A DNA stretch of 64,000 bases, taken from assembly GCA_003221515.1 (NCBI GenBank), contig QHSI01000103.1, forward strand, positions 1 to 64,000, given 5' to 3'. The notes under the pieces are model-generated. The model did no database searches, was not told the origin of the DNA, and saw only the letters and a program-made list of their open reading frames with translations. Made by a program: the position numbers and the translations under genes. How positions within the stretch are numbered: position 1 is the first letter of the stretch; each line of letters begins with the position of its first letter. Origin of the DNA: Candidatus Rokuibacteriota bacterium (GTDB lineage Bacteria > Methylomirabilota > Methylomirabilia > Rokubacteriales > CSP1-6). Positions 1 to 64,000 of the stretch are shown one piece after another.

Positions 1-1548
1 CGGACCGCCGACGCCGACAAACGCGAGACCGCCGTCACCGTCATCGGCCAGACGCGCGACCCGAAGTGGATCCGGTTCCTCGGCGCGCTCCGCGACGGCA
101 GCGTCTACGCGCGCACGCACGGGGGCGCCACCGAGCTCGTGGTCGGCGGCAGCAAGGCGACCCGCGGCGACCAGGACGTCATCGACGTCGTCGGCGCCTA
201 CGATCGAGAGCCGCTCGGCACGGTGCCGCTGAGCGAGCTGAAGGAAGTCCCCGCCGATCGGCGCCTCCGCCTCGTCATCAAGCCGTTCCTCGACGCCGAC
301 GAGACGAAAGGGCAGCTCGCGGACCCCGATCCCGGCGTGCGGCGCGGCGCCGCGGTCAAGCTCGGCAACCAGGCGGCCGCCGGCGCGGCGCCGGTGGTGG
401 AGGACGCGCTCACGAAGGAAGGCGATCGCTGGGTGCGGCACGCGCTCGCCGAAGCTCTGGCGCTGATCCGTCTGGCCAACGGCGACGGGGCGCAGCGGGC
501 GGCGGCGGCCCAGGCGCTCGGCGAGCTCCACTCGGAGAGCGCGCTGCCCGCGCTCCAGCGGTTGGCGGCGGACACCGCCGCCGCGCCGGCGGAGCGTGAC
601 GCCGCGGTGCACGCGATCCGCCGAATCCAACGCTGGGGACTCCTGACGCGGACCGTCGAGACCGTGTTCCAGGGCGCCTCCCTCGGCTCGATCTTGTTGT
701 TGATGGCGCTCGGCCTCGCGGTGGTCTTCGGGCTGATGGGCGTGATCAACATGGCGCACGGCGAGCTGATGGCGCTGGGCGCGTACGCGACGTTCGTCGT
801 GCAGAACTGGTTCCGGGCGGCGTGGCCGGCGCACTTCGACTCGTACTTCCTGGTGGCGCTTCCGGTCTCGTTCCTGGTGGCGGCGGCGGTGGGCCTCGTC
901 CTCGAGCGCGGCGTCATCCGGTTCCTCTACGGGCGGCCGCTGGAGACGCTCCTGCTGACGTGGGGCGCGTCGCTGATCATCCAGCAGGGGCTGCGGCTCT
1001 GGTTCGGAGCGGCGAACGTCGACGTGAGCGCGCCCTCGTGGCTCTCGGGCGGCGTGCCGGTCATGGTCGGGCTCACGCTGCCGTACAACCGCGTGTTCAT
1101 CATCGGGCTCGCGACCGTGTCGGTCGCCGCGATGTACTGGCTCCTGTTCCGGACGAGCGCCGGGCTTCGCATCCGCGCGGTGACCCAGAACCGCGCGATG
1201 AGCTCGTGTCTCGGCGTGCGCGCGGGCGTGGTGGACGCGACGACGTTCGCCTTCGGGGCCGGGCTCGCGGGGCTCGCGGGCTGCGCCCTCACCCAGATCG
1301 GCAACGTCGGCCCGTCGCTCGGCCAGAACTACATCGTGGACTCGTTCATGGTCGTCGTGACCGGCGGTGTCGGCAAGCTGGCCGGGACGATCCTCGCGTC
1401 GGCGGGGCTCGGCGGTCTCACCAAGGGCATCGAGCCGGCGCTCGGCGCGGTCTTCGGCAAGGTCGCGATCCTCGTCGCGGTGATCCTGTTCCTCCAGCGG
1501 AGGCCGGCCGGCCTCTTCGCGACCCGGGGGCGCAATGCCGAAGCGTGA
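1..1548 (+). CDS. urtB: Urea ABC transporter permease UrtB (5' truncated by window)
   Basis: Frame is open from base 1 to a stop at 1548; HEAT-like N-terminal part followed by branched-chain-type permease (GASLGSILLLMALGLAVVFGLMGVINMAHGELMALGAY); followed by urtC-D-E and urease. Confidence 0.9.
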   Translation, partial: RTADADKRETAVTVIGQTRDPKWIRFLGALRDGSVYARTHGGATELVVGGSKATRGDQDVIDVVGAYDREPLGTVPLSELKEVPADRRLRLVIKPFLDADETKGQLADPDPGVRRGAAVKLGNQAAAGAAPVVEDALTKEGDRWVRHALAEALALIRLANGDGAQRAAAAQALGELHSESALPALQRLAADTAAAPAERDAAVHAIRRIQRWGLLTRTVETVFQGASLGSILLLMALGLAVVFGLMGVINMAHGELMALGAYATFVVQNWFRAAWPAHFDSYFLVALPVSFLVAAAVGLVLERGVIRFLYGRPLETLLLTWGASLIIQQGLRLWFGAANVDVSAPSWLSGGVPVMVGLTLPYNRVFIIGLATVSVAAMYWLLFRTSAGLRIRAVTQNRAMSSCLGVRAGVVDATTFAFGAGLAGLAGCALTQIGNVGPSLGQNYIVDSFMVVVTGGVGKLAGTILASAGLGGLTKGIEPALGAVFGKVAILVAVILFLQRRPAGLFATRGRNAEA

Positions 1549-2686
1549 GGCGGCGGCGCTCGGGATCGCGGCGATCGTCCTGGTCGTCGTGCTGCCCGTG
1601 TGCAACATGCTGCCGGCGGGCTCGCCGCTCGCCGTCTCGAACTTCACCCTGAACCTGTTCGGCAAGTTCCTCACCTACGCGATCCTGGCCCTGGGCCTCG
1701 ACCTCCTGTGGGGCTACGCCGGCGTGCTCTCGCTGGGCCACGGCGTGTTCTTCGGCCTCGGCGCCTACGCGATGGGCATGCATCTCATGCTCGAGATCGG
1801 GTCGAAGAGCGTCTATCAGAGCGCCTTGCCCGACTTCATGGTGTGGAACCAGGTCACGGCGCTGCCGCTCTTCTGGAAGCCCTTCCACAGCGGCGCCTTC
1901 ACGCTGCTCGCAATCGTGCTGGTGCCAGGGCTCTTCGGCCTGGCGTTCGGCTACCTCGCGTTCCGGAGCCGGATCCGCGGCGTGTACTTTTCGATCATCA
2001 CGCAGGCGCTGGCGCTCAGCGCCTGGCTCGTGTTCAACCGCAACGAGATGAACCTCGGCGGGACCAACGGGCTCGCCGACTTCAAGACGGCCTTCGGCTT
2101 CCCGCTGAATCAGCCCGGGACCCAGCGCGGGCTCTACGTGGTCACGGCGCTCGCGCTGGTCGCCGCGTACGTGCTCTGCCGCTGGATCACCCTGACGCGC
2201 GCCGGCAAGGTCCTCGTCGCAATCCGCGACAGCGAGACGCGCGTGCTGTTCTCCGGATACTCGCCGGCCGCCTACAAGCTCTTCGTGTTCGTGGTGTCGG
2301 CGGTGCTCGCCGGGGTCGCCGGCGCCCTCTACGCGCCCCAGGTCGGTATCATCACGCCGGCGAAGATCGGCGTCCTGCCCTCGATCGAGATGGTCGTGTG
2401 GGTGGCGGCCGGCGGGCGGGGCACGCTCTACGGCGCGGTGATCGGCGCGTTCGGCGTCAACTGGATCCAGAGCTGGCTCACCACGAGCTACCCCGACCTG
2501 TGGCTCCTCTTCCTGGGCGGGCTCTTCATGGGCGCGGTCTTGTTCTTCCCCGACGGCATCGTCGGCGCCCTCGGCCGCCTGACAGCGCGCGCCCGCCGGC
2601 TCCTCACCAAGCGTGGCGTCACCGGCAGTACAGAAATCACGGGACCCTCTCGCCTCGAGCCGGGCTCGCGGACCGCTTCGCGATGA
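1535..2686 (+). CDS. urtC: Urea ABC transporter permease UrtC
   Basis: LivM-like permease (ALGLDLLWGYAGVLSLGHGVFFGLGAY); overlaps urtB end. Confidence 0.9.
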   Translation: MPKREAAALGIAAIVLVVVLPVCNMLPAGSPLAVSNFTLNLFGKFLTYAILALGLDLLWGYAGVLSLGHGVFFGLGAYAMGMHLMLEIGSKSVYQSALPDFMVWNQVTALPLFWKPFHSGAFTLLAIVLVPGLFGLAFGYLAFRSRIRGVYFSIITQALALSAWLVFNRNEMNLGGTNGLADFKTAFGFPLNQPGTQRGLYVVTALALVAAYVLCRWITLTRAGKVLVAIRDSETRVLFSGYSPAAYKLFVFVVSAVLAGVAGALYAPQVGIITPAKIGVLPSIEMVVWVAAGGRGTLYGAVIGAFGVNWIQSWLTTSYPDLWLLFLGGLFMGAVLFFPDGIVGALGRLTARARRLLTKRGVTGSTEITGPSRLEPGSRTASR

Positions 2687-2707
2687 ACAGGCCCTGCGGA
2701 GCCGGCT

Positions 2708-2825
2708 CGCGTCTCTCTCAGGCCACCCTCGGTGTGAGCCGTCCTCAAGGCTCCGATAAATGCCCCGGCCCGCGTCTCTCTCAGGCCACCCTCGGCATGA
2801 GCCGTCCTCCGAGCTCCGATAAATG
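2708..2825 (+). repeat. Imperfect tandem duplication, 63-bp period, in urtC-urtD spacer
   Basis: cgcgtctctctcaggccaccctcgg occurs at 2708 and 2771; both copies end in ctccgataaatg, the second supplying the urtD ATG. Confidence 0.85.
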
Positions 2826-3590
2826 ACCAGCATCGTGTACCTCGAAGACGTGACCGTGAACTTCGACGGGTTCAAGGCGCTCAGCCGCCTGAACTTCTTC
2901 ATGGACCGTCGCGAGCTGCGCGTGGTCATCGGCCCGAACGGCGCCGGCAAGACGACGCTGCTCGACGTCGTCTCCGGGCGCGTCAAGCCCGAGAGCGGGC
3001 GCGTGATCTTCGGCGACCACACCGACCTGTTGCCGCTGCGCGAGAACGAGATCGCCCAGCTGGGCATCGGCCGCAAGTTCCAGACGCCGTCGGTATTCGT
3101 GAACCTCACGGTGTGGGACAACGTCGAGCTCTCGCTGCGGCGGGCGTCCAAGGGGGTCTTCGCCGCGCTCCGCCAACCGGACGCCCACGAGGAGCGCGCG
3201 CGGATCGCGCGCACGCTGGAGACGGTGCAGCTCGCCGACAAGGCCGACGGGAAGGCGGGGGCCCTCTCGCACGGCGAGAAGCAGTGGCTCGAGATCGGGA
3301 TGATGATCGCGCAGGACCCCGAGCTCCTGCTGGTCGACGAGCCGGTCGCCGGCATGACCGACGAGGAGACGACGCGCACCGGCGAGCTGCTGGAGACGAT
3401 CGCGGCGGACCGCTCGGTCCTGGTGATCGAACACGACATGGAGTTCGTGCGGCAGATCGCGCGCAAGGTCACCGTCCTCCACCAGGGCACCGTGCTCTGC
3501 GAGGGGCCGGTGGAGGACGTGCAGGGCGATCCGCGCGTCCTCGAAGTCTATCTCGGGCGCCGGCGCGAGGGCAGCGATGCTGTCCATTAA
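2823..3590 (+). CDS. urtD: Urea ABC transporter ATP-binding protein UrtD
   Basis: Walker A GPNGAGKTT, LSHGEKQWLEIGM, LLLVDEPVAGMTDEE. Confidence 0.92.
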   Translation: MTSIVYLEDVTVNFDGFKALSRLNFFMDRRELRVVIGPNGAGKTTLLDVVSGRVKPESGRVIFGDHTDLLPLRENEIAQLGIGRKFQTPSVFVNLTVWDNVELSLRRASKGVFAALRQPDAHEERARIARTLETVQLADKADGKAGALSHGEKQWLEIGMMIAQDPELLLVDEPVAGMTDEETTRTGELLETIAADRSVLVIEHDMEFVRQIARKVTVLHQGTVLCEGPVEDVQGDPRVLEVYLGRRREGSDAVH

Positions 3591-4266
3591 CGGGCTCGAC
3601 GTCGCCTACGGCGAGTCGCAGGTGCTCTGGTCAGTCGACCTCGAGGTCGGGCCCGGTCAGCTCGTCTGCCTGATGGGACGAAACGGCGTCGGCAAGACCA
3701 CGCTGCTCAAGACCACGATCGGGCTCCTGCCGGCGCGCGGCGGCCGCGTGACCTTCGACGGCTGCGACATCACCGCCTGGTCACCAGATCGCCGGGCGCG
3801 CGCCGGCATCGGCTACGTGCCGCAGGGGCGCGAGATCTTTCCGCACCTGACGGTCGAGGAGAATCTCCGGATGGCGTTGCTCGGCTGCGGGCGTGCCGCC
3901 TCGCTCGACGAGCCGCTCGCGCTGTTTCCGGCGCTCAAGCCGCTGCTCGCCCGCAAGGGGGGCGTGCTGTCGGGCGGCGAACAGCAGATGCTGGCGATCG
4001 GGCGCGCGCTGCTGACGAAGCCGAAGCTGCTCATGCTCGACGAGCCGACCGAGGGCATCCAGCCGTCCATCATCCTCGAGATCGAAGACGCGCTGCGTCG
4101 GATCAAGCGCGAGCTGGGGCTGTCGGTCCTGCTCGTCGAGCAGTACCTTGACTTCGCCGAGCGCCTCGCGGACAAGTACGTGATCATGGCCAAGGGCGCG
4201 GTCGTCGCCGCGGGCGCGACGCGCGATCTGCGGCCCGAGATGGTCCGGCAGCACCTGGCGGTCTGA
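3577..4266 (+). CDS. urtE: Urea ABC transporter ATP-binding protein UrtE
   Basis: Walker A GRNGVGKTT, LSGGEQQMLAIGRAL, LMLDEPTEGIQPSII. Confidence 0.92.
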   Translation: MLSINGLDVAYGESQVLWSVDLEVGPGQLVCLMGRNGVGKTTLLKTTIGLLPARGGRVTFDGCDITAWSPDRRARAGIGYVPQGREIFPHLTVEENLRMALLGCGRAASLDEPLALFPALKPLLARKGGVLSGGEQQMLAIGRALLTKPKLLMLDEPTEGIQPSIILEIEDALRRIKRELGLSVLLVEQYLDFAERLADKYVIMAKGAVVAAGATRDLRPEMVRQHLAV

Positions 4267-4300
4267 CAGCTCTTTATAGCTCAGGTCAGGAGGTTCGACG

Positions 4301-4603
4301 ATGCACCTCACCCCGCGTGAGCAGGAGAAGCTGCTCGTCTTCACCGCGGCCGAAGTCGCCCGCCGCCGGCGCGCCCGCGGCCTCAAGCTCAACCATCCCG
4401 AGGCGCTCGCCATCATCACCGCCGAGATCCTCGAGGGCATCCGCGACGGGCGCAGCGTCTCCGAGCTGATGGAGGCGGGGCTCGGCATCCTCGGACGGAA
4501 CGACGTGATGGAGGGCGTGCCGGAGATGATCGACGAGGTGCAGATCGAGGGGACGTTTCCCGACGGCACCAAGCTCGTCACCATCCACCACCCGATCCGC
4601 TGA
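4301..4603 (+). CDS. ureA: Urease subunit gamma
   Basis: [37 protein letters not shown]...; AGGAGG-type RBS upstream. Confidence 0.96.
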
Positions 4604-4620
4604 CCGCAGGGAGGACGACC

Positions 4621-4967
4621 GTGATCCCCGGTGAGTACGTGCTGGGCGACGGTGACATCGTCGCCAACCAGGGCCGCCGCACGATGGAGCTGGCCGTGAC
4701 CAATACCGGCGACCGGCCAATCCAGATCGGCTCGCATTTCCACTTCTTCGAGGTCAACCGCGCCCTTCGCTTCGATCGCGCGCAGGCGTTCGGCATGAGG
4801 CTGAACGTGCCGGCGGGCACCGCCGTCCGCTTCGAGCCGGGCGACGAGAAGCGCGTGACGCTGGTCGAGCTGGCCGGCGCGCGGCGCGTCTTCGGGCTGA
4901 ACGCGCTGACCGAGGGTGGGAGCCGCGACCAGGCGCTCGCGAAGCTCGCGGCGTGGGAGCGGCTGTC

Positions 4968-4971
<4 letters not shown>
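4621..4971 (+). CDS. ureB: Urease subunit beta
   Basis: [53 protein letters not shown] (GTG start). Confidence 0.96.
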
Positions 4972-6685
<1,714 letters not shown>

Positions 6686-6686
<1 letters not shown>

Positions 6687-7240
6687 TGGGGGACTTTAGT
6701 GAGATGGGGGGCGGACAACCCGTTCCCGCGCATGATGGAGCTTCCGCGGATTCTGCGACTCCTGCCGGTGCTCGCTCTGCCGCCGAGCCCGAGGCGGTCG
6801 TGGTGACGCAGATGCAGGCGCGGGTGCGCGAAGACGAGCTGGCGGGGTACGAGCGCGACACGCTCGCGCTGACGGCGACGGCGCGGCGCTGGGGTCGGCG
6901 TCGCGTCACGACGAGCGCCGGGCGGGCACTCGCGCTGGCGCTACCGACGGGCAGCGTGCTCAGGCCCGGGGGGATCCTGCACGTCGGCCCCGGCTGGTAT
7001 GTCGTCATCGAGGCGGCCCCGGAGCCGGTGCTGGCGGTCACCCCCAAGTCGAGCGAGGAGGCGCTGCGGCTGGCGTTCGAGGTCGGCAACCGGCACTTCA
7101 CGCTTGCGATCGACGGCGATCGGCTTCTGGTGCCCGACGATACCGCGATGGCCGTGCTCCTCACCCGCCTCGAGATCGCCTTCACGCGTGAGCGCGCCGT
7201 GTTCGTGCCCATCGGCGTGGGCCACCGTCATGAGCCCTGA
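6686..7240 (+). CDS. ureE: Urease accessory protein UreE
   Basis: Position between ureC and ureF; PTGSVLRPGGILHVGPGWYVVIEAAPEPVLAV and AFEVGNRHFTLAIDGDRLLVPDD; exact start uncertain. Confidence 0.8.
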
Positions 7241-7922
7241 CCACGCGCTCCTGACCCTCTTACAATTCGCCGACGGGCTCTTCCCGGCCGGCGGGTTCGC
7301 GCACTCGTTCGGCCTCGAGACCTACGTGCAGGACGGGCGCGTACGCGATCGCGAGGGGCTCGAAGCCTTCATCGCGGCGCACCTCGAGGGCTCGGCCGGC
7401 CCCGCCGATGCGGCCGTCGCGGCGATCGCGGCGCGGCTGGCGCACGACGGCGACGCCGACGGCTGGATCGCGCTCGACGCGCGACTCGACGCGATGAAGA
7501 GCGTACCGGAGCTCAGGACGGCCAGCCGCCAGATGGGTCGCCAGACCCTGCGGATCGCCGCCGGCCTCGGCGCCGACCCGTTCCTCGCGCGGCTCGTGCG
7601 CGCCGTCGACGAGGCGCTGGCGGCCGGCCATCACGCGGCGGTCTTCGGCGCGGCCGTCGGGCGCGGCGGCGTCGAGCCCGAGCGCGCGGCGGCCGCGTAC
7701 CTCTACTCGACCGTGGCGCTGCTGGTCGGCGCGGGGCTCCGGCTGATCTCGCTCGGCCAGCTCCAGGGCCAGCGGGTGCTGGCCGGGATGCGGCCCCGCG
7801 TCGAGCGGCTGGCCGCCGCCGCGGCGAGCGCCACCGCTGACGACCTCTGGAGCTTCAACCCGGCGCTCGAGATCGCGTCAATCCGCCACGCGAGGCTCGA
7901 AGCGAGGCTCTTCCGATCGTGA
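7230..7922 (+). CDS. ureF: Urease accessory protein UreF
   Basis: [29 protein letters not shown]; internal ATG at 7230 of the longer ORF. Confidence 0.93.
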
Positions 7923-8545
7923 GCGCGATTCCGCGGCCGTTGAAGATCGGGATCGGGGGCCCCGTCGGCTCCGGCAAGACCGCGCTGGCCGAGACGCTCT
8001 GCCGGCGGCTGCGCGCCGACGTCGACATGGCCGTGATCACCAACGACATCTACACCAAGGAGGACGCCGAGTTCCTCGTCCGCCGCGGCGCGCTGCCGGC
8101 CGCGCGGGTCGTCGGCGTGGAGACTGGCGGCTGCCCGCACACCGCGATCCGGGAAGATGCCTCCGCGAACCTCGAAGCGGTCCACGACCTCCAGAAGCGG
8201 TTCCCCGGGCTCGAGCTCCTGCTGATCGAGAGCGGGGGCGACAACCTGGCGGCGACGTTCAGCCCCGAGCTGGTGGACGCGGCCATTTACGTGATCGACG
8301 TCGCCGAGGGCGAGAAGATCCCGCGCAAGGGCGGGCCCGGTATCACCCGCTCCGATCTCCTCGTGATCAACAAGATCGATCTGGCGCCGTACGTGGGCGC
8401 CGACCTCTCGGTGATGGAGCGGGACGCGCGCCGCATGCGCGGCGACCGGCCGTTCGTCTTCACCAACCTCCGGACGGGCGAGGGCGTGGAGACGATCCTC
8501 ACGTGGATCCGGCACGAGCTCCTGCTCGACGCCGCGAAGGCGTGA
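7919..8545 (+). CDS. ureG: Urease accessory GTPase UreG
   Basis: [55 protein letters not shown]. Confidence 0.97.
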
Positions 8546-9402
8546 GCGCGCCGGCCACGCTCGACGCCGCGCGGGTCGGGCACGACGGGACGCTGCGGCT
8601 CGGACTCGAGCGCCGAGGCGGAGCGACGGTGGTCGCTCGCTGCCGGTTCACGCTGCCCCTTCAAGTGCTGGCGCCCCTGGCCCTCGACGACCCGGCGCTG
8701 ATCGTCTCGATCCTGAACCCGACGGGCGGTCTGGTCGGCGGCGACCGGCTCTCGATCGACGTCGACGCGGGCGCGGACGCTCACGCGGTGCTCACGACCC
8801 CGTCGGCGACCCGGGTCTATCGAACCGACGGGGACCCGGCGACGCAGACCGTGCGCCTGCGTCTCGGGCCTCGCGCGGTCGTCGAGTGGGTGCCCGATCA
8901 GACGATCCCGTTCGCCGGGTCGGCCTTCCGCCAGGCGATCGACGTCGAGATGGACGAGAACGCCGGGCTCGTCCTCGTCGACGCGTTTTCCGCGGGCCGG
9001 ATCGCGCGCGGCGAGGCGTGGCGGTTCACCCTTCTGGAGAGCGCCGTCTCGATCCGCGATCGGCACGGCCGGCTCCTGCGCGACCGGTTCGTCCTGCGGC
9101 AGGGGAGCGCGCCGGACCAGCCCAGATGGGATGGGCTCGGACTCGCCGAATCCCACGCCTACCTGGCGTCCGTCGCGGTCCTCGGCTCCTTCGACGAGAC
9201 GCGATTCGCGGCCGACGTGGCGCGTCGCGCCGCAGAGTGCGGGGACGTCCAGGTCGGTGTCGCCCAACTCGCGCGCGGCGGCGCCCTCGTCCGCTGCCTG
9301 GCCAGGGGCGCCCCGGGACTCGGGCAGGTCGTCGACCAGGTCTGGGCGGCGGCGCGGGCGGCGCTCCTGGGGCTCCCGCCGCTCGCCCTGCGCAAGCCGT
9401 AG
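8542..9402 (+). CDS. ureD: Urease accessory protein UreD/UreH
   Basis: [33 protein letters not shown] start overlapping the ureG stop. Confidence 0.92.
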
Positions 9403-9443
9403 CGCATTCGTGACGTTTCCGTTACACTTCACCTCAGGGCTTC

Positions 9444-10061
9444 ATGTTCAACCTGATCCCGAAAGAAGTCCGGTTCTTCGATTACTTCGAGCAGCAGTCC
9501 CAGCACATCATCCGCGCCGGCGCCCTGCTCCACGAGATGGTCCACCACTTCAGCGACGCGCGCGCCAAGGCGCACGCGATCAAGGAAGTCGAGCACCAGG
9601 GTGATCACGTGACCCACGAGATCATCAAGAAGCTCAACACGACGTTCATCACCCCGATCGACCGCGAGGACATCCACGACCTGGCCTCGCGCCTCGACGA
9701 CGTGCTGGACTACATCGAGGCGGCCGCCGAGCGGCTGGTCGTCTACCGCATCAAGGAGCCCACGTCGGCGTGCCGGGCGATGGCCGAGGTCATCGTCCAG
9801 ACGACGCACGCGATGGACCGGACCATCAAGTGTCTGCGCACCATGGACCCGGCCTTCCACGAGCACACCGTCGAGGTGAACCGCCTCGAGAACACCGCCG
9901 ACGTGCTGCTGCGCGACAGCCTCGCCGCCATGTTCGACGAGTCGAGCGACCCCATCGAGGTCATCAAGTGGAAAGAGATCTACGAGACGATGGAGATCGT
10001 CACGGACCGCTGCGAGGACGTCGCCAACGTGATCGAAGGGATCATCCTCAAGATGGCGTGA
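9444..10061 (+). CDS. DUF47 / PhoU-like phosphate transport accessory protein
   Basis: KEVEHQGDHVTHEIIKKLNTTFITPIDREDIHDLASRLDDVLDYIEAAAERLVVY; followed by PiT permease. Confidence 0.9.
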   Translation: MFNLIPKEVRFFDYFEQQSQHIIRAGALLHEMVHHFSDARAKAHAIKEVEHQGDHVTHEIIKKLNTTFITPIDREDIHDLASRLDDVLDYIEAAAERLVVYRIKEPTSACRAMAEVIVQTTHAMDRTIKCLRTMDPAFHEHTVEVNRLENTADVLLRDSLAAMFDESSDPIEVIKWKEIYETMEIVTDRCEDVANVIEGIILKMA

Positions 10062-10084
10062 CCGTTCCGGTCTGAGTCCGAGCG

Positions 10085-11077
10085 GTGCTCACGACAGTCG
10101 TCTTCATCGTCTTCGTCGCGCTCGTCTTCGACTTCATCAACGGCTTCCACGACGCCGCGAACTCCATCGCCACCGTCGTCTCGACCCGGGTCCTGACGCC
10201 GCTCCAGGCGGTGGTGTGGGCGGCCTTCTTCAACTTCGTCGCCGCCTTCGGCTTCGGCGTGGGCGTAGCCAGGACGGTCGGCAAGGGCGTCGTCGAGACG
10301 AACGTGGTCGACGAGTGGGTGATCCTGGCCGGGCTGATCGGCGCGATCGTCTGGGACCTGATCACGTGGGCCTGGGGGCTGCCGACCAGCTCGTCCCACG
10401 CGCTGATCGGCGGCTTCGCCGGCGCGGCGGTCGCCAAGGCGGGGTTCGGCGCGCTCATCGCCGGCGGCCTCGTCAAGATCGGCGTGTTCATGATCCTGGC
10501 GCCGCTCGTCGGACTGATCGTCGGCTTCGCGATGATGGTCCTGACGCTCAACGTCTTCCGGCGCGCGACGCCCGGCCGCGTCGACAAGATCTTCCGGCGC
10601 GGCCAGCTCCTGTCGGCGGCCGCCTACAGTCTGGGTCACGGCACCAACGACGCCCAGAAGACGATGGGGATCATCGCGGTGCTGCTCTTCACGACCGGCC
10701 ATCTCGGCGGCGAGTTCTACGTGCCGTTCTGGGTCGTGCTGGCGGCCCACGCCGCGCTCGCCCTGGGCACGATGAGCGGCGGCTGGCGCATCGTGAAGAC
10801 GATGGGGATGCGCATCACCAAGCTGCGTCCGGTGGGCGGCTTCTGCGCCGAGACCGCGGGCGCCATCACGCTGATCGGCACCGCGATCGGCGGCATTCCC
10901 GTCAGCACGACCCAGACGATCAGCGGCTCGATCATGGGCGTGGGCGCGATCCAGCGCCTGTCGGCGGTGCGCTGGGGCGTGGCCGGGCGCATCCTCTGGG
11001 CGTGGATCCTGACGATCCCGGCATCGTCGATCGTCGCCGCCTCCGCCTGGGCGCTCTTCCGGCTGCTCGGGGTTTGA
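10085..11077 (+). CDS. pit: Inorganic phosphate transporter, PiT family
   Basis: ALVFDFINGFHDAANSIATVVSTRVL, GLPTSSSHALIGGFAGAA, GHGTNDAQKTMG. Confidence 0.93.
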   Translation: MLTTVVFIVFVALVFDFINGFHDAANSIATVVSTRVLTPLQAVVWAAFFNFVAAFGFGVGVARTVGKGVVETNVVDEWVILAGLIGAIVWDLITWAWGLPTSSSHALIGGFAGAAVAKAGFGALIAGGLVKIGVFMILAPLVGLIVGFAMMVLTLNVFRRATPGRVDKIFRRGQLLSAAAYSLGHGTNDAQKTMGIIAVLLFTTGHLGGEFYVPFWVVLAAHAALALGTMSGGWRIVKTMGMRITKLRPVGGFCAETAGAITLIGTAIGGIPVSTTQTISGSIMGVGAIQRLSAVRWGVAGRILWAWILTIPASSIVAASAWALFRLLGV

Positions 11078-11079
11078 GC

Positions 11080-11118
11080 GCGGCGGCGCGCCGCCGCCCG
11101 GGCGTCAGCGACGCCTTT
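11080..11118 (+). terminator. Possible terminator between convergent pit and TAXI receptor genes
   Basis: 18-bp palindrome GCGGCGGCGCGCCGCCGC followed by hairpin GGCGTC-AGC-GACGCC and TTT. Confidence 0.4.
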
Positions 11119-12106
11119 ACTGGTCGAGGACGCCCCTGATCGCGTCGAACACCGGATTCTGGCCGGGGCGTGGCGCCGCGGCGGCCGGGGCCGCCTTGCC
11201 GAGGTACTTCCGCACGCAGTCGTACTGCTCCCACCCGCGGAGCGGGTAGTTGAGGTCGACGACCTTCCACTTCGGGTGTCCGCCCTTCTGCAGCCCGTCG
11301 AGGTGCGTCGACAGGATCTGCCCGAAGCGGCCCACGTTGTCACAGTCCTTCCGGCGGAAGTCGAACGAGACCAGCACGGCTTTCACCGCCGCCGTGACGA
11401 CCGGCGTCGGTTGCCATGGATAGACGCCCACCGGAACCTCGGCCTGCGGATAGAACTCGAGGATGCTCTTGTTGGTGATCGGCACGAGCACGAGCCCATC
11501 CTTGTCGGTGATGTCGTCCTTGAGCAGCTTCACCGGGTAGCCGGCGACGTAGAACATCGCGTCCACCCGTCCGGCCTTCAGCTCGGCGAGCGCCTCGGAC
11601 GTGTCGATGTAGACCATCTCGGCCGGCACCACCTCCGACAGCTTGAAGAGCAGTCGGGACGTCAGATAGGTGCCGCTGCCCTCGCGGCCGACCGCCACCT
11701 TCCGTCCGGTCAAGTCGTCGAAGTCCGTGATCCCCTTACGGCCGACCAGATGGATCTCCTCGTTGTAGAGCGGGAACACCATCTTCGTTTTCTTGGCGAT
11801 CCGGGTCAACACCGGATCCGACTGCAGGCGGGCGACGAACGCGAGCACGTCGGACTGCACGATGCCCATCTGCACGCCCGGACGTTGGTACACCGCAAAG
11901 ATGTTCTCGACCGATCCTTTTGAGGGGTGCACGGTGAGATTGATGCCCTGGGGCTTGACCAGTTTTTGCAGATCAAGGCCGAACTGGTAGTACGTGCCCT
12001 TGTCGCCGCCCGTGATGAGCCCCATGTCCTCGGCGGCCCAGGCGGCGCCCACGCCCGCGAGCAATACCACGAACGCCACAGAGTATGCACAGACGGCATT
12101 TTTCAC
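11117..12106 (-). CDS. TAXI family TRAP transporter solute-binding protein
   Basis: Signal peptide, then MGLITGGDKGTYYQFGLDLQ...GITDFDDLTGRKVAVGREGSGTYLTSRLLF...LKAGRVDAMFYVAGYPV. Confidence 0.88.
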   Translation of the reverse strand: MKNAVCAYSVAFVVLLAGVGAAWAAEDMGLITGGDKGTYYQFGLDLQKLVKPQGINLTVHPSKGSVENIFAVYQRPGVQMGIVQSDVLAFVARLQSDPVLTRIAKKTKMVFPLYNEEIHLVGRKGITDFDDLTGRKVAVGREGSGTYLTSRLLFKLSEVVPAEMVYIDTSEALAELKAGRVDAMFYVAGYPVKLLKDDITDKDGLVLVPITNKSILEFYPQAEVPVGVYPWQPTPVVTAAVKAVLVSFDFRRKDCDNVGRFGQILSTHLDGLQKGGHPKWKVVDLNYPLRGWEQYDCVRKYLGKAAPAAAAPRPGQNPVFDAIRGVLDQ

Positions 12107-12343
12107 GGCAGATCCTCCCTGGAGTGACTACTCGCCGGCATGATACCGCACCAGCGCGCGGTTTTCGTAGCACCCAGTCGCGGGCGGCCACCAGTCGCTG
12201 GCCGGACCCATAGGCCTCGCGGGACGCCTTGCCGACCCCGGTACCTCAGGGCCAGGCGGACCTCGCCGACCCGATCCGCCGGTGCTGAGCGCAGCCGCTT
12301 CTCAAAATTGAGAGGTCGTCGGTGGCCGCGTCGGGCGCGCCGC

Positions 12344-13705
12344 TCAACGAAAGTCTCGCGCGTTCACTTCGTTCTTGGCGATCAGCCCGTGGAAGGTCGG
12401 CCGGCTCACGCCCAGGAGCTTCGCGGCCTGGCTGATGTTCCCCCGGGTCTTCACGAGCGCATCGACGAGCGCTTCGCGCTCGGCCCGATCGCGGGCCTGC
12501 CGGAGCGACGCGAGGTCGGCGCCATCGGCGATCTCGATGCCGAGATCGCGCGCCTCGATGAGCTTGGCGTGGGCCATGATGACCGCCCGCTCCACGGCGT
12601 TCTCGAGCTCCCGGATGTTCCCCGGCCATCCGTAGTGGGCGATCGCCTCCAGCGCCGCGCTTCCGAACCGGAGCTTGCGCCGGTGCTGCTTGCAGGTCCG
12701 CCGCAGGAACGCGTTGGCGATCAGCACGATGTCCTCGCCCCGCTCGCGCAGGGGCGGCAATTTCAGATTCACGACCGAGAGCCGGTAGTAGAGGTCCTCG
12801 CGGAAGCGTCCGGCCTGCAGCTCGCTCTTCAGATCTTTGTTGGTAGCGGCGATGACGCGCGCGTCCACGCGGAGCACCTCGCGGCCGCCGACCCGCTCGA
12901 TCTCGCGCTCCTGGAGGAACCGGAGGAGCTTCACCTGGAGCGGCACGCTCATCTCGCCGATCTCGTCGAGGAAGAGCGCCCCGCCCTCGGCCATCTCGAG
13001 CTTGCCCTTCCGCTGGATGTGGGCCCCGGTGTAGGCGCCCTTCTCGTGGCCGAACAGCTCGGACTCCAGCAGGGTCTCCGGGATCGCCCCGCAGTTGATC
13101 GCCACGAACGGCCCCTTGCGCCGCGGGCTGTGCGCGTGGATCGCGCGCGCGAGGAGCTCCTTGCCGGTGCCGCTCTCGCCCTGGATGAGCACGGTCACGT
13201 CGGTGCGCGCGACGCGCGCCACCACGCCGAAGATTTCCCGCATCACGGGCGTGTTGCCCAGGATGTCCTCGAAGCGTGTGGTGGTCTCGGCGGCGCGCTG
13301 TTGCTTCTCGGCGTCGATCTCGAGCGTCTGCAGATACGCCGCCCGCCCCAGGACGATTTTGAACTCCGCGAGCTGGATCGGCTTCTGGTGGTAGTCGAAC
13401 GCGCCGAGCTGGACGGCTCGGAGCGCGTTGTCGCGGTCGCCGTTGCCGGTCAGGACGATCACCTTGGTCTCCGGCGCCAGCTTCATGATCTCGTCGAGCG
13501 CCTGGAGCCCCTCCGCGCCGCTGTCGGATCGCGGCGGCAACCCGAGATCCAGGCTGACGATCGAAGGGCGCTCGACCTCGAGCGCCGTCATCGCCTCGCT
13601 CCGGTCCTCGGCGAAGAGCAGCGTGAAGTCGTCCCGCAGCGCGTACTTCAGCTGCGTGCGGATGGCCTCGTCGTCGTCGACGATCAGCAACTTCGGCTTG
13701 TTCAT
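12344..13705 (-). CDS. prsR: PrsR-like sigma54-dependent response regulator (PEP-CTERM/exosortase type)
   Basis: Receiver LLIVDDDEAIRTQL...SLDLGLPP, AAA+ GESGTGKE, GAYTGA, Fis-type HTH NISQAAKLLGVSRPTFHGLI; adjacent to a PrsK-like kinase. Confidence 0.88.
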   Translation of the reverse strand: MNKPKLLIVDDDEAIRTQLKYALRDDFTLLFAEDRSEAMTALEVERPSIVSLDLGLPPRSDSGAEGLQALDEIMKLAPETKVIVLTGNGDRDNALRAVQLGAFDYHQKPIQLAEFKIVLGRAAYLQTLEIDAEKQQRAAETTTRFEDILGNTPVMREIFGVVARVARTDVTVLIQGESGTGKELLARAIHAHSPRRKGPFVAINCGAIPETLLESELFGHEKGAYTGAHIQRKGKLEMAEGGALFLDEIGEMSVPLQVKLLRFLQEREIERVGGREVLRVDARVIAATNKDLKSELQAGRFREDLYYRLSVVNLKLPPLRERGEDIVLIANAFLRRTCKQHRRKLRFGSAALEAIAHYGWPGNIRELENAVERAVIMAHAKLIEARDLGIEIADGADLASLRQARDRAEREALVDALVKTRGNISQAAKLLGVSRPTFHGLIAKNEVNARDFR

Positions 13706-15780
13706 GTTCTGTCTCCGATTGGAAGCGTGATCGAGAACGTGGTGCCCGTGCCTTCGCGGCTCGCCACGTCGATGGTGCCGCCGTGCGCCTCGACGATGCC
13801 CTTGGCCTGGTAGAGGCCGATGCCCCAGCCGCCCTTCTTCGTGGAGCGGAACGGGGCCCACAGCGACCGGCGTACGAATTCCTCGGACATCCCGCACCCG
13901 GTGTCGGTGACGGAGACGACGGCCCGGGCCCCGTCGGCGAAGGTGCGCAGGGTCACCGTGCCCTGGCCCTCGATCGACTGCACGGCGTTGGTGACGAGGT
14001 TCTGGATCACCTTCGACAGCGCCTCGGCGTCGGCGGAGATCGGCAACGGCGCCAGCTCCTTGACGAGGGCGATCCGGTCGCTCCGGAACGCCGGCCGCGC
14101 CGCGTCCAGCACGAGCGCCGCCAGGTCCACGACCTCCAGGCGAAGGCGGGCCGACTCGGGCGCGGCGCGGAGCCGCCCGAGCAGCGCCTTCATGCGGTCG
14201 ACCGTCTTGACGACCGTCCGGAGCGCATCGCGCTGGAACTCGGGATCGTCGAAGTTCTTCAGCGCGTTCTCGCTCAGCATCGAGAGCGCCGAGATCGAGT
14301 TCTTGAGGTCGTGGATCACGAACGACGTCAGCCGGTGGAACGCCTCGAACTCGCGCGACCGGGCCAGGCTCTCCGAGAGCCGGGCATTGACGATGGCGCC
14401 GACCGCCTGCTCGGCCACGGTCTCCATGAACTCGAGGTCCTCGCTGGTGTACGGCGCGCCCGTCTGCTCCGGCCCGATCAGGAGGAAGCCCGTCAGCTCG
14501 TCGCGCCAGTGCAGGGGGACGAGCACCGATCCCTCGGGGAACGCCGCCGCGGTCGGCGACTCGAGCAGCGCGCCGGTCGAGCCGTTCTCCAGCACGAAGG
14601 GCGCCCGGCGCGCCCCGAGCGAGGCGATCAGCGGATGCGCGTCGGCCAGTGTCGCGACGGGCCGCCGGGCGCCCACCGCGGCGGTCGCGTGGTGACACGC
14701 CGCACCGGCCTCTCGCAGATAGAGCAGGCCCGCGGCCGCGCCGACCGTTTCGACGACGGAGGACAGGAGCTGCGGCGCCAGCTCGTCGAGCGTCACCAGC
14801 GAGCCCAGTCGCTTCGTGAAGTTGACCCACTGCACCCGGTAGTCGTACTTGCTCCGGTAGAAGTTCCGGGCGACGAAGCGCTTCACGCGCCAGCGCGCCG
14901 CCTCGGAGAGCAGCACGGCCGCCAGGCCGAGCGCGGAGACGAACACGATCACCGAGCCGAAGAACAGCTCCTCGCCGATGCCCAGCCAGTTGAGCAGCCA
15001 GCCGAGCACGCCGACCGCGAACAGGTACACGCCGAGTGCCCCGACGACGACCGAGCGGTACAGCACCTGGCGCGACACCGAGAGCGCGACGCCGAGCCGG
15101 TCGCGGGTCATCGAGGTCGCGATCGCGACGTTGCCGACGACCAGGATGGCGGCGCCGGTGATGAGATAGCTCGCCATCTCGACGTTGAACAGGGCGATCT
15201 GACTCATGAAGTAGAAGCGGGCGAGCAGGACGCCGCCCAGGCCCAGCACCAGGTACTTGATGCGCCAGCGGGCGTCGCGCCGCGAGGTGCGCAGCGCGGC
15301 CTCGAGCCCGGCCAGCAGGACCACCGTACCCACGAGCTGCACGAGCACCGACACCCGGGCCGCGATGTCCAGCCGCGCGGCGTGGAATGGACCGACGACG
15401 TCCGCGATCTGGAACGCGGGCAGCGACACGATGCCCGCGGCGCTCGCCGTCACCACGCCGGTGAGCGCGACGAGCGCGGCGCGGCCGGCCCGCGAGAGCT
15501 CCGGACCGCCGGGCCGCGCCAGCGAGGCGACGAAGACGGCCCAGGGCGCCAGGAGCAGGAGCCCGGCGACCTCGGTGACCTTGAGCCACAGCAAGCGCTC
15601 GTCGGGCGCATCGGTCTGCGTCACCAGCACGAGCCCGGCGATCGACTCGGCCGCGAACCCCGCCATGCCCCCGGCGAAGCTCCAGCGCAGCACGCCGCGC
15701 GGCCGCCGGGCCACCGCCAGCCCAGCGAGCCCGAGGCTCGTGGCCGCCGCCAGGACGAAGAGGGCGAGCGTCGCGCTCAC
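13702..15780 (-). CDS. prsK: PrsK-like membrane histidine kinase (PEP-CTERM/exosortase type)
   Basis: N-terminal TM helices, GAF-like region, H-box HRLTSFVIHDLKNSISALSM, ATPase GCGMSEEFV...GWGIGLYQAKGIVEAHGG; GTG start at 15780. Confidence 0.88.
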   Translation of the reverse strand: MSATLALFVLAAATSLGLAGLAVARRPRGVLRWSFAGGMAGFAAESIAGLVLVTQTDAPDERLLWLKVTEVAGLLLLAPWAVFVASLARPGGPELSRAGRAALVALTGVVTASAAGIVSLPAFQIADVVGPFHAARLDIAARVSVLVQLVGTVVLLAGLEAALRTSRRDARWRIKYLVLGLGGVLLARFYFMSQIALFNVEMASYLITGAAILVVGNVAIATSMTRDRLGVALSVSRQVLYRSVVVGALGVYLFAVGVLGWLLNWLGIGEELFFGSVIVFVSALGLAAVLLSEAARWRVKRFVARNFYRSKYDYRVQWVNFTKRLGSLVTLDELAPQLLSSVVETVGAAAGLLYLREAGAACHHATAAVGARRPVATLADAHPLIASLGARRAPFVLENGSTGALLESPTAAAFPEGSVLVPLHWRDELTGFLLIGPEQTGAPYTSEDLEFMETVAEQAVGAIVNARLSESLARSREFEAFHRLTSFVIHDLKNSISALSMLSENALKNFDDPEFQRDALRTVVKTVDRMKALLGRLRAAPESARLRLEVVDLAALVLDAARPAFRSDRIALVKELAPLPISADAEALSKVIQNLVTNAVQSIEGQGTVTLRTFADGARAVVSVTDTGCGMSEEFVRRSLWAPFRSTKKGGWGIGLYQAKGIVEAHGGTIDVASREGTGTTFSITLPIGDRT

Positions 15781-16637
15781 GCGATGCCTTCCTCGAACGG
15801 CCCGACCTTCGGCGACGAGCGCCGCGCCAGCAGCAAGCCGAGCCCGATCAGCGCGACGAGCGTCAGGCCCCACATCCCCTTGCCGATCCAGTGGTGGATC
15901 GTTCCGCGGGCGGCTTCCGGCCCCACGTACTGGACGCCCACGACGATCGCGGCCACGCGCATCGCGTTGGCGATGATCGCGATTGGGACCGCCGCGACCA
16001 CCAGCGCGGCCTTGTCAACGACGGTCCGCTGCGTGATCTGCGCGAACGCGGCCGTCAGCACCAGCAGCGCCATGAGGAAGCGCAGGCCGTTGCACGCCTC
16101 GGCGACCTGCAACGTCATCGACGGCAGCTCGATCGTGACGCCGCTCTGGTACACCGGCACGTCGAGCAGGCGCAGCACGCCGACCGCGAAGGCGGCCGCG
16201 AAGAGCTGGACCTGGAGCGTGACCGCGGCGACGACCGCGCGGGGCAGCGGCGTCATCAACAGGAGGAACGTGATCGGGAACGCCGCCGCGCCCAGACAGC
16301 GCAGGCCGAACATCCACGCGACGAGGCCGGCGATCGTGACGGCCACCGAGGCGCCCCGGAGCAGCACGCTGTCGGCCAGGGCACCGAGCGCCAGCAGGCC
16401 GAGGCCGGCCAGAACGATCGCGGCGCCGGCCGGATGGCCGGGGCCCGCCGCCCGGCGCAGCCGCGCACGCTCCGTCCACGCGATGACCGCGCTGAAGAGC
16501 GGCACGAACATCCCGTGCCCGGCGTACGTGTCCGTGCGCCAGAGGTGGAGCATCTCGGTCACCGCGGGCGCGTAGAGCGCCGCGAGCGCGACCGCCGCGC
16601 CCAGGGGGAGCCACCGCAGGAGCGACGCGCGATGCAT
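15777..16637 (-). CDS. xrt: Exosortase
   Basis: Multi-TM protein with Cys in VAEACNGLRFLMALL, Arg in IIANAMRVAAIVV, His in GTIHHWIGKGMWG. Confidence 0.9.
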   Translation of the reverse strand: MHRASLLRWLPLGAAVALAALYAPAVTEMLHLWRTDTYAGHGMFVPLFSAVIAWTERARLRRAAGPGHPAGAAIVLAGLGLLALGALADSVLLRGASVAVTIAGLVAWMFGLRCLGAAAFPITFLLLMTPLPRAVVAAVTLQVQLFAAAFAVGVLRLLDVPVYQSGVTIELPSMTLQVAEACNGLRFLMALLVLTAAFAQITQRTVVDKAALVVAAVPIAIIANAMRVAAIVVGVQYVGPEAARGTIHHWIGKGMWGLTLVALIGLGLLLARRSSPKVGPFEEGIA

Positions 16638-16658
16638 CAGGGCGCCGCCGTCCCCGCC

Positions 16659-17291
16659 CTATCGACGCGCGGGCGCGATGGTCGAGCCATCGGCGATCCT
16701 CCCTCGGAGAACGGTGATCAGGCGCTCCACGGTGTCCTCGATCGGCCCATCGTTGGTGACGATCACGTCCGCATGCGCGCGCGTCGGCTCCACGTAGCGC
16801 TCGTGCATCGGACGCACGGTGCCCACGTACTGCTGCAGCACCTGCTCCGTCGTGCGGTGCCGCTCCGCGACGTCGCGCCGGATCCGCCGGACCAGCCGGA
16901 CGTCGGCCGGCGCGTCGACGAACACCTTCACCGCGAGCAGCGAGCGGAGCGACTCCCACCAGAGCGCGAACAGCCCCTCGACGATCACGAGGCGGGCCGG
17001 CGCGACCACCTCGACGCCGACTCGCGTATGGGTGTCGAACGCGTACACCGGCTTCGGCACCGCCTCGCCGCCGAGGAGCCGCCCCAGGTGCTCGACCAGC
17101 AGCGCGTCGTCGAAGGCGGCGGGCTGGTCGTAGTTGATCCGCGGCCGCTCCTCCGGCGGCAGCCCGCTGCGGTCGAGATAGTACGCGTCGAGGTCGATCG
17201 CGCACCCGCCGAAGCGGTCCATCAGCGCGCGCACGATCGTGCTCTTGCCCGCGCCGGTGCCGCCCGCCAAACCGATCAGGGTCGTCTTCAC
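16659..17291 (-). CDS. udk: Uridine kinase-like P-loop kinase
   Basis: IGLAGGTGAGKSTIVRALMDRFG, DAYYLDRSGLPPEERPRINYDQPAAFD, VIVEGLFALW. Confidence 0.85.
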   Translation of the reverse strand: MKTTLIGLAGGTGAGKSTIVRALMDRFGGCAIDLDAYYLDRSGLPPEERPRINYDQPAAFDDALLVEHLGRLLGGEAVPKPVYAFDTHTRVGVEVVAPARLVIVEGLFALWWESLRSLLAVKVFVDAPADVRLVRRIRRDVAERHRTTEQVLQQYVGTVRPMHERYVEPTRAHADVIVTNDGPIEDTVERLITVLRGRIADGSTIAPARR

Positions 17292-17295
17292 GTTC

Positions 17296-18312
17296 TCAGC
17301 GCTCCGTGAGCTTCCGCTCCAGGTCCGCGGCGAGCGTCGCCCGGTCCTTGGCCGCGAAGTACCAGTCGATGGTTCGATGCAGCCCGTCGATGAACTTCAC
17401 CTGGGGCTCCCACTCGAGCAGCCGCTTGGCCAGCGTGTTGTCGGCGACCCGGTTCATGGGCCCGACCGGCTTGTCGCGCAGGAACCGGATGCGCGCCGTA
17501 TGGCCGGTGTAGGCGAGCACCGCGCGCACGGCGTCGATGACCCGGGTCCGCTCCATCGTGCCGAGGTTCACGGCGGTGCCGTCGTCGATCTTCTCGGCGG
17601 CGCGGATGGTGCCGGCCACGATGTCGCTCACGTGGGTCCAGTTGCGGATCTGCTCGCCGTTGCCCCAGACGTCGAACGGGTCCTGTTCCAGCAAGGCGCG
17701 CGCGATCATCGCGATCACGGCGTGGTTCTCGTGACCGCGGTCGCCGAACACGGTGAAGTATCGGCAGGCGGCCGCCTTCAGGCCGTGGTCGCGGCAGTAG
17801 GTCCGAAGCGTCAGCTCGCCCATCAATTTCGCCCAGCCGTACATGTTGTCGGCGTCGTAGGGCGGGCCGACCATGTCCTCGGTCAGGTAGACCGGCTGGG
17901 ACGGGTCGGTCTGCAGCGCGTTCGGGTAGACGCAGCCCGAGGAGGCGAAGACGACTTTGTCGGCACGAGCCGTCGCCGCCGCGTCGAAGACGAGCTGGTC
18001 CAGCATCATGTTGAGCGCGCACGCCGACTGGTGCAGCTCGACGTAGCCGCGGCCGCCGTGGTCGGCGGCCAGGTGGAACACCACGCTCATCCCGTCCACG
18101 GCCTTCCGGGCGAGTCCGTTTACCTTCAGGTCGCCCCGGATGAACTCGACGCGCCCGGCCTCGACGTGCTTCCGGATGTTCTCGAGCTGGCCGCTCGACA
18201 GGTCGTCCACCACGCGAACGATGGCGCCGCGCGCGATGAGCCCGTCGACCAGATGCGAGCCGATGAACGACGCGCCCCCTGTCACCAGAACCGGTCTGCC
18301 GCGCCAATCCAT
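17296..18312 (-). CDS. NAD-dependent epimerase/dehydratase (extended SDR sugar-nucleotide epimerase)
   Basis: VLVTGGASFIGSHLVDGLIARG, FASSGCVYPNALQ, YGWAKLMGE. Confidence 0.88.
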   Translation of the reverse strand: MDWRGRPVLVTGGASFIGSHLVDGLIARGAIVRVVDDLSSGQLENIRKHVEAGRVEFIRGDLKVNGLARKAVDGMSVVFHLAADHGGRGYVELHQSACALNMMLDQLVFDAAATARADKVVFASSGCVYPNALQTDPSQPVYLTEDMVGPPYDADNMYGWAKLMGELTLRTYCRDHGLKAAACRYFTVFGDRGHENHAVIAMIARALLEQDPFDVWGNGEQIRNWTHVSDIVAGTIRAAEKIDDGTAVNLGTMERTRVIDAVRAVLAYTGHTARIRFLRDKPVGPMNRVADNTLAKRLLEWEPQVKFIDGLHRTIDWYFAAKDRATLAADLERKLTER

Positions 18313-18335
18313 AGCGTGTCTCCTGTGGCGACAAC

Positions 18336-19532
18336 CTAACGCCGTGAGCGGAGCTCGCGCTCCTTCATCACCGTCTGATAGAGGTCTTCGTAGACGCGAG
18401 CCCGCGATTCCCAGCTGTACTCCCGCTCGACCAGCTCGCGGCCCGCCCGGGCGAGCCGGCCCGCGCGCTCCGGCTGCTCGAGGAGGGCCACGACGTGGTC
18501 GGCGAACTCTTTCGGATCCTGCGCGACGAGATAGTGCGTGCCCGGCGTCCCGGCGAGCCCGACGAGCGCGCCGGGGTAGCCCACGATGGGCATCTGCATC
18601 GCCATCGCCTCAAGCATCTTGCTCTTGAGGCCGGTGCCGTGGCGGATCGCGCACACGTAGACCTGGCCCGCGCACACCGCCGGACGGAGGTCCGGGAGGT
18701 TCGCCGAGATCTTGACGCCGTCTCGTGACGCGAGCTCGGTGATCTTGGGCCCGGGGTTCGCGCCGACCAGGTGGAAGACCGCCCCGGGCACGCGCGCGCG
18801 CACGAGCGGCAGAATCGTGTTCGCGAACTCCAGCGCGGCCTCGATGTTCGGCGCGTACCCGAGGTGGCTGTGGAAGACGAGCGTACGGGCAGCCTTGTCG
18901 ACCGGCACCGGATGGAAGTACTCGCTGTCGGTCCCGTACGGCACGAGGTCCACCTGGCAGCGCGGGACCACTCGCCGGACCGCGGCCAGGTCGGGCGCGG
19001 CGACGACGGTGCAACGCTCGAAGCGGGGGTACACGAGGCGCTCGAAGCGCGGCTCGTGGAGCCGCAGGAGCCGGTAGTAGAGCTTCTCGCGCCGGCTCTG
19101 GGGGCACTTGAGCATCTCGTCGCACCTGAGCGTCCCGGAGTCGTGGAGCGAGAGGACCTTCGCGATGGGCACGTCGGGGACGATGCCGCCCGCGTAGCCG
19201 CCCTCGACGTGCATGACGTCCCAGTCGCCGCTCGCGCGCCGAAGCGCTCGGGACATCGCGCGCGCCTGCTGCAGGGGGCGTCCCCACAGATGCGCGGTCA
19301 GCGCGCTGAGCGGCGCCAGCGCCTTCGCGCCACGCGGCACCGGGATCGTGATGACCGACGCGCAGTGGCGCCGCGCCCAGTCCAGGTGATCGGCGTCGTC
19401 CTCGATCAACAGCGACACCAGGTGGATCTCGTGCCGCCGCGCCAGATGGCGAATGAGGTTGCCGCCATAGAGACGGAACCCGCCGCGCGACGGCAGGTAC
19501 GGCAACGCCTGGGACACAACGCCGATCTTCAC
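18336..19532 (-). CDS. Glycosyltransferase (GT-B, GT4-like)
   Basis: IGVVSQALPYLPSRGGFRLYGGNLIRHLARRHEIHLV; GTGLKSKMLEAMAMQMPIVGY; GTG start at 19532. Confidence 0.82.
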   Translation of the reverse strand: MKIGVVSQALPYLPSRGGFRLYGGNLIRHLARRHEIHLVSLLIEDDADHLDWARRHCASVITIPVPRGAKALAPLSALTAHLWGRPLQQARAMSRALRRASGDWDVMHVEGGYAGGIVPDVPIAKVLSLHDSGTLRCDEMLKCPQSRREKLYYRLLRLHEPRFERLVYPRFERCTVVAAPDLAAVRRVVPRCQVDLVPYGTDSEYFHPVPVDKAARTLVFHSHLGYAPNIEAALEFANTILPLVRARVPGAVFHLVGANPGPKITELASRDGVKISANLPDLRPAVCAGQVYVCAIRHGTGLKSKMLEAMAMQMPIVGYPGALVGLAGTPGTHYLVAQDPKEFADHVVALLEQPERAGRLARAGRELVEREYSWESRARVYEDLYQTVMKERELRSRR

Positions 19533-20689
19533 GTGGCTCTCCGCAAGACAATGCCGGCGGTTTCGATGGCGTGAACGGCCTGGGGCACGAGCGCTTCCCA
19601 GGTGTGGCACCGCGCGAGGGCGATGCGCTCACGCGCGACGGCGTCGTCGTCCTCGGAGAGCGCTCGCTCGATCCCCGCCACGAAGCCCGGGTGGGTCTCG
19701 GCGATCTGGCAGAGGCGCGCGTGCTCGCGCGCGACGGCGACGGGGCTGGTCACCACGGGCTTACCGTGGGCCAGGTAGTGATAGAACTTGATCGGATCGC
19801 GGCCGGCGTTGAAATCGTTCGGCACGAACGGAATGATGCCGACCGCGAACGATTGAATCAGCGCGGGAACGAGCGCCGGCTCGACGAAGCCCAGGAGCTG
19901 CACGTTCGTCATCCGCCGGAGCCGGGCGAGCGCGGCCTTCTGCTCGCCGATCGGCGCCGAGGCGCCGCGCAACACCGGCCCGCCGATCACCAGCTGGTCG
20001 TCCGCGAAGGCGCCGGCGATCTTCTCGAGCAGGACGAAGTCGATGTGGCGGCTCAAGATGCCGACGAAGCCGATGCGCCGACCCGCCGGGCGCGCGCGCA
20101 CCGGGCTCGGGGGCGCCGGAGGACCCGCGAAGGCGCGAGCGTCGACGCCGTTGGGCGCGTGGAAGGTGTTGGGGTTGCTCCGGGCGTGCTTCGCGACTAG
20201 CTCCGGGCTCACGGCCAGCACCGCCGCCGCCCGGCGCGCGAGCTCGAGCTCCTCCGGAGCATCGAACGCATCGAGGCAGTGGTAGACGAAGGTGCGAACG
20301 CGCGTGCGCTCGAGGTGCGCGAGGCAGCCCGCGAAGTAGGAGACCCAGCCGAGCGGGCGGCTGATCTCCCGCCGGTCGAGCTCGGCGCCGAGCTTCGCCC
20401 CGAAGCCCCGGAGCGTCAGCTCGCGGAGCGGCCGGAAGCGACTGAACGGAGCGCCGCGCGGCCAGACGACCGAGACGGCCGCGGGGGGAACGGCGGTGGG
20501 AGCCCGCCGTCGCCACTTCGCGAGCGCGAAGTCGGGATCGCCCGGGCTCCAGGTCGCCGGCTTCTCGGCGAACACGACCGGAACGCGCGTCGCGAGCTGC
20601 CGCGCGACGTAGTGCGGTGTCTGCCACGGGCCATCCCAGGCGAAGGGCGAGACGATCGCCACGCCGTCGAATTCCGTCGCCGGCTTCAC
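19529..20689 (-). CDS. Glycosyltransferase, TuaH/EpsF-like GT-B
   Basis: AVSPELVAKHARSNPNTFHAPNGVD, IGFVGILSRHIDFVLLEKIA, DPIKFYHYLAHGKPVVTSP; GTG start. Confidence 0.8.
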   Translation of the reverse strand: MKPATEFDGVAIVSPFAWDGPWQTPHYVARQLATRVPVVFAEKPATWSPGDPDFALAKWRRRAPTAVPPAAVSVVWPRGAPFSRFRPLRELTLRGFGAKLGAELDRREISRPLGWVSYFAGCLAHLERTRVRTFVYHCLDAFDAPEELELARRAAAVLAVSPELVAKHARSNPNTFHAPNGVDARAFAGPPAPPSPVRARPAGRRIGFVGILSRHIDFVLLEKIAGAFADDQLVIGGPVLRGASAPIGEQKAALARLRRMTNVQLLGFVEPALVPALIQSFAVGIIPFVPNDFNAGRDPIKFYHYLAHGKPVVTSPVAVAREHARLCQIAETHPGFVAGIERALSEDDDAVARERIALARCHTWEALVPQAVHAIETAGIVLRRAT

Positions 20690-22170
20690 TTGACACCTTC
20701 GAGCGGCCGCACCGGCGAGTTCGTCGCGAAGATCCTCCAGGCGCTCGAGAGCCCGATGACGGCCGACACCGTGCCGACCGAGACCGCGGCGGTGATCCCG
20801 CCGGCCGAGACCCCCGAGCCGACGCCGATCCACACGAGGATCAACGGCAGCGAGGCGAGCAGGCCGCCGCGCAGACACGGCAGGAGCGCGGTCGGGCTGA
20901 GCCCCACGAGGCGGGCCGCCAGGACCACCTGACAGAGGAGGCCCACGACCGCCGAGGCGGTGGTGACGGCCGCCGCGCCGAGGGCACCCTGGCTCGTCAC
21001 CGCGGGATACATCAGCGAGACGAGAATCGCCGCGCGCGTCGCGTTGGCCCAGATGTCGAGCTCGATCCGATCGAGCGCCATGAACAGCGCGTTGAGCACG
21101 TGGCTGGCCGGCAGCGTCACGGTCAGCCACGCCAGCACGCTCAGGAGTGCCGGCACCTCCGCCCATCCGGGACCGAGCAGCACGCCGACGATCAGCGGCG
21201 AGAAGATCGTGACGCCGAGGGCCAGCGGCAGCGCCACCGACAGGACGACCGCCAGGGTTCGCCGGAGCGCGTCGCGGTGATGCTCGAGGCTCGCCAGCCC
21301 CGAGAACGCCGGGAACATGACGCCGTGAATCGGCCCGCCGATCGTGGAGCCCGGCGCGGTGGCCAGGCGCCCGGCCATCTGATACTGGCCGGTGACGGTG
21401 AGGCCCAATACTTTGCTGACCACGAGCGTGTCGACGTACCAGTTGAGCAGGCCGATCAGCCGGAGCCAGAAGCACCGCTGGCCGAAGCCGATGAGCTCCC
21501 TGGCGTGGCCGGAATCGAACGAGAGGCGCGGGCGATAGGGACGGATCCAGTAGGACGCGATCGTCTGGGCGACCGAGGCCACGAGCACGGACACGAAGAG
21601 CGCGAGCGCGTTTCGGAGCAGGACGGCCAGCGCGACGCCCGCGATCAACCCGGCGATCGGGCCGGCCAGACGCCAGAGGATGTCCCGCCTCAGATCGAGG
21701 TTCTTCCTCAGATAGACCGTCGCCGGGTTCGCGACCGCGCGCACCATGACCTCGATCGCCAGCAGCGGCATGGCCGCCATCGCCAGCGGGACGTCGTAGT
21801 ACCCGGCGACGAGCGGCGCCGAGCCCGCGATGATCGACGCGATCACGGCGCCGCGGAGGATCTGGGCGGTCCACACGGTGTCGATGTACGGCGCGACGTC
21901 GTCCTGGTGGCGGATCAGCGCGTCGCGGAAGCTGAGATCGGTCAGGTACTCGAGCCAGCCGGTGGTGAGCAGGGCGATCGCAAACAAGCCGAAGTCTGCG
22001 GGCGCCAGCAATCGCGCGATGATCGCCAGCTTGACGAAGCCGAGGATCGCGCCGAGCCCGTCGCCGGCGGCCAGCCACATGACGCCGCAGGCGACTTGCT
22101 GGCGGCGCGACGACGAGGGGCCGACCAGCCACGCGGCGAGGGGGCGCAGGCGTTGCGTGAAGGCGCTCAA
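20686..22170 (-). CDS. Lipopolysaccharide/polysaccharide flippase (Wzx/MATE-like)
   Basis: VACGVMWLAAGDGLGAILGFVKLAIIARLLAPADFGLFAIAL plus many TM helices; TTG start overlapping the upstream stop. Confidence 0.83.
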   Translation of the reverse strand: MSAFTQRLRPLAAWLVGPSSSRRQQVACGVMWLAAGDGLGAILGFVKLAIIARLLAPADFGLFAIALLTTGWLEYLTDLSFRDALIRHQDDVAPYIDTVWTAQILRGAVIASIIAGSAPLVAGYYDVPLAMAAMPLLAIEVMVRAVANPATVYLRKNLDLRRDILWRLAGPIAGLIAGVALAVLLRNALALFVSVLVASVAQTIASYWIRPYRPRLSFDSGHARELIGFGQRCFWLRLIGLLNWYVDTLVVSKVLGLTVTGQYQMAGRLATAPGSTIGGPIHGVMFPAFSGLASLEHHRDALRRTLAVVLSVALPLALGVTIFSPLIVGVLLGPGWAEVPALLSVLAWLTVTLPASHVLNALFMALDRIELDIWANATRAAILVSLMYPAVTSQGALGAAAVTTASAVVGLLCQVVLAARLVGLSPTALLPCLRGGLLASLPLILVWIGVGSGVSAGGITAAVSVGTVSAVIGLSSAWRIFATNSPVRPLEGVK

Positions 22171-23876
22171 CGCGACGCTTCTCCGCCGGCCGCGAACGGC
22201 CCGCGCAGCATCTGCCGGCGGGTCAGCGCCGGACGATACGCCGGGCTCGCGAGCCAGGCGAGCAGCGGCAGCACCGCGCCAAAGCTCGGCCCGCGGTGGC
22301 GGCCGCGACGATCGAGCGACGTCAAATCGCGCATCTGGTCGAGGATCGCGTCGTTGGCGGCCTTGACGTGGCTCAGGAAGTCGCCGTAGTCGCGCGCCTC
22401 GCCGCCGATCGGATTGCCCGATGCGTCCCGGCCCCGCTGAACGCGCGCGGCGACGCCGTCGTACGGGTTGTCGTGCTTGGTGACGAGGCCGAAGTTGTGC
22501 GCCTCGCCGCCGGTGACCTTGTCGCAGTACGCCCACCAGTCGATGCCGACGCACGGGAACGTGTCGTCGTCCGCGCGGAAGCCGACGAGCTCGTTCACGA
22601 ACTTCGCGTACGCGCGCCCGCGCTCTTCCTGGGTCGGCAGATCGACGCCCGGCCAGCCCTTGGTGGCGGATTGCGGAGAATCTGCCTGCGCCATGAACGT
22701 GGTCCAGACGAAGAACGGCTTGCGCGTCAGACTGAAGCCGCGGCGAAACGCCGCGGGCCCCTCGTTGGCGAACTGCAGCGCGTCGCACCAGCGTCCGGCG
22801 GCGCGCAGGATCTCGGGGTGCGCGGAGGGGCTGATCGTCGCCGGGCCGAATACGAGGTGGCCGGGACGCTTCGCGCGCAGCGCCGTCGCCGTGACCGAGA
22901 AGTAGCGCTCGGCGATGGCGCCGACGAACTCGTCCAGATCGGCGCGCACGGCGGGCGCGGCGTCCTTCATCGAGTAGAAGTCGCGGCCGAGCCACGGGCT
23001 CCGGCCACTCTCGTCGAGGAGCCCGCGTCCCTTCGGCCAGGGCGTGCCGTCGCTGTCCCAGGTCGTGTAGCTCGATTCCCAGGCCCCGTTGAGCTCCTCG
23101 AGCGCGCGGTACTTCGAGCGCAGGTGGTCGCGCAGCGCGCGCTTGGTGTGCACGGTGGTGTCGGCGTACGTGACGCCCTGCTTGTTGCCGACCCAGACCC
23201 GGTGGTTGGACGTCTGGGTCGGGCGCGTCGCGGCGGCTTGCCAGCCGAGGTGGTTGTGCCAGCCGCCGAGCGTGCGCGAGGGGCCGAAGCCGAAGATGTA
23301 GTCGCGGTCGTCGGTCGAGCTGCCGAGGAGCCAGGGCAGCGGTCCGCCCCACGTCAGCTCGTCGACCGCCCGCGCGAACGCCGGATCGAACACGTCCGGG
23401 AAGCCCTCGCCGCGCCACAGGTTCGGCGTGACCGCCTCGTCGACGCCGAACATGAGGTCTTTCACGCCGTAGCGCTGCTTCGCGTAGTTGGCGGCGTTGG
23501 TCAGCGCGATGAAGGGCATGCGCTCGCTGTTGCCGCGCCCGCGGTTGTTGGTGTCGACGGGCATCGCGTAGTTGGAGGTGTACTCGCCGAGCGCGTTGAA
23601 GCCCCACTGCCGGAGGTTCTTCACGGCCTGGGCCACGAACGGCCACCAGTAGCCCCACGCCTTGTACGTGGGATCGCTCGAATACTTGGCATGCAGCGAG
23701 CGCACGAACGCTTCGCCGCCGTCGGTGATGTCGACGCCGTAGCAGGCCTTGAGCCAGAAGGCGTTGCCGTCCGGGGTCGCCAGGAGGAACCGCCGACCGC
23801 GCTTGACGACGCGGAACGTGTTCCCCCCGCCGACGAGGGGGTGAGCCTTCGAGCCTCCGTAACGATCGAGGTTCAT
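22167..23876 (-). CDS. Agarase/glycoside hydrolase-like TIM-barrel protein
   Basis: GNAFWLKACYGVDITDGGEAFVRSLHAKY, LRQWGFNALGEYTSN, FALRNEGP-type and GIDWWAYCDK motifs; within EPS operon. Confidence 0.6.
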   Translation of the reverse strand: MNLDRYGGSKAHPLVGGGNTFRVVKRGRRFLLATPDGNAFWLKACYGVDITDGGEAFVRSLHAKYSSDPTYKAWGYWWPFVAQAVKNLRQWGFNALGEYTSNYAMPVDTNNRGRGNSERMPFIALTNAANYAKQRYGVKDLMFGVDEAVTPNLWRGEGFPDVFDPAFARAVDELTWGGPLPWLLGSSTDDRDYIFGFGPSRTLGGWHNHLGWQAAATRPTQTSNHRVWVGNKQGVTYADTTVHTKRALRDHLRSKYRALEELNGAWESSYTTWDSDGTPWPKGRGLLDESGRSPWLGRDFYSMKDAAPAVRADLDEFVGAIAERYFSVTATALRAKRPGHLVFGPATISPSAHPEILRAAGRWCDALQFANEGPAAFRRGFSLTRKPFFVWTTFMAQADSPQSATKGWPGVDLPTQEERGRAYAKFVNELVGFRADDDTFPCVGIDWWAYCDKVTGGEAHNFGLVTKHDNPYDGVAARVQRGRDASGNPIGGEARDYGDFLSHVKAANDAILDQMRDLTSLDRRGRHRGPSFGAVLPLLAWLASPAYRPALTRRQMLRGPFAAGGEASR

Positions 23877-25123
23877 CGAAGCTGGGCGTCCCGCTGCGCG
23901 TTCGCGTCGGCGGCCGAGTCATGGGCGCGGCCACCCGCGATCAGCGCCTGCACCTGCCGCTCGACGTCCGGCCACTGGTAGCGGCGCCGTACGAGATCGA
24001 GCCCGCGCTCGGCGAGCGACGCTTGAAGACCTTCGTCGCCGGCCAGGCGCACGCACGCGGCCGCGAACGCGTCGGGATCGTCGGCCAGGAGGAGCTCACG
24101 CTCGTTCGCGACTTCGAGACCTTCGGCGCCGAGCGTGGTGCTGACGACGGGCGTGCCGTGGGCGAAGGCCTCGAGGATCTTGATCCGGGTGCCGCTGCCG
24201 AAGCGGATCGGGACGACGGCGACCGAGGCCCGGCGCAGATAGGGCGCGACGTCGTCGACGGTGCCGGTGACGGTGATCGTGTCGCCGTCGTGCAGCGCCG
24301 CGATGTTCGGCTGGGGATCCCGTCCGACGACCACGAACCGCGCCCGCGGCGATCGCTGCCTGATCCGCGGCAGGATCTCGCGCGCGAAGAAGCGCACGCC
24401 GTCGACGTTCGGCTCGTAGAACATCGCCCCGACGAAGAGGAACGTCGGCGCCGCGGGATCGGCGACCCGATCGCCCGGGGCGGGCAGCTCGACGCCGTTG
24501 GGCACGACCGATACGCCCGGATGAGCGCCGAGCGCCCGGCGGTCCACATCCGAGCACACGACCACGTCCCACTGGCGCGTGGAGAGCGACCGCTCGAGTG
24601 CGCGCAGCTTCACGTAGTCGGCCAGGTCGAACGGCAGGCTTCGCCGCCATCCCCGCGCCCGGAGCTTGCTGGCGAGTTTGCGGTGCTCGATGTCGTACAG
24701 ATCGACCATCACCCGGCCCGGAAGCGTGGGCGGCAGGTTGGGCAACAGGTGCAGGCGCTCGATCCAGACCAGATCGAAGGGGACCTGCGCGAGGTTGCTG
24801 AGCAGCGTGACGGCGGGCGCCGAGTGGTAGGACTTCAGCAGCGCCGGCTCGAACGGGTCGAGGTGCTGGAGCGCCGCGCGCAGGCCCGGCAGGCGCCGCC
24901 GGGTGTCGCGGTGCCAGCGGAAGGACGCATCGGAGAACGGGAACACGTGGTGGCACATCGCGCGAAGCTCGGCGAGATGGCGTGGATCGTCGCCCGCTTT
25001 CGCGGCGCACACGACCGACACGTCGCTGATCCCGGTGAGCGCCCGCAGCAGGTGATAGGGGCGCAGGTTGCCCCCGACGTTGGACGGCAGCGGCACGTGG
25101 GAGATCAAGAAGAGGGTCCTCAT
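23873..25123 (-). CDS. Glycosyltransferase (GT4 family)
   Basis: RTLFLISHVPLPSNVGGNLRPYHLLRAL; VVPIRFGSGTRIKILEAFAHGTPVVSTTLGAEGL. Confidence 0.85.
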   Translation of the reverse strand: MRTLFLISHVPLPSNVGGNLRPYHLLRALTGISDVSVVCAAKAGDDPRHLAELRAMCHHVFPFSDASFRWHRDTRRRLPGLRAALQHLDPFEPALLKSYHSAPAVTLLSNLAQVPFDLVWIERLHLLPNLPPTLPGRVMVDLYDIEHRKLASKLRARGWRRSLPFDLADYVKLRALERSLSTRQWDVVVCSDVDRRALGAHPGVSVVPNGVELPAPGDRVADPAAPTFLFVGAMFYEPNVDGVRFFAREILPRIRQRSPRARFVVVGRDPQPNIAALHDGDTITVTGTVDDVAPYLRRASVAVVPIRFGSGTRIKILEAFAHGTPVVSTTLGAEGLEVANERELLLADDPDAFAAACVRLAGDEGLQASLAERGLDLVRRRYQWPDVERQVQALIAGGRAHDSAADANAQRDAQLR

Positions 25124-26352
25124 CGCGGCGCCGTTGGCGTTGCCGGCGTGTGGGCGGGCGGTGCCGACGGCGACGCCGACGGTGTCGCGGCCGCGGCCAG
25201 CGGGACGAGCGCGGCCGACAGGAACACGATGAGCCAGAAGAGCCGGTGCGCCTCGGCCGAGACGAAGAAGCCGGCGGCCAGGAACGCGGTGAGACCGACC
25301 TCCAGCGCCTCGGCGGTTCGCGTGACCAGCTCGGGGTTCGTCTCGCGCGCGCCACGGATCCGCTCGAGGCTCGCGTACGTCGCGACGATCGCCGCGAGGA
25401 ACAAGAATATTCCGGGCACGCCGGTCTCGGCCATGACCTCGATGAACGTGTTGTGGGCGACGTGGTGCTCGTCGAGGTCGGCGAACCGCCCGAGCAGGGG
25501 CTTGAAGTTGCCCGGCCCGATGCCGGTGAGCAAATGGGACTGGAACATCCGCAGGCCGGCCCACGCCAGGTCGGCGCGGTGCTGGGCGGCGTAGACGTCG
25601 TGCTGGTTCGGGCTCACGATCCGCGGCAGCGGCGACGAGGGCGCCACCGCCATGAGCGGCAGCGTCACGACGAGCGCGATCACCAGCATCGTGAGCCGAC
25701 GCCGCGTGTGCAGGGCCATCACCAGGAGCCCGATCGCCATGCCGACCAGACCGCCGCGGGAGGCGGCCAGCGTGAGCGCGATGACCGTGACGATCACGGC
25801 GCCCAGGCAGAAGAAGCGCTCCCACGTGGGCTGCTTCGTGCGCAGCAGGTAGATCGCGATCGGGATGCAGAGCAGCGCCGAGATGCTGTAGTAGTTCGGG
25901 TCGCCGACCACCCAGCCCGGCCGGTAGCCGGCCGCCATGCCGCCGTACTTCTGCCACTCGCGGATCAGGTGGAGCGAGGCGTAGCCCACCGAGCCGATGG
26001 CCATCAGCAGGACCCAGCGCAGACGCTGGAGCGAGTCCACGACCGTCAGCGTCACGAAGAGCAACGCCAGGAGCGAGGCGAAGCTCATGAGCGGGCTCAC
26101 TTCGAGCGGCAGCCGCGCGTCGCCGTAGCGGAGGAACAGGAACATGACCAGGAGTGCCCAGGCCACGAAGAAGCGGATCTGCCAGGTCGCGAAGAGCCGC
26201 AGCGCCGTCGCGCGGAGCGGCAGGTAGACCACCGCGTAGATCAGGCACGCGATGCCCAGGTACTTGATCACCGTCAGGTCGCCGATGAAGTCCGACCAGA
26301 GTGGATGGCGGATCATCGGCATGACCGTGACGAGGAGGTAGAACAGGATCAT
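25120..26352 (-). CDS. O-antigen ligase/polymerase family membrane protein
   Basis: Many TM helices; LTGIGPGNFKPLLGRFADLDEHHVAHNTFIEVMAETGVPGIFLFLA. Confidence 0.85.
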   Translation of the reverse strand: MILFYLLVTVMPMIRHPLWSDFIGDLTVIKYLGIACLIYAVVYLPLRATALRLFATWQIRFFVAWALLVMFLFLRYGDARLPLEVSPLMSFASLLALLFVTLTVVDSLQRLRWVLLMAIGSVGYASLHLIREWQKYGGMAAGYRPGWVVGDPNYYSISALLCIPIAIYLLRTKQPTWERFFCLGAVIVTVIALTLAASRGGLVGMAIGLLVMALHTRRRLTMLVIALVVTLPLMAVAPSSPLPRIVSPNQHDVYAAQHRADLAWAGLRMFQSHLLTGIGPGNFKPLLGRFADLDEHHVAHNTFIEVMAETGVPGIFLFLAAIVATYASLERIRGARETNPELVTRTAEALEVGLTAFLAAGFFVSAEAHRLFWLIVFLSAALVPLAAAATPSASPSAPPAHTPATPTAPR

Positions 26353-27563
26353 CGCAGGCTGCCCGTCACCGCGTCGCGGAGCGCCGTCTTGAAGACCGAC
26401 AGGCTGTACTGCTTCTCGACCCGCAGCCGGGCCCCCCGGCCCAGCTCGTCGCGCCCGGCGGCGTCGTGGAGCAGCGCCGCCACCGCGTCGGCGAAGGCGT
26501 GCGGCTCGTCCGCGAGGACGATCTCCTCGCCATCCACCAGCTCGAGGCCTTCGGCGCCGAGCCCGGTGGAGACCATGGGCTTGGCCATCGCGCCGGCCTC
26601 GAGGATCTTGAGCCGAGTCCCGCTGCCGATCCGGAGCGGCACCACGCAGACCGTGGCCTTCGCGATCTCGTCGCGCATGTCGGCGACCGTGCCCGTGAAC
26701 TCGAGGCCGTCGATACCGGCGAACCGGCGACGGAACGACTCGGCCGGGCTGCGTCCGGCCACCCGGAAGCGGGCCGACGGCACCCGGCGCCGCAGCCACG
26801 GCAGGATCTCGGCGGCGAAGAACTCGACGGCGTCGCGGTTCGGCTGCCAGTCCATGCCCCCCTGGAAGAGCACGGTGGCCGGCTCGGCGCCGTCGCGGGG
26901 CGCGTAGTGGTCGGTGTCGACCACGTTGGGCACCGCCACCACCTGCGCGGTCGGAGCGAGCTCGCGTAAGAGTGCCTTGTCGAGCTCGGAGCACGCGAGG
27001 ACCGCTTTGGCCTTCTGGAGCGCGGCCCGTTCCCAGCGCTCCATCTTGCGGGCCTCGAGCGCGCCGTAGAGGCGGCGGGCCGCGCTTGGCTCCAGGGCCA
27101 GGTAGCGGCGAATCAGCACGTGCGCGACGTCGTCCTTGTTGAGCAAGACGGGAATGGCCAGGTGAGCCGGCAGGTTCTGCACGTTGTAGACGCCGTCGCA
27201 GAGCAGCACATCGAAGTCGTGCCGCGCGAGCTGCCGCTCGAGCGCGCCCCTGAGCTCGGGGGACCGAAACTTCCACGCCCCGAACGGCAGGGGCGAGGCG
27301 AGGGCCCGCACGCGCTTCAGCGCGTCGCGGCCGCCGCCGTTGAGCGCCAGCGGCGTGGGCACCAGCTCCACCTCGGCGCAGGCGGCGCGGAGGGGCCCGA
27401 GGTCGACCAGCGCCTCGCCGCGCTCGGCGAAGGCGACCAGCGTGACGCGATGGCCGTCGTCCGCGAGCGCCTGCACCATCGCCCACGTCCGCAGGCGGTG
27501 GCCGTTGGTCGGCGGGTAGGGCAGCGTCAGCCCGGCGAAGAGGACGCGCAACGGTCTAGCCAC
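26349..27563 (-). CDS. Glycosyltransferase (GT4 family)
   Basis: RVLFAGLTLPYPPTNGHRLRTWAMVQAL; VVPLRIGSGTRLKILEAGAMAKPMVSTGLGAEGL. Confidence 0.85.
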   Translation of the reverse strand: MARPLRVLFAGLTLPYPPTNGHRLRTWAMVQALADDGHRVTLVAFAERGEALVDLGPLRAACAEVELVPTPLALNGGGRDALKRVRALASPLPFGAWKFRSPELRGALERQLARHDFDVLLCDGVYNVQNLPAHLAIPVLLNKDDVAHVLIRRYLALEPSAARRLYGALEARKMERWERAALQKAKAVLACSELDKALLRELAPTAQVVAVPNVVDTDHYAPRDGAEPATVLFQGGMDWQPNRDAVEFFAAEILPWLRRRVPSARFRVAGRSPAESFRRRFAGIDGLEFTGTVADMRDEIAKATVCVVPLRIGSGTRLKILEAGAMAKPMVSTGLGAEGLELVDGEEIVLADEPHAFADAVAALLHDAAGRDELGRGARLRVEKQYSLSVFKTALRDAVTGSLR

Positions 27564-27598
27564 CTTCGACGACTCCCACGGGCCCTCGCTCTGGCTCG

Positions 27599-29515
27599 CT
27601 AGCGACGCGCGAGCACGATCAGGTTGCGGTTGAGGATGTCGTCGCCGACGGCCGAGTGGTCGAAGACCGGGCCGCCGACGCGCATCGCCGCCGACAGGGC
27701 TGCCCACGCCGTGTGCAGTGCGTACTTGAACGGCTCCAGCCGCCGGCCGTGCTGGAACGCCCACGACTCGTCGTACATCAGCGGGCGATCGTGGCCGTTG
27801 CGGCTCCGGTGGCGCCGGTAGGCGCGGATCGGCCGCTCGTGCAGGTGCTCGTACAGGAACCAGGCGTGCGGCCGTAGTCTCAGCGAGCACACGTTCCACT
27901 GCGCGAAGCCGGCGCGCTGCAGGAGCCGCCCGAGCTCGGCCTTGGTGCGGAAATGCGTCATGCCGGGCGAGAGCGACGGCGGATAGTTCGGGAACTGGAG
28001 CAAGAGCTGCCCGCCGGGCCGGAGCACCTCGGCGAAATTCCGCAGGCACTGTTCAGGATCCGGCAGGAGCTCGAACACCTCGATCGCGTACGCGGCGTCG
28101 AAGGTGCGCCCGAGCTGCGCGCCGAGGCCGGGCTGGCAGACGTCGGCGCACACGAAGCGGAGGTTCGGCTGGCCGGCGAGCGCATCCCGCAGGTGGGCGA
28201 CGTTCGCCGCGGCGATGTCGAGCAGGGTCAGCGAGCGGAGGCGAGGGGCGACGCGGAACGCCGTGACGCCGCTGCCCGGGCCGACCTCCAGCACGTCCAT
28301 GTTCGCCGAGAGCGGCAGGTACTGATAGAGGATCTCGTCGCGGATCGGGAAGTCGTGGAGCGGCGCCCTGAAAAAATCCGAGGGCCGGAACGCCGGACGC
28401 TGCGACGTCGTGACGATCTCGACGCCCCGCCGCGCCGGCGCGGGGCGCTTCGTCTCGCTCGGTCTCGGCGCCGCCGGTCGCCGGATGGTGCGCACGGCCG
28501 ACCTCGCGGCCCAGAGCTGATAGCCGGTGCGCGCCCAGCGCGCGGTGCGCCAGTAGCACTTGTGCCAGCGCGCCACGGCGGTCAGCTCACCGCCGAACTT
28601 CCGCTTGAACCGTCCGTGGCCGGACATGTTGTAGAGGCGCAGTCCGCGATCGGCGGCGAGCCCCATGGCGACCCAGTGCACGTAGTCGTTGGGGCACAGC
28701 GGATGCCCCTCTTCCCGGCTGGCGCCGCTCCAGAAATACATCGCGCGTTCGTCGTGGGGGAAGAGCCCGACGGCGAGGAGACGGCCCGCGGCATCCTTCA
28801 CCCGCAGCGCGAACAGGCAGTCCGCCTTCTTCAGGTGCGAGAAGAGCAGCCGCGGCGTATCGCGCGAGAAGGGCGGCCGGCGGCCTTTCCGGCGCATGAG
28901 GTCCAGATAGAAAGCGTAGTACTCGTCGGCGACGTCTGGGTCGTCCGTGTCCTCGACCACGAGGCCGGCCGCCTGCGCCTTGCGGATGCGGTTGCGGCAC
29001 GTGGACTCGAGGCGGCGCCACATCGCGTCTTCGCCGCCGGAGAGCGAAACCAGAAATGTCCAGTCCGGCACCCGCTCGAATCCAGACGATTGGAGCAAGC
29101 GCGGCGAGAGGCTGGGGTGCTCGAGCTCGATCATCGCCAGCCGTTCGGTGGCGGCGAGGCGATCGAGCGCGACGAAGAGCGCGGACTGATCGGCGTCGTG
29201 ATCGAGGAGCGGCCCCATCACGTTCGTGCCCCAGCTGCGCAACGGCGTGCCCAGGATCCTATAGGGCCCCATTTGCAGCAGGCCGCCGCAGAGGTAGCCG
29301 ACCGTCCGATCGTCTGCGCGGATCGCCCAGCGGGCGCCTTCGACGCGGCGACTGGACGCCAGGTAGTCGAGCCACACGTTGCGATGGAAGAGCTCGCGGC
29401 CCTCGTACGGTGCGATCAGCTCGTCCCAGCGCACGACCTCGGCGCCGCTGAGCGCGTCGAGCCGATACGCCCCCGCCGGCCGCGTATCGAGCGCCCGCGC
29501 GGTCACGATGCTCAT
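27599..29515 (-). CDS. Fusion: FemAB/GNAT-type protein (exosortase-system type) + class I SAM methyltransferase
   Basis: N-term RNRIRKAQAAGLVVED, GHPLCPNDYVHWVAMGLAADRGLRLYNMSGHGRFKRKFGGEL; C-term MDVLEVGPGSGVTAFRVAPRLRSLTLLDIA, EVLRPGGQLLLQFPNY in one uninterrupted frame. Confidence 0.8.
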   Translation of the reverse strand: MSIVTARALDTRPAGAYRLDALSGAEVVRWDELIAPYEGRELFHRNVWLDYLASSRRVEGARWAIRADDRTVGYLCGGLLQMGPYRILGTPLRSWGTNVMGPLLDHDADQSALFVALDRLAATERLAMIELEHPSLSPRLLQSSGFERVPDWTFLVSLSGGEDAMWRRLESTCRNRIRKAQAAGLVVEDTDDPDVADEYYAFYLDLMRRKGRRPPFSRDTPRLLFSHLKKADCLFALRVKDAAGRLLAVGLFPHDERAMYFWSGASREEGHPLCPNDYVHWVAMGLAADRGLRLYNMSGHGRFKRKFGGELTAVARWHKCYWRTARWARTGYQLWAARSAVRTIRRPAAPRPSETKRPAPARRGVEIVTTSQRPAFRPSDFFRAPLHDFPIRDEILYQYLPLSANMDVLEVGPGSGVTAFRVAPRLRSLTLLDIAAANVAHLRDALAGQPNLRFVCADVCQPGLGAQLGRTFDAAYAIEVFELLPDPEQCLRNFAEVLRPGGQLLLQFPNYPPSLSPGMTHFRTKAELGRLLQRAGFAQWNVCSLRLRPHAWFLYEHLHERPIRAYRRHRSRNGHDRPLMYDESWAFQHGRRLEPFKYALHTAWAALSAAMRVGGPVFDHSAVGDDILNRNLIVLARR

Positions 29516-30711
29516 GCGCGGGTCTCCATCACGAAGCTCTTGTAGTTGGCGAGAACCGCGCCGGCCAGAGCGCCGATCGAATCGGACGCGTGCCCCGCGA
29601 TCGAATCGGACGCGGGCCGGCCTTGCCACGTCGCCAGCGGCAGATCGTCCGCGAGGCGACGGAGATCCGAGACTTGACGCCGCTGGCCCGCGGCGGCGCG
29701 CAGCTCGAACACCAGCGTGCTCGCGGCCCGATAGACCAGATGGCGCGGGGAGCCGAGCGACGCCTGCCGGAGCCAGCGCGGCCAGAGCGGCCAGCTCCGA
29801 TGCCAGCCGCGCGCCCGCACGACGTGGGCCCAGCCGCGGCCGCGGCCGCTCCACGGCTGTCGGCCCATCCAGAGCGACATCAGCGCCGATGGCGAATCGT
29901 CGCGATCTCTTCCCGTCAACCGGCCGAGCTCCCAGTGCCAGAGCGCCTCGGCGTAATCGATCGCCCGATCCCAGAACGGCCGCCGCGCTTCGGTGACGAG
30001 CGTGCCGCCCGAGAGCTTCCAGCGGGTCGCGGCCGCGACGTACTCGGCGAACGGCGCCAGCGGAAACGGCCACGTCGTGGTCCCCGACCACTTCGCCAGA
30101 CGCGCGAGGTTGTCGGCGCGCTCCATGTACGTCGGCGCGTAGGCGCCGGCGAAGACGAGCAGCGACGTGGTCATGTCGAGGTAGAGCTTCACGGTCCGGT
30201 AGTGCGCCTCCGGCGAGAGGATCGCCCGGTCCTCGAGGAGCTCGTCCGTGCTGCCGAGCTGCTCGACGAGACGATTCGCCAGCATCCGCCAGGCGTCTTC
30301 GCGGGGGATGTCGGCGGCCGCGAACTTGGGGATGAGCCCGAGCACCGACGCTTCCCCGTCGACGGCCTTACCGGACGCGCGGAGCTCGTAGGCGAAGATG
30401 CTGGGCGGCAGGCGGCGCAGGTAGGCGCACCCGACCGCGCTCAGCGCGATCTCGGCGCGGAGCCCACGCCGCCGAAGCCGCGCCTCGATCTGCTCGCGGA
30501 TCAGCGCGAGGTCCGCCGCGGGCGGCGGTATGGTCCCGTCGTCGAAGACGAGCAGCAGCTCCGCGTCGCCCAGCAGCCGGCGCCCCCGCTCGGTCTCGAC
30601 GAACGTCCCCTCGTCGCGCGCCAGGCTGCCGGCGAGCACGACCGCGCGCAGGCGCTCGCGATACACCTGCCGGCAGAGGCGCGCACTCTCCTCGCAGATC
30701 ACGGCCTTCAT
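29512..30711 (-). CDS. Nucleotidyltransferase-like protein of unknown function
   Basis: LRAVVLAGSLARDEGTFVETERGRRLLGDAELLLVFDDG resembles a GS-x(n)-DxE/DxD nucleotidyltransferase core. Confidence 0.6.
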   Translation of the reverse strand: MKAVICEESARLCRQVYRERLRAVVLAGSLARDEGTFVETERGRRLLGDAELLLVFDDGTIPPPAADLALIREQIEARLRRRGLRAEIALSAVGCAYLRRLPPSIFAYELRASGKAVDGEASVLGLIPKFAAADIPREDAWRMLANRLVEQLGSTDELLEDRAILSPEAHYRTVKLYLDMTTSLLVFAGAYAPTYMERADNLARLAKWSGTTTWPFPLAPFAEYVAAATRWKLSGGTLVTEARRPFWDRAIDYAEALWHWELGRLTGRDRDDSPSALMSLWMGRQPWSGRGRGWAHVVRARGWHRSWPLWPRWLRQASLGSPRHLVYRAASTLVFELRAAAGQRRQVSDLRRLADDLPLATWQGRPASDSIAGHASDSIGALAGAVLANYKSFVMETRA

Positions 30712-31877
30712 CGCGGCCCCCACGCCGTCGCCGGCACCCCGTCCGGGCGCGGCAGGCGGCCGAGGCGCGAGAGCGCCAGATGGTAGAGCGCCTCGGTGCG
30801 CTGGATCTGGCGGTCCTCGTTGAATCGCTCGAGGACCCAGGCGCGCCCGGCGAGCGCCAGCTTCTCGCGTAGCCGCCGATCGCCCAGGAGCCGGCCGAGC
30901 GCCCGCGCGAGCCCGTCGGCGTCGCCGGGCGGCACCGTGAGACCGGTGGCGCCGTCGATCACGACCTCGGGGGTGCCGTCCACCGCGCTCGCCACCATCG
31001 GCCGGCCGGCGGCGAGCGACTCGATCGCCGCGAGCGGCAGACCTTCGAAGAACGAGGGGAGCACCGTCACGTCGGCCAGGGCCAGCCAATCGGCGACGTT
31101 CGCCTGCTGGCCGACGAACCGCACCGCGTCGCCGAGCCCCGACGCCGCGACCTGCTGCTCGAGCTCCTGGCGGAGCGCGCCCTCGCCCACGCACACCAGG
31201 CGCACGCGCGGGAACTGGGCCCGCACCGCGGGCAGCGCGTCGAACAGCACGCGATGGCCCTTCTGAGGCTCGAGGCGTCCGACGACGACGAGGACCGGAT
31301 CGCTCGCGCCGAAGCCGAGGCTCTCCCGCATGCCGGCGGGTGCCCGGTGGTGCGGGTTGAAGCGGCGGAGATCGCAGCCGTTGTGGATCACGACGACCTT
31401 GTGCCGCGCCAGACCCTTTTCTTCGACGAGGTACCGGCGGTTGGCGTCGGACACCGCGATGTACTGGTCCACGAAGCGGCCGGCGATGCGGTCGACGACG
31501 TAGCGGGCCTTGAGCCCCCGGCGCCAGGACTCGCGCAGGTGCGGCGTCTCGACGACCAGCGGGACGCGGGCCAGCGCGGCGATCGGCGACGCGAAGAGGC
31601 TCGAATGGAAGAGGTGCGAGTGCACGATGTCCGGGCGCCGCGCGCGCATGATCGAGAGGAGCGCGCTGGCCGCGCCGATCTCGTAGGGCTTGCGCAGGCG
31701 GAGCGCGGTCAGCGGCACGTCGCGCGGCACGTCGCGCCGGATCTTCTCGGCCACCTCGGGCGCGCAGACCAGCGCGGGCCGGAACCGGTGCCGGTCGAGC
31801 CCGCGGAGCAGCGTGAGGATATGCTCTTCCGCCCCGCCGCGGGCCAGCGTGTTCGAGAAGTAGAGGACGGAGATCAT
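30708..31877 (-). CDS. Glycosyltransferase (GT4 family)
   Basis: VLYFSNTLARGGAEEHILTLLRGLDRH; VVVGRLEPQKGHRVLFDALP; PSFFEGLPLAAIESLAAGRPMVAS. Confidence 0.9.
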   Translation of the reverse strand: MISVLYFSNTLARGGAEEHILTLLRGLDRHRFRPALVCAPEVAEKIRRDVPRDVPLTALRLRKPYEIGAASALLSIMRARRPDIVHSHLFHSSLFASPIAALARVPLVVETPHLRESWRRGLKARYVVDRIAGRFVDQYIAVSDANRRYLVEEKGLARHKVVVIHNGCDLRRFNPHHRAPAGMRESLGFGASDPVLVVVGRLEPQKGHRVLFDALPAVRAQFPRVRLVCVGEGALRQELEQQVAASGLGDAVRFVGQQANVADWLALADVTVLPSFFEGLPLAAIESLAAGRPMVASAVDGTPEVVIDGATGLTVPPGDADGLARALGRLLGDRRLREKLALAGRAWVLERFNEDRQIQRTEALYHLALSRLGRLPRPDGVPATAWGPR

Positions 31878-33064
31878 CGGCGGGGCGCCTCGGCGATGTC
31901 GGGGAGCAGGCCGGCGGCGTGCGCCATGCACGCGTACGCGTCGGCGATCGTGCGCATCGGCCGCGGCGGCGCCTGGTTGCTGAGGAAAATCGCGTCGGAC
32001 GACGGGTCGTCCGGATGGTAGCCGTGCATCCCGGTCGGTTGCCATCCCGGCGCGTTGAAGTTGCTGCTGGACACGAGCCAGCCGGGCTCGAGCAGGAACA
32101 CCAGATCGCCGTAGCGGCGGTCGCCGAAGCGGATGCCGAGCGCGGCCTGCTCCTCGTCGGTGAGAACGCGGCCGCAGGTGAGCGACGCGAGCCGCTCGAC
32201 CACTAGCGCGCGGGCACGCTCGGAGAAGAACCAGAAGCGGGCCATCGTGGAGTCGTAGACCGCGAGGTAGTCGTCGGGCAGGCGGAGCCCGAGCGTCTCG
32301 ATGTCGCGCGCGAGGTCGTAGTGGCGGCGCACCGGGGTCATCCCGTGGTCGGAGAAGAGCGTGAGGCCGGCCCGCGGATCGCGCCGGAGGGCCGTCCCCA
32401 GCAGCTCGCGGAGCCCGGTCTCGTAGATGGAGAACTTCTCCTTGAGCGGCGCGTCGTCCTCGACGTGGTGGTGGAGGAAGGCGTCGATCTCGCTCAGATA
32501 GACGAAGAACAGCGTCGCGCGTCCGGCCTCGATGTCGTGACGGGCGCGGCTCAGGATCTCGGCGTCGGTCCCGTCGTGGTACGAGTACGCGCGATGCGGC
32601 ACGCCCGCGACCGCGAGCCGGTCGAAGATCGAGGCGACGCCGCGGATGCCGTGCGGCTGATAGATGTTGCGCTTCTCGACCCAGTTGAGCCATGGGAGCA
32701 CGCGCGGGCTCACCGCGCAGTCGAACAGCGGCCCGAGCCCGAGCGCCCGCCGGCCCACTTCCTTGACCGCCTTGCGCACGACACGGTGGCCGAGGACGCT
32801 GTCCGGCAGAAAATGAAGCCGCCGCAGCCAGCGGAACGGCGAACCCTCCGGATCGTAGTAGAAGAGGTTCCAGTGTCCATGCTCGGCCGGTGACTTGCCG
32901 GTGAGCATGGTGGGGATCGCGCCCGAGCTGTAGCCGAGCACGGTCCTGAGCGGCGCCCGGTGCGGCAGCGCGTCGGACAGGAAGCCGAGCCGCTGCGCGA
33001 TCTCCCACCCGAAGGCGTCGATCAGTACGAACACGTGGAGGTCGAGGCGGTCGACGCGGCTCAC
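31874..33064 (-). CDS. Alkaline phosphatase superfamily / nucleotide pyrophosphatase-like protein
   Basis: VLIDAFGWEIAQRL, LFFVYLSEIDAFLHHHVE, LTLFSDHGMTPV, GMHGYHPDDPSSDAIFL; GTG start. Confidence 0.8.
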   Translation of the reverse strand: MSRVDRLDLHVFVLIDAFGWEIAQRLGFLSDALPHRAPLRTVLGYSSGAIPTMLTGKSPAEHGHWNLFYYDPEGSPFRWLRRLHFLPDSVLGHRVVRKAVKEVGRRALGLGPLFDCAVSPRVLPWLNWVEKRNIYQPHGIRGVASIFDRLAVAGVPHRAYSYHDGTDAEILSRARHDIEAGRATLFFVYLSEIDAFLHHHVEDDAPLKEKFSIYETGLRELLGTALRRDPRAGLTLFSDHGMTPVRRHYDLARDIETLGLRLPDDYLAVYDSTMARFWFFSERARALVVERLASLTCGRVLTDEEQAALGIRFGDRRYGDLVFLLEPGWLVSSSNFNAPGWQPTGMHGYHPDDPSSDAIFLSNQAPPRPMRTIADAYACMAHAAGLLPDIAEAPRR

Positions 33065-33867
33065 GCGCCCTCCAGGTGAAGCAGGGCGCCTAGCTGGCTG
33101 GGCCGGACCTTGAGGAGGATGCGCTTGGGCAAATACGTCAGCGCGGTCCGCGCAACGCTCGGCAGATACGCCGAAGGCTGGCGGGCCAGGATCCCCGCGA
33201 AGCGCGAGGCCGTCGTGTCGCGATAGACGGTGACGCGATTCACGACGGCCCGGCCGGGTCGCGTCGGCCAGCTCAGCGAGTTGCACACGGCCTGGTAGCC
33301 GACCTCCCGCGCGGTGTCGATGACGCGACGATCGAGCAGGCCGTACGGAGTGGCCAGGAAGTCCACGCCGAGGCCGACCCGGTCCTCGATGAGGCGCTTG
33401 CTGGTCTGCAGCTCGTTGCGCAGCAGGCGCTCCGGCAGCCCGGGCAGGAGGACGTGATCGTGCGCGTGCGACTGGAACGACATCCCCGCGCGATGCATCT
33501 CCATGATCTGGCTCCAGGTGAGATGGCCGGCGCGCTCGATCGTGGCGGTGTTGACGAAGAACTCGGCCCGGACGCCGGCCGCGAGCAGCAGCGGAAACAC
33601 GACCTCGTAGTCGGTCGCCCGGCCGTCATCGAAGGTCAGCACGACCGCCGACTGGTTCTCGGGAGCGGTCGCCCGGCCGGACCAGAGCTCGTACAGGCGC
33701 CGGACCCGCTGACCGGCCTCGCGGATCTGCGCCAGGTGGCGCCCGAACGCGGCAGACGTGACCCAGTACTTTGTGTCGCGTCCGGCGACGTCGGCGGGGA
33801 GCGTGGCGCCGAGGCCGTGGTACATCAGCACCGGAGCGCCGGAGAGCGTCAGCTCACGCGCTGCCAT
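33061..33867 (-). CDS. Polysaccharide deacetylase
   Basis: APVLMYHGLG, VVLTFDDGRATDYEVVFPLLLAAGVRAEFFVNT, MSFQSHAHDH. Confidence 0.9.
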   Translation of the reverse strand: MAARELTLSGAPVLMYHGLGATLPADVAGRDTKYWVTSAAFGRHLAQIREAGQRVRRLYELWSGRATAPENQSAVVLTFDDGRATDYEVVFPLLLAAGVRAEFFVNTATIERAGHLTWSQIMEMHRAGMSFQSHAHDHVLLPGLPERLLRNELQTSKRLIEDRVGLGVDFLATPYGLLDRRVIDTAREVGYQAVCNSLSWPTRPGRAVVNRVTVYRDTTASRFAGILARQPSAYLPSVARTALTYLPKRILLKVRPSQLGALLHLEGA

Positions 33868-35024
33868 GCCGTGTCCTTGCGACCGCCGAGGAACCGCAGA
33901 AATCCCACCAGGAACGCCACGTTGATCGCGACGAGGAAATAGCAGAGCAGCGCCAGCGGCACGCGTCGCACGCGCTCGCGGAACAGGAAGCCGACGCCGG
34001 CCCACAGATAGAAGGCGCACTGCGCGGCCAGCATCGCGACGTAGAAGCGCCCGCCGTCGAGCAGGGCGAGGTTGGCGGCGAAGAGGCCGAGCAGCAGGAA
34101 GGGCAGCACCCAGCGCAGGAGCTTGTGCGAGAAGAACGCCAGCGATGCGAGCGGCGCCAGCGGCACCCGCACCAGCTCGCGCAGCGCGCGGAAGCTGCCG
34201 GTCGCGATCCGCACGCGCCGGGTGAACTCGTCCCGCACCGATTCGGCCGCGAACTCGATCGCCTGCGCCTCCGGATCGAACACCACCTGGAAGCCGAGCG
34301 TGCGGGCGCGCATGGGCACGACGAAGTCGTCGATGAGGTCGTCGGGCGTGAGGGGCCGGTAGCACGCGCGGCGCAGCGCGTAGATCGCGCCGCTGGCGGT
34401 GAGCGTCGCGCCCAGCCGCGCCTCCATGAGGCGCAGCGACATCTCGTAGCGCCAGTAGATGCCCTCGGTCCGCGAGAACTCGTCGCCGCCCCGGAGGCCG
34501 AGCGCGCCACACACGACGCCGACGCGCCCGTCGGCGAAATGCCGGACGAGCTGCCGGATCGCGTCCGGACGGAACATGGTCGCGGCGTCCGAGAACACGA
34601 GGATCCCGTGCCGGGCCCGCTCGACCGCGCGATTGAGCGCGGTGGCCTTGCCGGCGCGCCCCGGGAGCAGGAGGGGCTCGATGGCCGGGTCGTCGATGGC
34701 CGCCAGGATGTCGTTGGTGCGATCGGTCGAACCGTCGGAGACGAAGATCACCTGGAGCCGGTCGCGCGGATAGTCGAGGTCCGCGACGTTGGCGACCTTA
34801 TCTTGCAAACACGCCTCCTCGTTGTACGCGGGCACGATCAACGTCACCGGCGGCAGCTCGGCGTCGCCGAGCGCCCGGCGCCGGCGGTCGCGCCGGGTCG
34901 TGAGGAAGCGGAGGTCGGTGCGCGCCTGGGCGAACGCGTAGATGACGAAGAGCAGGCACGGATAGAGGATGTACGTGTAGCTCACGAGCGCGAGACCCAC
35001 CCAGAAGATCCCGTGAGCCAGCAC
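33849..35024 (-). CDS. Glycosyltransferase family 2, membrane-anchored
   Basis: VTLIVPAYNEEACLQDKVANVADLDYPRDRLQVIFVSDGSTDRT; C-terminal TM helices. Confidence 0.9.
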   Translation of the reverse strand: MLAHGIFWVGLALVSYTYILYPCLLFVIYAFAQARTDLRFLTTRRDRRRRALGDAELPPVTLIVPAYNEEACLQDKVANVADLDYPRDRLQVIFVSDGSTDRTNDILAAIDDPAIEPLLLPGRAGKATALNRAVERARHGILVFSDAATMFRPDAIRQLVRHFADGRVGVVCGALGLRGGDEFSRTEGIYWRYEMSLRLMEARLGATLTASGAIYALRRACYRPLTPDDLIDDFVVPMRARTLGFQVVFDPEAQAIEFAAESVRDEFTRRVRIATGSFRALRELVRVPLAPLASLAFFSHKLLRWVLPFLLLGLFAANLALLDGGRFYVAMLAAQCAFYLWAGVGFLFRERVRRVPLALLCYFLVAINVAFLVGFLRFLGGRKDTAWQRVS

Positions 35025-35034
35025 GCGTCGGCGC

Positions 35035-36078
35035 TCAGGCCACGCGCGCCAGGATGGCGCGCGCCAGCTTGACGGGATCGTGCCGCACCTCGGGGCCGGC
35101 GGCCAGCAGGTCGTCCTCGACGACCGAGTGGCCGAGGGCCTTCAGCAGCTCGGCGTCCGGCGGCACCGGCACCGCGCCCTGCGCCGCGTACCGCGCGAGC
35201 TGCTCCGGCGCGATCGGCGCCGTGTTGACCAGGACGTCGTGGATCGCGATCGCCGGCGCGTGGCGACGGAGCGCGATCAAATGGTCGACGCCGGTGTGGC
35301 CGTCGGTCTCGCCGGGCTCGGTCATGAGGTTCATGACCAGCACGACGCGCGCCCGCGAGCGCGCGATCGCCTCCGGGAGCTCGCCGACGAGCAGCACCGC
35401 GACCTGGCTCGAGTAGAGGCTGCCGGGACCGATCACGATCAGGTCGGCGGCCTCGAGGGCCTCGCGGGCCTCGGGCAGCGCCGCGGCGTTGGCCGGCTCG
35501 AGCCTCATACGACGGATCGGGCATCGAGCCTCCGCGATGCGCGACTCACCTTCGATCGTGGTGCCGTCGGAGAGCTCGGCGTGCAGGACCACGTTCTCGG
35601 CGGTCGACGGCAGGACACGGCCCCGTGTCGCCAGCATGCGGCCACCTCGCGCGATGGCCTTGGAGAAGTCCCGCTCCAGCTCGGTGAGCGCGGTGAGGAT
35701 CAAATTGCCGAGGCTGTGACCGCCAATGTCGCCGCCGCGATCGAAGCGGAAATCGAACACGTCCGACATCAGCGGATCGCCACCGGCCAGGGCCAACAGG
35801 CAATTCCGGACGTCGCCCGGGGACGGCAGATGGTACGACGCCCGGAGCTTGCCTGAGCTGCCGCCGTCGTCGGCGACCGTCGCGATCGCCGTCAGGCGGG
35901 AGGGATCGCGCTCCGGATCCCACGGACGCGACCCGAACATTGGTCCGCGGAGGCCGCGGAGCACGGCCGGCAGGCCGGTTCCGCCGCCGAGGGCCACGAC
36001 GCGCAGGTCGGGGCGCGGATAGGACTCCGGAGCGGTCATCGTCGTCACCGTGCCGATCCGCGCGAGCGCATGGGCCAT
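35035..36078 (-). CDS. yvcK: YvcK/CofD-family gluconeogenesis factor-like protein
   Basis: LRVVALGGGTGLPAVLRGLRG, IATVADDGGSSGKLRASYHLPSPGDVRNCLLAL, GPGSLYSSQVAVLLV; alternative ATG at 36039. Confidence 0.9.
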   Translation of the reverse strand: MAHALARIGTVTTMTAPESYPRPDLRVVALGGGTGLPAVLRGLRGPMFGSRPWDPERDPSRLTAIATVADDGGSSGKLRASYHLPSPGDVRNCLLALAGGDPLMSDVFDFRFDRGGDIGGHSLGNLILTALTELERDFSKAIARGGRMLATRGRVLPSTAENVVLHAELSDGTTIEGESRIAEARCPIRRMRLEPANAAALPEAREALEAADLIVIGPGSLYSSQVAVLLVGELPEAIARSRARVVLVMNLMTEPGETDGHTGVDHLIALRRHAPAIAIHDVLVNTAPIAPEQLARYAAQGAVPVPPDAELLKALGHSVVEDDLLAAGPEVRHDPVKLARAILARVA

Positions 36079-36079
36079 C

Positions 36080-37297
36080 TCAGAAGATCCGTTCGGGGAT
36101 GATCAGGACGTCGCCGGGGCGCAGCGCGATGTCCTCGTTCGTCTTGGGGTCGTTCATGATGTCCTTCAGGTCGATCTTGAGCAGCGTCTTCTTCTCGCCG
36201 TCGCGGCGGATCAGCGTCGAGCGGCTCGGCGCGGCGTACTTGGTGAAGCCGCCGGCCAGCGTGACGAGCTTCAGGAGCGTCAGCGCTTCGGGCTGGGAGT
36301 AGACCCCCGGCTTGAGCACTTCGCCCATCACGTACACCGCGTTCTGCAGCTCGCCGCCGGAGGGCACGACGATCGTGTCCTCGTGCTTGATCGTGAGATT
36401 TTGGGTGACGTCTCCCTTCTGGATGAGTCGCCAGAGGTCGACCGGGATCTTCTCGCCGCCGCGCATGACGAAGGCCGACGCCATGTCCGCGCCCTCGGCG
36501 AGGCCACCGGCCAGGAACAGCGCGTGCAGGAGCGGCGTGTCCTGCTTGAGGGTGTAGACGCCGGGCTTGACGACCTTGCCCAGGAGGTAGATCCGGCGAT
36601 CGAGGATCTCTTGCGGGTTCGAGCCGATCACGATCTCCGGGACGACGATCGTGTCCTCGGTCTCGAGCTTGAGGTTCCGGCTGAGGTCGCCGTCCTGGAT
36701 GAGGCGTCGGAGATCCACCGGGATCTTCGTCTCGCCGCGGATGACGTAGGCGGACGGAAGATCGGCGCCATCGGACGTGCCGCCGGCCAGCGTGAGGGCC
36801 TGGAGCAACGGCGTGCCGGCCTTGATCGGATAGACGCCGGCCTTCGCCACCTTGCCGACGAAGTAGACCCGGAAGCTCCGGATCTCCTTGACCATCACCG
36901 ACACGTTCGGGTTCTTCACCGACGCGCCCAGGCGCTCCTTCAAGATCTCGGTGAGCTTCGGCACCGTCAGGCCCTGCACGTGGATCTCGCCGGCGAGCGG
37001 GTAGGAGATCTTGCCGTCGGGACGCACGATCACGTCCTGCTCCAGCTCCTTGTTGTCCCAGACGATCACATGCAGGACATCGTCGATGCCGATCGTGTAG
37101 TCGCCCGTGGCGCCGGCCGGCGCGGGTGTCGTCGCCGCAGGGGCGACGGGGATCGCGACGGTGGTCGCGGCCGGGCGCGGCGTCTGAAGGGGCGCCGCCG
37201 CCGGACGCGTGGACGTCTGAGCCTGCGCCGAGCCCGCGGCCACGAGGCCGGCGATCGCCACGGAGGCGCTGAAGAGACGGAGCGTGAGAGCCTTCAT
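36080..37297 (-). CDS. Polysaccharide export protein (Wza-like) with SLBB repeats
   Basis: Signal peptide; GDYTIGIDDVLHVIVWDNKELEQDVIVRPDGKISYPLAGEIHVQGLT, then three SLBB-like repeats (xVGKVxKxGVY). Confidence 0.9.
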   Translation of the reverse strand: MKALTLRLFSASVAIAGLVAAGSAQAQTSTRPAAAPLQTPRPAATTVAIPVAPAATTPAPAGATGDYTIGIDDVLHVIVWDNKELEQDVIVRPDGKISYPLAGEIHVQGLTVPKLTEILKERLGASVKNPNVSVMVKEIRSFRVYFVGKVAKAGVYPIKAGTPLLQALTLAGGTSDGADLPSAYVIRGETKIPVDLRRLIQDGDLSRNLKLETEDTIVVPEIVIGSNPQEILDRRIYLLGKVVKPGVYTLKQDTPLLHALFLAGGLAEGADMASAFVMRGGEKIPVDLWRLIQKGDVTQNLTIKHEDTIVVPSGGELQNAVYVMGEVLKPGVYSQPEALTLLKLVTLAGGFTKYAAPSRSTLIRRDGEKKTLLKIDLKDIMNDPKTNEDIALRPGDVLIIPERIF

Positions 37298-39531
37298 TGG
37301 CGTCGCTTCCCCTTGCGCTTCTGGATACCGACGTAGTGCGTGTATTCGGAGTAGTAGTGGCGTGTCTCGTGCCGCGAGAGGCCGTTGATCACCACGCCCA
37401 CGACCCGGGCGCCGACTCTCCCGAGCTGCGCCTTGGCTCTGATCAGGCTGCGCCGACGGGTGATGCCGAACCGGGCGACGAGAATGACCCCATCGACGTA
37501 CCGGCACAGCGGCAGGCAGTCGGCCACCGCCAGCACCGGCGGCGCGTCGATCAGCACGACGTCGGCGCGCTCGCGCGCGAGCTCCAGCACCCGCACCATG
37601 TGCTTGGAGGCGATCAGGCTCGACGGGTTCGCCGGCCTGATCCCCGAGGGCATGAAGTCCATGCCCGGCGCCAGCGCGCGAAAGGCCTCCGGCCACACGG
37701 TGCCGTCGCGCAACACATCGGCGAGCCCAACCTCGTTCGGCGTGCGCAGCGCGCGATGGAGCGAGGGCCGTCGGAGATCGGCGTCGATCATCAGCAGATG
37801 CCGGTCGGTCTCGAGGAACGCGCGGCCCAGGTTCAGGAGCACGGTGGACTTGCCCTCGTGCGCGCCGGGGCTCGTGACCAGGAGCGTCTTGAGCGGCTTG
37901 TCGAGGCTCGGACCATCGAGCACGGTGCGGATGGCTCGGCACGCGTCGGCCGGCAGCGAGTGCAGATCGTTGCCAGCGACGAACAGCATCGGCAGATCGT
38001 CGACGGGCGCGACCTCTCGGCCGGAGGCCGACTCGGATCGCTCGGCGACGGGAATTGATCCGAGAACGGGGAGACCGGTCGCGTGCGCCACGTCCTGCTC
38101 GGTCTCGACGACCTGCACCGCGTACTCGCGCACGGTCGCGGCGCTCACGCCGAGGGCCAGGCCGCCGAGCAGGCCCATCACCATGAGCGTCAGCGGCTGC
38201 TTGGGGCTCGGCTGCCGCGGCAGGCTCGCCAGGTCGATGACGTGAATGGACCGGATCGGGCTCTGCTCGCTGATGCGCGCGGCCGTGAGCTTGTCGGAGA
38301 TCAGGTCGGTCAGCTTGGCCTGCGTGAGCACGGTGCGCATGAAGCCCGAGTACTCCTGCTCGCGCGCCGTCATCGCCGAGAGCGACCGCCGGAGCCGCGC
38401 CGCCCGCTGCTGCAGGACCTCCTCGCGCGCCTGCAGCGAGACGACCTCGACCTGGAGCGCCGCCATCTGCTTCGAGAGCTGGGCGGCCTCGATCGGCTTG
38501 AGCTGTGTGGCCGTGCCGCCCGGCCTCGGCGTCTGCCGCGGTTGCAGCGTCGAGGCCAGACGCTCCTGCGTCTCCTGGATCTCGGCCCGCGTCGTTTGCA
38601 CCGAGGGGTGCTGGTCGGTGTACTTCTCCGACAGCGCGGCCAGCTTCGCCTCGAGCTGGGTGAGGCGCTCCTGCAACGACTGGGTGGACGGATCGGAGGA
38701 CGCCGGCGCGCTGATCGGCCGGACCTTCTCGCCCTTGAGGTAGCCGAGCTTGTTCTCGGCGATCTCGCGCGTCACCTGGAGATCACCGATCTGACTCTCG
38801 ATCTGGGCCAGCGCGGTCAGCTCGCCCTTGGACTCGTCGGGCAGCTTGAAGCGGCCGCCGGCCTTCGCCTGGAAGCGCCGCATCGCGTCTTCGGCCTCGC
38901 CCTGGCTCGACCTCGCCTGGGTCATGAGGTTCTCGAGCAGCTCGCGCGTGCCCCGTGCCTGCTGCCGGGCGAACGAGCTGCTGCGGCTCAGCAGTACGTC
39001 GACGTAGGTGTTGGCCAGGTCGACCGCGACGCGCGGGCTGAAGGCGACCGCCGTGATCGTGACGGTGCCATCCCGCGCGATGTTGAAGTTCATCCGCGCT
39101 TCCTGGAGCTCGCGGATGGCCAGCTCGCTCGGGCTGTAGACGACGACCTCACCGCCGGTGAGTCGACGGAGGCTGTTGGTGGCGGTCAACAGATAGTCGC
39201 GGAAGAGGACGCGCTTGGTCAGCTCTTCGCGGCTCTCCTTGGGCAGCGCCTCGATGATGGCCTGGGCCAGCGACCGGCTCTTCAGCAGCACGATGTAGAC
39301 CGCGGTCGCTTCCGGCGAGGTGAACTCGCGGAGGAACGGCGGATCGTTCTTCTCGGGGAGGAGGAAGAGCGTCACCGACGCCTCGTAGAGGTTCTCGGTC
39401 GACAGGGTCACCAGGGCGACCGTCGGCACGACGACGACCAGGAAGCCGGCGACGATGATGCGCCAGCGGTGAACGACTACCCGGCGTACGAGACGGAGGT
39501 AGTCGATTGAGCCTGTTGTTTTCGCGTCCAT
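37294..39531 (-). CDS. Wzc/BY-kinase-like chain-length determinant and tyrosine autokinase
   Basis: Wzz-type N-term (IDYLRLVRRVVVHRWRIIVAGFLVVVVPTVALV), LLVTSPGAHEGKSTVLLNLGRAFLE, MIDADLRRPSLH, VLIDAPPVL; Tyr-rich tail HYYSEYTHYVG. Confidence 0.9.
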   Translation of the reverse strand: MDAKTTGSIDYLRLVRRVVVHRWRIIVAGFLVVVVPTVALVTLSTENLYEASVTLFLLPEKNDPPFLREFTSPEATAVYIVLLKSRSLAQAIIEALPKESREELTKRVLFRDYLLTATNSLRRLTGGEVVVYSPSELAIRELQEARMNFNIARDGTVTITAVAFSPRVAVDLANTYVDVLLSRSSSFARQQARGTRELLENLMTQARSSQGEAEDAMRRFQAKAGGRFKLPDESKGELTALAQIESQIGDLQVTREIAENKLGYLKGEKVRPISAPASSDPSTQSLQERLTQLEAKLAALSEKYTDQHPSVQTTRAEIQETQERLASTLQPRQTPRPGGTATQLKPIEAAQLSKQMAALQVEVVSLQAREEVLQQRAARLRRSLSAMTAREQEYSGFMRTVLTQAKLTDLISDKLTAARISEQSPIRSIHVIDLASLPRQPSPKQPLTLMVMGLLGGLALGVSAATVREYAVQVVETEQDVAHATGLPVLGSIPVAERSESASGREVAPVDDLPMLFVAGNDLHSLPADACRAIRTVLDGPSLDKPLKTLLVTSPGAHEGKSTVLLNLGRAFLETDRHLLMIDADLRRPSLHRALRTPNEVGLADVLRDGTVWPEAFRALAPGMDFMPSGIRPANPSSLIASKHMVRVLELARERADVVLIDAPPVLAVADCLPLCRYVDGVILVARFGITRRRSLIRAKAQLGRVGARVVGVVINGLSRHETRHYYSEYTHYVGIQKRKGKRRQ

Positions 39532-40907
39532 TCCCCGGATCCCCTTGTGACCAGCACGATCTGGACGGTGTGGAGCAGGATCAACATGTCGAGGAAGATC
39601 GACATGTTCTTGATGTAGTACAGGTCGTACTGGAGCTTCTCCCACGTGTTCTCCACCGTGGCGCCGTAGGGATTCTTGACCTGAGCCCAGCCGGTGATGC
39701 CGGGCTTGGCGGCGTGACGGTGGAGGTAGAACGGCACCTTGTCCCGGAATTCCGGAACGAGCGCCACCCACTCGGGCCGCGGGCCGACCAGGCTCATGTC
39801 GCCCCGGATGACGTTGAGCAGCTGCGGCAGCTCGTCGAGCCGCGTCCGGCGGAGGAACCGACCGACGCGGGTGACGCGCGTATCGGGCTCGTCCGCCGGC
39901 ATCGGGTGGGCGTCGGCGCGCATCGACCGGAACTTGAAGATCCGGAACACGCGGCCGAACTGCCCGATGCGCTCCTGACGGAAGAAGATCGGGCCAGCGG
40001 AGTCGCGCCGGATCGCCACGGCGATCGCCAGCATCAGCGGCGCGCTGAGCGCCACCACGGTGAGCGCGACGAGGAGATCCATCGTCCGCTTGGTCAGCAT
40101 CCTCAGGCGCGCCGCCTTGAATCCGTCCGCGAAGACGAGCCAGCTGGGCCTCAGGTTGCCGACCGGGATCTTGCCGGTGAGCTTCTCGTAGAAGTCGGGC
40201 CAGTCCTCGACCTCGGTCCCTCTGAGCTTCGACTCGACGATCTCGGCGACCGGAAGCGTGCCGCGTCGTTCCTGGAGCGCGACAACGATCACGTCGGGCC
40301 GTGTGACTTTCGACACCCAGTCCAGATCGGCCAGCGTCCCCAGCGTCCACACGCCGTCGGGGCCGTCGTCCGCGCCGCCCTCGGCGTCGAGCCGGCCCAG
40401 CAGCTCGTAGTGCGGGCGCCACGCCCGGATCGCGTCGGCGATCATCTGGCTGACCTCGCCCGAGCCGAGCAGCAGGACCTTGCGCCGCGTGCGGCTGCCG
40501 CGGGTGAGGCGCGCGTGCGCGAGACGCAGCAGGACGATTGCCGGAAACGCCGTGACGAGCGAGAGCAGGAAGGCCTTCCGGGCCAGCGTCAGCGGAAGGA
40601 CCATGTAGCCCAGGACCGCGATGAGCAGGTAGGCGACGACGAACGCGATGGAGAGCCGCAGGAGCAGCTCGGACCGGCCGTAGATCTGTCGTGTGTCGTA
40701 GAGCCCGATGATGTGGACCATGACCACGACCAGCGTCGTGAGCACGGCCGCGGGGGCGAACGCATCGCCCGAAGCGGGCCGGATCGCCTGGAAGCCGACC
40801 AGGGGCAGCGCCAGACCGATGAAGACGGAGCCGAAGACGAGCCCGGCTTCGCCCGCGGCGAGCGCGACGACGGGCGCGGGCACGTAGTGGCCGAAGACGC
40901 GCAGCAC
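39477..40907 (-). CDS. Undecaprenyl-phosphate sugar phosphotransferase (EpsB-type, PEP-CTERM EPS system)
   Basis: MLRVFGHYVPAPVV start; KRTMDLLVALTVVALSAPLMLAIAVAIRRDSAGPIFFRQERIGQFGRVFRIFKFRSM; GRFLRRTRLDELPQLLNVIRGDMSLVGPRPE. Confidence 0.92.
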   Translation of the reverse strand: MLRVFGHYVPAPVVALAAGEAGLVFGSVFIGLALPLVGFQAIRPASGDAFAPAAVLTTLVVVMVHIIGLYDTRQIYGRSELLLRLSIAFVVAYLLIAVLGYMVLPLTLARKAFLLSLVTAFPAIVLLRLAHARLTRGSRTRRKVLLLGSGEVSQMIADAIRAWRPHYELLGRLDAEGGADDGPDGVWTLGTLADLDWVSKVTRPDVIVVALQERRGTLPVAEIVESKLRGTEVEDWPDFYEKLTGKIPVGNLRPSWLVFADGFKAARLRMLTKRTMDLLVALTVVALSAPLMLAIAVAIRRDSAGPIFFRQERIGQFGRVFRIFKFRSMRADAHPMPADEPDTRVTRVGRFLRRTRLDELPQLLNVIRGDMSLVGPRPEWVALVPEFRDKVPFYLHRHAAKPGITGWAQVKNPYGATVENTWEKLQYDLYYIKNMSIFLDMLILLHTVQIVLVTRGSGEWTRKQQAQSTTSVSYAG

Positions 40908-40911
40908 GAGC

Positions 40912-41271
40912 CTAGCGCTCCCTCGACCGGTGGAGGGTCGGGAGCCCGCGCAGATGGCGGGCGATCGACTGCCTCAGGATGGGGTTCTTCGTGTAGGCGT
41001 ACACGAACGTGATGTCCTGCACGGCGAACGCCTGCACGACGCCGAATTCCTCGAGCTTCAGCAGCGCGTCGTGGGTGGATGCGAGGCTCCGCTTGATCCA
41101 CCATTCCGCGATGCCCCGGGCGGTATCCGCGGCTTCGGTGTTGCGCACCAGGTACTGCACGATCTCGAGGCACACGGGATCGCGCGCCAGAAGATCGCGA
41201 ATCGCCGTCGCCTTGCCGGACGGGGGACTGGGTTTCAATGCGGCGTGCGAAAGGAGCACAAACGAGGCCAA
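40912..41271 (-). CDS. Small winged-helix-like putative regulator
   Basis: DPVCLEIVQYLVRNTEAADTARGIAEWWIKRSLASTHDALLKLEEFGVVQAFAVQD reads as a wHTH; first gene of the EPS string. Confidence 0.5.
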   Translation of the reverse strand: MASFVLLSHAALKPSPPSGKATAIRDLLARDPVCLEIVQYLVRNTEAADTARGIAEWWIKRSLASTHDALLKLEEFGVVQAFAVQDITFVYAYTKNPILRQSIARHLRGLPTLHRSRER

Positions 41272-41342
41272 CGCCGCCCCACCAACGCTACAGGCACTTT
41301 AGAGGGCGTGAGGCCGGTGCGGTCAGCGCCGCGCGCCAAAAC

Positions 41343-41362
41343 TTGCGCGGGGGCCCGCGCAA
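41343..41362. promoter_or_regulatory. Palindrome upstream of the EPS string (putative operator)
   Basis: TTGCGCGGG-GG-CCCGCGCAA, 9-bp perfect arms with 2-bp centre, between the beta-barrel gene stop and the wHTH gene start. Confidence 0.4.
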
Positions 41363-41411
41363 ACCTTGCGGACCGGGCGGAAACCGGCTCGACGCGTTCA
41401 GCCAGGCGGTG

Positions 41412-42821
41412 TCAGAAGGCGAAGTTCAGCGCGAGCCGGACCCGATTCTCCTTGATCTCGCCGTCCACGTCGGACGAGTCGGTCAGCGAGTAGGAGTAGT
41501 CGAGCGACGTGCCGAGCCAGCGAAGTATTTGATAGGATACGCCGATCGTCCCGGTGAGGACCTTGTCGGTCCGGGTGCTGCCGCGGCCGGCGGTGATCGC
41601 GGTCGGGGTGCCCCCGATACCTGTGAACTCGTTTTCCCGGTACGCAATATTCACCCTGCCGCCGAACGCGGGGGTGAACGGATAGGACAGGGCGACGCTT
41701 CCCCCGGTCGTCAGGACAACGCCCTGGTTCTGTCCCTCGGCGAAAGTCTCGGAGTATCCGCGCTCGAACGAGACGCCGACCACGGCCGGGCCGACCCAGT
41801 AAGACAAGCTGCTGGACGTCGAGAGCACCGGCTGGAAGTCCGACCTGTCGGTCGTGAGCTGGCTGGCGCCCACATTGATCCGCAACGCGATCGTGCCCGG
41901 GATCGAGTAGTTGGCGAACACGCCAGCGGCCCAGCGCCTGAAGTCGGTCTCGGCGTCCGGCCGCTCCTCGTCCTGCGTCCTGAACGCGTAGCTTCCGGTG
42001 ATGCCGACCGAGGCGCGCTCGCTGACGTCGCGCGAGAAGGCGACCGTGAACTGATGACCGTTCGTCTCCGACGCGGTGCCGGGTCCGCGGCTGGCCGACG
42101 TCTCGCTCGTCAGGTGCTCGTAGCCGAGCGTCAGCGTGTGGATCCGGAAGAGCGTCGCCGACGTGCTCAGCCCGAAGGTGTGCGAGGTCGTGTCCGCGCC
42201 CTCCGCTTCGGAGAAGAGGCTCAGCCGGTAGTACGGCGACACCGTGACGGTGTCGACGGCCCAGTCGGCGGCCAGCGATCCGTTGGCCCCCGTGAACTTC
42301 CGGCGTTCGATGCGCAGACCGAGCCGATCCGCCTGGCCCGGCGCGTCGCTCTGGTCGAGTCCGCCCGTCGCCGTCAGCTTCAGCCGGGGCGTCGCGTCCC
42401 AGGACAGGCGGCCGGCGAAGACGTTGAAGTAACCGAGCTCATCGAGCGAGCTGTCGTGGAATCCGGAGATCGTGTAGGTCGCCAGCCCCGTGAGCGTCCC
42501 CGCGTCCATCTGGACGCTCATCCCGGGCGCTACCGACGTCCGGAAGTTTTCCGTGCGATTGCGAACCGTGCGGTTGAAGTTGTCGGTGTATTCCTCCGAC
42601 ACGCCCGCGAGCGGATGGAACTCGAAGAGCTGGACCGGACGCGCCGCGGGTGGCGGCCGCACCGGGAACACGATCTCGGGACCCGACGGGATCGTCGGCG
42701 CCGGCGGCGTGCGGAGATTGAAATCGGAGGCGGAGGGCGGCGTGGTGGCGCCGGTCGTCTGAGCCCCCGCAACGGCCGGGCCCGCGCCGACCAACAGCAG
42801 CAGCACGAACACCGCCACCAT
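41412..42821 (-). CDS. Outer-membrane beta-barrel protein (PEP-CTERM/EPS associated)
   Basis: Signal peptide (MVAVFVLLLLVGAGPAVAGAQT), alternating amphipathic strands, C-terminal RVRLALNFAF; 42821 chosen as likely start. Confidence 0.72.
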   Translation of the reverse strand: MVAVFVLLLLVGAGPAVAGAQTTGATTPPSASDFNLRTPPAPTIPSGPEIVFPVRPPPAARPVQLFEFHPLAGVSEEYTDNFNRTVRNRTENFRTSVAPGMSVQMDAGTLTGLATYTISGFHDSSLDELGYFNVFAGRLSWDATPRLKLTATGGLDQSDAPGQADRLGLRIERRKFTGANGSLAADWAVDTVTVSPYYRLSLFSEAEGADTTSHTFGLSTSATLFRIHTLTLGYEHLTSETSASRGPGTASETNGHQFTVAFSRDVSERASVGITGSYAFRTQDEERPDAETDFRRWAAGVFANYSIPGTIALRINVGASQLTTDRSDFQPVLSTSSSLSYWVGPAVVGVSFERGYSETFAEGQNQGVVLTTGGSVALSYPFTPAFGGRVNIAYRENEFTGIGGTPTAITAGRGSTRTDKVLTGTIGVSYQILRWLGTSLDYSYSLTDSSDVDGEIKENRVRLALNFAF

Positions 42822-42858
42822 GCGGGCTAATTTAGCATCGGCGGCGGTCGAGGCGCGG

Positions 42859-44277
42859 CTACTTGAGCACTGCTGGGGACGAAGAACTGCTGGGGACGAG
42901 ACCCCGGCTGGACCCAGCGACGGCGTCGACATCTCGGCCGTAGGCCTTCAGCTTGTATTGCAGACAGCGCACGCTGATCTGAAGCAGCCGGGCCGCCTCG
43001 GTGCGGTTGCCGTGGACCTTCTGGAGCGTGCGAAGAATGTGGCGGCGCTCCACCTCGCTGAGCGGCAGGCCCGGCTCGAACTGCCCCGACAGCACGGGAT
43101 TGGCCGTCGCCCCGACCGTGCTCGAGAAGTCGCCGGCGAAGAGATCGCGGTCGGTGAGCGTAGCGCCCTCGGCGAGCACGACGGCCTGCTCGAGGAAATT
43201 CTCCAGCTGGCGGACGTTGCCCGGCCACGGCAGCATCGTCATGCGGTCGAGCGTGGACGACGCGACCTTCGTGATCGACTTGCCGTAGAGCGTGGCGAAC
43301 CGCTGGAGGAAATGCTCGACGAGGGGCGGGATGTCTTCGGTCCGCTCCCGCAGCGCGGGGACCTTGATCATGAAGACCGCCACGCGGTAGTAGAGATCCT
43401 CGCGGAACGTGCCCTGCGCGACGGCCGCCTTGAGATCCTTGTTCGTCGCCGTGATGAGCCGAAGGTCGGTGCGAAGGGGCTTCGAGCCGCCGACCTTCGA
43501 GAACTCGCGCGTCTGGATCACGCGCAGCAGCTTGGCCTGCAGGCGCGGGCTCAGCTCGCCCAGCTCGTCAATGAACAGCGTCCCGGTGTGGGCCAGCGCG
43601 AAGACGCCCTCGCGATGCTCGGTCGCGCCGGTGAAGGCGCCCTTGACGTGGCCGAAGAGATGGCTCTCCATCAGGCCGTCCGGGATCGTGGTGCAGTCGA
43701 GCGTGATGAGGGGGCGGTCGCGGCGCGGGCTCGCGTAGTGGATCGCCCGCGCGATCAGCTCCTTGCCGGTGCCGCTCTCGCCGTGGATGCAGACGTTCAC
43801 GTCGCCGGACGCCACCTTGTCGATGCGGGAGAAGATGTCGCGCATCTGCGGCGAGTCGCCGATGATGCCGTGGTGGGTGGACGCGGGCAGCGGAGGCAGC
43901 GCGCGCGCCTGGCTCGGCGCCGGCTCCGGGACGGCCTTGCGGACGATGTCCTCGAGCAGCGCGAGCGAGCTCGGCCGCAGCACGCACTCGACGTTCGGAA
44001 GCCGCGTCAGGTACCGCGTCCGCGGATCGTCCAGCCCGTCGACGATCGCCAGCAGGCGGCCCTGGTAGCTGGCGCGCTGCGTCCGGGTCGCGACCTCCCA
44101 GCCGGTCACGTCGTGCGTCACGTTCACGATCACGAGGTCCGGCACGCCGCTCGCCTCGAACACGAGCGGCAGCTCGTGCAGCGAGCCGGCGAACGTCGTC
44201 CTCACGCCCATCGAAAACAGCACTCGATGTGCGGCCTCACCCACGGTCATAGTCTCGTCGACTATCGTGACGTGCAC
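42859..44277 (-). CDS. Sigma54-type AAA+ activator with degenerate receiver-like domain
   Basis: GESGTGKELIARAIHY, GHVKGAFTGATEH, LPWPGNVRQLENFLEQAVVL, HTH NRTEAARLLQISVRCLQYKLKAYG; start uncertain (ORF up to 44364). Confidence 0.85.
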   Translation of the reverse strand: MHVTIVDETMTVGEAAHRVLFSMGVRTTFAGSLHELPLVFEASGVPDLVIVNVTHDVTGWEVATRTQRASYQGRLLAIVDGLDDPRTRYLTRLPNVECVLRPSSLALLEDIVRKAVPEPAPSQARALPPLPASTHHGIIGDSPQMRDIFSRIDKVASGDVNVCIHGESGTGKELIARAIHYASPRRDRPLITLDCTTIPDGLMESHLFGHVKGAFTGATEHREGVFALAHTGTLFIDELGELSPRLQAKLLRVIQTREFSKVGGSKPLRTDLRLITATNKDLKAAVAQGTFREDLYYRVAVFMIKVPALRERTEDIPPLVEHFLQRFATLYGKSITKVASSTLDRMTMLPWPGNVRQLENFLEQAVVLAEGATLTDRDLFAGDFSSTVGATANPVLSGQFEPGLPLSEVERRHILRTLQKVHGNRTEAARLLQISVRCLQYKLKAYGRDVDAVAGSSRGLVPSSSSSPAVLK

Positions 44278-44367
44278 AGCTGCCCTCCGCAGCTCACGAT
44301 ATTGACAGGGCGCCGCGTCCCAATCAAGAGGCTCTCCGCCGGTCGTCCCGATCCGGCTCGGCACCCA

Positions 44368-45405
44368 TCAGCCTCCCCCCCGGGGGCGTTTCGCGCGCTC
44401 CCCGTTCAATTTCTGGCGCAGAGTCTTGTAGCTGATCTTGAGCAGCCGGGCCGCCGCCGCGCGGTTGCCGCCCACGCGCGCGAGCGCGTCGCGCAACGCC
44501 GCCTGCTCGGCGGCGCGGGCCGCTCGGCGACCCACTTCACGGAGACCGACCTCGTCGATCGACGTCGGCTTCTGCTTGCCGTTGCCGCCGCCTCGCGCGC
44601 GCAGCCGCGACTGCAGCTCTTCCTTCACGTGCGCGTCATCACCGAGGACGATCCAGCGCTTCACGAGGCTTTGCAGCTCGCGGACGTTGCCCGGCCAGTC
44701 GTAGGCGAAGAGCAATTCCAGGATTTCGCTCGAGAGCTTCGGCTGCGGTCGGTTGAACTCGCCGGCGAACCGGACCCGGAAGTGGTCGGCGAGGAGCGGG
44801 ATCTCCTCGCGCCGCTCGCGCAAAGGTGGCACCACGATGGTGACGACGCCAAGCAGGCGAGAGAGATCCTCGCCGTACGCGTGGGCGACCGCCATCGCCT
44901 TGAGGTCGCGGACCGTGGTCGCGAGCAGCCGAACGCCGGTGCTGATCAGCTCGTGCCCCCCGGCGCGGAAGAACTGACCGTTCCGTAAGAGATGGACGAT
45001 GCGGGCCTGCAAAACCGGGGGGATGTCGGCGATCTCGTCGAGAAGCAGCGTGCCTCCGTCGGCGAGGTCGAGTTTCCCGGACTGGCGGATCGGCGTGTCG
45101 GCGGGTGCTTCACCCTCGAAGCCGAAGATTTCGGATTCGAGGAGGTCGCCCGGCAGGGAGGCGCAGTTGACCCGCTGCCAGGGCTTGCCGGATCGGCCGG
45201 ACAGGTAGTGGATGGCCTGCGCCACCAGCTCTTTGCCCGTGCCCGGCTCGCCCTGGATCAGGACAGGACCGTCGGTGTCGGCGACGCGCTTCACGAGCGC
45301 TTCGACCGCCTTCATGCGCACGCTGCGCCGGAACAGTCCCTCGTACTGGGAGAAGAAGAGGATGCCCTGGCTCACGAACTCTGAATCGAGCAAGGCCAGT
45401 ACCAA
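44368..45405 (-). CDS. Sigma54-activator-like AAA+ protein lacking GAFTGA and receiver domain
   Basis: IQGEPGTGKELVAQAIHY, ESEIFGFEGEAPADTPIRQSGKLDLADGGTLLLDEIAD, YDWPGNVRELQSL, HTH NRAAAARLLKISYKTLRQKLNG; TTG start. Confidence 0.8.
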   Translation of the reverse strand: MVLALLDSEFVSQGILFFSQYEGLFRRSVRMKAVEALVKRVADTDGPVLIQGEPGTGKELVAQAIHYLSGRSGKPWQRVNCASLPGDLLESEIFGFEGEAPADTPIRQSGKLDLADGGTLLLDEIADIPPVLQARIVHLLRNGQFFRAGGHELISTGVRLLATTVRDLKAMAVAHAYGEDLSRLLGVVTIVVPPLRERREEIPLLADHFRVRFAGEFNRPQPKLSSEILELLFAYDWPGNVRELQSLVKRWIVLGDDAHVKEELQSRLRARGGGNGKQKPTSIDEVGLREVGRRAARAAEQAALRDALARVGGNRAAAARLLKISYKTLRQKLNGERAKRPRGGG

Positions 45406-45603
45406 GGGGTACTGCGTTTCCCAAGCCCTCGGTTCCCTTGCATATTTTGCGGCGTGGCAGCATTTGCGTGGTTGGACGGGATAGGCCTGGATTTACCAAC
45501 GTCGACGGTCACCGCTCGCGTCCGGCGTCTGAGAAACGATCTAAATTGGTTAGTTGAGTGCTATTCGATATAGGTCAACTTCACCGATCAGATTCTGAAC
45601 ACC

Positions 45604-45619
45604 CGGAAGAGGACTTCCG
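45604..45619. promoter_or_regulatory. Inverted repeat CGGAAG-AGGA-CTTCCG upstream of -24/-12 promoter
   Basis: Perfect 6-bp arms, 4-bp spacer, 20 bp upstream of the -24 element. Confidence 0.4.
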
Positions 45620-45639
45620 ACCGGAAACCGGGTGGAGCT

Positions 45640-45654
45640 TGGCATTCCAATTGC
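45640..45654 (+). promoter_or_regulatory. Sigma54 (-24/-12) promoter of the PrsT-like gene
   Basis: TGGCAT-TCCAA-TTGC matches TGGCAC-N5-TTGC with correct GG/GC spacing. Confidence 0.75.
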
Positions 45655-45701
45655 CGAGACGTGGGAGCCGAAGTATGTCGTGTGACGCGAGAGGACGATT
45701 G

Positions 45702-48700
45702 ATGAGGACGCGCGGCCGCCTCGAGGTGTGCGTGCTGATCGCCCTGCTGCTCGGGGCCTGCGCGCAGGACCCGAACGTGAAGAAGCAGCAATATCTGGAG
45801 CGTGGGCTCGCGTACCAGAAAGAGGCCAAGTACAACGAGGCGATCCTCCAGCTGAAGAACGCCCTCCAGATCGATCCGAAGTTCGCGCCTGCGCTCCACG
45901 CGATCGGCCGGGCGTATCGAGCCAAGTCCTGGAGCGTCGATGCCATGCGAGAGCTCCAGCGCGCAGTCGAGCTCGAGCCTGACAACCTCGAGGCGCGCGC
46001 CGACCTCGCGCAGGCTTATCTCGACCTCGACGGATGGAACGCCGCCCTCAAGCAGGCCGACGCGATCGGGGCGAGAGTCCCCGAGACCGCCGCCGAGCTC
46101 TACGTGAGAGCGGTCGCGCTCAACGGCAAGGGCGACGCCCAGCAGGCGGTCACGCTCTTGTCCAAGGGGCTGGCCCTCGGCTCCGGCACGCCTGAGCTCA
46201 AGCGGGCTCTCGGCGACTCGCTCGCGACCCTCGGTCGCCCGAGCGAGGCCGAAAAGGCCTACCGCGACGCGCTCGCGCAGAGGCCAAAATATCCGGACGC
46301 GCTCATCGGGCTCTCTGCGCTGCTGCTCCGCCAGGGCCAGCGCGACGCGGCGCTCGAGCTGGTGACCCAGGCCAAGGCGGTGGCGCCGCAGAGCCCCAAG
46401 GTCGCCATGGCGTCCAGCGAGATCCACGCCCGGGACGGCAAGCTCGCCGACGCGATCAAGGACCTCGAGACGCTTCCCCGTCAGGCGTGGTCGCCGCGTG
46501 TCCTGGTGGTCCTTGGTGGGTACTACATCCGCGCTGGGGAGCACGAGAAGGCGGTCCTGACCCTGCGGCCGCTCACCCAGTCGTTGCCGGACGCGCTGGT
46601 CGTGCGATACCTCCTCGGGCACGCCTCCCTCGGGCGCAACCGCGTGGACGACGCCGTCGCCGACTTTCAGGCCATCGTCACCCGTGCTCCCGACAACCCG
46701 CTCTTCCGCTACAGCCTTGGGAGCGCGTATCTGGCCGGAGGCCGCGCCCGCGAGGCGCTCCGCGAGTTCGCCGCGATCGCCAAACCGATGGAGAAGGTCG
46801 GTGAATTCCATTTACAAGTATCGCGGGCGCACCTCCGGCTCGGCGACTTCGACCGGGCGGTCAAGTCGGCCCGGATCGCCACGGGGCTCATGCCCCAGAG
46901 TGCCCAGCCCTACGGAGTGCTGGGGGCGATCTACCTCGCGCGCGGCGACCTCAAGCGCGCCGAGGACACGTACGCGAAGGCGGTCGAGGTCGATCCGAGC
47001 TTCGCGCCCGGACGTGTGGCCCTCGGGAACGTGTACAACTTCGAGAAGAAGCCGGAGGAAGCGCTCGGAGAATACGAGAGCGCGCTCCAGGTGAACCCCA
47101 AGTACGTGCCCGCGCTACGGGCGAAGGTCGCCACGCTCGTCCGGGAGAACCGGACCGACGAGGCGCTCGCGGCCCTGCAGGCGACGTTGAAAGGCGATCC
47201 GAAGAACCCGGAGCTGATCCTGATGCTGGCCACGCTCCATGACAAGAAGGGCGACAAGAAGAAGGCCGAGGAGGAGCTGAAGCACGCGATCGCCGTGGAC
47301 GAGAAGTACACGCCGGCGCGCTTCGCGCTGGCCCGACTGCTGCTGGCCGGCAAACGCGAGGGTGACGCGGTCGCCCAGCTCCAGCGCATCCTGACCGATC
47401 GGCCGACCGACGTCGCCGCCGCGCTCACGTTGGCGAGCGTGCACGCGGCGCAGGTGCGGTTCGACCAGGCGATCGCCGTCCTCGAGCCGGCGATCAAGGC
47501 GACCCCGACCGCGCGCGAGCTGAGCCTGGCGCTGGGGCACCTCTACATCCAGCGCGGCCGATCCGACGACGCGGTCCGGTTGCTCTCGCCGGTGGTGTCC
47601 GCTGATCCTAGCTCGCTGCAGCCGCGCCTCCTCCTCGGCCTGGCCTACCTCGGCAAGTACGACACGGTGGAAGCGATCAAGCACTTCGACCAGGTGATCC
47701 AGATCAATCCGACGATCGCGGCCGGCCACTACTATCGCGCGCGCGCCTTGCTCGCGCGCGGCGACCTGGACGGCGCCCGGCGCTCGTATCAGCAGGCGCT
47801 CGAGCTCGCGCCCGACTCGAAGGGAATCCGCGTCGAGCTGGCGGCGGTCTCCGGCCAGAAGCCCGACGACGCGCTGCTCGCCGCGCAGATCGGCGAGCTC
47901 AAGGCGGCGCTCGAGAAGGAGCCGAGCAACGTCGCCGCCCGCAACGCGCTGGCGCGCGCGTACGTGACGCGCAACCAGCGAGCGGAAGCCGAGATGGAGT
48001 ACCGGCGAATCCTCGAGGTCGCGCCGACGTTCGTTCCAGCCAACCTCGCGATGGGCCTGTTGCGTCTTCAAGACAAGAAAGTCGAGGAGGCGGCCGACTA
48101 CTTCAAGGAGGTCGTGCGCGTGGAGCCTCAGAACCTCCAGGCGAACCTGCGGCTCGGCGACTACTACCAGCGCAAGGGCAACGTCGAGGCGGCGATCCAG
48201 CACCTCGATCGGGCCAACCGGGTGAGCCCTCCGAACGCTGATCTGAAGCTACGGCTGGCCGGCCTGAACGCTCAGGCCGGGCGATTCGACGAGGGGCTGT
48301 CGCTCGCCAAGGACGTCGCCGCGAGCCAGCCCAAGCTGGCGGCCGCGCACTACCTCATCGGCCAGCTCCACCTCCAGCGCGGCAACCTCCAGCCGGCGAC
48401 CGACGCCCTGAACACCGTGATTGGCCTACAGCCCTCTCACGCGCCCGCCTACTTCCTACTCGGGAACGTGTACGAGCGGAAGGGCGAGGTCGACCGAGCC
48501 ATCGCCTCGTATCGGAAGGCCCAGAGCCTGAATCCCAAAGATCCGGCGGTGCTCAACAACCTCGCCTGGATCTACGCGGCGCGGACGCAGAACCTCTCGG
48601 AGGCGCTGACGCTGGCGCTCAACGCTCAGGAAGCCGCGCCCAATTCCCCGTCGGTCCTCGATACCGTCGGATTCGTCTACTACCAGCGCAAGGAGTACGC

Positions 48701-48902
48701 GAAGGCCGAGCCGGTTCTCAAGCGGGCCGCCGAGCTCGGCGCGCGAATCGCGCCGGTCCACCATCACTTGGGGATGACGTACTACCAGCTCGGGAAGAAC
48801 GAGGACGCGATCGCGTCGTTGAAGCGCTCGCTCCAGCTGGACGAGACGTCGGCCGACGCCGCCGAGGCGCGCCGCGTGCTGCGCCAGCTGGGCGCGTCCT
48901 AG
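45702..48902 (+). CDS. prsT: TPR-repeat lipoprotein, PrsT-like (exosortase/PEP-CTERM EPS system)
   Basis: Lipobox LIALLLGAC at N-terminus; more than 20 TPR units across about 1066 aa; divergent from AAA+ regulator; ATG 45675 is an alternative start. Confidence 0.85.
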   Translation: MRTRGRLEVCVLIALLLGACAQDPNVKKQQYLERGLAYQKEAKYNEAILQLKNALQIDPKFAPALHAIGRAYRAKSWSVDAMRELQRAVELEPDNLEARADLAQAYLDLDGWNAALKQADAIGARVPETAAELYVRAVALNGKGDAQQAVTLLSKGLALGSGTPELKRALGDSLATLGRPSEAEKAYRDALAQRPKYPDALIGLSALLLRQGQRDAALELVTQAKAVAPQSPKVAMASSEIHARDGKLADAIKDLETLPRQAWSPRVLVVLGGYYIRAGEHEKAVLTLRPLTQSLPDALVVRYLLGHASLGRNRVDDAVADFQAIVTRAPDNPLFRYSLGSAYLAGGRAREALREFAAIAKPMEKVGEFHLQVSRAHLRLGDFDRAVKSARIATGLMPQSAQPYGVLGAIYLARGDLKRAEDTYAKAVEVDPSFAPGRVALGNVYNFEKKPEEALGEYESALQVNPKYVPALRAKVATLVRENRTDEALAALQATLKGDPKNPELILMLATLHDKKGDKKKAEEELKHAIAVDEKYTPARFALARLLLAGKREGDAVAQLQRILTDRPTDVAAALTLASVHAAQVRFDQAIAVLEPAIKATPTARELSLALGHLYIQRGRSDDAVRLLSPVVSADPSSLQPRLLLGLAYLGKYDTVEAIKHFDQVIQINPTIAAGHYYRARALLARGDLDGARRSYQQALELAPDSKGIRVELAAVSGQKPDDALLAAQIGELKAALEKEPSNVAARNALARAYVTRNQRAEAEMEYRRILEVAPTFVPANLAMGLLRLQDKKVEEAADYFKEVVRVEPQNLQANLRLGDYYQRKGNVEAAIQHLDRANRVSPPNADLKLRLAGLNAQAGRFDEGLSLAKDVAASQPKLAAAHYLIGQLHLQRGNLQPATDALNTVIGLQPSHAPAYFLLGNVYERKGEVDRAIASYRKAQSLNPKDPAVLNNLAWIYAARTQNLSEALTLALNAQEAAPNSPSVLDTVGFVYYQRKEYAKAEPVLKRAAELGARIAPVHHHLGMTYYQLGKNEDAIASLKRSLQLDETSADAAEARRVLRQLGAS

Positions 48903-49165
48903 GCCGGGGGAAGCGTATCGTCGTCGGGAATCGTCAGGATCACGTGAGAGCGGAGCTGAAGCTCGAGATCGAGCTCGCGCCGCGTCCGCCGGTCGCCTCG
49001 CCGGCGATCGCCCTCCGCGTATCCGGAGCCGTCCATCCGACCTCGGCGCTCTCCGTGCCGGCGATCGAGGATGAATTCGACGTTTCCATCGTCCCGAAAC
49101 CGTTCGACCAGATACTCGTAGAGTCGCGCATCGTGGCGCGAGACCAGGAACAAGTGTCGAGCCAT
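48899..49165 (-). CDS. Small basic protein with LDRRxGERR/DRRRGDRR motifs
   Basis: MARHLFLVSRHDARLYEYLVERFRDDGNVEFILDRRHGERRGRMDG...; paralogous to 49337..49558; own -24/-12 promoter. Confidence 0.65.
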   Translation of the reverse strand: MARHLFLVSRHDARLYEYLVERFRDDGNVEFILDRRHGERRGRMDGSGYAEGDRRRGDRRTRRELDLELQLRSHVILTIPDDDTLPPA

Positions 49166-49232
49166 GGATCCCCCGGACACACGCCTGACGTGAGGTTCCG
49201 TGCTTGCGTGGTGCATTGAACTCTCAGCGGGA

Positions 49233-49247
49233 GCATTCGCGGTGCCA
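49233..49247 (-). promoter_or_regulatory. Sigma54 (-24/-12) promoter for the small protein gene 48899..49165
   Basis: Minus strand TGGCAC-CGCGA-ATGC: perfect -24 hexamer, GC at correct spacing. Confidence 0.65.
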
Positions 49248-49336
49248 TTCCAGAACATGTTGAAACCCCGTGCGCTTTCTCGAGGGCCCGGCGAGGGCCA
49301 TGGGCGAATTGGAAAGTTTTCCGACGGGGGAGTCTG

Positions 49337-49558
49337 ATGCTGCGGGTCATCGTCGTGGTCGCGCGCGACCGTCCCGAGCTGCTCAGCTATTTCGAAACCG
49401 TCTTCGCCGGCATGCCCGACATCAAGGTGCTCCTGGACCGCCGCCTCGCGCCGCCGGGAGCGGATCCGGCCGCGCCGCCCGCGCCGGGACGTCGCGAACG
49501 GCGTGACGTCTACGACGAGCTCCAGCAGCGCGGCTTCGTGATGATCCGCCTGTGGTGA
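49337..49558 (+). CDS. Small protein paralogous to 48899..49165
   Basis: MLRVIVVVARDRPELLSYFETVFAGMPDIKVLLDRR...GRRERRDVYDELQQRGFVMIRLW. Confidence 0.6.
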   Translation: MLRVIVVVARDRPELLSYFETVFAGMPDIKVLLDRRLAPPGADPAAPPAPGRRERRDVYDELQQRGFVMIRLW

Positions 49559-49656
49559 CCGCCGCGTCGAAGCACGAAGCGGACCGTGAGCTCTTCTGGG
49601 GGCTGGCCCGGCGCGACCTCAAGGTGCGCGACACGCAGGCCGCCCGCCGCTAGCCT

Positions 49657-49676
49657 CCGGGCGCTCCTTCGCCCGG
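49657..49676 (+). terminator. Hairpin, possible terminator upstream of fdrA-like gene
   Basis: CCGGGCG-CTCCTT-CGCCCGG perfect 7-bp stem; no T-tract. Confidence 0.35.
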
Positions 49677-49742
49677 CCCGTCGCAGCCGACACCGACTCG
49701 CTATAATGCGACGATCGATACGACGGCGAGCGGGGGACTGGC

Positions 49743-51182
49743 GTGCACCTGTCGTGGAAGATCAGGCCGAATTCGTACTTCGATTCCATCGACCTCATGC
49801 GCGTCGCGGAGCAGACGCGACAGCTTGCGGGCGTGATCGAGGTCGCGGTCGTGATGGGAACGCCGACCGGCCGCGCGATGCTGGCCGAAGCGGCGATGTG
49901 GCCGGCGGAAGCGCCGGAGGGCACGCCCTCCGATCTGCTCGTCGCGGTGAGAGCGAGCGGCGAGGTGGTGGCCCGCCACGCTCTCGCTCGCGTAGACGAT
50001 CTGCTGAGCGCCGGCCGGGACGCGGGACCGGCGCGAGCGGCGCCAGCGCCGCGCACCACGGCGTCCGCCGCCCGCGGCGGCGCGGCGAACGTGGCGCTCG
50101 TCGCGGTGCCGGGCGACTACGCGGTCCTCGACGCCCATCAGGCGTTGTCGAGCGGTCTCCACGTGTTCCTTTTCAGCGACGGCGTATCGCTCGACGACGA
50201 GATCGCGCTGAAGCGCCGCGCGCGCGAGCGTGGCCTGCTGGTCATGGGCCCCGAGTGCGGCACCGCGATCATCAACGGTGTGGGCCTGGGCTTCGCGAAC
50301 CGCGTACGCCGCGGACCGATCGGGATCGTCGGCGCCTCCGGCACCGGCATCCAGGAGGTGACGAGCCTCGTCCACCGGCTCGGCGGCGGGGTCTCCCACG
50401 CGATCGGCACCGGAGGTCGCGATCTCCACGCCGCCGTCGGCGGCATCACCACGCTCCAGTCCCTCGCGCGCCTCGCCGCCGACGAGTCCACCCGCGCGCT
50501 GCTGATCGTGTCCAAGCCCGCGTCACCCGCCGTCGCCGACGTCGTGCTCAGGGCCGCGGTCGAGGCCAAGAAACCCGTGGTGGCCTGCCTGCTCGGCTAC
50601 GACGGACGGGTGCCGGGCGGCGTGCACGCGGTGACGACGCTGGAGGCGGCGGCGGCCACCGCGGTGAGCCTCGCCGGCGGGGCGGTCGTCGAGCTCGAGC
50701 GGCCCGCTGGGGTGACGAGGGGCGGCGCGCGCGGCGCGGTGCGCGGACTTTATGCGGGCGGCACGCTCTGCGACGAGGCGCGCCGCATCGTGGGCGGGGC
50801 CCCGCACGGCTTCGTGGACTTCGGCGCCGAGGAGTTCACGCGCGGGCGGCCGCACCCGATCATCGATCCGAGTCGCCGCAACACCGCGATCGTCGAGGCG
50901 GGGGATGATCCGACAGTCTCCGTGCTGCTGCTCGACCTGATCCTGGGCGACTGCGCGCATCCCGATCCAGCCGCCGCGGTCACGCCGGCGCTCGCGGAGG
51001 CCCGCGAGCGCGCGCGGCGCGGCGGCCGGACGCTGACCGTCGTCGCGCACGTCGTCGGGACCGACGACGACCCGCAGGGCCTCGGCCGGCAGGAGAAGAC
51101 GCTGCGCGACCTCGGCGCCCTCGTGTGCGCGAGCAACCGGCGGGCGGCCGAGACGGCGCGGGCGATCGCCGGAGGCGCCTGA
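49743..51182 (+). CDS. fdrA: FdrA family protein (acyl-CoA synthetase-like; oxamate carbamoyltransferase subunit homologue)
   Basis: GPECGTAIINGVGLGFANRVRRGPIGIVGASGTGIQEVTSLVHRLGGGVSHAIGTGGRDL, LYAGGTLCDEA, HPIIDPSRRN; GTG start; TATAAT at 49702. Confidence 0.88.
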   Translation: MHLSWKIRPNSYFDSIDLMRVAEQTRQLAGVIEVAVVMGTPTGRAMLAEAAMWPAEAPEGTPSDLLVAVRASGEVVARHALARVDDLLSAGRDAGPARAAPAPRTTASAARGGAANVALVAVPGDYAVLDAHQALSSGLHVFLFSDGVSLDDEIALKRRARERGLLVMGPECGTAIINGVGLGFANRVRRGPIGIVGASGTGIQEVTSLVHRLGGGVSHAIGTGGRDLHAAVGGITTLQSLARLAADESTRALLIVSKPASPAVADVVLRAAVEAKKPVVACLLGYDGRVPGGVHAVTTLEAAAATAVSLAGGAVVELERPAGVTRGGARGAVRGLYAGGTLCDEARRIVGGAPHGFVDFGAEEFTRGRPHPIIDPSRRNTAIVEAGDDPTVSVLLLDLILGDCAHPDPAAAVTPALAEARERARRGGRTLTVVAHVVGTDDDPQGLGRQEKTLRDLGALVCASNRRAAETARAIAGGA

Positions 51183-52591
51183 TGGCGCCCGAGCCCGATC
51201 TGCTCCGCGATCCGCTCGTGGCCGTGGTCGCCGGCCCCGAGCTCTTCGCGGCGGCGCTCGTCGCGCAAGGCGTTCCGGCGCGACGGGTGGATTGGCAGCC
51301 CGCGGCGCAGGCGGGCGCGCTCGCGTCGCTCTGGTGCGAGGCCGTGGACGCGGCGAACCGCGTGGCGCTCGATCGGGTGCTGGCGGCTCACCAGATCCTC
51401 GTCGACGTCCGTCCGGCGATGGAGGTCGTGCCCGGCATGACGCGCGACACCGTGCTGCACGCGGGCCCGCCGATCGCCTGGGAGCGCATGAGTGGTCCGA
51501 TGCGCGGCGCGATCGTCGGCGCCCTGATGTACGAGGGGCTCGCGCGCGACAACGACGACGCCGAGCGCCTCGCCGCGAGCGGCGGCGTCAGGTTCGACCC
51601 CTGTCACCACCACGCGGCCGTGGGCCCGATGGCCGGCGCCACGACCGCGTCGATGCCGGTGCTCGTGGTCGAGAACCGGTTCGCCGGCAACCGGGCCTAC
51701 TCGACGCTGAACGAAGGGCTGGGTAAGGTGCTCCGGTACGGCGCCAACTCTCCTGACGTCATCGAGCGCCTGCGCTGGTTCAGGGACGTCGTGGGGCCGG
51801 CGCTCGGTGAGGCGCTTCGCCGCTCGGGCGGCGTCGACCTGCGCGCGCTGATCGGGCAGGCCGTCCAGATGGGCGACGAGTGCCACAACCGGAACCGCGC
51901 GGCCTCCGCGCTCTTGATCAAGGCGCTGGCCCCCGAGATCGCCGCGCTCGAGCTCCCGGGCAAGGAGCGGCGCCGCATCCTCGCGTTCGCCGCCTCCAAC
52001 GAGCACCTGTTCCTGAACGTCGCGATGGCCGCGTGCAAGGCGGCGCTCGATCCCGCCCACGGTGTGGCGGGATCGACGCTCGTCACGACGATGGCGCGCA
52101 ACGGCACCGACTTCGGCATTCGCGTCAGCGGGCTCGGCGACCGCTGGTTCACGGCGCCCGCCGAGACGCCGCGCGGTCTCTATTTCCCCGGCTTCGCGGC
52201 CGGCGACGCGAACCCGGACATCGGTGACAGCGCGATCACCGAGACCGGCGGTCTCGGCGGCTTCGCCATGGGGGGCGCCCCGGCGATCGTCCAGTTCGTC
52301 GGCGGCACGCCGGCCGAGGCGCTCGAGTACACGCGCCGCATGTACGAGATCACGGCCGGCGAGAGCACGGCCTACCGGCTGCCCACGCTCGACTTCCGCG
52401 GAACGCCGACCGGGATCGACGTGCGCCTGGTCGTGCAGACGGGCATCCTGCCTCAGATCACGACCGGCATGGCGCACCGCGAGGCCGGCGTCGGCCAGGT
52501 CGGCGCGGGGATCGTCAACGCGCCGCGCGCCTGCTTCGAGCGCGCGCTCGAGGCGCTGGTGCAGGCCGGCATTGGACGATCCGCCGCCTGA
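51182..52591 (+). CDS. DUF1116 / YlbE family protein
   Basis: RFDPCHHHAAVGPMAGATTASMPVLVVENRFAGNRAYSTLNEGLGKVLRYG, IGQAVQMGDECHNRNRAAS, ARNGTDFGIRVSG; ATGA overlap with fdrA-like gene. Confidence 0.9.
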   Translation: MAPEPDLLRDPLVAVVAGPELFAAALVAQGVPARRVDWQPAAQAGALASLWCEAVDAANRVALDRVLAAHQILVDVRPAMEVVPGMTRDTVLHAGPPIAWERMSGPMRGAIVGALMYEGLARDNDDAERLAASGGVRFDPCHHHAAVGPMAGATTASMPVLVVENRFAGNRAYSTLNEGLGKVLRYGANSPDVIERLRWFRDVVGPALGEALRRSGGVDLRALIGQAVQMGDECHNRNRAASALLIKALAPEIAALELPGKERRRILAFAASNEHLFLNVAMAACKAALDPAHGVAGSTLVTTMARNGTDFGIRVSGLGDRWFTAPAETPRGLYFPGFAAGDANPDIGDSAITETGGLGGFAMGGAPAIVQFVGGTPAEALEYTRRMYEITAGESTAYRLPTLDFRGTPTGIDVRLVVQTGILPQITTGMAHREAGVGQVGAGIVNAPRACFERALEALVQAGIGRSAA

Positions 52592-54996
52592 TGAGCACAC
52601 GCGCGATCGGCGCGCGCATTCCGCGCAACGAGGATCCGCGGCTGCTGCAGGGCCTCGGGTGCTTCGTGGACGACGTGGACCCTCCGGGCATGCTCCACGC
52701 GGCGGCGCTGCGGAGCGGCCACGCCCACGCGCGGATCGTTCGGATCGACGCGACGGCCGCTCGCCGCGCGCCCGGCGTCCGCCTGGTGCTCACCGCCGCC
52801 GACCTGGGTGAGCGGAACCAGCCGTCGCCTCTGCTGATCCCGCATCCCACGCTGACTCACGCGCGCACGCAGCGGCCACTCGCGACCGACGAGGTCCGGT
52901 ACGTGGGCGAGCTCGTCGCATTCGTCGTCGCGACCGATCGCTACCTCGCCGAGGACGCGGCCGCGCTGATCGAGGTCGAGTACGAGCCGCTTCCGGTCGT
53001 GACCGACCTGGCGACCGCGCTCGCGTCCGGCGCGACGCGCGTGCACGCCGACGTCCCCGAGAACCGCGCCGCGCGGTTCCGGCAGGCGGTCGGTGACGCC
53101 GCCGGGGCGCTGGCGCGGGCGCCGCGCGTACGGCGCGAGCGGCTGGCGATCGAGCGCAGCTGCGGCAGCCCCATCGAGACGCGCGGCGTGGTGGCCGAGT
53201 GGGACGCGCGGCGACGGGTCCTGAGAGTCTGGGACTCGACGCAGGCGCCGCTGCCCATCAAGAACGGCCTGGCGCGGCTCTTCGGCCTTCCCGAGTTCAG
53301 CGTCGAAGTCGTGGCGCCGGACGTGGGCGGCGGCTTCGGCACGAAGATCATGCTCTTCTATCCGGAGGAGATCCTGGTCCCGCACGCGGCGATCACGCTC
53401 GGTCGGCCCGTGAAGTGGACGGAGGACCGGCGTGAGCACCTGCTGGCCGCCAACCAGGAGCGGGGCCAGATCCACGACGTCGAAGTGGGCTTCGACGAGA
53501 TGGGCAAGATCCTGGCGCTTCGCGACCGCTTCGTCCACGACGCCGGCGCCTACACGCCGTACGGCATCGTCGTGCCGATCATCACGTCGACGCAGTTACC
53601 GGGGCCATATCGGCTGCAGAATTACGCAGTCGAATTCGAAGTCGCCTACACGAACAAAGCCGTCGTGACCCCGTATCGCGGCGCCGGCCGGCCGCACGGC
53701 GTTTTCGTTATGGAGCGCATGATCGCGCTGATCGCGCGCGAGCTCGGGCTCGAGCCCTCGGAGGTGCGGCGGCGCAACTTCATCCAGCCCGACGAGTTTC
53801 CGTGGGACGTGGGGCTCACGTTCCAGGACGGCGGCCCCACCCGCTACGACAGCGGCGACTACCCGGCCGGTCTGGCGATGGCGCTCGAGATGGTCGGGGC
53901 CGGCGAGTTCCGTCGCCGCCAGGCCGAGGCGCGCCGCGCCGGTCGCTACCTCGGGCTCGGACTCGGCTGCTACGTCGAGGGCACCGGCATCGGTCCCTAC
54001 GAGGGCGCGCACGTCCGTATCGAACCGAGCGGCAAGGTGCTGGTGGCGACGGGCCTGACGACGCAGGGGCAGGGGCACGGCACGACGTTCGCCCAGATCG
54101 CCGCCGACGCGCTCGGCTGCGATCCGACGGACGTCGCGGTGGTCACCGGCGACACGACCAAGTTCAACTGGGGCGCCGGCACCTACGCCAGCCGCGGCCT
54201 GGTCACGAGCGGTAACGCGATCCATCGCGCCGCGCTGCAGGTGCGCGACAAGGCGCTGCGCCTGGCCGCGAGCCTGCTCGAAGTCTCGCCCGATGACCTC
54301 GAGCTGGCCGACGGCCGCGCGCGGGTCAGGGGCGCGCCCGGCAAGGAGCTAACGCTCGGCGCGCTGGCGACGGTCGCGAACCCGATCCGCTACGCGTACG
54401 GCAAGGAGGCGGCCGAGGCTGCGCTGCGGCTCGTGAAACCGCGCGAGGGGGCGGTGCTCCAGGAGGGCGAGGCGCCGGGGCTCGAGGCGCACGGGTACTA
54501 TGCGCCGCCCCACTCGACCTTCGCGAGCGGGTGCCACGCGGCGATCGTCGAGGTCGACGTCGAGACCGGGAACCTCGCGTTCCTCCGGTACGTCGTCCAC
54601 CACGACTGCGGCACGCTCGTGAACCCGATGATCGTCGAGGGCCAGATCCGCGGCGGCGTCGCGCAAGGCATCGGCGGCTCGTTCTACGAACGCATCGTCT
54701 ACGACGAGAGCGGGCAGCCGCTCACCACGACGTTCATGGACTTCCTGATCCCGACCGCGGTGGAGATTCCCGACATCACGATCGGCCACACCGAGACGCC
54801 CTCGCCGCTCAACGCGCTCGGCATCAAAGGCGTCGGCGAAGCCGGCGCCATCCCCGTTCCGGCGCTCGTCGCCGAGGCGATCGACGACGCGCTCGCACCT
54901 CTGGGTGTTCGCATTCGCGAGATGCCACTTTCTCCGAGCCGCTTGCGTGAGCTGATCGCCGCGGCGCGGGGTGGCGCGGGCGCCGGCTCGGGATGA
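52591..54996 (+). CDS. Xanthine dehydrogenase/CO dehydrogenase large-subunit family molybdenum hydroxylase
   Basis: PRNEDPRLLQGLGCFVDDVDPPGMLHAA, VVAPDVGGGFGTK, VTPYRGAGRPHGVFVMERM, TTQGQGHGTTFAQI, GIKGVGEAGAIPVPA; ATGA overlap with DUF1116 gene. Confidence 0.9.
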   Translation: MSTRAIGARIPRNEDPRLLQGLGCFVDDVDPPGMLHAAALRSGHAHARIVRIDATAARRAPGVRLVLTAADLGERNQPSPLLIPHPTLTHARTQRPLATDEVRYVGELVAFVVATDRYLAEDAAALIEVEYEPLPVVTDLATALASGATRVHADVPENRAARFRQAVGDAAGALARAPRVRRERLAIERSCGSPIETRGVVAEWDARRRVLRVWDSTQAPLPIKNGLARLFGLPEFSVEVVAPDVGGGFGTKIMLFYPEEILVPHAAITLGRPVKWTEDRREHLLAANQERGQIHDVEVGFDEMGKILALRDRFVHDAGAYTPYGIVVPIITSTQLPGPYRLQNYAVEFEVAYTNKAVVTPYRGAGRPHGVFVMERMIALIARELGLEPSEVRRRNFIQPDEFPWDVGLTFQDGGPTRYDSGDYPAGLAMALEMVGAGEFRRRQAEARRAGRYLGLGLGCYVEGTGIGPYEGAHVRIEPSGKVLVATGLTTQGQGHGTTFAQIAADALGCDPTDVAVVTGDTTKFNWGAGTYASRGLVTSGNAIHRAALQVRDKALRLAASLLEVSPDDLELADGRARVRGAPGKELTLGALATVANPIRYAYGKEAAEAALRLVKPREGAVLQEGEAPGLEAHGYYAPPHSTFASGCHAAIVEVDVETGNLAFLRYVVHHDCGTLVNPMIVEGQIRGGVAQGIGGSFYERIVYDESGQPLTTTFMDFLIPTAVEIPDITIGHTETPSPLNALGIKGVGEAGAIPVPALVAEAIDDALAPLGVRIREMPLSPSRLRELIAAARGGAGAGSG

Positions 54997-55142
54997 CGGG
55001 CGGGGTCGCGCGACCACGCGGCACGCGTCCGCTTGGCCCGTTGCGGCTGGGCTCCATCCGGGCACCGGGCGCCCGTTGCCACTTGGAGGGAACGGGTCTC
55101 GTCGACCCCGCCCGTCATCCCGAGCCGACGCCCGCGGCTCCC
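54969..55142. repeat. Long imperfect inverted repeat at 3' end of molybdenum hydroxylase gene
   Basis: Arms 54969-55008 and 55103-55142 pair at 37 of 40 positions with a perfect 24-bp core GGCTCGGGATGACGGGCGGGGTCG / CGACCCCGCCCGTCATCCCGAGCC. Confidence 0.85.
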
Positions 55143-55323
55143 GTCGCGGCGATCGGAGCGCCATGGCTTGGAGCAAGTCGATCACTCGACACGGTGATTC
55201 CTCGAAGCACATCGCGTGCTCGAAGCCGGTCGGTCGAGCGGGCGCGGCGATTGCTCGCGGCAAGCTGCATACGGCACAGGACGCGCGGATCACTCGACGC
55301 ATTCGGCATAGGAGGAGATAGAC

Positions 55324-56436
55324 ATGCATGCGCAGGCGTTCAAGGTGGGGATGCGGGCACCGGATGATGTGGTGGAGGCGGCGAAGTTGCTGGACCAGGG
55401 CGCGTTCAAGGCCGAGCACGTCGCGGCCATTCTCGGCAAGACCGAGGGCAACGGCGGCGTCAACGACTACACGCGCGCGCTGGCCACGCTCTCGTTCCAG
55501 CTGCTGCTGGCCGAGCGCTCCGGCCAGAAGGTCGCGGCGATCGCCAAGCGCGTGCCCATCATCTGGTCCGGCGGCACCGAGGGATTGATGAGCCCTCACG
55601 CCACGATCTTCACGCGTGAGCCCGACCGCGGCTCGCCCGCGGGCGGCAAGCGGCTGGCCATCGGCACCGCCTACACCCGCGACCTGCTGCCCGAGGAGTT
55701 CGGGACCGCCGTCCACGCGCGGGTCGCCGCCGACGGCGTGCGCGCGGCGATCAAGGATGCCGGCATCGACGCCACGGCCGATCTCCACTTCGTCCAGATC
55801 AAGACGGGCGCCCTGACCACCGAGCGCGTCAACGAGGCCCGGCGCCGCGGCAAGGGCGTCATCACGTCCGACACGTACAAGTCGATGGCGTACGGGCGCG
55901 CCGCGGCCGCGCTCGGCATCGGCGTCGCCTCCGGCGAGGTGGATGCGGCCAAGCTCGACGGCAACGTCATCGGTCAGGAGTTCTCGATCTTCTCGGAGAT
56001 CGCCTCGACCTCGTCGGGCGTGGAGCTGATGAACTGCGAGGTGATCGTGCTCGGCAACTCGCGCCAGTCCACCAGCGAGCTGGTCATGGCGCACGCCATC
56101 ATGAAGGACGCCATCGACGCCGGCGGCGTCCGCGAAGCGCTGCGCCGCGCCGGGCTCGCGGTCGACGGCGAGCTGGCGGAAGCCGATCGTGGCCGCCTGA
56201 TCAACGTGTTCGTCAAGTGCGAGCCCGACCCGTCGGGCGCGACGCGCGGACGGCGTCACGTGATGTTCGAGGACTCGGACATCAACTACACCCGCCACAT
56301 TCGCGGGGTGGTGAACGGCGTGGTCGCGTCGGTCACCGGCGACACGATGTGCTACGTGTCGGCGGGCGCCGAGCACCAGGGGCCGCCCAGCGGCGGTGTC
56401 GTCGCGGTTCTGGCGCGGGCTGCGGGTGGGCGCTGA
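55324..56436 (+). CDS. Ring-opening amidohydrolase (cyanuric acid amidohydrolase/barbiturase family)
   Basis: KTEGNGGVNDYTRALA, SGGTEGLMSPHATIF, STSSGVELMNCEVIVLGNS, RHVMFEDSDINYTRHIRGVVNGVVAS; GGAGGAGAT RBS. Confidence 0.92.
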   Translation: MHAQAFKVGMRAPDDVVEAAKLLDQGAFKAEHVAAILGKTEGNGGVNDYTRALATLSFQLLLAERSGQKVAAIAKRVPIIWSGGTEGLMSPHATIFTREPDRGSPAGGKRLAIGTAYTRDLLPEEFGTAVHARVAADGVRAAIKDAGIDATADLHFVQIKTGALTTERVNEARRRGKGVITSDTYKSMAYGRAAAALGIGVASGEVDAAKLDGNVIGQEFSIFSEIASTSSGVELMNCEVIVLGNSRQSTSELVMAHAIMKDAIDAGGVREALRRAGLAVDGELAEADRGRLINVFVKCEPDPSGATRGRRHVMFEDSDINYTRHIRGVVNGVVASVTGDTMCYVSAGAEHQGPPSGGVVAVLARAAGGR

Positions 56437-56452
56437 GCCCCGGCATATCAAT

Positions 56453-56485
56453 TTGACAGTTATCGAAATATCGAATATGTTCGAT
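56453..56485 (+). promoter_or_regulatory. Sigma70-type promoter of arsM with overlapping inverted repeat
   Basis: TTGACA (56453-56458), 17-bp spacer, TATGTT (56476-56481); ATCGAA-TATG-TTCGAT inverted repeat at 56470-56485 over the -10. Confidence 0.7.
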
Positions 56486-56539
56486 TCGATCGGCCCGGCG
56501 GGTGCCGGACGCGCCTGGCCGGGACGGACGGGGGACATC

Positions 56540-57352
56540 ATGGCGGACGACTCGATCAAGGAGATCGTGAAGCAGAAGTACGGCCTGGTCGCGCTGCGCG
56601 TGACGAGCGAGGGCGGCGCCTGCGGCAGCTCGACGTCGAGCGAGTGCGATCCCGTCACCTCGAATCTCTACGCGGCCGACGAGACCACCGCGCTGCCGGC
56701 GGAGGCGGTGGCCGCCTCGCGCGGCTGCGGCAATCCCACCGCGCTGGCCGAGCTGCGCGCGGGCGAAGTCGTGCTCGACCTCGGCTCCGGCGGCGGCATC
56801 GACGTGCTCCTGTCGGCCAGGCGCGTGGGTCCGAGGGGGAAGGCCTATGGGCTCGACATGACCGACGAGATGCTGGCGCTGGCGCGCGAGAACCAGAAAC
56901 GCGCCGAGGTCGACAACGTCGAGTTCTTGCGGGGCGAGATCGAGGCGATCCCGCTGCCCGACGATTCGGTGGACGTGATCATCTCCAACTGCGTCATCAA
57001 CCTCTCGGCGGACAAGGACCGGGTCTTTGCCGAGGCCTTCCGCGTCCTGAAGCCGGGCGGGCGATTCGCGGTGTCCGACGTGGTCGTGCGCGGCGCGGTG
57101 CCGGCGGAGATTCGCCGGAACGTCGAGCTGTGGATCGGCTGCGTGGCCGGCGCCCTGGAGGACGAAGAGTACCGGGGCAAGCTGGCGCAGGCCGGGTTCG
57201 AGGCGATCGACCTCGAGCCGACGCGCGTGTACCGGGCCGAGGACGCGGCCGGGCTCCTCGCCGGCTCTGGGCTCGACACCGCCGCCATCGCCCGCGAGGT
57301 CGACGGAAAGTTCATCAGCGCGTTCGTGCGGGCTCGCAAGCCCCTGCGCTGA
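56540..57352 (+). CDS. arsM: Arsenite S-adenosylmethionine methyltransferase
   Basis: [104 protein letters not shown]. Confidence 0.9.
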
Positions 57353-57371
57353 GGACGTTCGTGCGCGCGAG

Positions 57372-58253
57372 GTGAGACGCGCGTACCTGGCCCTGTTCGG
57401 GGCGAACGTCGTCTACGCCACCTCGTACGTGGTGGCGCGTGTCACCCTCGACGCCGTCCCGCCGCCGACGCTCGCGATCCTGAGGCTCGTGATCGGCGCG
57501 CTCGTTCTGGCGCCCCTCGCGCGACCTCGCCCGTCCGACCCCGCGCTCTCGCGGGACGATCGCCGGGCCATCGCGTGGATGGGCATCCTCGGGTTCGCGG
57601 CGGCCTACGCGTTCTCCAACTGGGGGATCGCGAGCTCGACCGCCACGAACGCGGCGCTCCTGATCGTCGTCGAGCCCGTCTCGCTGATGCTCATGAGCCC
57701 GCTGGTCCTCGGCGAGCGCCTGACGAGGCGCGAGGGCGTCGGCGCCGCGCTGGCGATCGCCGGCACGGTGCTCGTGGTGGTCAACGGGATTCCCGGCGTG
57801 ACCGCCGCGCTGGCGCCGCACTGGCGGGGCGACTCGCTCCTCGTGCTCGCCGGCGTCGCCTACGCGTCGTACTCGATGTTCGGGCGCCGTGTCCTCGCCG
57901 GCCACGCGGCCACCGGTGTCACGCTCCGGTCGCTGCTCTGGGGCGCGGCGACGCTGCTGCCGTTGGCCCTGGCCGAGTGGGCCACCGGCGCGCGGGCCGT
58001 CTGGACCGCCACCGCGATCGCCGGGACCCTCTATCTCTCCGTCGTCATCACCGCGCTCGGCTATCTGGTGTGGAACTGGGCGCTCCGGCTGGTGCCCGCG
58101 CCCAAGGCCGCGATCTTTCTCAACGTCCAGCCGATCGTCGGAGCGCTGCTGGGCGCCGCCCTGCTCGACGGGCCGCTGACGGTCTTCACGATCGTCGGCG
58201 GCATGGGGATCGTCACCGGCCTGGCCGTCGCGTTCGGGCGGGGAGCCGGGTGA
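57372..58253 (+). CDS. EamA/DMT family transporter
   Basis: Ten-TM pattern; [40 protein letters not shown] start. Confidence 0.88.
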
Positions 58254-58256
58254 CGG

Positions 58257-58262
58257 TATACT
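58257..58262 (+). promoter_or_regulatory. -10-like element 8 nt before LOG gene start
   Basis: TATACT followed by GGGAACC then GTG at 58270. Confidence 0.45.
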
Positions 58263-58269
58263 GGGAACC

Positions 58270-59301
58270 GTGGCCGAGCCCCGCAAGTATCAGCTCCAGA
58301 ACGACGACGCCAACCGCCTGATCGCCGAGCTCCTCGACGTGACGAGCGTCCCCGCCGATCGGCGGGGCTACTACCAGCAGCTCCTCACGACGGTCCTGAA
58401 GCTCTACGAGGACGGCGCGGACATCGGGGACCTCAAGGTCACCAACGCGGCGCTCAAGGAGCTGCGCTACGCCTACAAGGTCTTCGCGCCCTACCGCGAC
58501 ATCCGCAAGGTGACGGTCTTCGGATCGGCGCGCGCGGCGTCGAGCCCCGAGTCGATCGAGAGCGCGCGCCTCTTCGGCCGGCGGATGACCGACGAGGGCT
58601 GGATGGTCGTCACGGGGGCCGGCGCCGGCATCATGGGCGCGGCGCAGGAAGGGGCGGGCGGTGAGAAGAGCTTCGGCCTCAACATCCGCCTGCCGTTCGA
58701 GCAGGAAGCCAACCCGTGGATCGCCTCGGATCCCAAGCTCATCACCTTCAAGTACTTCTTCACGCGCAAGCTCTTCCTGGTCAAGGCGGCGCATGCGGTG
58801 GCGATGTTCCCGGGCGGCTACGGCACGATGGACGAGACCTTCGAGCTGCTGACGCTGATGCAGACCGGGAAGTCGGCGATCGTTCCGGTCGTGCTCGTCG
58901 AGGTCGGCCCCAAGCCCTACTGGCGGATCTGGCACCGGTGGATCGCGGGCACCCTGGTGGAGCGGGGGCTCATCGACAACGCGGACACGTCCTTGTTCCA
59001 CATCGCCGACAGCATCGACGACGCGGTTCGCGAGGTCACGACCTTCTATCGCGTGTACCACTCGTCGCGGATCGTCGGCGAGAACCTGGTCTTCCGTCTC
59101 ACCCGGCCGCTCGAGCCGGCGAACCTCGGAGAGATCCAGCAGAAATTCGACGACATCCTCCAGGGGCCGGCGACTCAGCAGCCGGGCCCCGTCCCGCAGG
59201 AGTTCAACGAGTTCCCCCGTCTCCCACGGCTGATCCTGCCCTTCGACCACCGGTCCTACGGCCGGCTCCGCGAGCTCATCGACTTCGTGAACCAGCTGTA
59301 A
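58270..59301 (+). CDS. LOG family (TIGR00730-like) Rossmann-fold nucleotide-binding protein
   Basis: VTVFGSARAASSPESIESARLFGRRMTDEGWMVVTGAGAGIMGAAQEGA; MFPGGYGTMDETFELLTLMQTGK. Confidence 0.88.
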   Translation: MAEPRKYQLQNDDANRLIAELLDVTSVPADRRGYYQQLLTTVLKLYEDGADIGDLKVTNAALKELRYAYKVFAPYRDIRKVTVFGSARAASSPESIESARLFGRRMTDEGWMVVTGAGAGIMGAAQEGAGGEKSFGLNIRLPFEQEANPWIASDPKLITFKYFFTRKLFLVKAAHAVAMFPGGYGTMDETFELLTLMQTGKSAIVPVVLVEVGPKPYWRIWHRWIAGTLVERGLIDNADTSLFHIADSIDDAVREVTTFYRVYHSSRIVGENLVFRLTRPLEPANLGEIQQKFDDILQGPATQQPGPVPQEFNEFPRLPRLILPFDHRSYGRLRELIDFVNQL

Positions 59302-59354
59302 CGCCCTTTCACACCCCGGGGGCTGCGGTGTCTCAGAGGCAGGAGGTAGGGACA

Positions 59355-60041
59355 ATGCCCCCGGATACCCGACCCGAATCCGGCTTCCTCGTGCTGGCCG
59401 ATATCTCTGGGTTCACCAAGTTCGTGACCGCCACCGAGATCGAGCACGGCGCCGAAGCGACGGGCGTCCTGCTGGCCGACGTCATCGCGGCCCTGGCACC
59501 GCCGCTCGAGATCCAGGAGCTGGAGGGCGACGCCGTCTTCGCGCTGGGTCCGGACCGCGCGGCGCGCTCGGACGCGGAGCTCATCGAGTCGTTCGGCCGC
59601 GCCCTCGTCGCCTTCAGACGACGGCAGGTGGAGATCTCGCTCGACGAGAGCTGCCGGTGCCGCGCGTGCGCGGGCGTGCTCGCGCTCCGGCTCAAGCTGA
59701 TCGTCCATCACGGAAGCTTCGTGCGGCAGTCCGTGGCCGGGCGCTCGCGCGTCGCCGGCCCCGACGTCATCCTGGCGCACCGGCTCCTGAAGAACGACGT
59801 CGAGCCCGCGACCTACGTGCTCTTCACGGGGCCCGCGGTCCAGCGCATCGGCATCGATCCGGCCGCGACGGGGATGCAGCCGTACACGGGCGCCTACGCG
59901 TACTTCGGTGAGGTGGACGGCTTCGTCGTGGCGCTCGACCACAACGAGATCCTACTCGGGCTCCGGCCGCTCCTCGGTGACCTGGCACTCGACGCAGACC
60001 CAGGTCCGCATAACGATCTTCGTCCGGTCGTCGCGGCGTAA
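59355..60041 (+). CDS. DUF2652 domain protein (cyclase-like fold)
   Basis: GFLVLADISGFTKFVTATEIEHGAEATGVLLADVI...LEGDAVFALG; AGGAGG RBS. Confidence 0.8.
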   Translation: MPPDTRPESGFLVLADISGFTKFVTATEIEHGAEATGVLLADVIAALAPPLEIQELEGDAVFALGPDRAARSDAELIESFGRALVAFRRRQVEISLDESCRCRACAGVLALRLKLIVHHGSFVRQSVAGRSRVAGPDVILAHRLLKNDVEPATYVLFTGPAVQRIGIDPAATGMQPYTGAYAYFGEVDGFVVALDHNEILLGLRPLLGDLALDADPGPHNDLRPVVAA

Positions 60042-60140
60042 CGTCCAGGGGATCAGGGCGCGCCGTCCACACTTCGGGCACGTTTCGGGACGGGCGCCGG
60101 GCGGGAGCGTCGAGGGCAGCCACGGGATTTTCGCTGGCAT
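59952..60140 (-). CDS. Small zinc-ribbon protein, antisense overlap with DUF2652 gene end
   Basis: MPAKIPWLPSTLPPGARPETCPKCGRRALIPWTLRRDDRTKIVMRTWVCVECQVTEERPEPE (two CxxC). Confidence 0.5.
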   Translation of the reverse strand: MPAKIPWLPSTLPPGARPETCPKCGRRALIPWTLRRDDRTKIVMRTWVCVECQVTEERPEPE

Positions 60141-60180
60141 CGCCGCCGATGATAGCAGGTGGCCTCTCGGCGCGCCCGAG

Positions 60181-60186
60181 TACAAT
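60181..60186 (+). promoter_or_regulatory. -10-like element immediately before nadE start
   Basis: TACAAT, 6 nt before ATG at 60193. Confidence 0.45.
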
Positions 60187-60192
60187 GGGGCC

Positions 60193-61920
60193 ATGAGGCT
60201 GTTCCGCGTCGGTCTGGCGCAGATCAACCCCACGGTCGGCGACTTCGAGGCCAACGTCCGCATGATCGTGGACGGCATCGCGCGCGCGCGCGCGCTCGGC
60301 TGCGCCCTCGTCGCGTTCCCCGAGCTCGCGGTCACCGGCTATCCGCCCGAGGATCTCCTGTTCCGGCCGGCGTTCATCGAGGCCAACCTGCGCGCCCTCG
60401 ACGAGGTCACGCGCGCCTCGCGAGGGCTGTCGGTCGTCGTCGGCTTCGTCGACAAGCGTGACGACATCTTCAACGCCGCCGCGATCCTCCACGACGGCGC
60501 GCGGGTCGGCGTTTACCACAAGCAGTACCTGCCGAACTACGGTGTCTTCGACGAGAACCGCTACTTCCAGGCGGGCACCGAGGCGCCCGTGTTCGTGCGG
60601 GGCGACACGACGTTCGCGGTGAACGTCTGCGAGGACATGTGGTATCCGGCTGGCCCGACCACCGTGCAGGCGCTCGCCGGCGCCGAGCTAGTGGTCAACA
60701 TCAACGGCTCGCCCTACCACGCCGGCAAGGCGCGCTTCCGCGAGCAGATGCTCGCCACGCGCGCCGTCGACGACCTCGTGTGCGTGGCCTACGTCAACAC
60801 GGTGGGCGGCCAGGACGAGCTCGTGTTCGACGGCGCGAGCCTGATCGTGAACGAGCACGGGGAGTGCGTGGCCCGCGGGCGGATGTTCGAGGAGGACCTG
60901 GTCGTCGCCGACGTGGACCTCGAGGCGGTGTTCCGGGCGCGGCTGCACGACTCGCGGCGGCGCAAGGAGAAGCTCCGGGCCGCGGAGGCCGCGCCGCGGA
61001 TCACGCTGCCGGTCCTCCGGTCGCCCGAGCCGCTGCCGCCGCTGCCGCCGCGTGACGTGGCCTCGCCCGGGCCGGTCGAAGAGGTCTTCGGCGCCCTGGT
61101 GCTGGGGACCCGCGACTACGTGCGGAAGAACGGCTTCAAGCGCGTCGTGGTCGGACTCTCGGGGGGCATCGACTCCTCGCTGGTCGCCGCGATCGCGGTC
61201 GAGGCGCTCGGCAAGGAGAACGTGGCCGGCGTCACGATGCCCTCGGCGTACTCGTCGGCGGGCACGCGGCGCGACTCGCAGCGTCTGGCCAAGAACCTCG
61301 GCATCGAGTTCCTGTCGATCCCGATCACGCCGGTCCTCCGGGCCTACCTGCGCTCGCTGGCGAAGGCGTTCAAGGGAATGAAGGAGGACGTCACCGAGGA
61401 GAACCTCCAGGCGCGGATCCGCGGGAATCTGTTGATGGCGCTGTCGAACAAGTTCGGCTGGCTCGTGCTGACGACCGGCAACAAGAGCGAGTACAGCGTC
61501 GGCTACACCACGCTCTACGGCGACATGGCAGGCGGGTTCGCGGTGATCAAGGACGTCCCGAAGATGCTGGTCTACGACGTCGCGCGCCACGTGAACGCGC
61601 GGGCCGGACGCGCGGTGATTCCCGAGACGGTGTTCACGCGGGCGCCGTCGGCCGAGCTGCGTCCGAACCAGACCGACCAGGACACACTGCCGCCCTACGC
61701 CGACCTCGACCGGATCCTCGCCGGCTACGTCGAGGAGGATCGCAGCGTGAGCGATCTGATCGCACGCGGGTTCCCCCCTGAGACCGTGCGCCGCGTCGTC
61801 TCGATGGTGAACGCCAACGAGTACAAGCGCCGTCAGGCTCCGCCCGGCGTCAAGATCACGCCGCGCGCGTTCGGCCGCGACTGGCGCCCGCCGATCGTCA
61901 ACCGCTTCCGGGAGCCTTAG
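60193..61920 (+). CDS. nadE: Glutamine-dependent NAD+ synthase
   Basis: Nitrilase domain (LAQINPTVGDFEANV, FPELAVTGYPPEDLL, NVCEDMWYP) + synthetase domain (VVGLSGGIDSSLVA, LLMALSNKFGWLVLTTGNKSEYSVGYTTLYGDMAGGFAVIKDVPK). Confidence 0.96.
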   Translation: MRLFRVGLAQINPTVGDFEANVRMIVDGIARARALGCALVAFPELAVTGYPPEDLLFRPAFIEANLRALDEVTRASRGLSVVVGFVDKRDDIFNAAAILHDGARVGVYHKQYLPNYGVFDENRYFQAGTEAPVFVRGDTTFAVNVCEDMWYPAGPTTVQALAGAELVVNINGSPYHAGKARFREQMLATRAVDDLVCVAYVNTVGGQDELVFDGASLIVNEHGECVARGRMFEEDLVVADVDLEAVFRARLHDSRRRKEKLRAAEAAPRITLPVLRSPEPLPPLPPRDVASPGPVEEVFGALVLGTRDYVRKNGFKRVVVGLSGGIDSSLVAAIAVEALGKENVAGVTMPSAYSSAGTRRDSQRLAKNLGIEFLSIPITPVLRAYLRSLAKAFKGMKEDVTEENLQARIRGNLLMALSNKFGWLVLTTGNKSEYSVGYTTLYGDMAGGFAVIKDVPKMLVYDVARHVNARAGRAVIPETVFTRAPSAELRPNQTDQDTLPPYADLDRILAGYVEEDRSVSDLIARGFPPETVRRVVSMVNANEYKRRQAPPGVKITPRAFGRDWRPPIVNRFREP

Positions 61921-61938
61921 ACCTTACCGTCCGGCGAC

Positions 61939-61960
61939 GCTCGAGGTTCGGCCTCCGAGC
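61939..61960. terminator. Possible bidirectional terminator between convergent nadE and ABC binding protein genes
   Basis: GCTCGAGG-TTCGG-CCT(C)CGAGC hairpin with one bulge. Confidence 0.45.
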
Positions 61961-61962
61961 CC

Positions 61963-63501
61963 TTACTTCAACTTCATGTCCTCGTAGCAGGGGAAGAACA
62001 CCATCGGGATCACGTTGATCGCGTGCTCGGTCACGCGCGGCCCGACGCCCATCAGCGCGCGGAAGTCCATGATCGGGGCGAACATCGCGCGGTCGATCGT
62101 CAGCTGCTGGATGCGATGCAGGATCGCCTCGCGCTTCTTGACGTCACGCTCGCGCGCTTGCTGGAGGAACATGTCGTCGAGGTCGGGATAGCCGCCGTAG
62201 GCGCTGGTGCCTTTCGAATAGATGACGGCTTCCACCCGTGTCGCCGCGTTGCCCGCGTTGCCGACTCCGGTGATGAAGAGCCCTCGGAGCTTCTTCTCCT
62301 GCCATGCGGCGTAGAACGCCGCGCGCTCCAGGATCTTCATTTTGGTGCGGATGCCGACCGCGTTCAGGTAGTTCACCACGGCTTCGGCGGTGGTGAAGAA
62401 CGGCGGGATCGGGACCAGGTCGCCGGCGTCGATACCGCCGGGGTAGCCGGCCTCGGCGAGGAGCTGCCTGGCCTTTTGCGGATCGTGGGGCGCCGGCGGC
62501 ACCTGGAGCGCGAAGTCCATGACGCGCGGGATGACGACGCCGGCCGGCGGGCAGTAGCCGAGGCACGCCGCCTCGCTGATCGCCTTGCGATCCAGCGCGT
62601 AGTTGACGGCCAGGCGCAGGCGTCGGTCGTGCCACGGGGACTTCGGATCCCACTGATCGGCGAACTCCACCCAGTTGATCGACGCGTGTCGCGTCGCCAC
62701 CACTTGCAAACGCGAGTCGCGCTTCGCGACCTCGGCCTCGGGGCCGTCGAGGGCGAACACGATGTCGGCCTCGCCGCTCTTCAGCATCGCCAGGCGCGTG
62801 GAGTTGTCCGGCACGCTCTTCATGACCAGACGCTTGACGTTGGGCACCTTGCGCCAGTGCCCCGTGTAGGCCTCCAGGATCACTTCGATGCCCGGCGTGT
62901 GGCTCACGAACTTGTAAGGGCCCGCGCCGATCGGGTGCTTGCGGAAGCCTTCGTCGCCGACCTGGGTCACGTACTTCTTGGGCACGACCAGCCCGGCCGC
63001 CGTCGCGGTGGTCCCGTAGAACGTCATGAAGTCGGGCCACGGCTCCTTCAGATGGAAGCGGATCGTGAGCGCGTCGACGACCTCCACGCGCGCCACGCGC
63101 GACTTCAGGTCCTTGGCGCCGGTGCCCTTGTAGCGCTCGAAGCTGAACTGCACGTCCTCGGCGGTGACGGGCTCACCGTTGTGGAACTTGAGCCCGCGGC
63201 GCAGCTTGAACTCGTACACGAGCCCGTCCGGGCTCTCCGTCCACGACTCCGCGAGGCTCGAGCCCGCCTTCTGTCCCGGCAGCGAGCGGACCGGCGCGTC
63301 GTGCAGCGCGTACAGCAGCCCGAACGGCGTGATCTGAGGCGGAGCGGTGGACGGATCGAACCAGGTCGGGGCCATCGTGACATGCCAGGCGATGATCGCC
63401 TCGCCGGTCGGCGTCGACTGAGCGCCGAGCGACTGGACGAGGCTCAGGCTCGGCACGAGCGCGACGACGGCGACGAGCGCGACGACGGACCGATGGCGCA
63501 T
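61963..63501 (-). CDS. ABC transporter substrate-binding protein, family 5 (peptide/nickel type)
   Basis: Signal peptide; SLAESWTESPDGLVYEFKLRRGLKFHNGEPVTAEDVQFSFERYKGTG; HPIGAGPYKFVSHTPG. Confidence 0.9.
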   Translation of the reverse strand: MRHRSVVALVAVVALVPSLSLVQSLGAQSTPTGEAIIAWHVTMAPTWFDPSTAPPQITPFGLLYALHDAPVRSLPGQKAGSSLAESWTESPDGLVYEFKLRRGLKFHNGEPVTAEDVQFSFERYKGTGAKDLKSRVARVEVVDALTIRFHLKEPWPDFMTFYGTTATAAGLVVPKKYVTQVGDEGFRKHPIGAGPYKFVSHTPGIEVILEAYTGHWRKVPNVKRLVMKSVPDNSTRLAMLKSGEADIVFALDGPEAEVAKRDSRLQVVATRHASINWVEFADQWDPKSPWHDRRLRLAVNYALDRKAISEAACLGYCPPAGVVIPRVMDFALQVPPAPHDPQKARQLLAEAGYPGGIDAGDLVPIPPFFTTAEAVVNYLNAVGIRTKMKILERAAFYAAWQEKKLRGLFITGVGNAGNAATRVEAVIYSKGTSAYGGYPDLDDMFLQQARERDVKKREAILHRIQQLTIDRAMFAPIMDFRALMGVGPRVTEHAINVIPMVFFPCYEDMKLK

Positions 63502-63574
63502 GGAGGCCTCCTCTTGGTCGCCGCGCCTCAGCCGGCGCGCGGCCCAGCCCCGCGACGGCTTGCGGCGCGCATCG

Positions 63575-64000
63575 CTATCCGCGACGGCGGTACTTCACGA
63601 CGCGCCGGGGACGCCCCCACGCGCCCGGGCGCACGACGTAGAGGTCCCCCCGCGAGTCGCCCCAGATGCTGTGGCAGGAGCGGAAGCTCGGGTCGCCCCA
63701 CTGGGCCAGCCGCTCGCCCTCGAGCGTGAGGACGCTGACGAGCCCGCCGTTGTGCTCGGGGATGTAGACGATGTCGTCGGCGTCCACGTAGAAGACCGCC
63801 GGGCCGATCAGCGTGGTGGACCAGGTCTGGAGATACTTGCCCTCCTGATCGAACACTTGCACGCGGTCGTTCTCCCGATCGCATACGAGCACGCGACCGT
63901 GGCGATCGATCCACACGCCGTGCGGCAGGTTGAACTGACTCGGGCCCGTGCCCGGCTCCCCCCACGAGAACAAGTATTTCCCGTCGGCGGCGAACTTGTG
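63575..64000 (-). CDS. NHL-repeat beta-propeller protein (5' truncated by window)
   Basis: HKFAADGKYLFSWGEPGTGPSQFNLPHGVWIDRHGRVLVCDRENDRVQVFDQEGKYL. Confidence 0.82.
   Translation of the reverse strand, partial: HKFAADGKYLFSWGEPGTGPSQFNLPHGVWIDRHGRVLVCDRENDRVQVFDQEGKYLQTWSTTLIGPAVFYVDADDIVYIPEHNGGLVSVLTLEGERLAQWGDPSFRSCHSIWGDSRGDLYVVRPGAWGRPRRVVKYRRRG

Follow-up and report, generated by a model that had tools for sequence, protein, structure and literature searches.

A candidate oxidative pyrimidine module in Rokubacteria linking AllF/AllG homologues to a molybdenum hydroxylase and a ring-opening amidohydrolase of a separate clade

The Locus and Its Conservation

Which ring compound is broken down by four neighbouring genes that bring together homologues of a carbamoyltransferase, a molybdenum hydroxylase and a ring-opening amidohydrolase? 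The genes lie on a stretch of 64,000 nucleotides (contig QHSI01000103.1, hereafter the window) from a soil bacterium of Rokubacteria. As described in a first-pass annotation, all four were found intact and uninterrupted on the forward strand. They encode an AllF/FdrA-like protein of 479 amino acids (49743..51182; NCBIfam NF004760, 435 bits), an AllG/DUF1116 protein of 469 amino acids (51182..52591; PF06545, E 3.5e-98), a CoxL-type molybdenum hydroxylase large subunit of 801 amino acids (52591..54996; CODH group 5, 1067 bits) and a Toblerone-fold ring-opening amidohydrolase of the AtzD/barbiturase family with 370 amino acids (55324..56436; PF09663, 457 bits). The AllF-AllG and AllG-CoxL junctions had been read as ATGA, but the actual sequence at both is TGATG, a one-base overlap of stop and start. 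A longer AllG reading frame starting at 51125 was discarded, as the gene calls give 51182 instead. The amidohydrolase gene follows CoxL downstream on the same strand as proposed, at a measured distance of 327 bp and not 330 bp. A strand-less 49-nt inverted repeat at this CoxL-AtzD gap (54960..55151; arms 54960-55008 and 55103-55151) has its structure kept in two relatives. Directly upstream of the operon, also on the forward strand, lies a small open reading frame of 73 amino acids (49337..49558), which is 76-80% conserved in the genus and matched no known family.

The linkage of the four genes is beyond chance. Its conservation in related genomes, on which the first-pass annotation had staked its proposal, was confirmed, with the same gene order kept in relatives and a rearranged order in another genus. 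Co-occurrence of CoxL and AllG alone, taken within the family, is only weakly beyond background (p 0.02).

A Ring-Opening Amidohydrolase of a Separate Clade

The amidohydrolase had been regarded as an ordinary member of the barbiturase/cyanuric acid hydrolase family, but both the tree and the pocket signature set it apart as a separate class. The three Ser-Lys dyads are present (S82, S230, S346, K39, K160 and K298) and invariant within the window clade. This clade and the barbiturase clade are separate and both fully supported (100/99 and 100/100), and the window clade lies outside the cyanuric acid hydrolase group, a grouping that is itself weakly supported (79/79). The pocket signature of the window clade, R-S-T-R-A-G (R192, S231, T323, R327, A347 and G348), matches neither R-A-T-R-G-G of the cyanuric acid hydrolases nor N-S-H-K-V-S of barbiturase. 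The residues published for group VI barbiturase (Asn195, His321, Lys325, Val345 and Ser/Ala346; Peat 2013) are Arg, Thr, Arg, Ala and Gly in the window enzyme, which shares four of the five published for cyanuric acid hydrolases of groups I-III (Arg195, Thr321, Arg325, Gly345 and Gly346). Every complete window-type sequence examined has Ala at specificity position 345. S231 and two neighbouring residues are as in barbiturase, and A347, which is private to the window type, corresponds to a site where a solved relative contacts C5 of barbiturate: the equivalent Gly348 of the Moorella cyanuric acid hydrolase lies 3.2 A from the alpha carbon of barbiturate (PMC6557486).

Compared with AtzD, TrzD and the Moorella enzyme, the window type is alike in fold family, in the dyads and in four of five specificity residues, and it differs by Ala for Gly345, Ser for Ala234, Trp for the Met preceding the first serine, its separate clade and its lack of AtzE/AtzF neighbours. 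It is unlikely that it is nevertheless a variant cyanuric acid hydrolase, with AllF/AllG decarbamoylating carboxybiuret or biuret and the molybdenum hydroxylase feeding a triazine-like ring or being a mere neighbour. Such an enzyme would fit R192, T323, R327 and G348, the identity of 52% to the Moorella enzyme versus 43% to barbiturase, the AllF/AllG and carbamate kinase genes beside Moorella-type cyanuric acid hydrolases, and the NCBIfam name, cyanuric acid amidohydrolase. That name was rejected as a guide to substrate because the true Rhodococcus barbiturase scores the same on this model (472.1 bits versus 472.8 bits for the window enzyme), and the automatic label is thus unable to distinguish these enzymes. 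No AtzE/AtzF-like gene was matched in any window-type locus (probes AtzE and AtzF, without BiuH), whereas AtzE/AtzF-type genes are found in two of the three cyanuric acid hydrolase loci of the same phylum, all three of which are devoid of CoxL.

In genomes that carry CoxL, the window type and the barbiturase type also replace each other strictly, which speaks against a cyanuric acid hydrolase. Among 95 surveyed genomes of the phylum Methylomirabilota/Rokubacteria, the CoxL clade of the window (defined at an identity of at least 76%; next best 54%) was present in 28 and AtzD-family genes in 28, with both together in 26. Because each of these 26 genomes holds exactly one type of ring opener (barbiturase type in 10, window type in 16) and never both, the most likely reading is that the window enzyme takes the place of barbiturase. 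In the genus of the window, four genomes carry the barbiturase type and five the window type, all with the same FdrA-AllG-CoxL operon. This swap suggests that barbiturate is hydrolysed by the window enzyme, a candidate alternative barbiturase of a third clade.

The Molybdenum Hydroxylase and Its Pyrimidine Neighbours

The CoxL protein contains the domains PF02738, PF20256 and PF01315 (MoCoBD), and the GxGE active-site motif is present as GVGEAG in the translation. Its nearest solved structure is quinoline 2-oxidoreductase (1t3q), an N-heterocycle hydroxylase, which counts in favour of a pyrimidine module. No CoxM or CoxS gene, for the FAD and 2Fe-2S subunits, is adjacent in the window. Several such genes lie elsewhere in the genome, but no dedicated pair could be assigned because every CoxM-bearing set found and most of the 13 CoxS matches adjoin other CoxL genes. 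Both subunit genes are adjacent to the orthologue of this CoxL in three other loci (L043, L044 and L144).

Further neighbours point to the class of substrate. The same CoxL adjoins true-barbiturase-type genes, together with cytosine deaminase and an NCS1 permease, in L045, L046 and L050, and a single run in G094 comprises CoxM, CoxS, AllG, a deaminase, AtzD, a uracil/xanthine-type permease and AllH. An actinomycete stretch of 25 kb, examined by gene calling, tblastn and Pfam, carries a barbiturase at 75% to the solved enzyme, together with carbamate kinase, cytosine deaminase, an NCS1 permease and CoxL/M/S; Nonomuraea (L149) showed no such cluster. The earlier proposal that hydroxylation of an N-heterocycle and ring opening belong to one pathway is supported by these comparisons and narrowed by them to the pyrimidine class. 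The window CoxL is a candidate uracil hydroxylase/uracil dehydrogenase. To our knowledge, no gene has been assigned to a uracil/thymine hydroxylase, and the gene linkage of a molybdenum enzyme to the oxidative pyrimidine pathway is new.

Another N-heterocycle (a hydantoin, purine or imidazolone derivative) could be opened to an oxalurate-like or other ureido acid, on which AllF/AllG would act much as in allantoin breakdown, but we consider this rather unlikely. AllF/AllG of the same subfamily adjoins the hydantoinase HyuA/HyuB in L123, L124 and L126, and HyuA/B recurs near CoxL/barbiturase. Pyrimidines are indicated, however, by what surrounds this CoxL, namely cytosine deaminase, the NCS1 and uracil/xanthine permeases and true barbiturase, and Toblerone-fold enzymes of known activity open six-membered triketo rings (PMC3758960). 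Oxalurate, in keeping with this alternative, is the substrate of E. coli AllFGH, in which AllH is required for most oxamate production (PMC11326118).

AllF and AllG without AllH

The window AllF is 42% identical to E. coli AllF and has a SucD-like fold and a CoA-ligase domain, the window AllG is 51% identical to its E. coli counterpart, and neither has lost the conserved motifs of its E. coli homologue. The AllF and AllG subunits of the AllFGH oxamate carbamoyltransferase are both present in the window. AllH (PF11392, DUF2877) was found neither in the draft genome of the window nor in any of nine genomes of the genus, with a positive E. coli control, and carbamate kinase was absent from the draft genome and from eight of the nine. 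The first-pass annotation had noted that both are absent from the window, and the genome-wide search extends this absence to the whole draft genome. Because of these missing partners, the carbamoyl phosphate step would be incomplete as encoded, and its formation by AllF/AllG in the window organism is proposed by analogy.

The suggested neighbourhood survey bore out AllF/AllG as a recurrent partner of ring-opening amidohydrolases across many phyla. The pair adjoins an AtzD-family gene in all six window-type loci of Binatota/deltaproteobacterial MAGs and also in many Firmicutes and further groups; AllH and carbamate kinase frequently accompany it there, which fits carbamoyl phosphate. The genomes of the Binatota/deltaproteobacterial loci do not contain this CoxL clade, and CoxL was rejected as an obligate partner everywhere. 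AllF/AllG also has true cyanuric acid hydrolases (Moorella, TrzD-like) as neighbours, so its presence alone is no indication of pyrimidines and was dropped as a marker of a pyrimidine substrate. It is improbable that the pyrimidine pathway is real but that AllF/AllG without AllH activates the ring-opened acid or carbamoylates another acceptor while an amidase splits ureidomalonate, since the retained motifs and the pairing with AllH and carbamate kinase in other phyla argue against it, even if the absence of AllH and carbamate kinase in the genus, the CoA-ligase domain and the C-N hydrolases adjoining the CoxL-AtzD pair in L038 and L042-L044 would agree with it.

Proposed Pathway and Relation to Known Systems

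With slightly better than even confidence, we read the four genes as an oxidative pyrimidine catabolic module with the following steps. The CoxL-type enzyme, its medium and small subunits being encoded elsewhere, would hydroxylate C6 of uracil (perhaps thymine) to give barbiturate (or 5-methylbarbiturate). The AtzD-family enzyme, with a pocket unlike both known classes, would open this ring to ureidomalonate (or the 2-methyl analogue). AllF/AllG, by analogy with oxalurate, might then strip the carbamoyl group from the acylurea, so that ureidomalonate and phosphate would yield malonamate and carbamoyl phosphate. All substrates are predictions, that of the last step above all; what sequence comparison supports is the linkage, the co-occurrence, the swap with true barbiturase, the separate clade and the pocket signature. 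Against a pyrimidine module stand the agreement with cyanuric acid hydrolases at four of the five published specificity positions, the missing AllH and carbamate kinase, the search for dedicated CoxM/CoxS that found none, the window-type loci outside the phylum that are without this CoxL clade, the pairing of AllF/AllG with true cyanuric acid hydrolases and the weak excess of CoxL-AllG co-occurrence.

The Rhodococcus oxidative pyrimidine pathway consists of uracil/thymine dehydrogenase, barbiturase and ureidomalonase. The window resembles it in the proposed hydroxylation of a ring that is then opened by a Toblerone-fold amidohydrolase, and in its relatives the same CoxL has true-barbiturase-type genes as neighbours; it differs in the separate clade of its ring opener and in the presence of AllF/AllG. 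For ureidomalonase, we know of no sequence for comparison. E. coli AllFGH with the carbamate kinase AllK is similar in its adjacent AllF and AllG homologues in the same order, and the predicted window substrate is likewise an acylurea, one carbon longer. The window genome differs in having no AllH, no carbamate kinase and no allantoin genes nearby, and in the linkage of AllF/AllG to a molybdenum hydroxylase and a ring opener. The E. coli cluster yahEFGIJ (DUF2877, FdrA-like, DUF1116, carbamate kinase-like and amidohydrolase) combines an AllFGH-like trio with a kinase and a deaminase-like protein, as in AtzD-bearing Firmicutes clusters, and has neither a ring-opening amidohydrolase nor a molybdenum hydroxylase.

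In the literature, no publication of the AtzD-AllFG linkage was found, with earlier gene-context remarks possible in Seffernick 2012, and nothing was found on pyrimidine pathways in Rokubacteria or on a uracil dehydrogenase gene. A wider reading, possible but doubtful, is that of a complete new oxidative pyrimidine route, made up of a CoxL uracil/thymine hydroxylase, a third-class Toblerone enzyme that also opens 5-methylbarbiturate (the thymine branch) and an AllH-free AllF/AllG acting on ureidomalonate. If it were true, Ala in place of Val would make room for 5-methylbarbiturate, and across phyla AllFG(H) would generally take the second step once a Toblerone-fold enzyme has opened the ring, with energy conserved as carbamoyl phosphate. 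The uracil oxidiser, the fate of ureidomalonate and the role of the yah cluster of E. coli and of its relatives in Firmicutes become questions that enzyme assays can address.

It had also been suggested that urea released on the way could feed the urease/Urt system. This found no support, as carbamoyl transfer would not set urea free and nothing seen in the genome connected the four genes with the urease locus; the urease and Urt genes themselves are present upstream as reported, at about 1-8.5 kb of the window.

Gene organisation and conservation

The FdrA-like AllF gene (49743-51182), the DUF1116 gene AllG (51182-52591), the gene for a CoxL-type large molybdenum hydroxylase subunit (52591-54996) and the AtzD-family ring opener gene (55324-56436) lie uninterrupted on the plus strand, where the first-pass annotation had placed them. 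Its overlapping junctions stand for FdrA-AllG and AllG-CoxL, with TGATG as the overlap sequence rather than the ATGA it named, and the gap between CoxL and the AtzD-family gene is 327 bp. AllF shares 42% and AllG 51% identity with the E. coli counterpart, and both keep the conserved motifs. The source is a draft genome of 5.1 Mb in 191 contigs (95% complete).

Upstream of FdrA, a 73-aa open reading frame (49337-49558) matches no known family and is 76-80% conserved across five genomes of the genus. The arms of a 49-nt inverted repeat (54960-55008 and 55103-55151) are 88% complementary, with a perfect core of 24 nt, and the first of them runs over the final CoxL codons. The repeat folds far better than its shuffles, and its core occurs once in the genome. 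Inverted repeats occupy the same place in two relatives' loci, with close sequence in L058 and different sequence in L051.

The four-gene linkage, on whose conservation in relatives the earlier proposal depended, is real and conserved, with gene order rearranged in some genomes. Four genomes of the window's genus have the order FdrA-AllG-CoxL-AtzD; loci L056 and L059 have CoxL-FdrA-AllG-AtzD, L040 has AllG-CoxL-AtzD, and L043 and L044 have CoxM-CoxS-CoxL-AtzD (with medium and small subunits). In genome G087 (L042 with L123) the order, on a single strand, is FdrA-AllG-HyuA-HyuB-transporter-CoxL-AtzD. That linkage outlasts rearrangement speaks for function. Among 95 Methylomirabilota/Rokubacteria genomes, 28 carry an AtzD-family gene, 49 AllG, 37 AllH (DUF2877, PF11392) and 28 the CoxL clade (at least 76% identity, clearly separated from the next best at 54%). 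AtzD family and CoxL clade occur together in 26 genomes (Fisher p 9e-19, kinship ignored) and, counted by genus, share 13 of 15 and 14 genera, respectively (p 2e-6). AllG is present in 26 of the 28 CoxL-clade genomes; inside the family, p is 0.02, AllG being common anyway.

Classes of ring-opening enzymes

All members were aligned with solved enzymes and compared at the five specificity positions of Peat et al. (PMC3758960) and at one neighbouring position. In the phylum, cyanuric acid hydrolase (CAH) types read R-A-T-R-G-G and share 62-64% identity with the Moorella enzyme; AtzE/AtzF-like genes accompany two of the three. True-barbiturase types read N-S-H-K-V-D and share 63-66% identity with the solved barbiturase of Rhodococcus. 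The window type (43% identical to barbiturase, 52% to Moorella CAH) reads R-S-T-R-A-G in all complete sequences, five of which come from Binatota and related MAGs, and forms a clade with 100/99 support. It has in common with barbiturase a Trp before the first catalytic serine, a Thr after the second catalytic lysine and a Ser after the second catalytic serine. Position 345 is Ala in the window type, Val in barbiturase and Gly in CAHs; in the Moorella structure with barbiturate bound, the equivalent Gly348 is 3.2 Å away from the ligand's alpha carbon, which is the atom that sets barbiturate apart from cyanurate (PMC6557486). The NCBIfam name "cyanuric acid amidohydrolase" was rejected as a guide to substrate, since Rhodococcus barbiturase scores 472.1 bits with that model, nearly the same as the 472.8 bits of the window protein, and the model's name is thus no evidence. 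Loci L035 and L036, from two genomes, hold another class (R-A-E-R-G-G), apart in the tree.

A proposed pyrimidine pathway

Judged from sequence, oxidative pyrimidine catabolism is the best reading of the four-gene set. The AtzD-family enzyme is probably an alternative, distinct barbiturase-like enzyme, and there is a similarly good chance that CoxL is a uracil hydroxylase. The best evidence for the role of the ring opener is a swap: where CoxL and the AtzD family occur together, ten of the 26 genomes have the barbiturase type, 16 the window type and none both. All nine genomes of the genus carry the FdrA-AllG-CoxL operon (one copy split over contigs); the window type stands behind it in four and is absent there in five, whose sole AtzD-family gene is of barbiturase type and lies elsewhere in the genome. 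This suggests that the window enzyme fills the role of barbiturase or a near one.

Neighbouring genes also point to pyrimidines. In L045, L046 and L050, CoxL and the barbiturase type have beside them an NCS1 permease for nucleobases and a cytosine deaminase that scores 734 bits against a cut-off of 438. Where CoxL stands with the window type, the neighbours are C-N hydrolases, a small deaminase and ABC transporters of the nucleoside type. In G094 the window-type enzyme shares one run with CoxM, CoxS, AllG and AllH, a protein resembling cytosine deaminase and a permease of the uracil/xanthine type; transporter genes are interspersed. In the actinomycete Embleya, carbamate kinase adjoins a barbiturase that has 75% identity to the solved enzyme, and within 25 kb lie cytosine deaminase, NCS1 permease, CoxL (55%), CoxM and CoxS, with no AllF/AllG in that stretch. 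HyuA and/or HyuB (ATP-dependent hydantoinase/oxoprolinase) recur with CoxL, barbiturase or FdrA-AllG in L046, L050, L123, L124, L126, L143 and L148, which suggests a further ring-opening or acyl-hydrolysing step of the same pathway.

The solved structure nearest to the window CoxL is quinoline 2-oxidoreductase, which hydroxylates a ring carbon adjoining nitrogen. We know of no gene assigned to uracil/thymine dehydrogenase, and a literature text search found none. No CoxM/CoxS could be assigned to the window CoxL within its genome, and its clade is absent from the genomes of Binatota and related loci holding the window-type enzyme. On contig C22 of the window genome (L140, 6799-13134), one CoxM-CoxS set lies between two CoxL-type genes (40% and 43% identical to the window CoxL), so one small-subunit set may serve two large subunits.

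Whether AllF/AllG is an acylurea carbamoyltransferase is about evenly balanced. It would convert ureidomalonate, which is oxalurate plus one CH2, and so be expected to yield malonamate and carbamoyl phosphate. Searching the whole draft genome, as the first-pass annotation had proposed, revealed neither AllH nor a true carbamate kinase; AllH is absent in all nine genus genomes and the kinase in eight. Since allH deletion in E. coli abolished most oxamate production (PMC11326118), AllF/AllG here may act alone, with another third subunit or in a different reaction. The idea that released urea feeds the urease genes (1-8.5 kb) found no support, as carbamoyl transfer would yield no urea.

AllF/AllG and ring openers in other phyla

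A neighbourhood survey, likewise proposed earlier, covered 80 loci picked by the amidohydrolase alone and found AllG within 10 kb in 35. These include all six window-type loci found in MAGs of Binatota or deltaproteobacteria, CAH-type loci of Moorella, Tissierella, Clostridium, Acholeplasmataceae, Proteiniclasticum and Enterococcus, as well as a TrzD-like gene in Melaminivora; most have carbamate kinase, and AllH, a permease and a deaminase are frequent. The AllG proteins concerned belong to several distinct clades. This pattern suggests that AllF/AllG takes a carbamoyl group off acylureas produced by ring openers. A literature search found no publication on the linkage of AtzD family and AllF/AllG; in comammox, AllFGH is reported to adjoin biuret and triuret genes (PMC12625717).

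An AtzD-type gene stands with AllF, AllG and carbamate kinase in Firmicutes, Acholeplasmataceae and others (L167-L169, L171, L173, L175-L178, L183, L187, L188, L190, L193, L194, L199), often with a permease, AllH or deaminase-like gene. E. coli K-12 yahEFGIJ (L116, 335280-342507; DUF2877, FdrA-like, DUF1116, carbamate kinase-like and amidohydrolase) is a matching set but without the ring opener. The clusters in Firmicutes and others are candidates for a fermentation of cyanurate, or of a related ring, that conserves energy.
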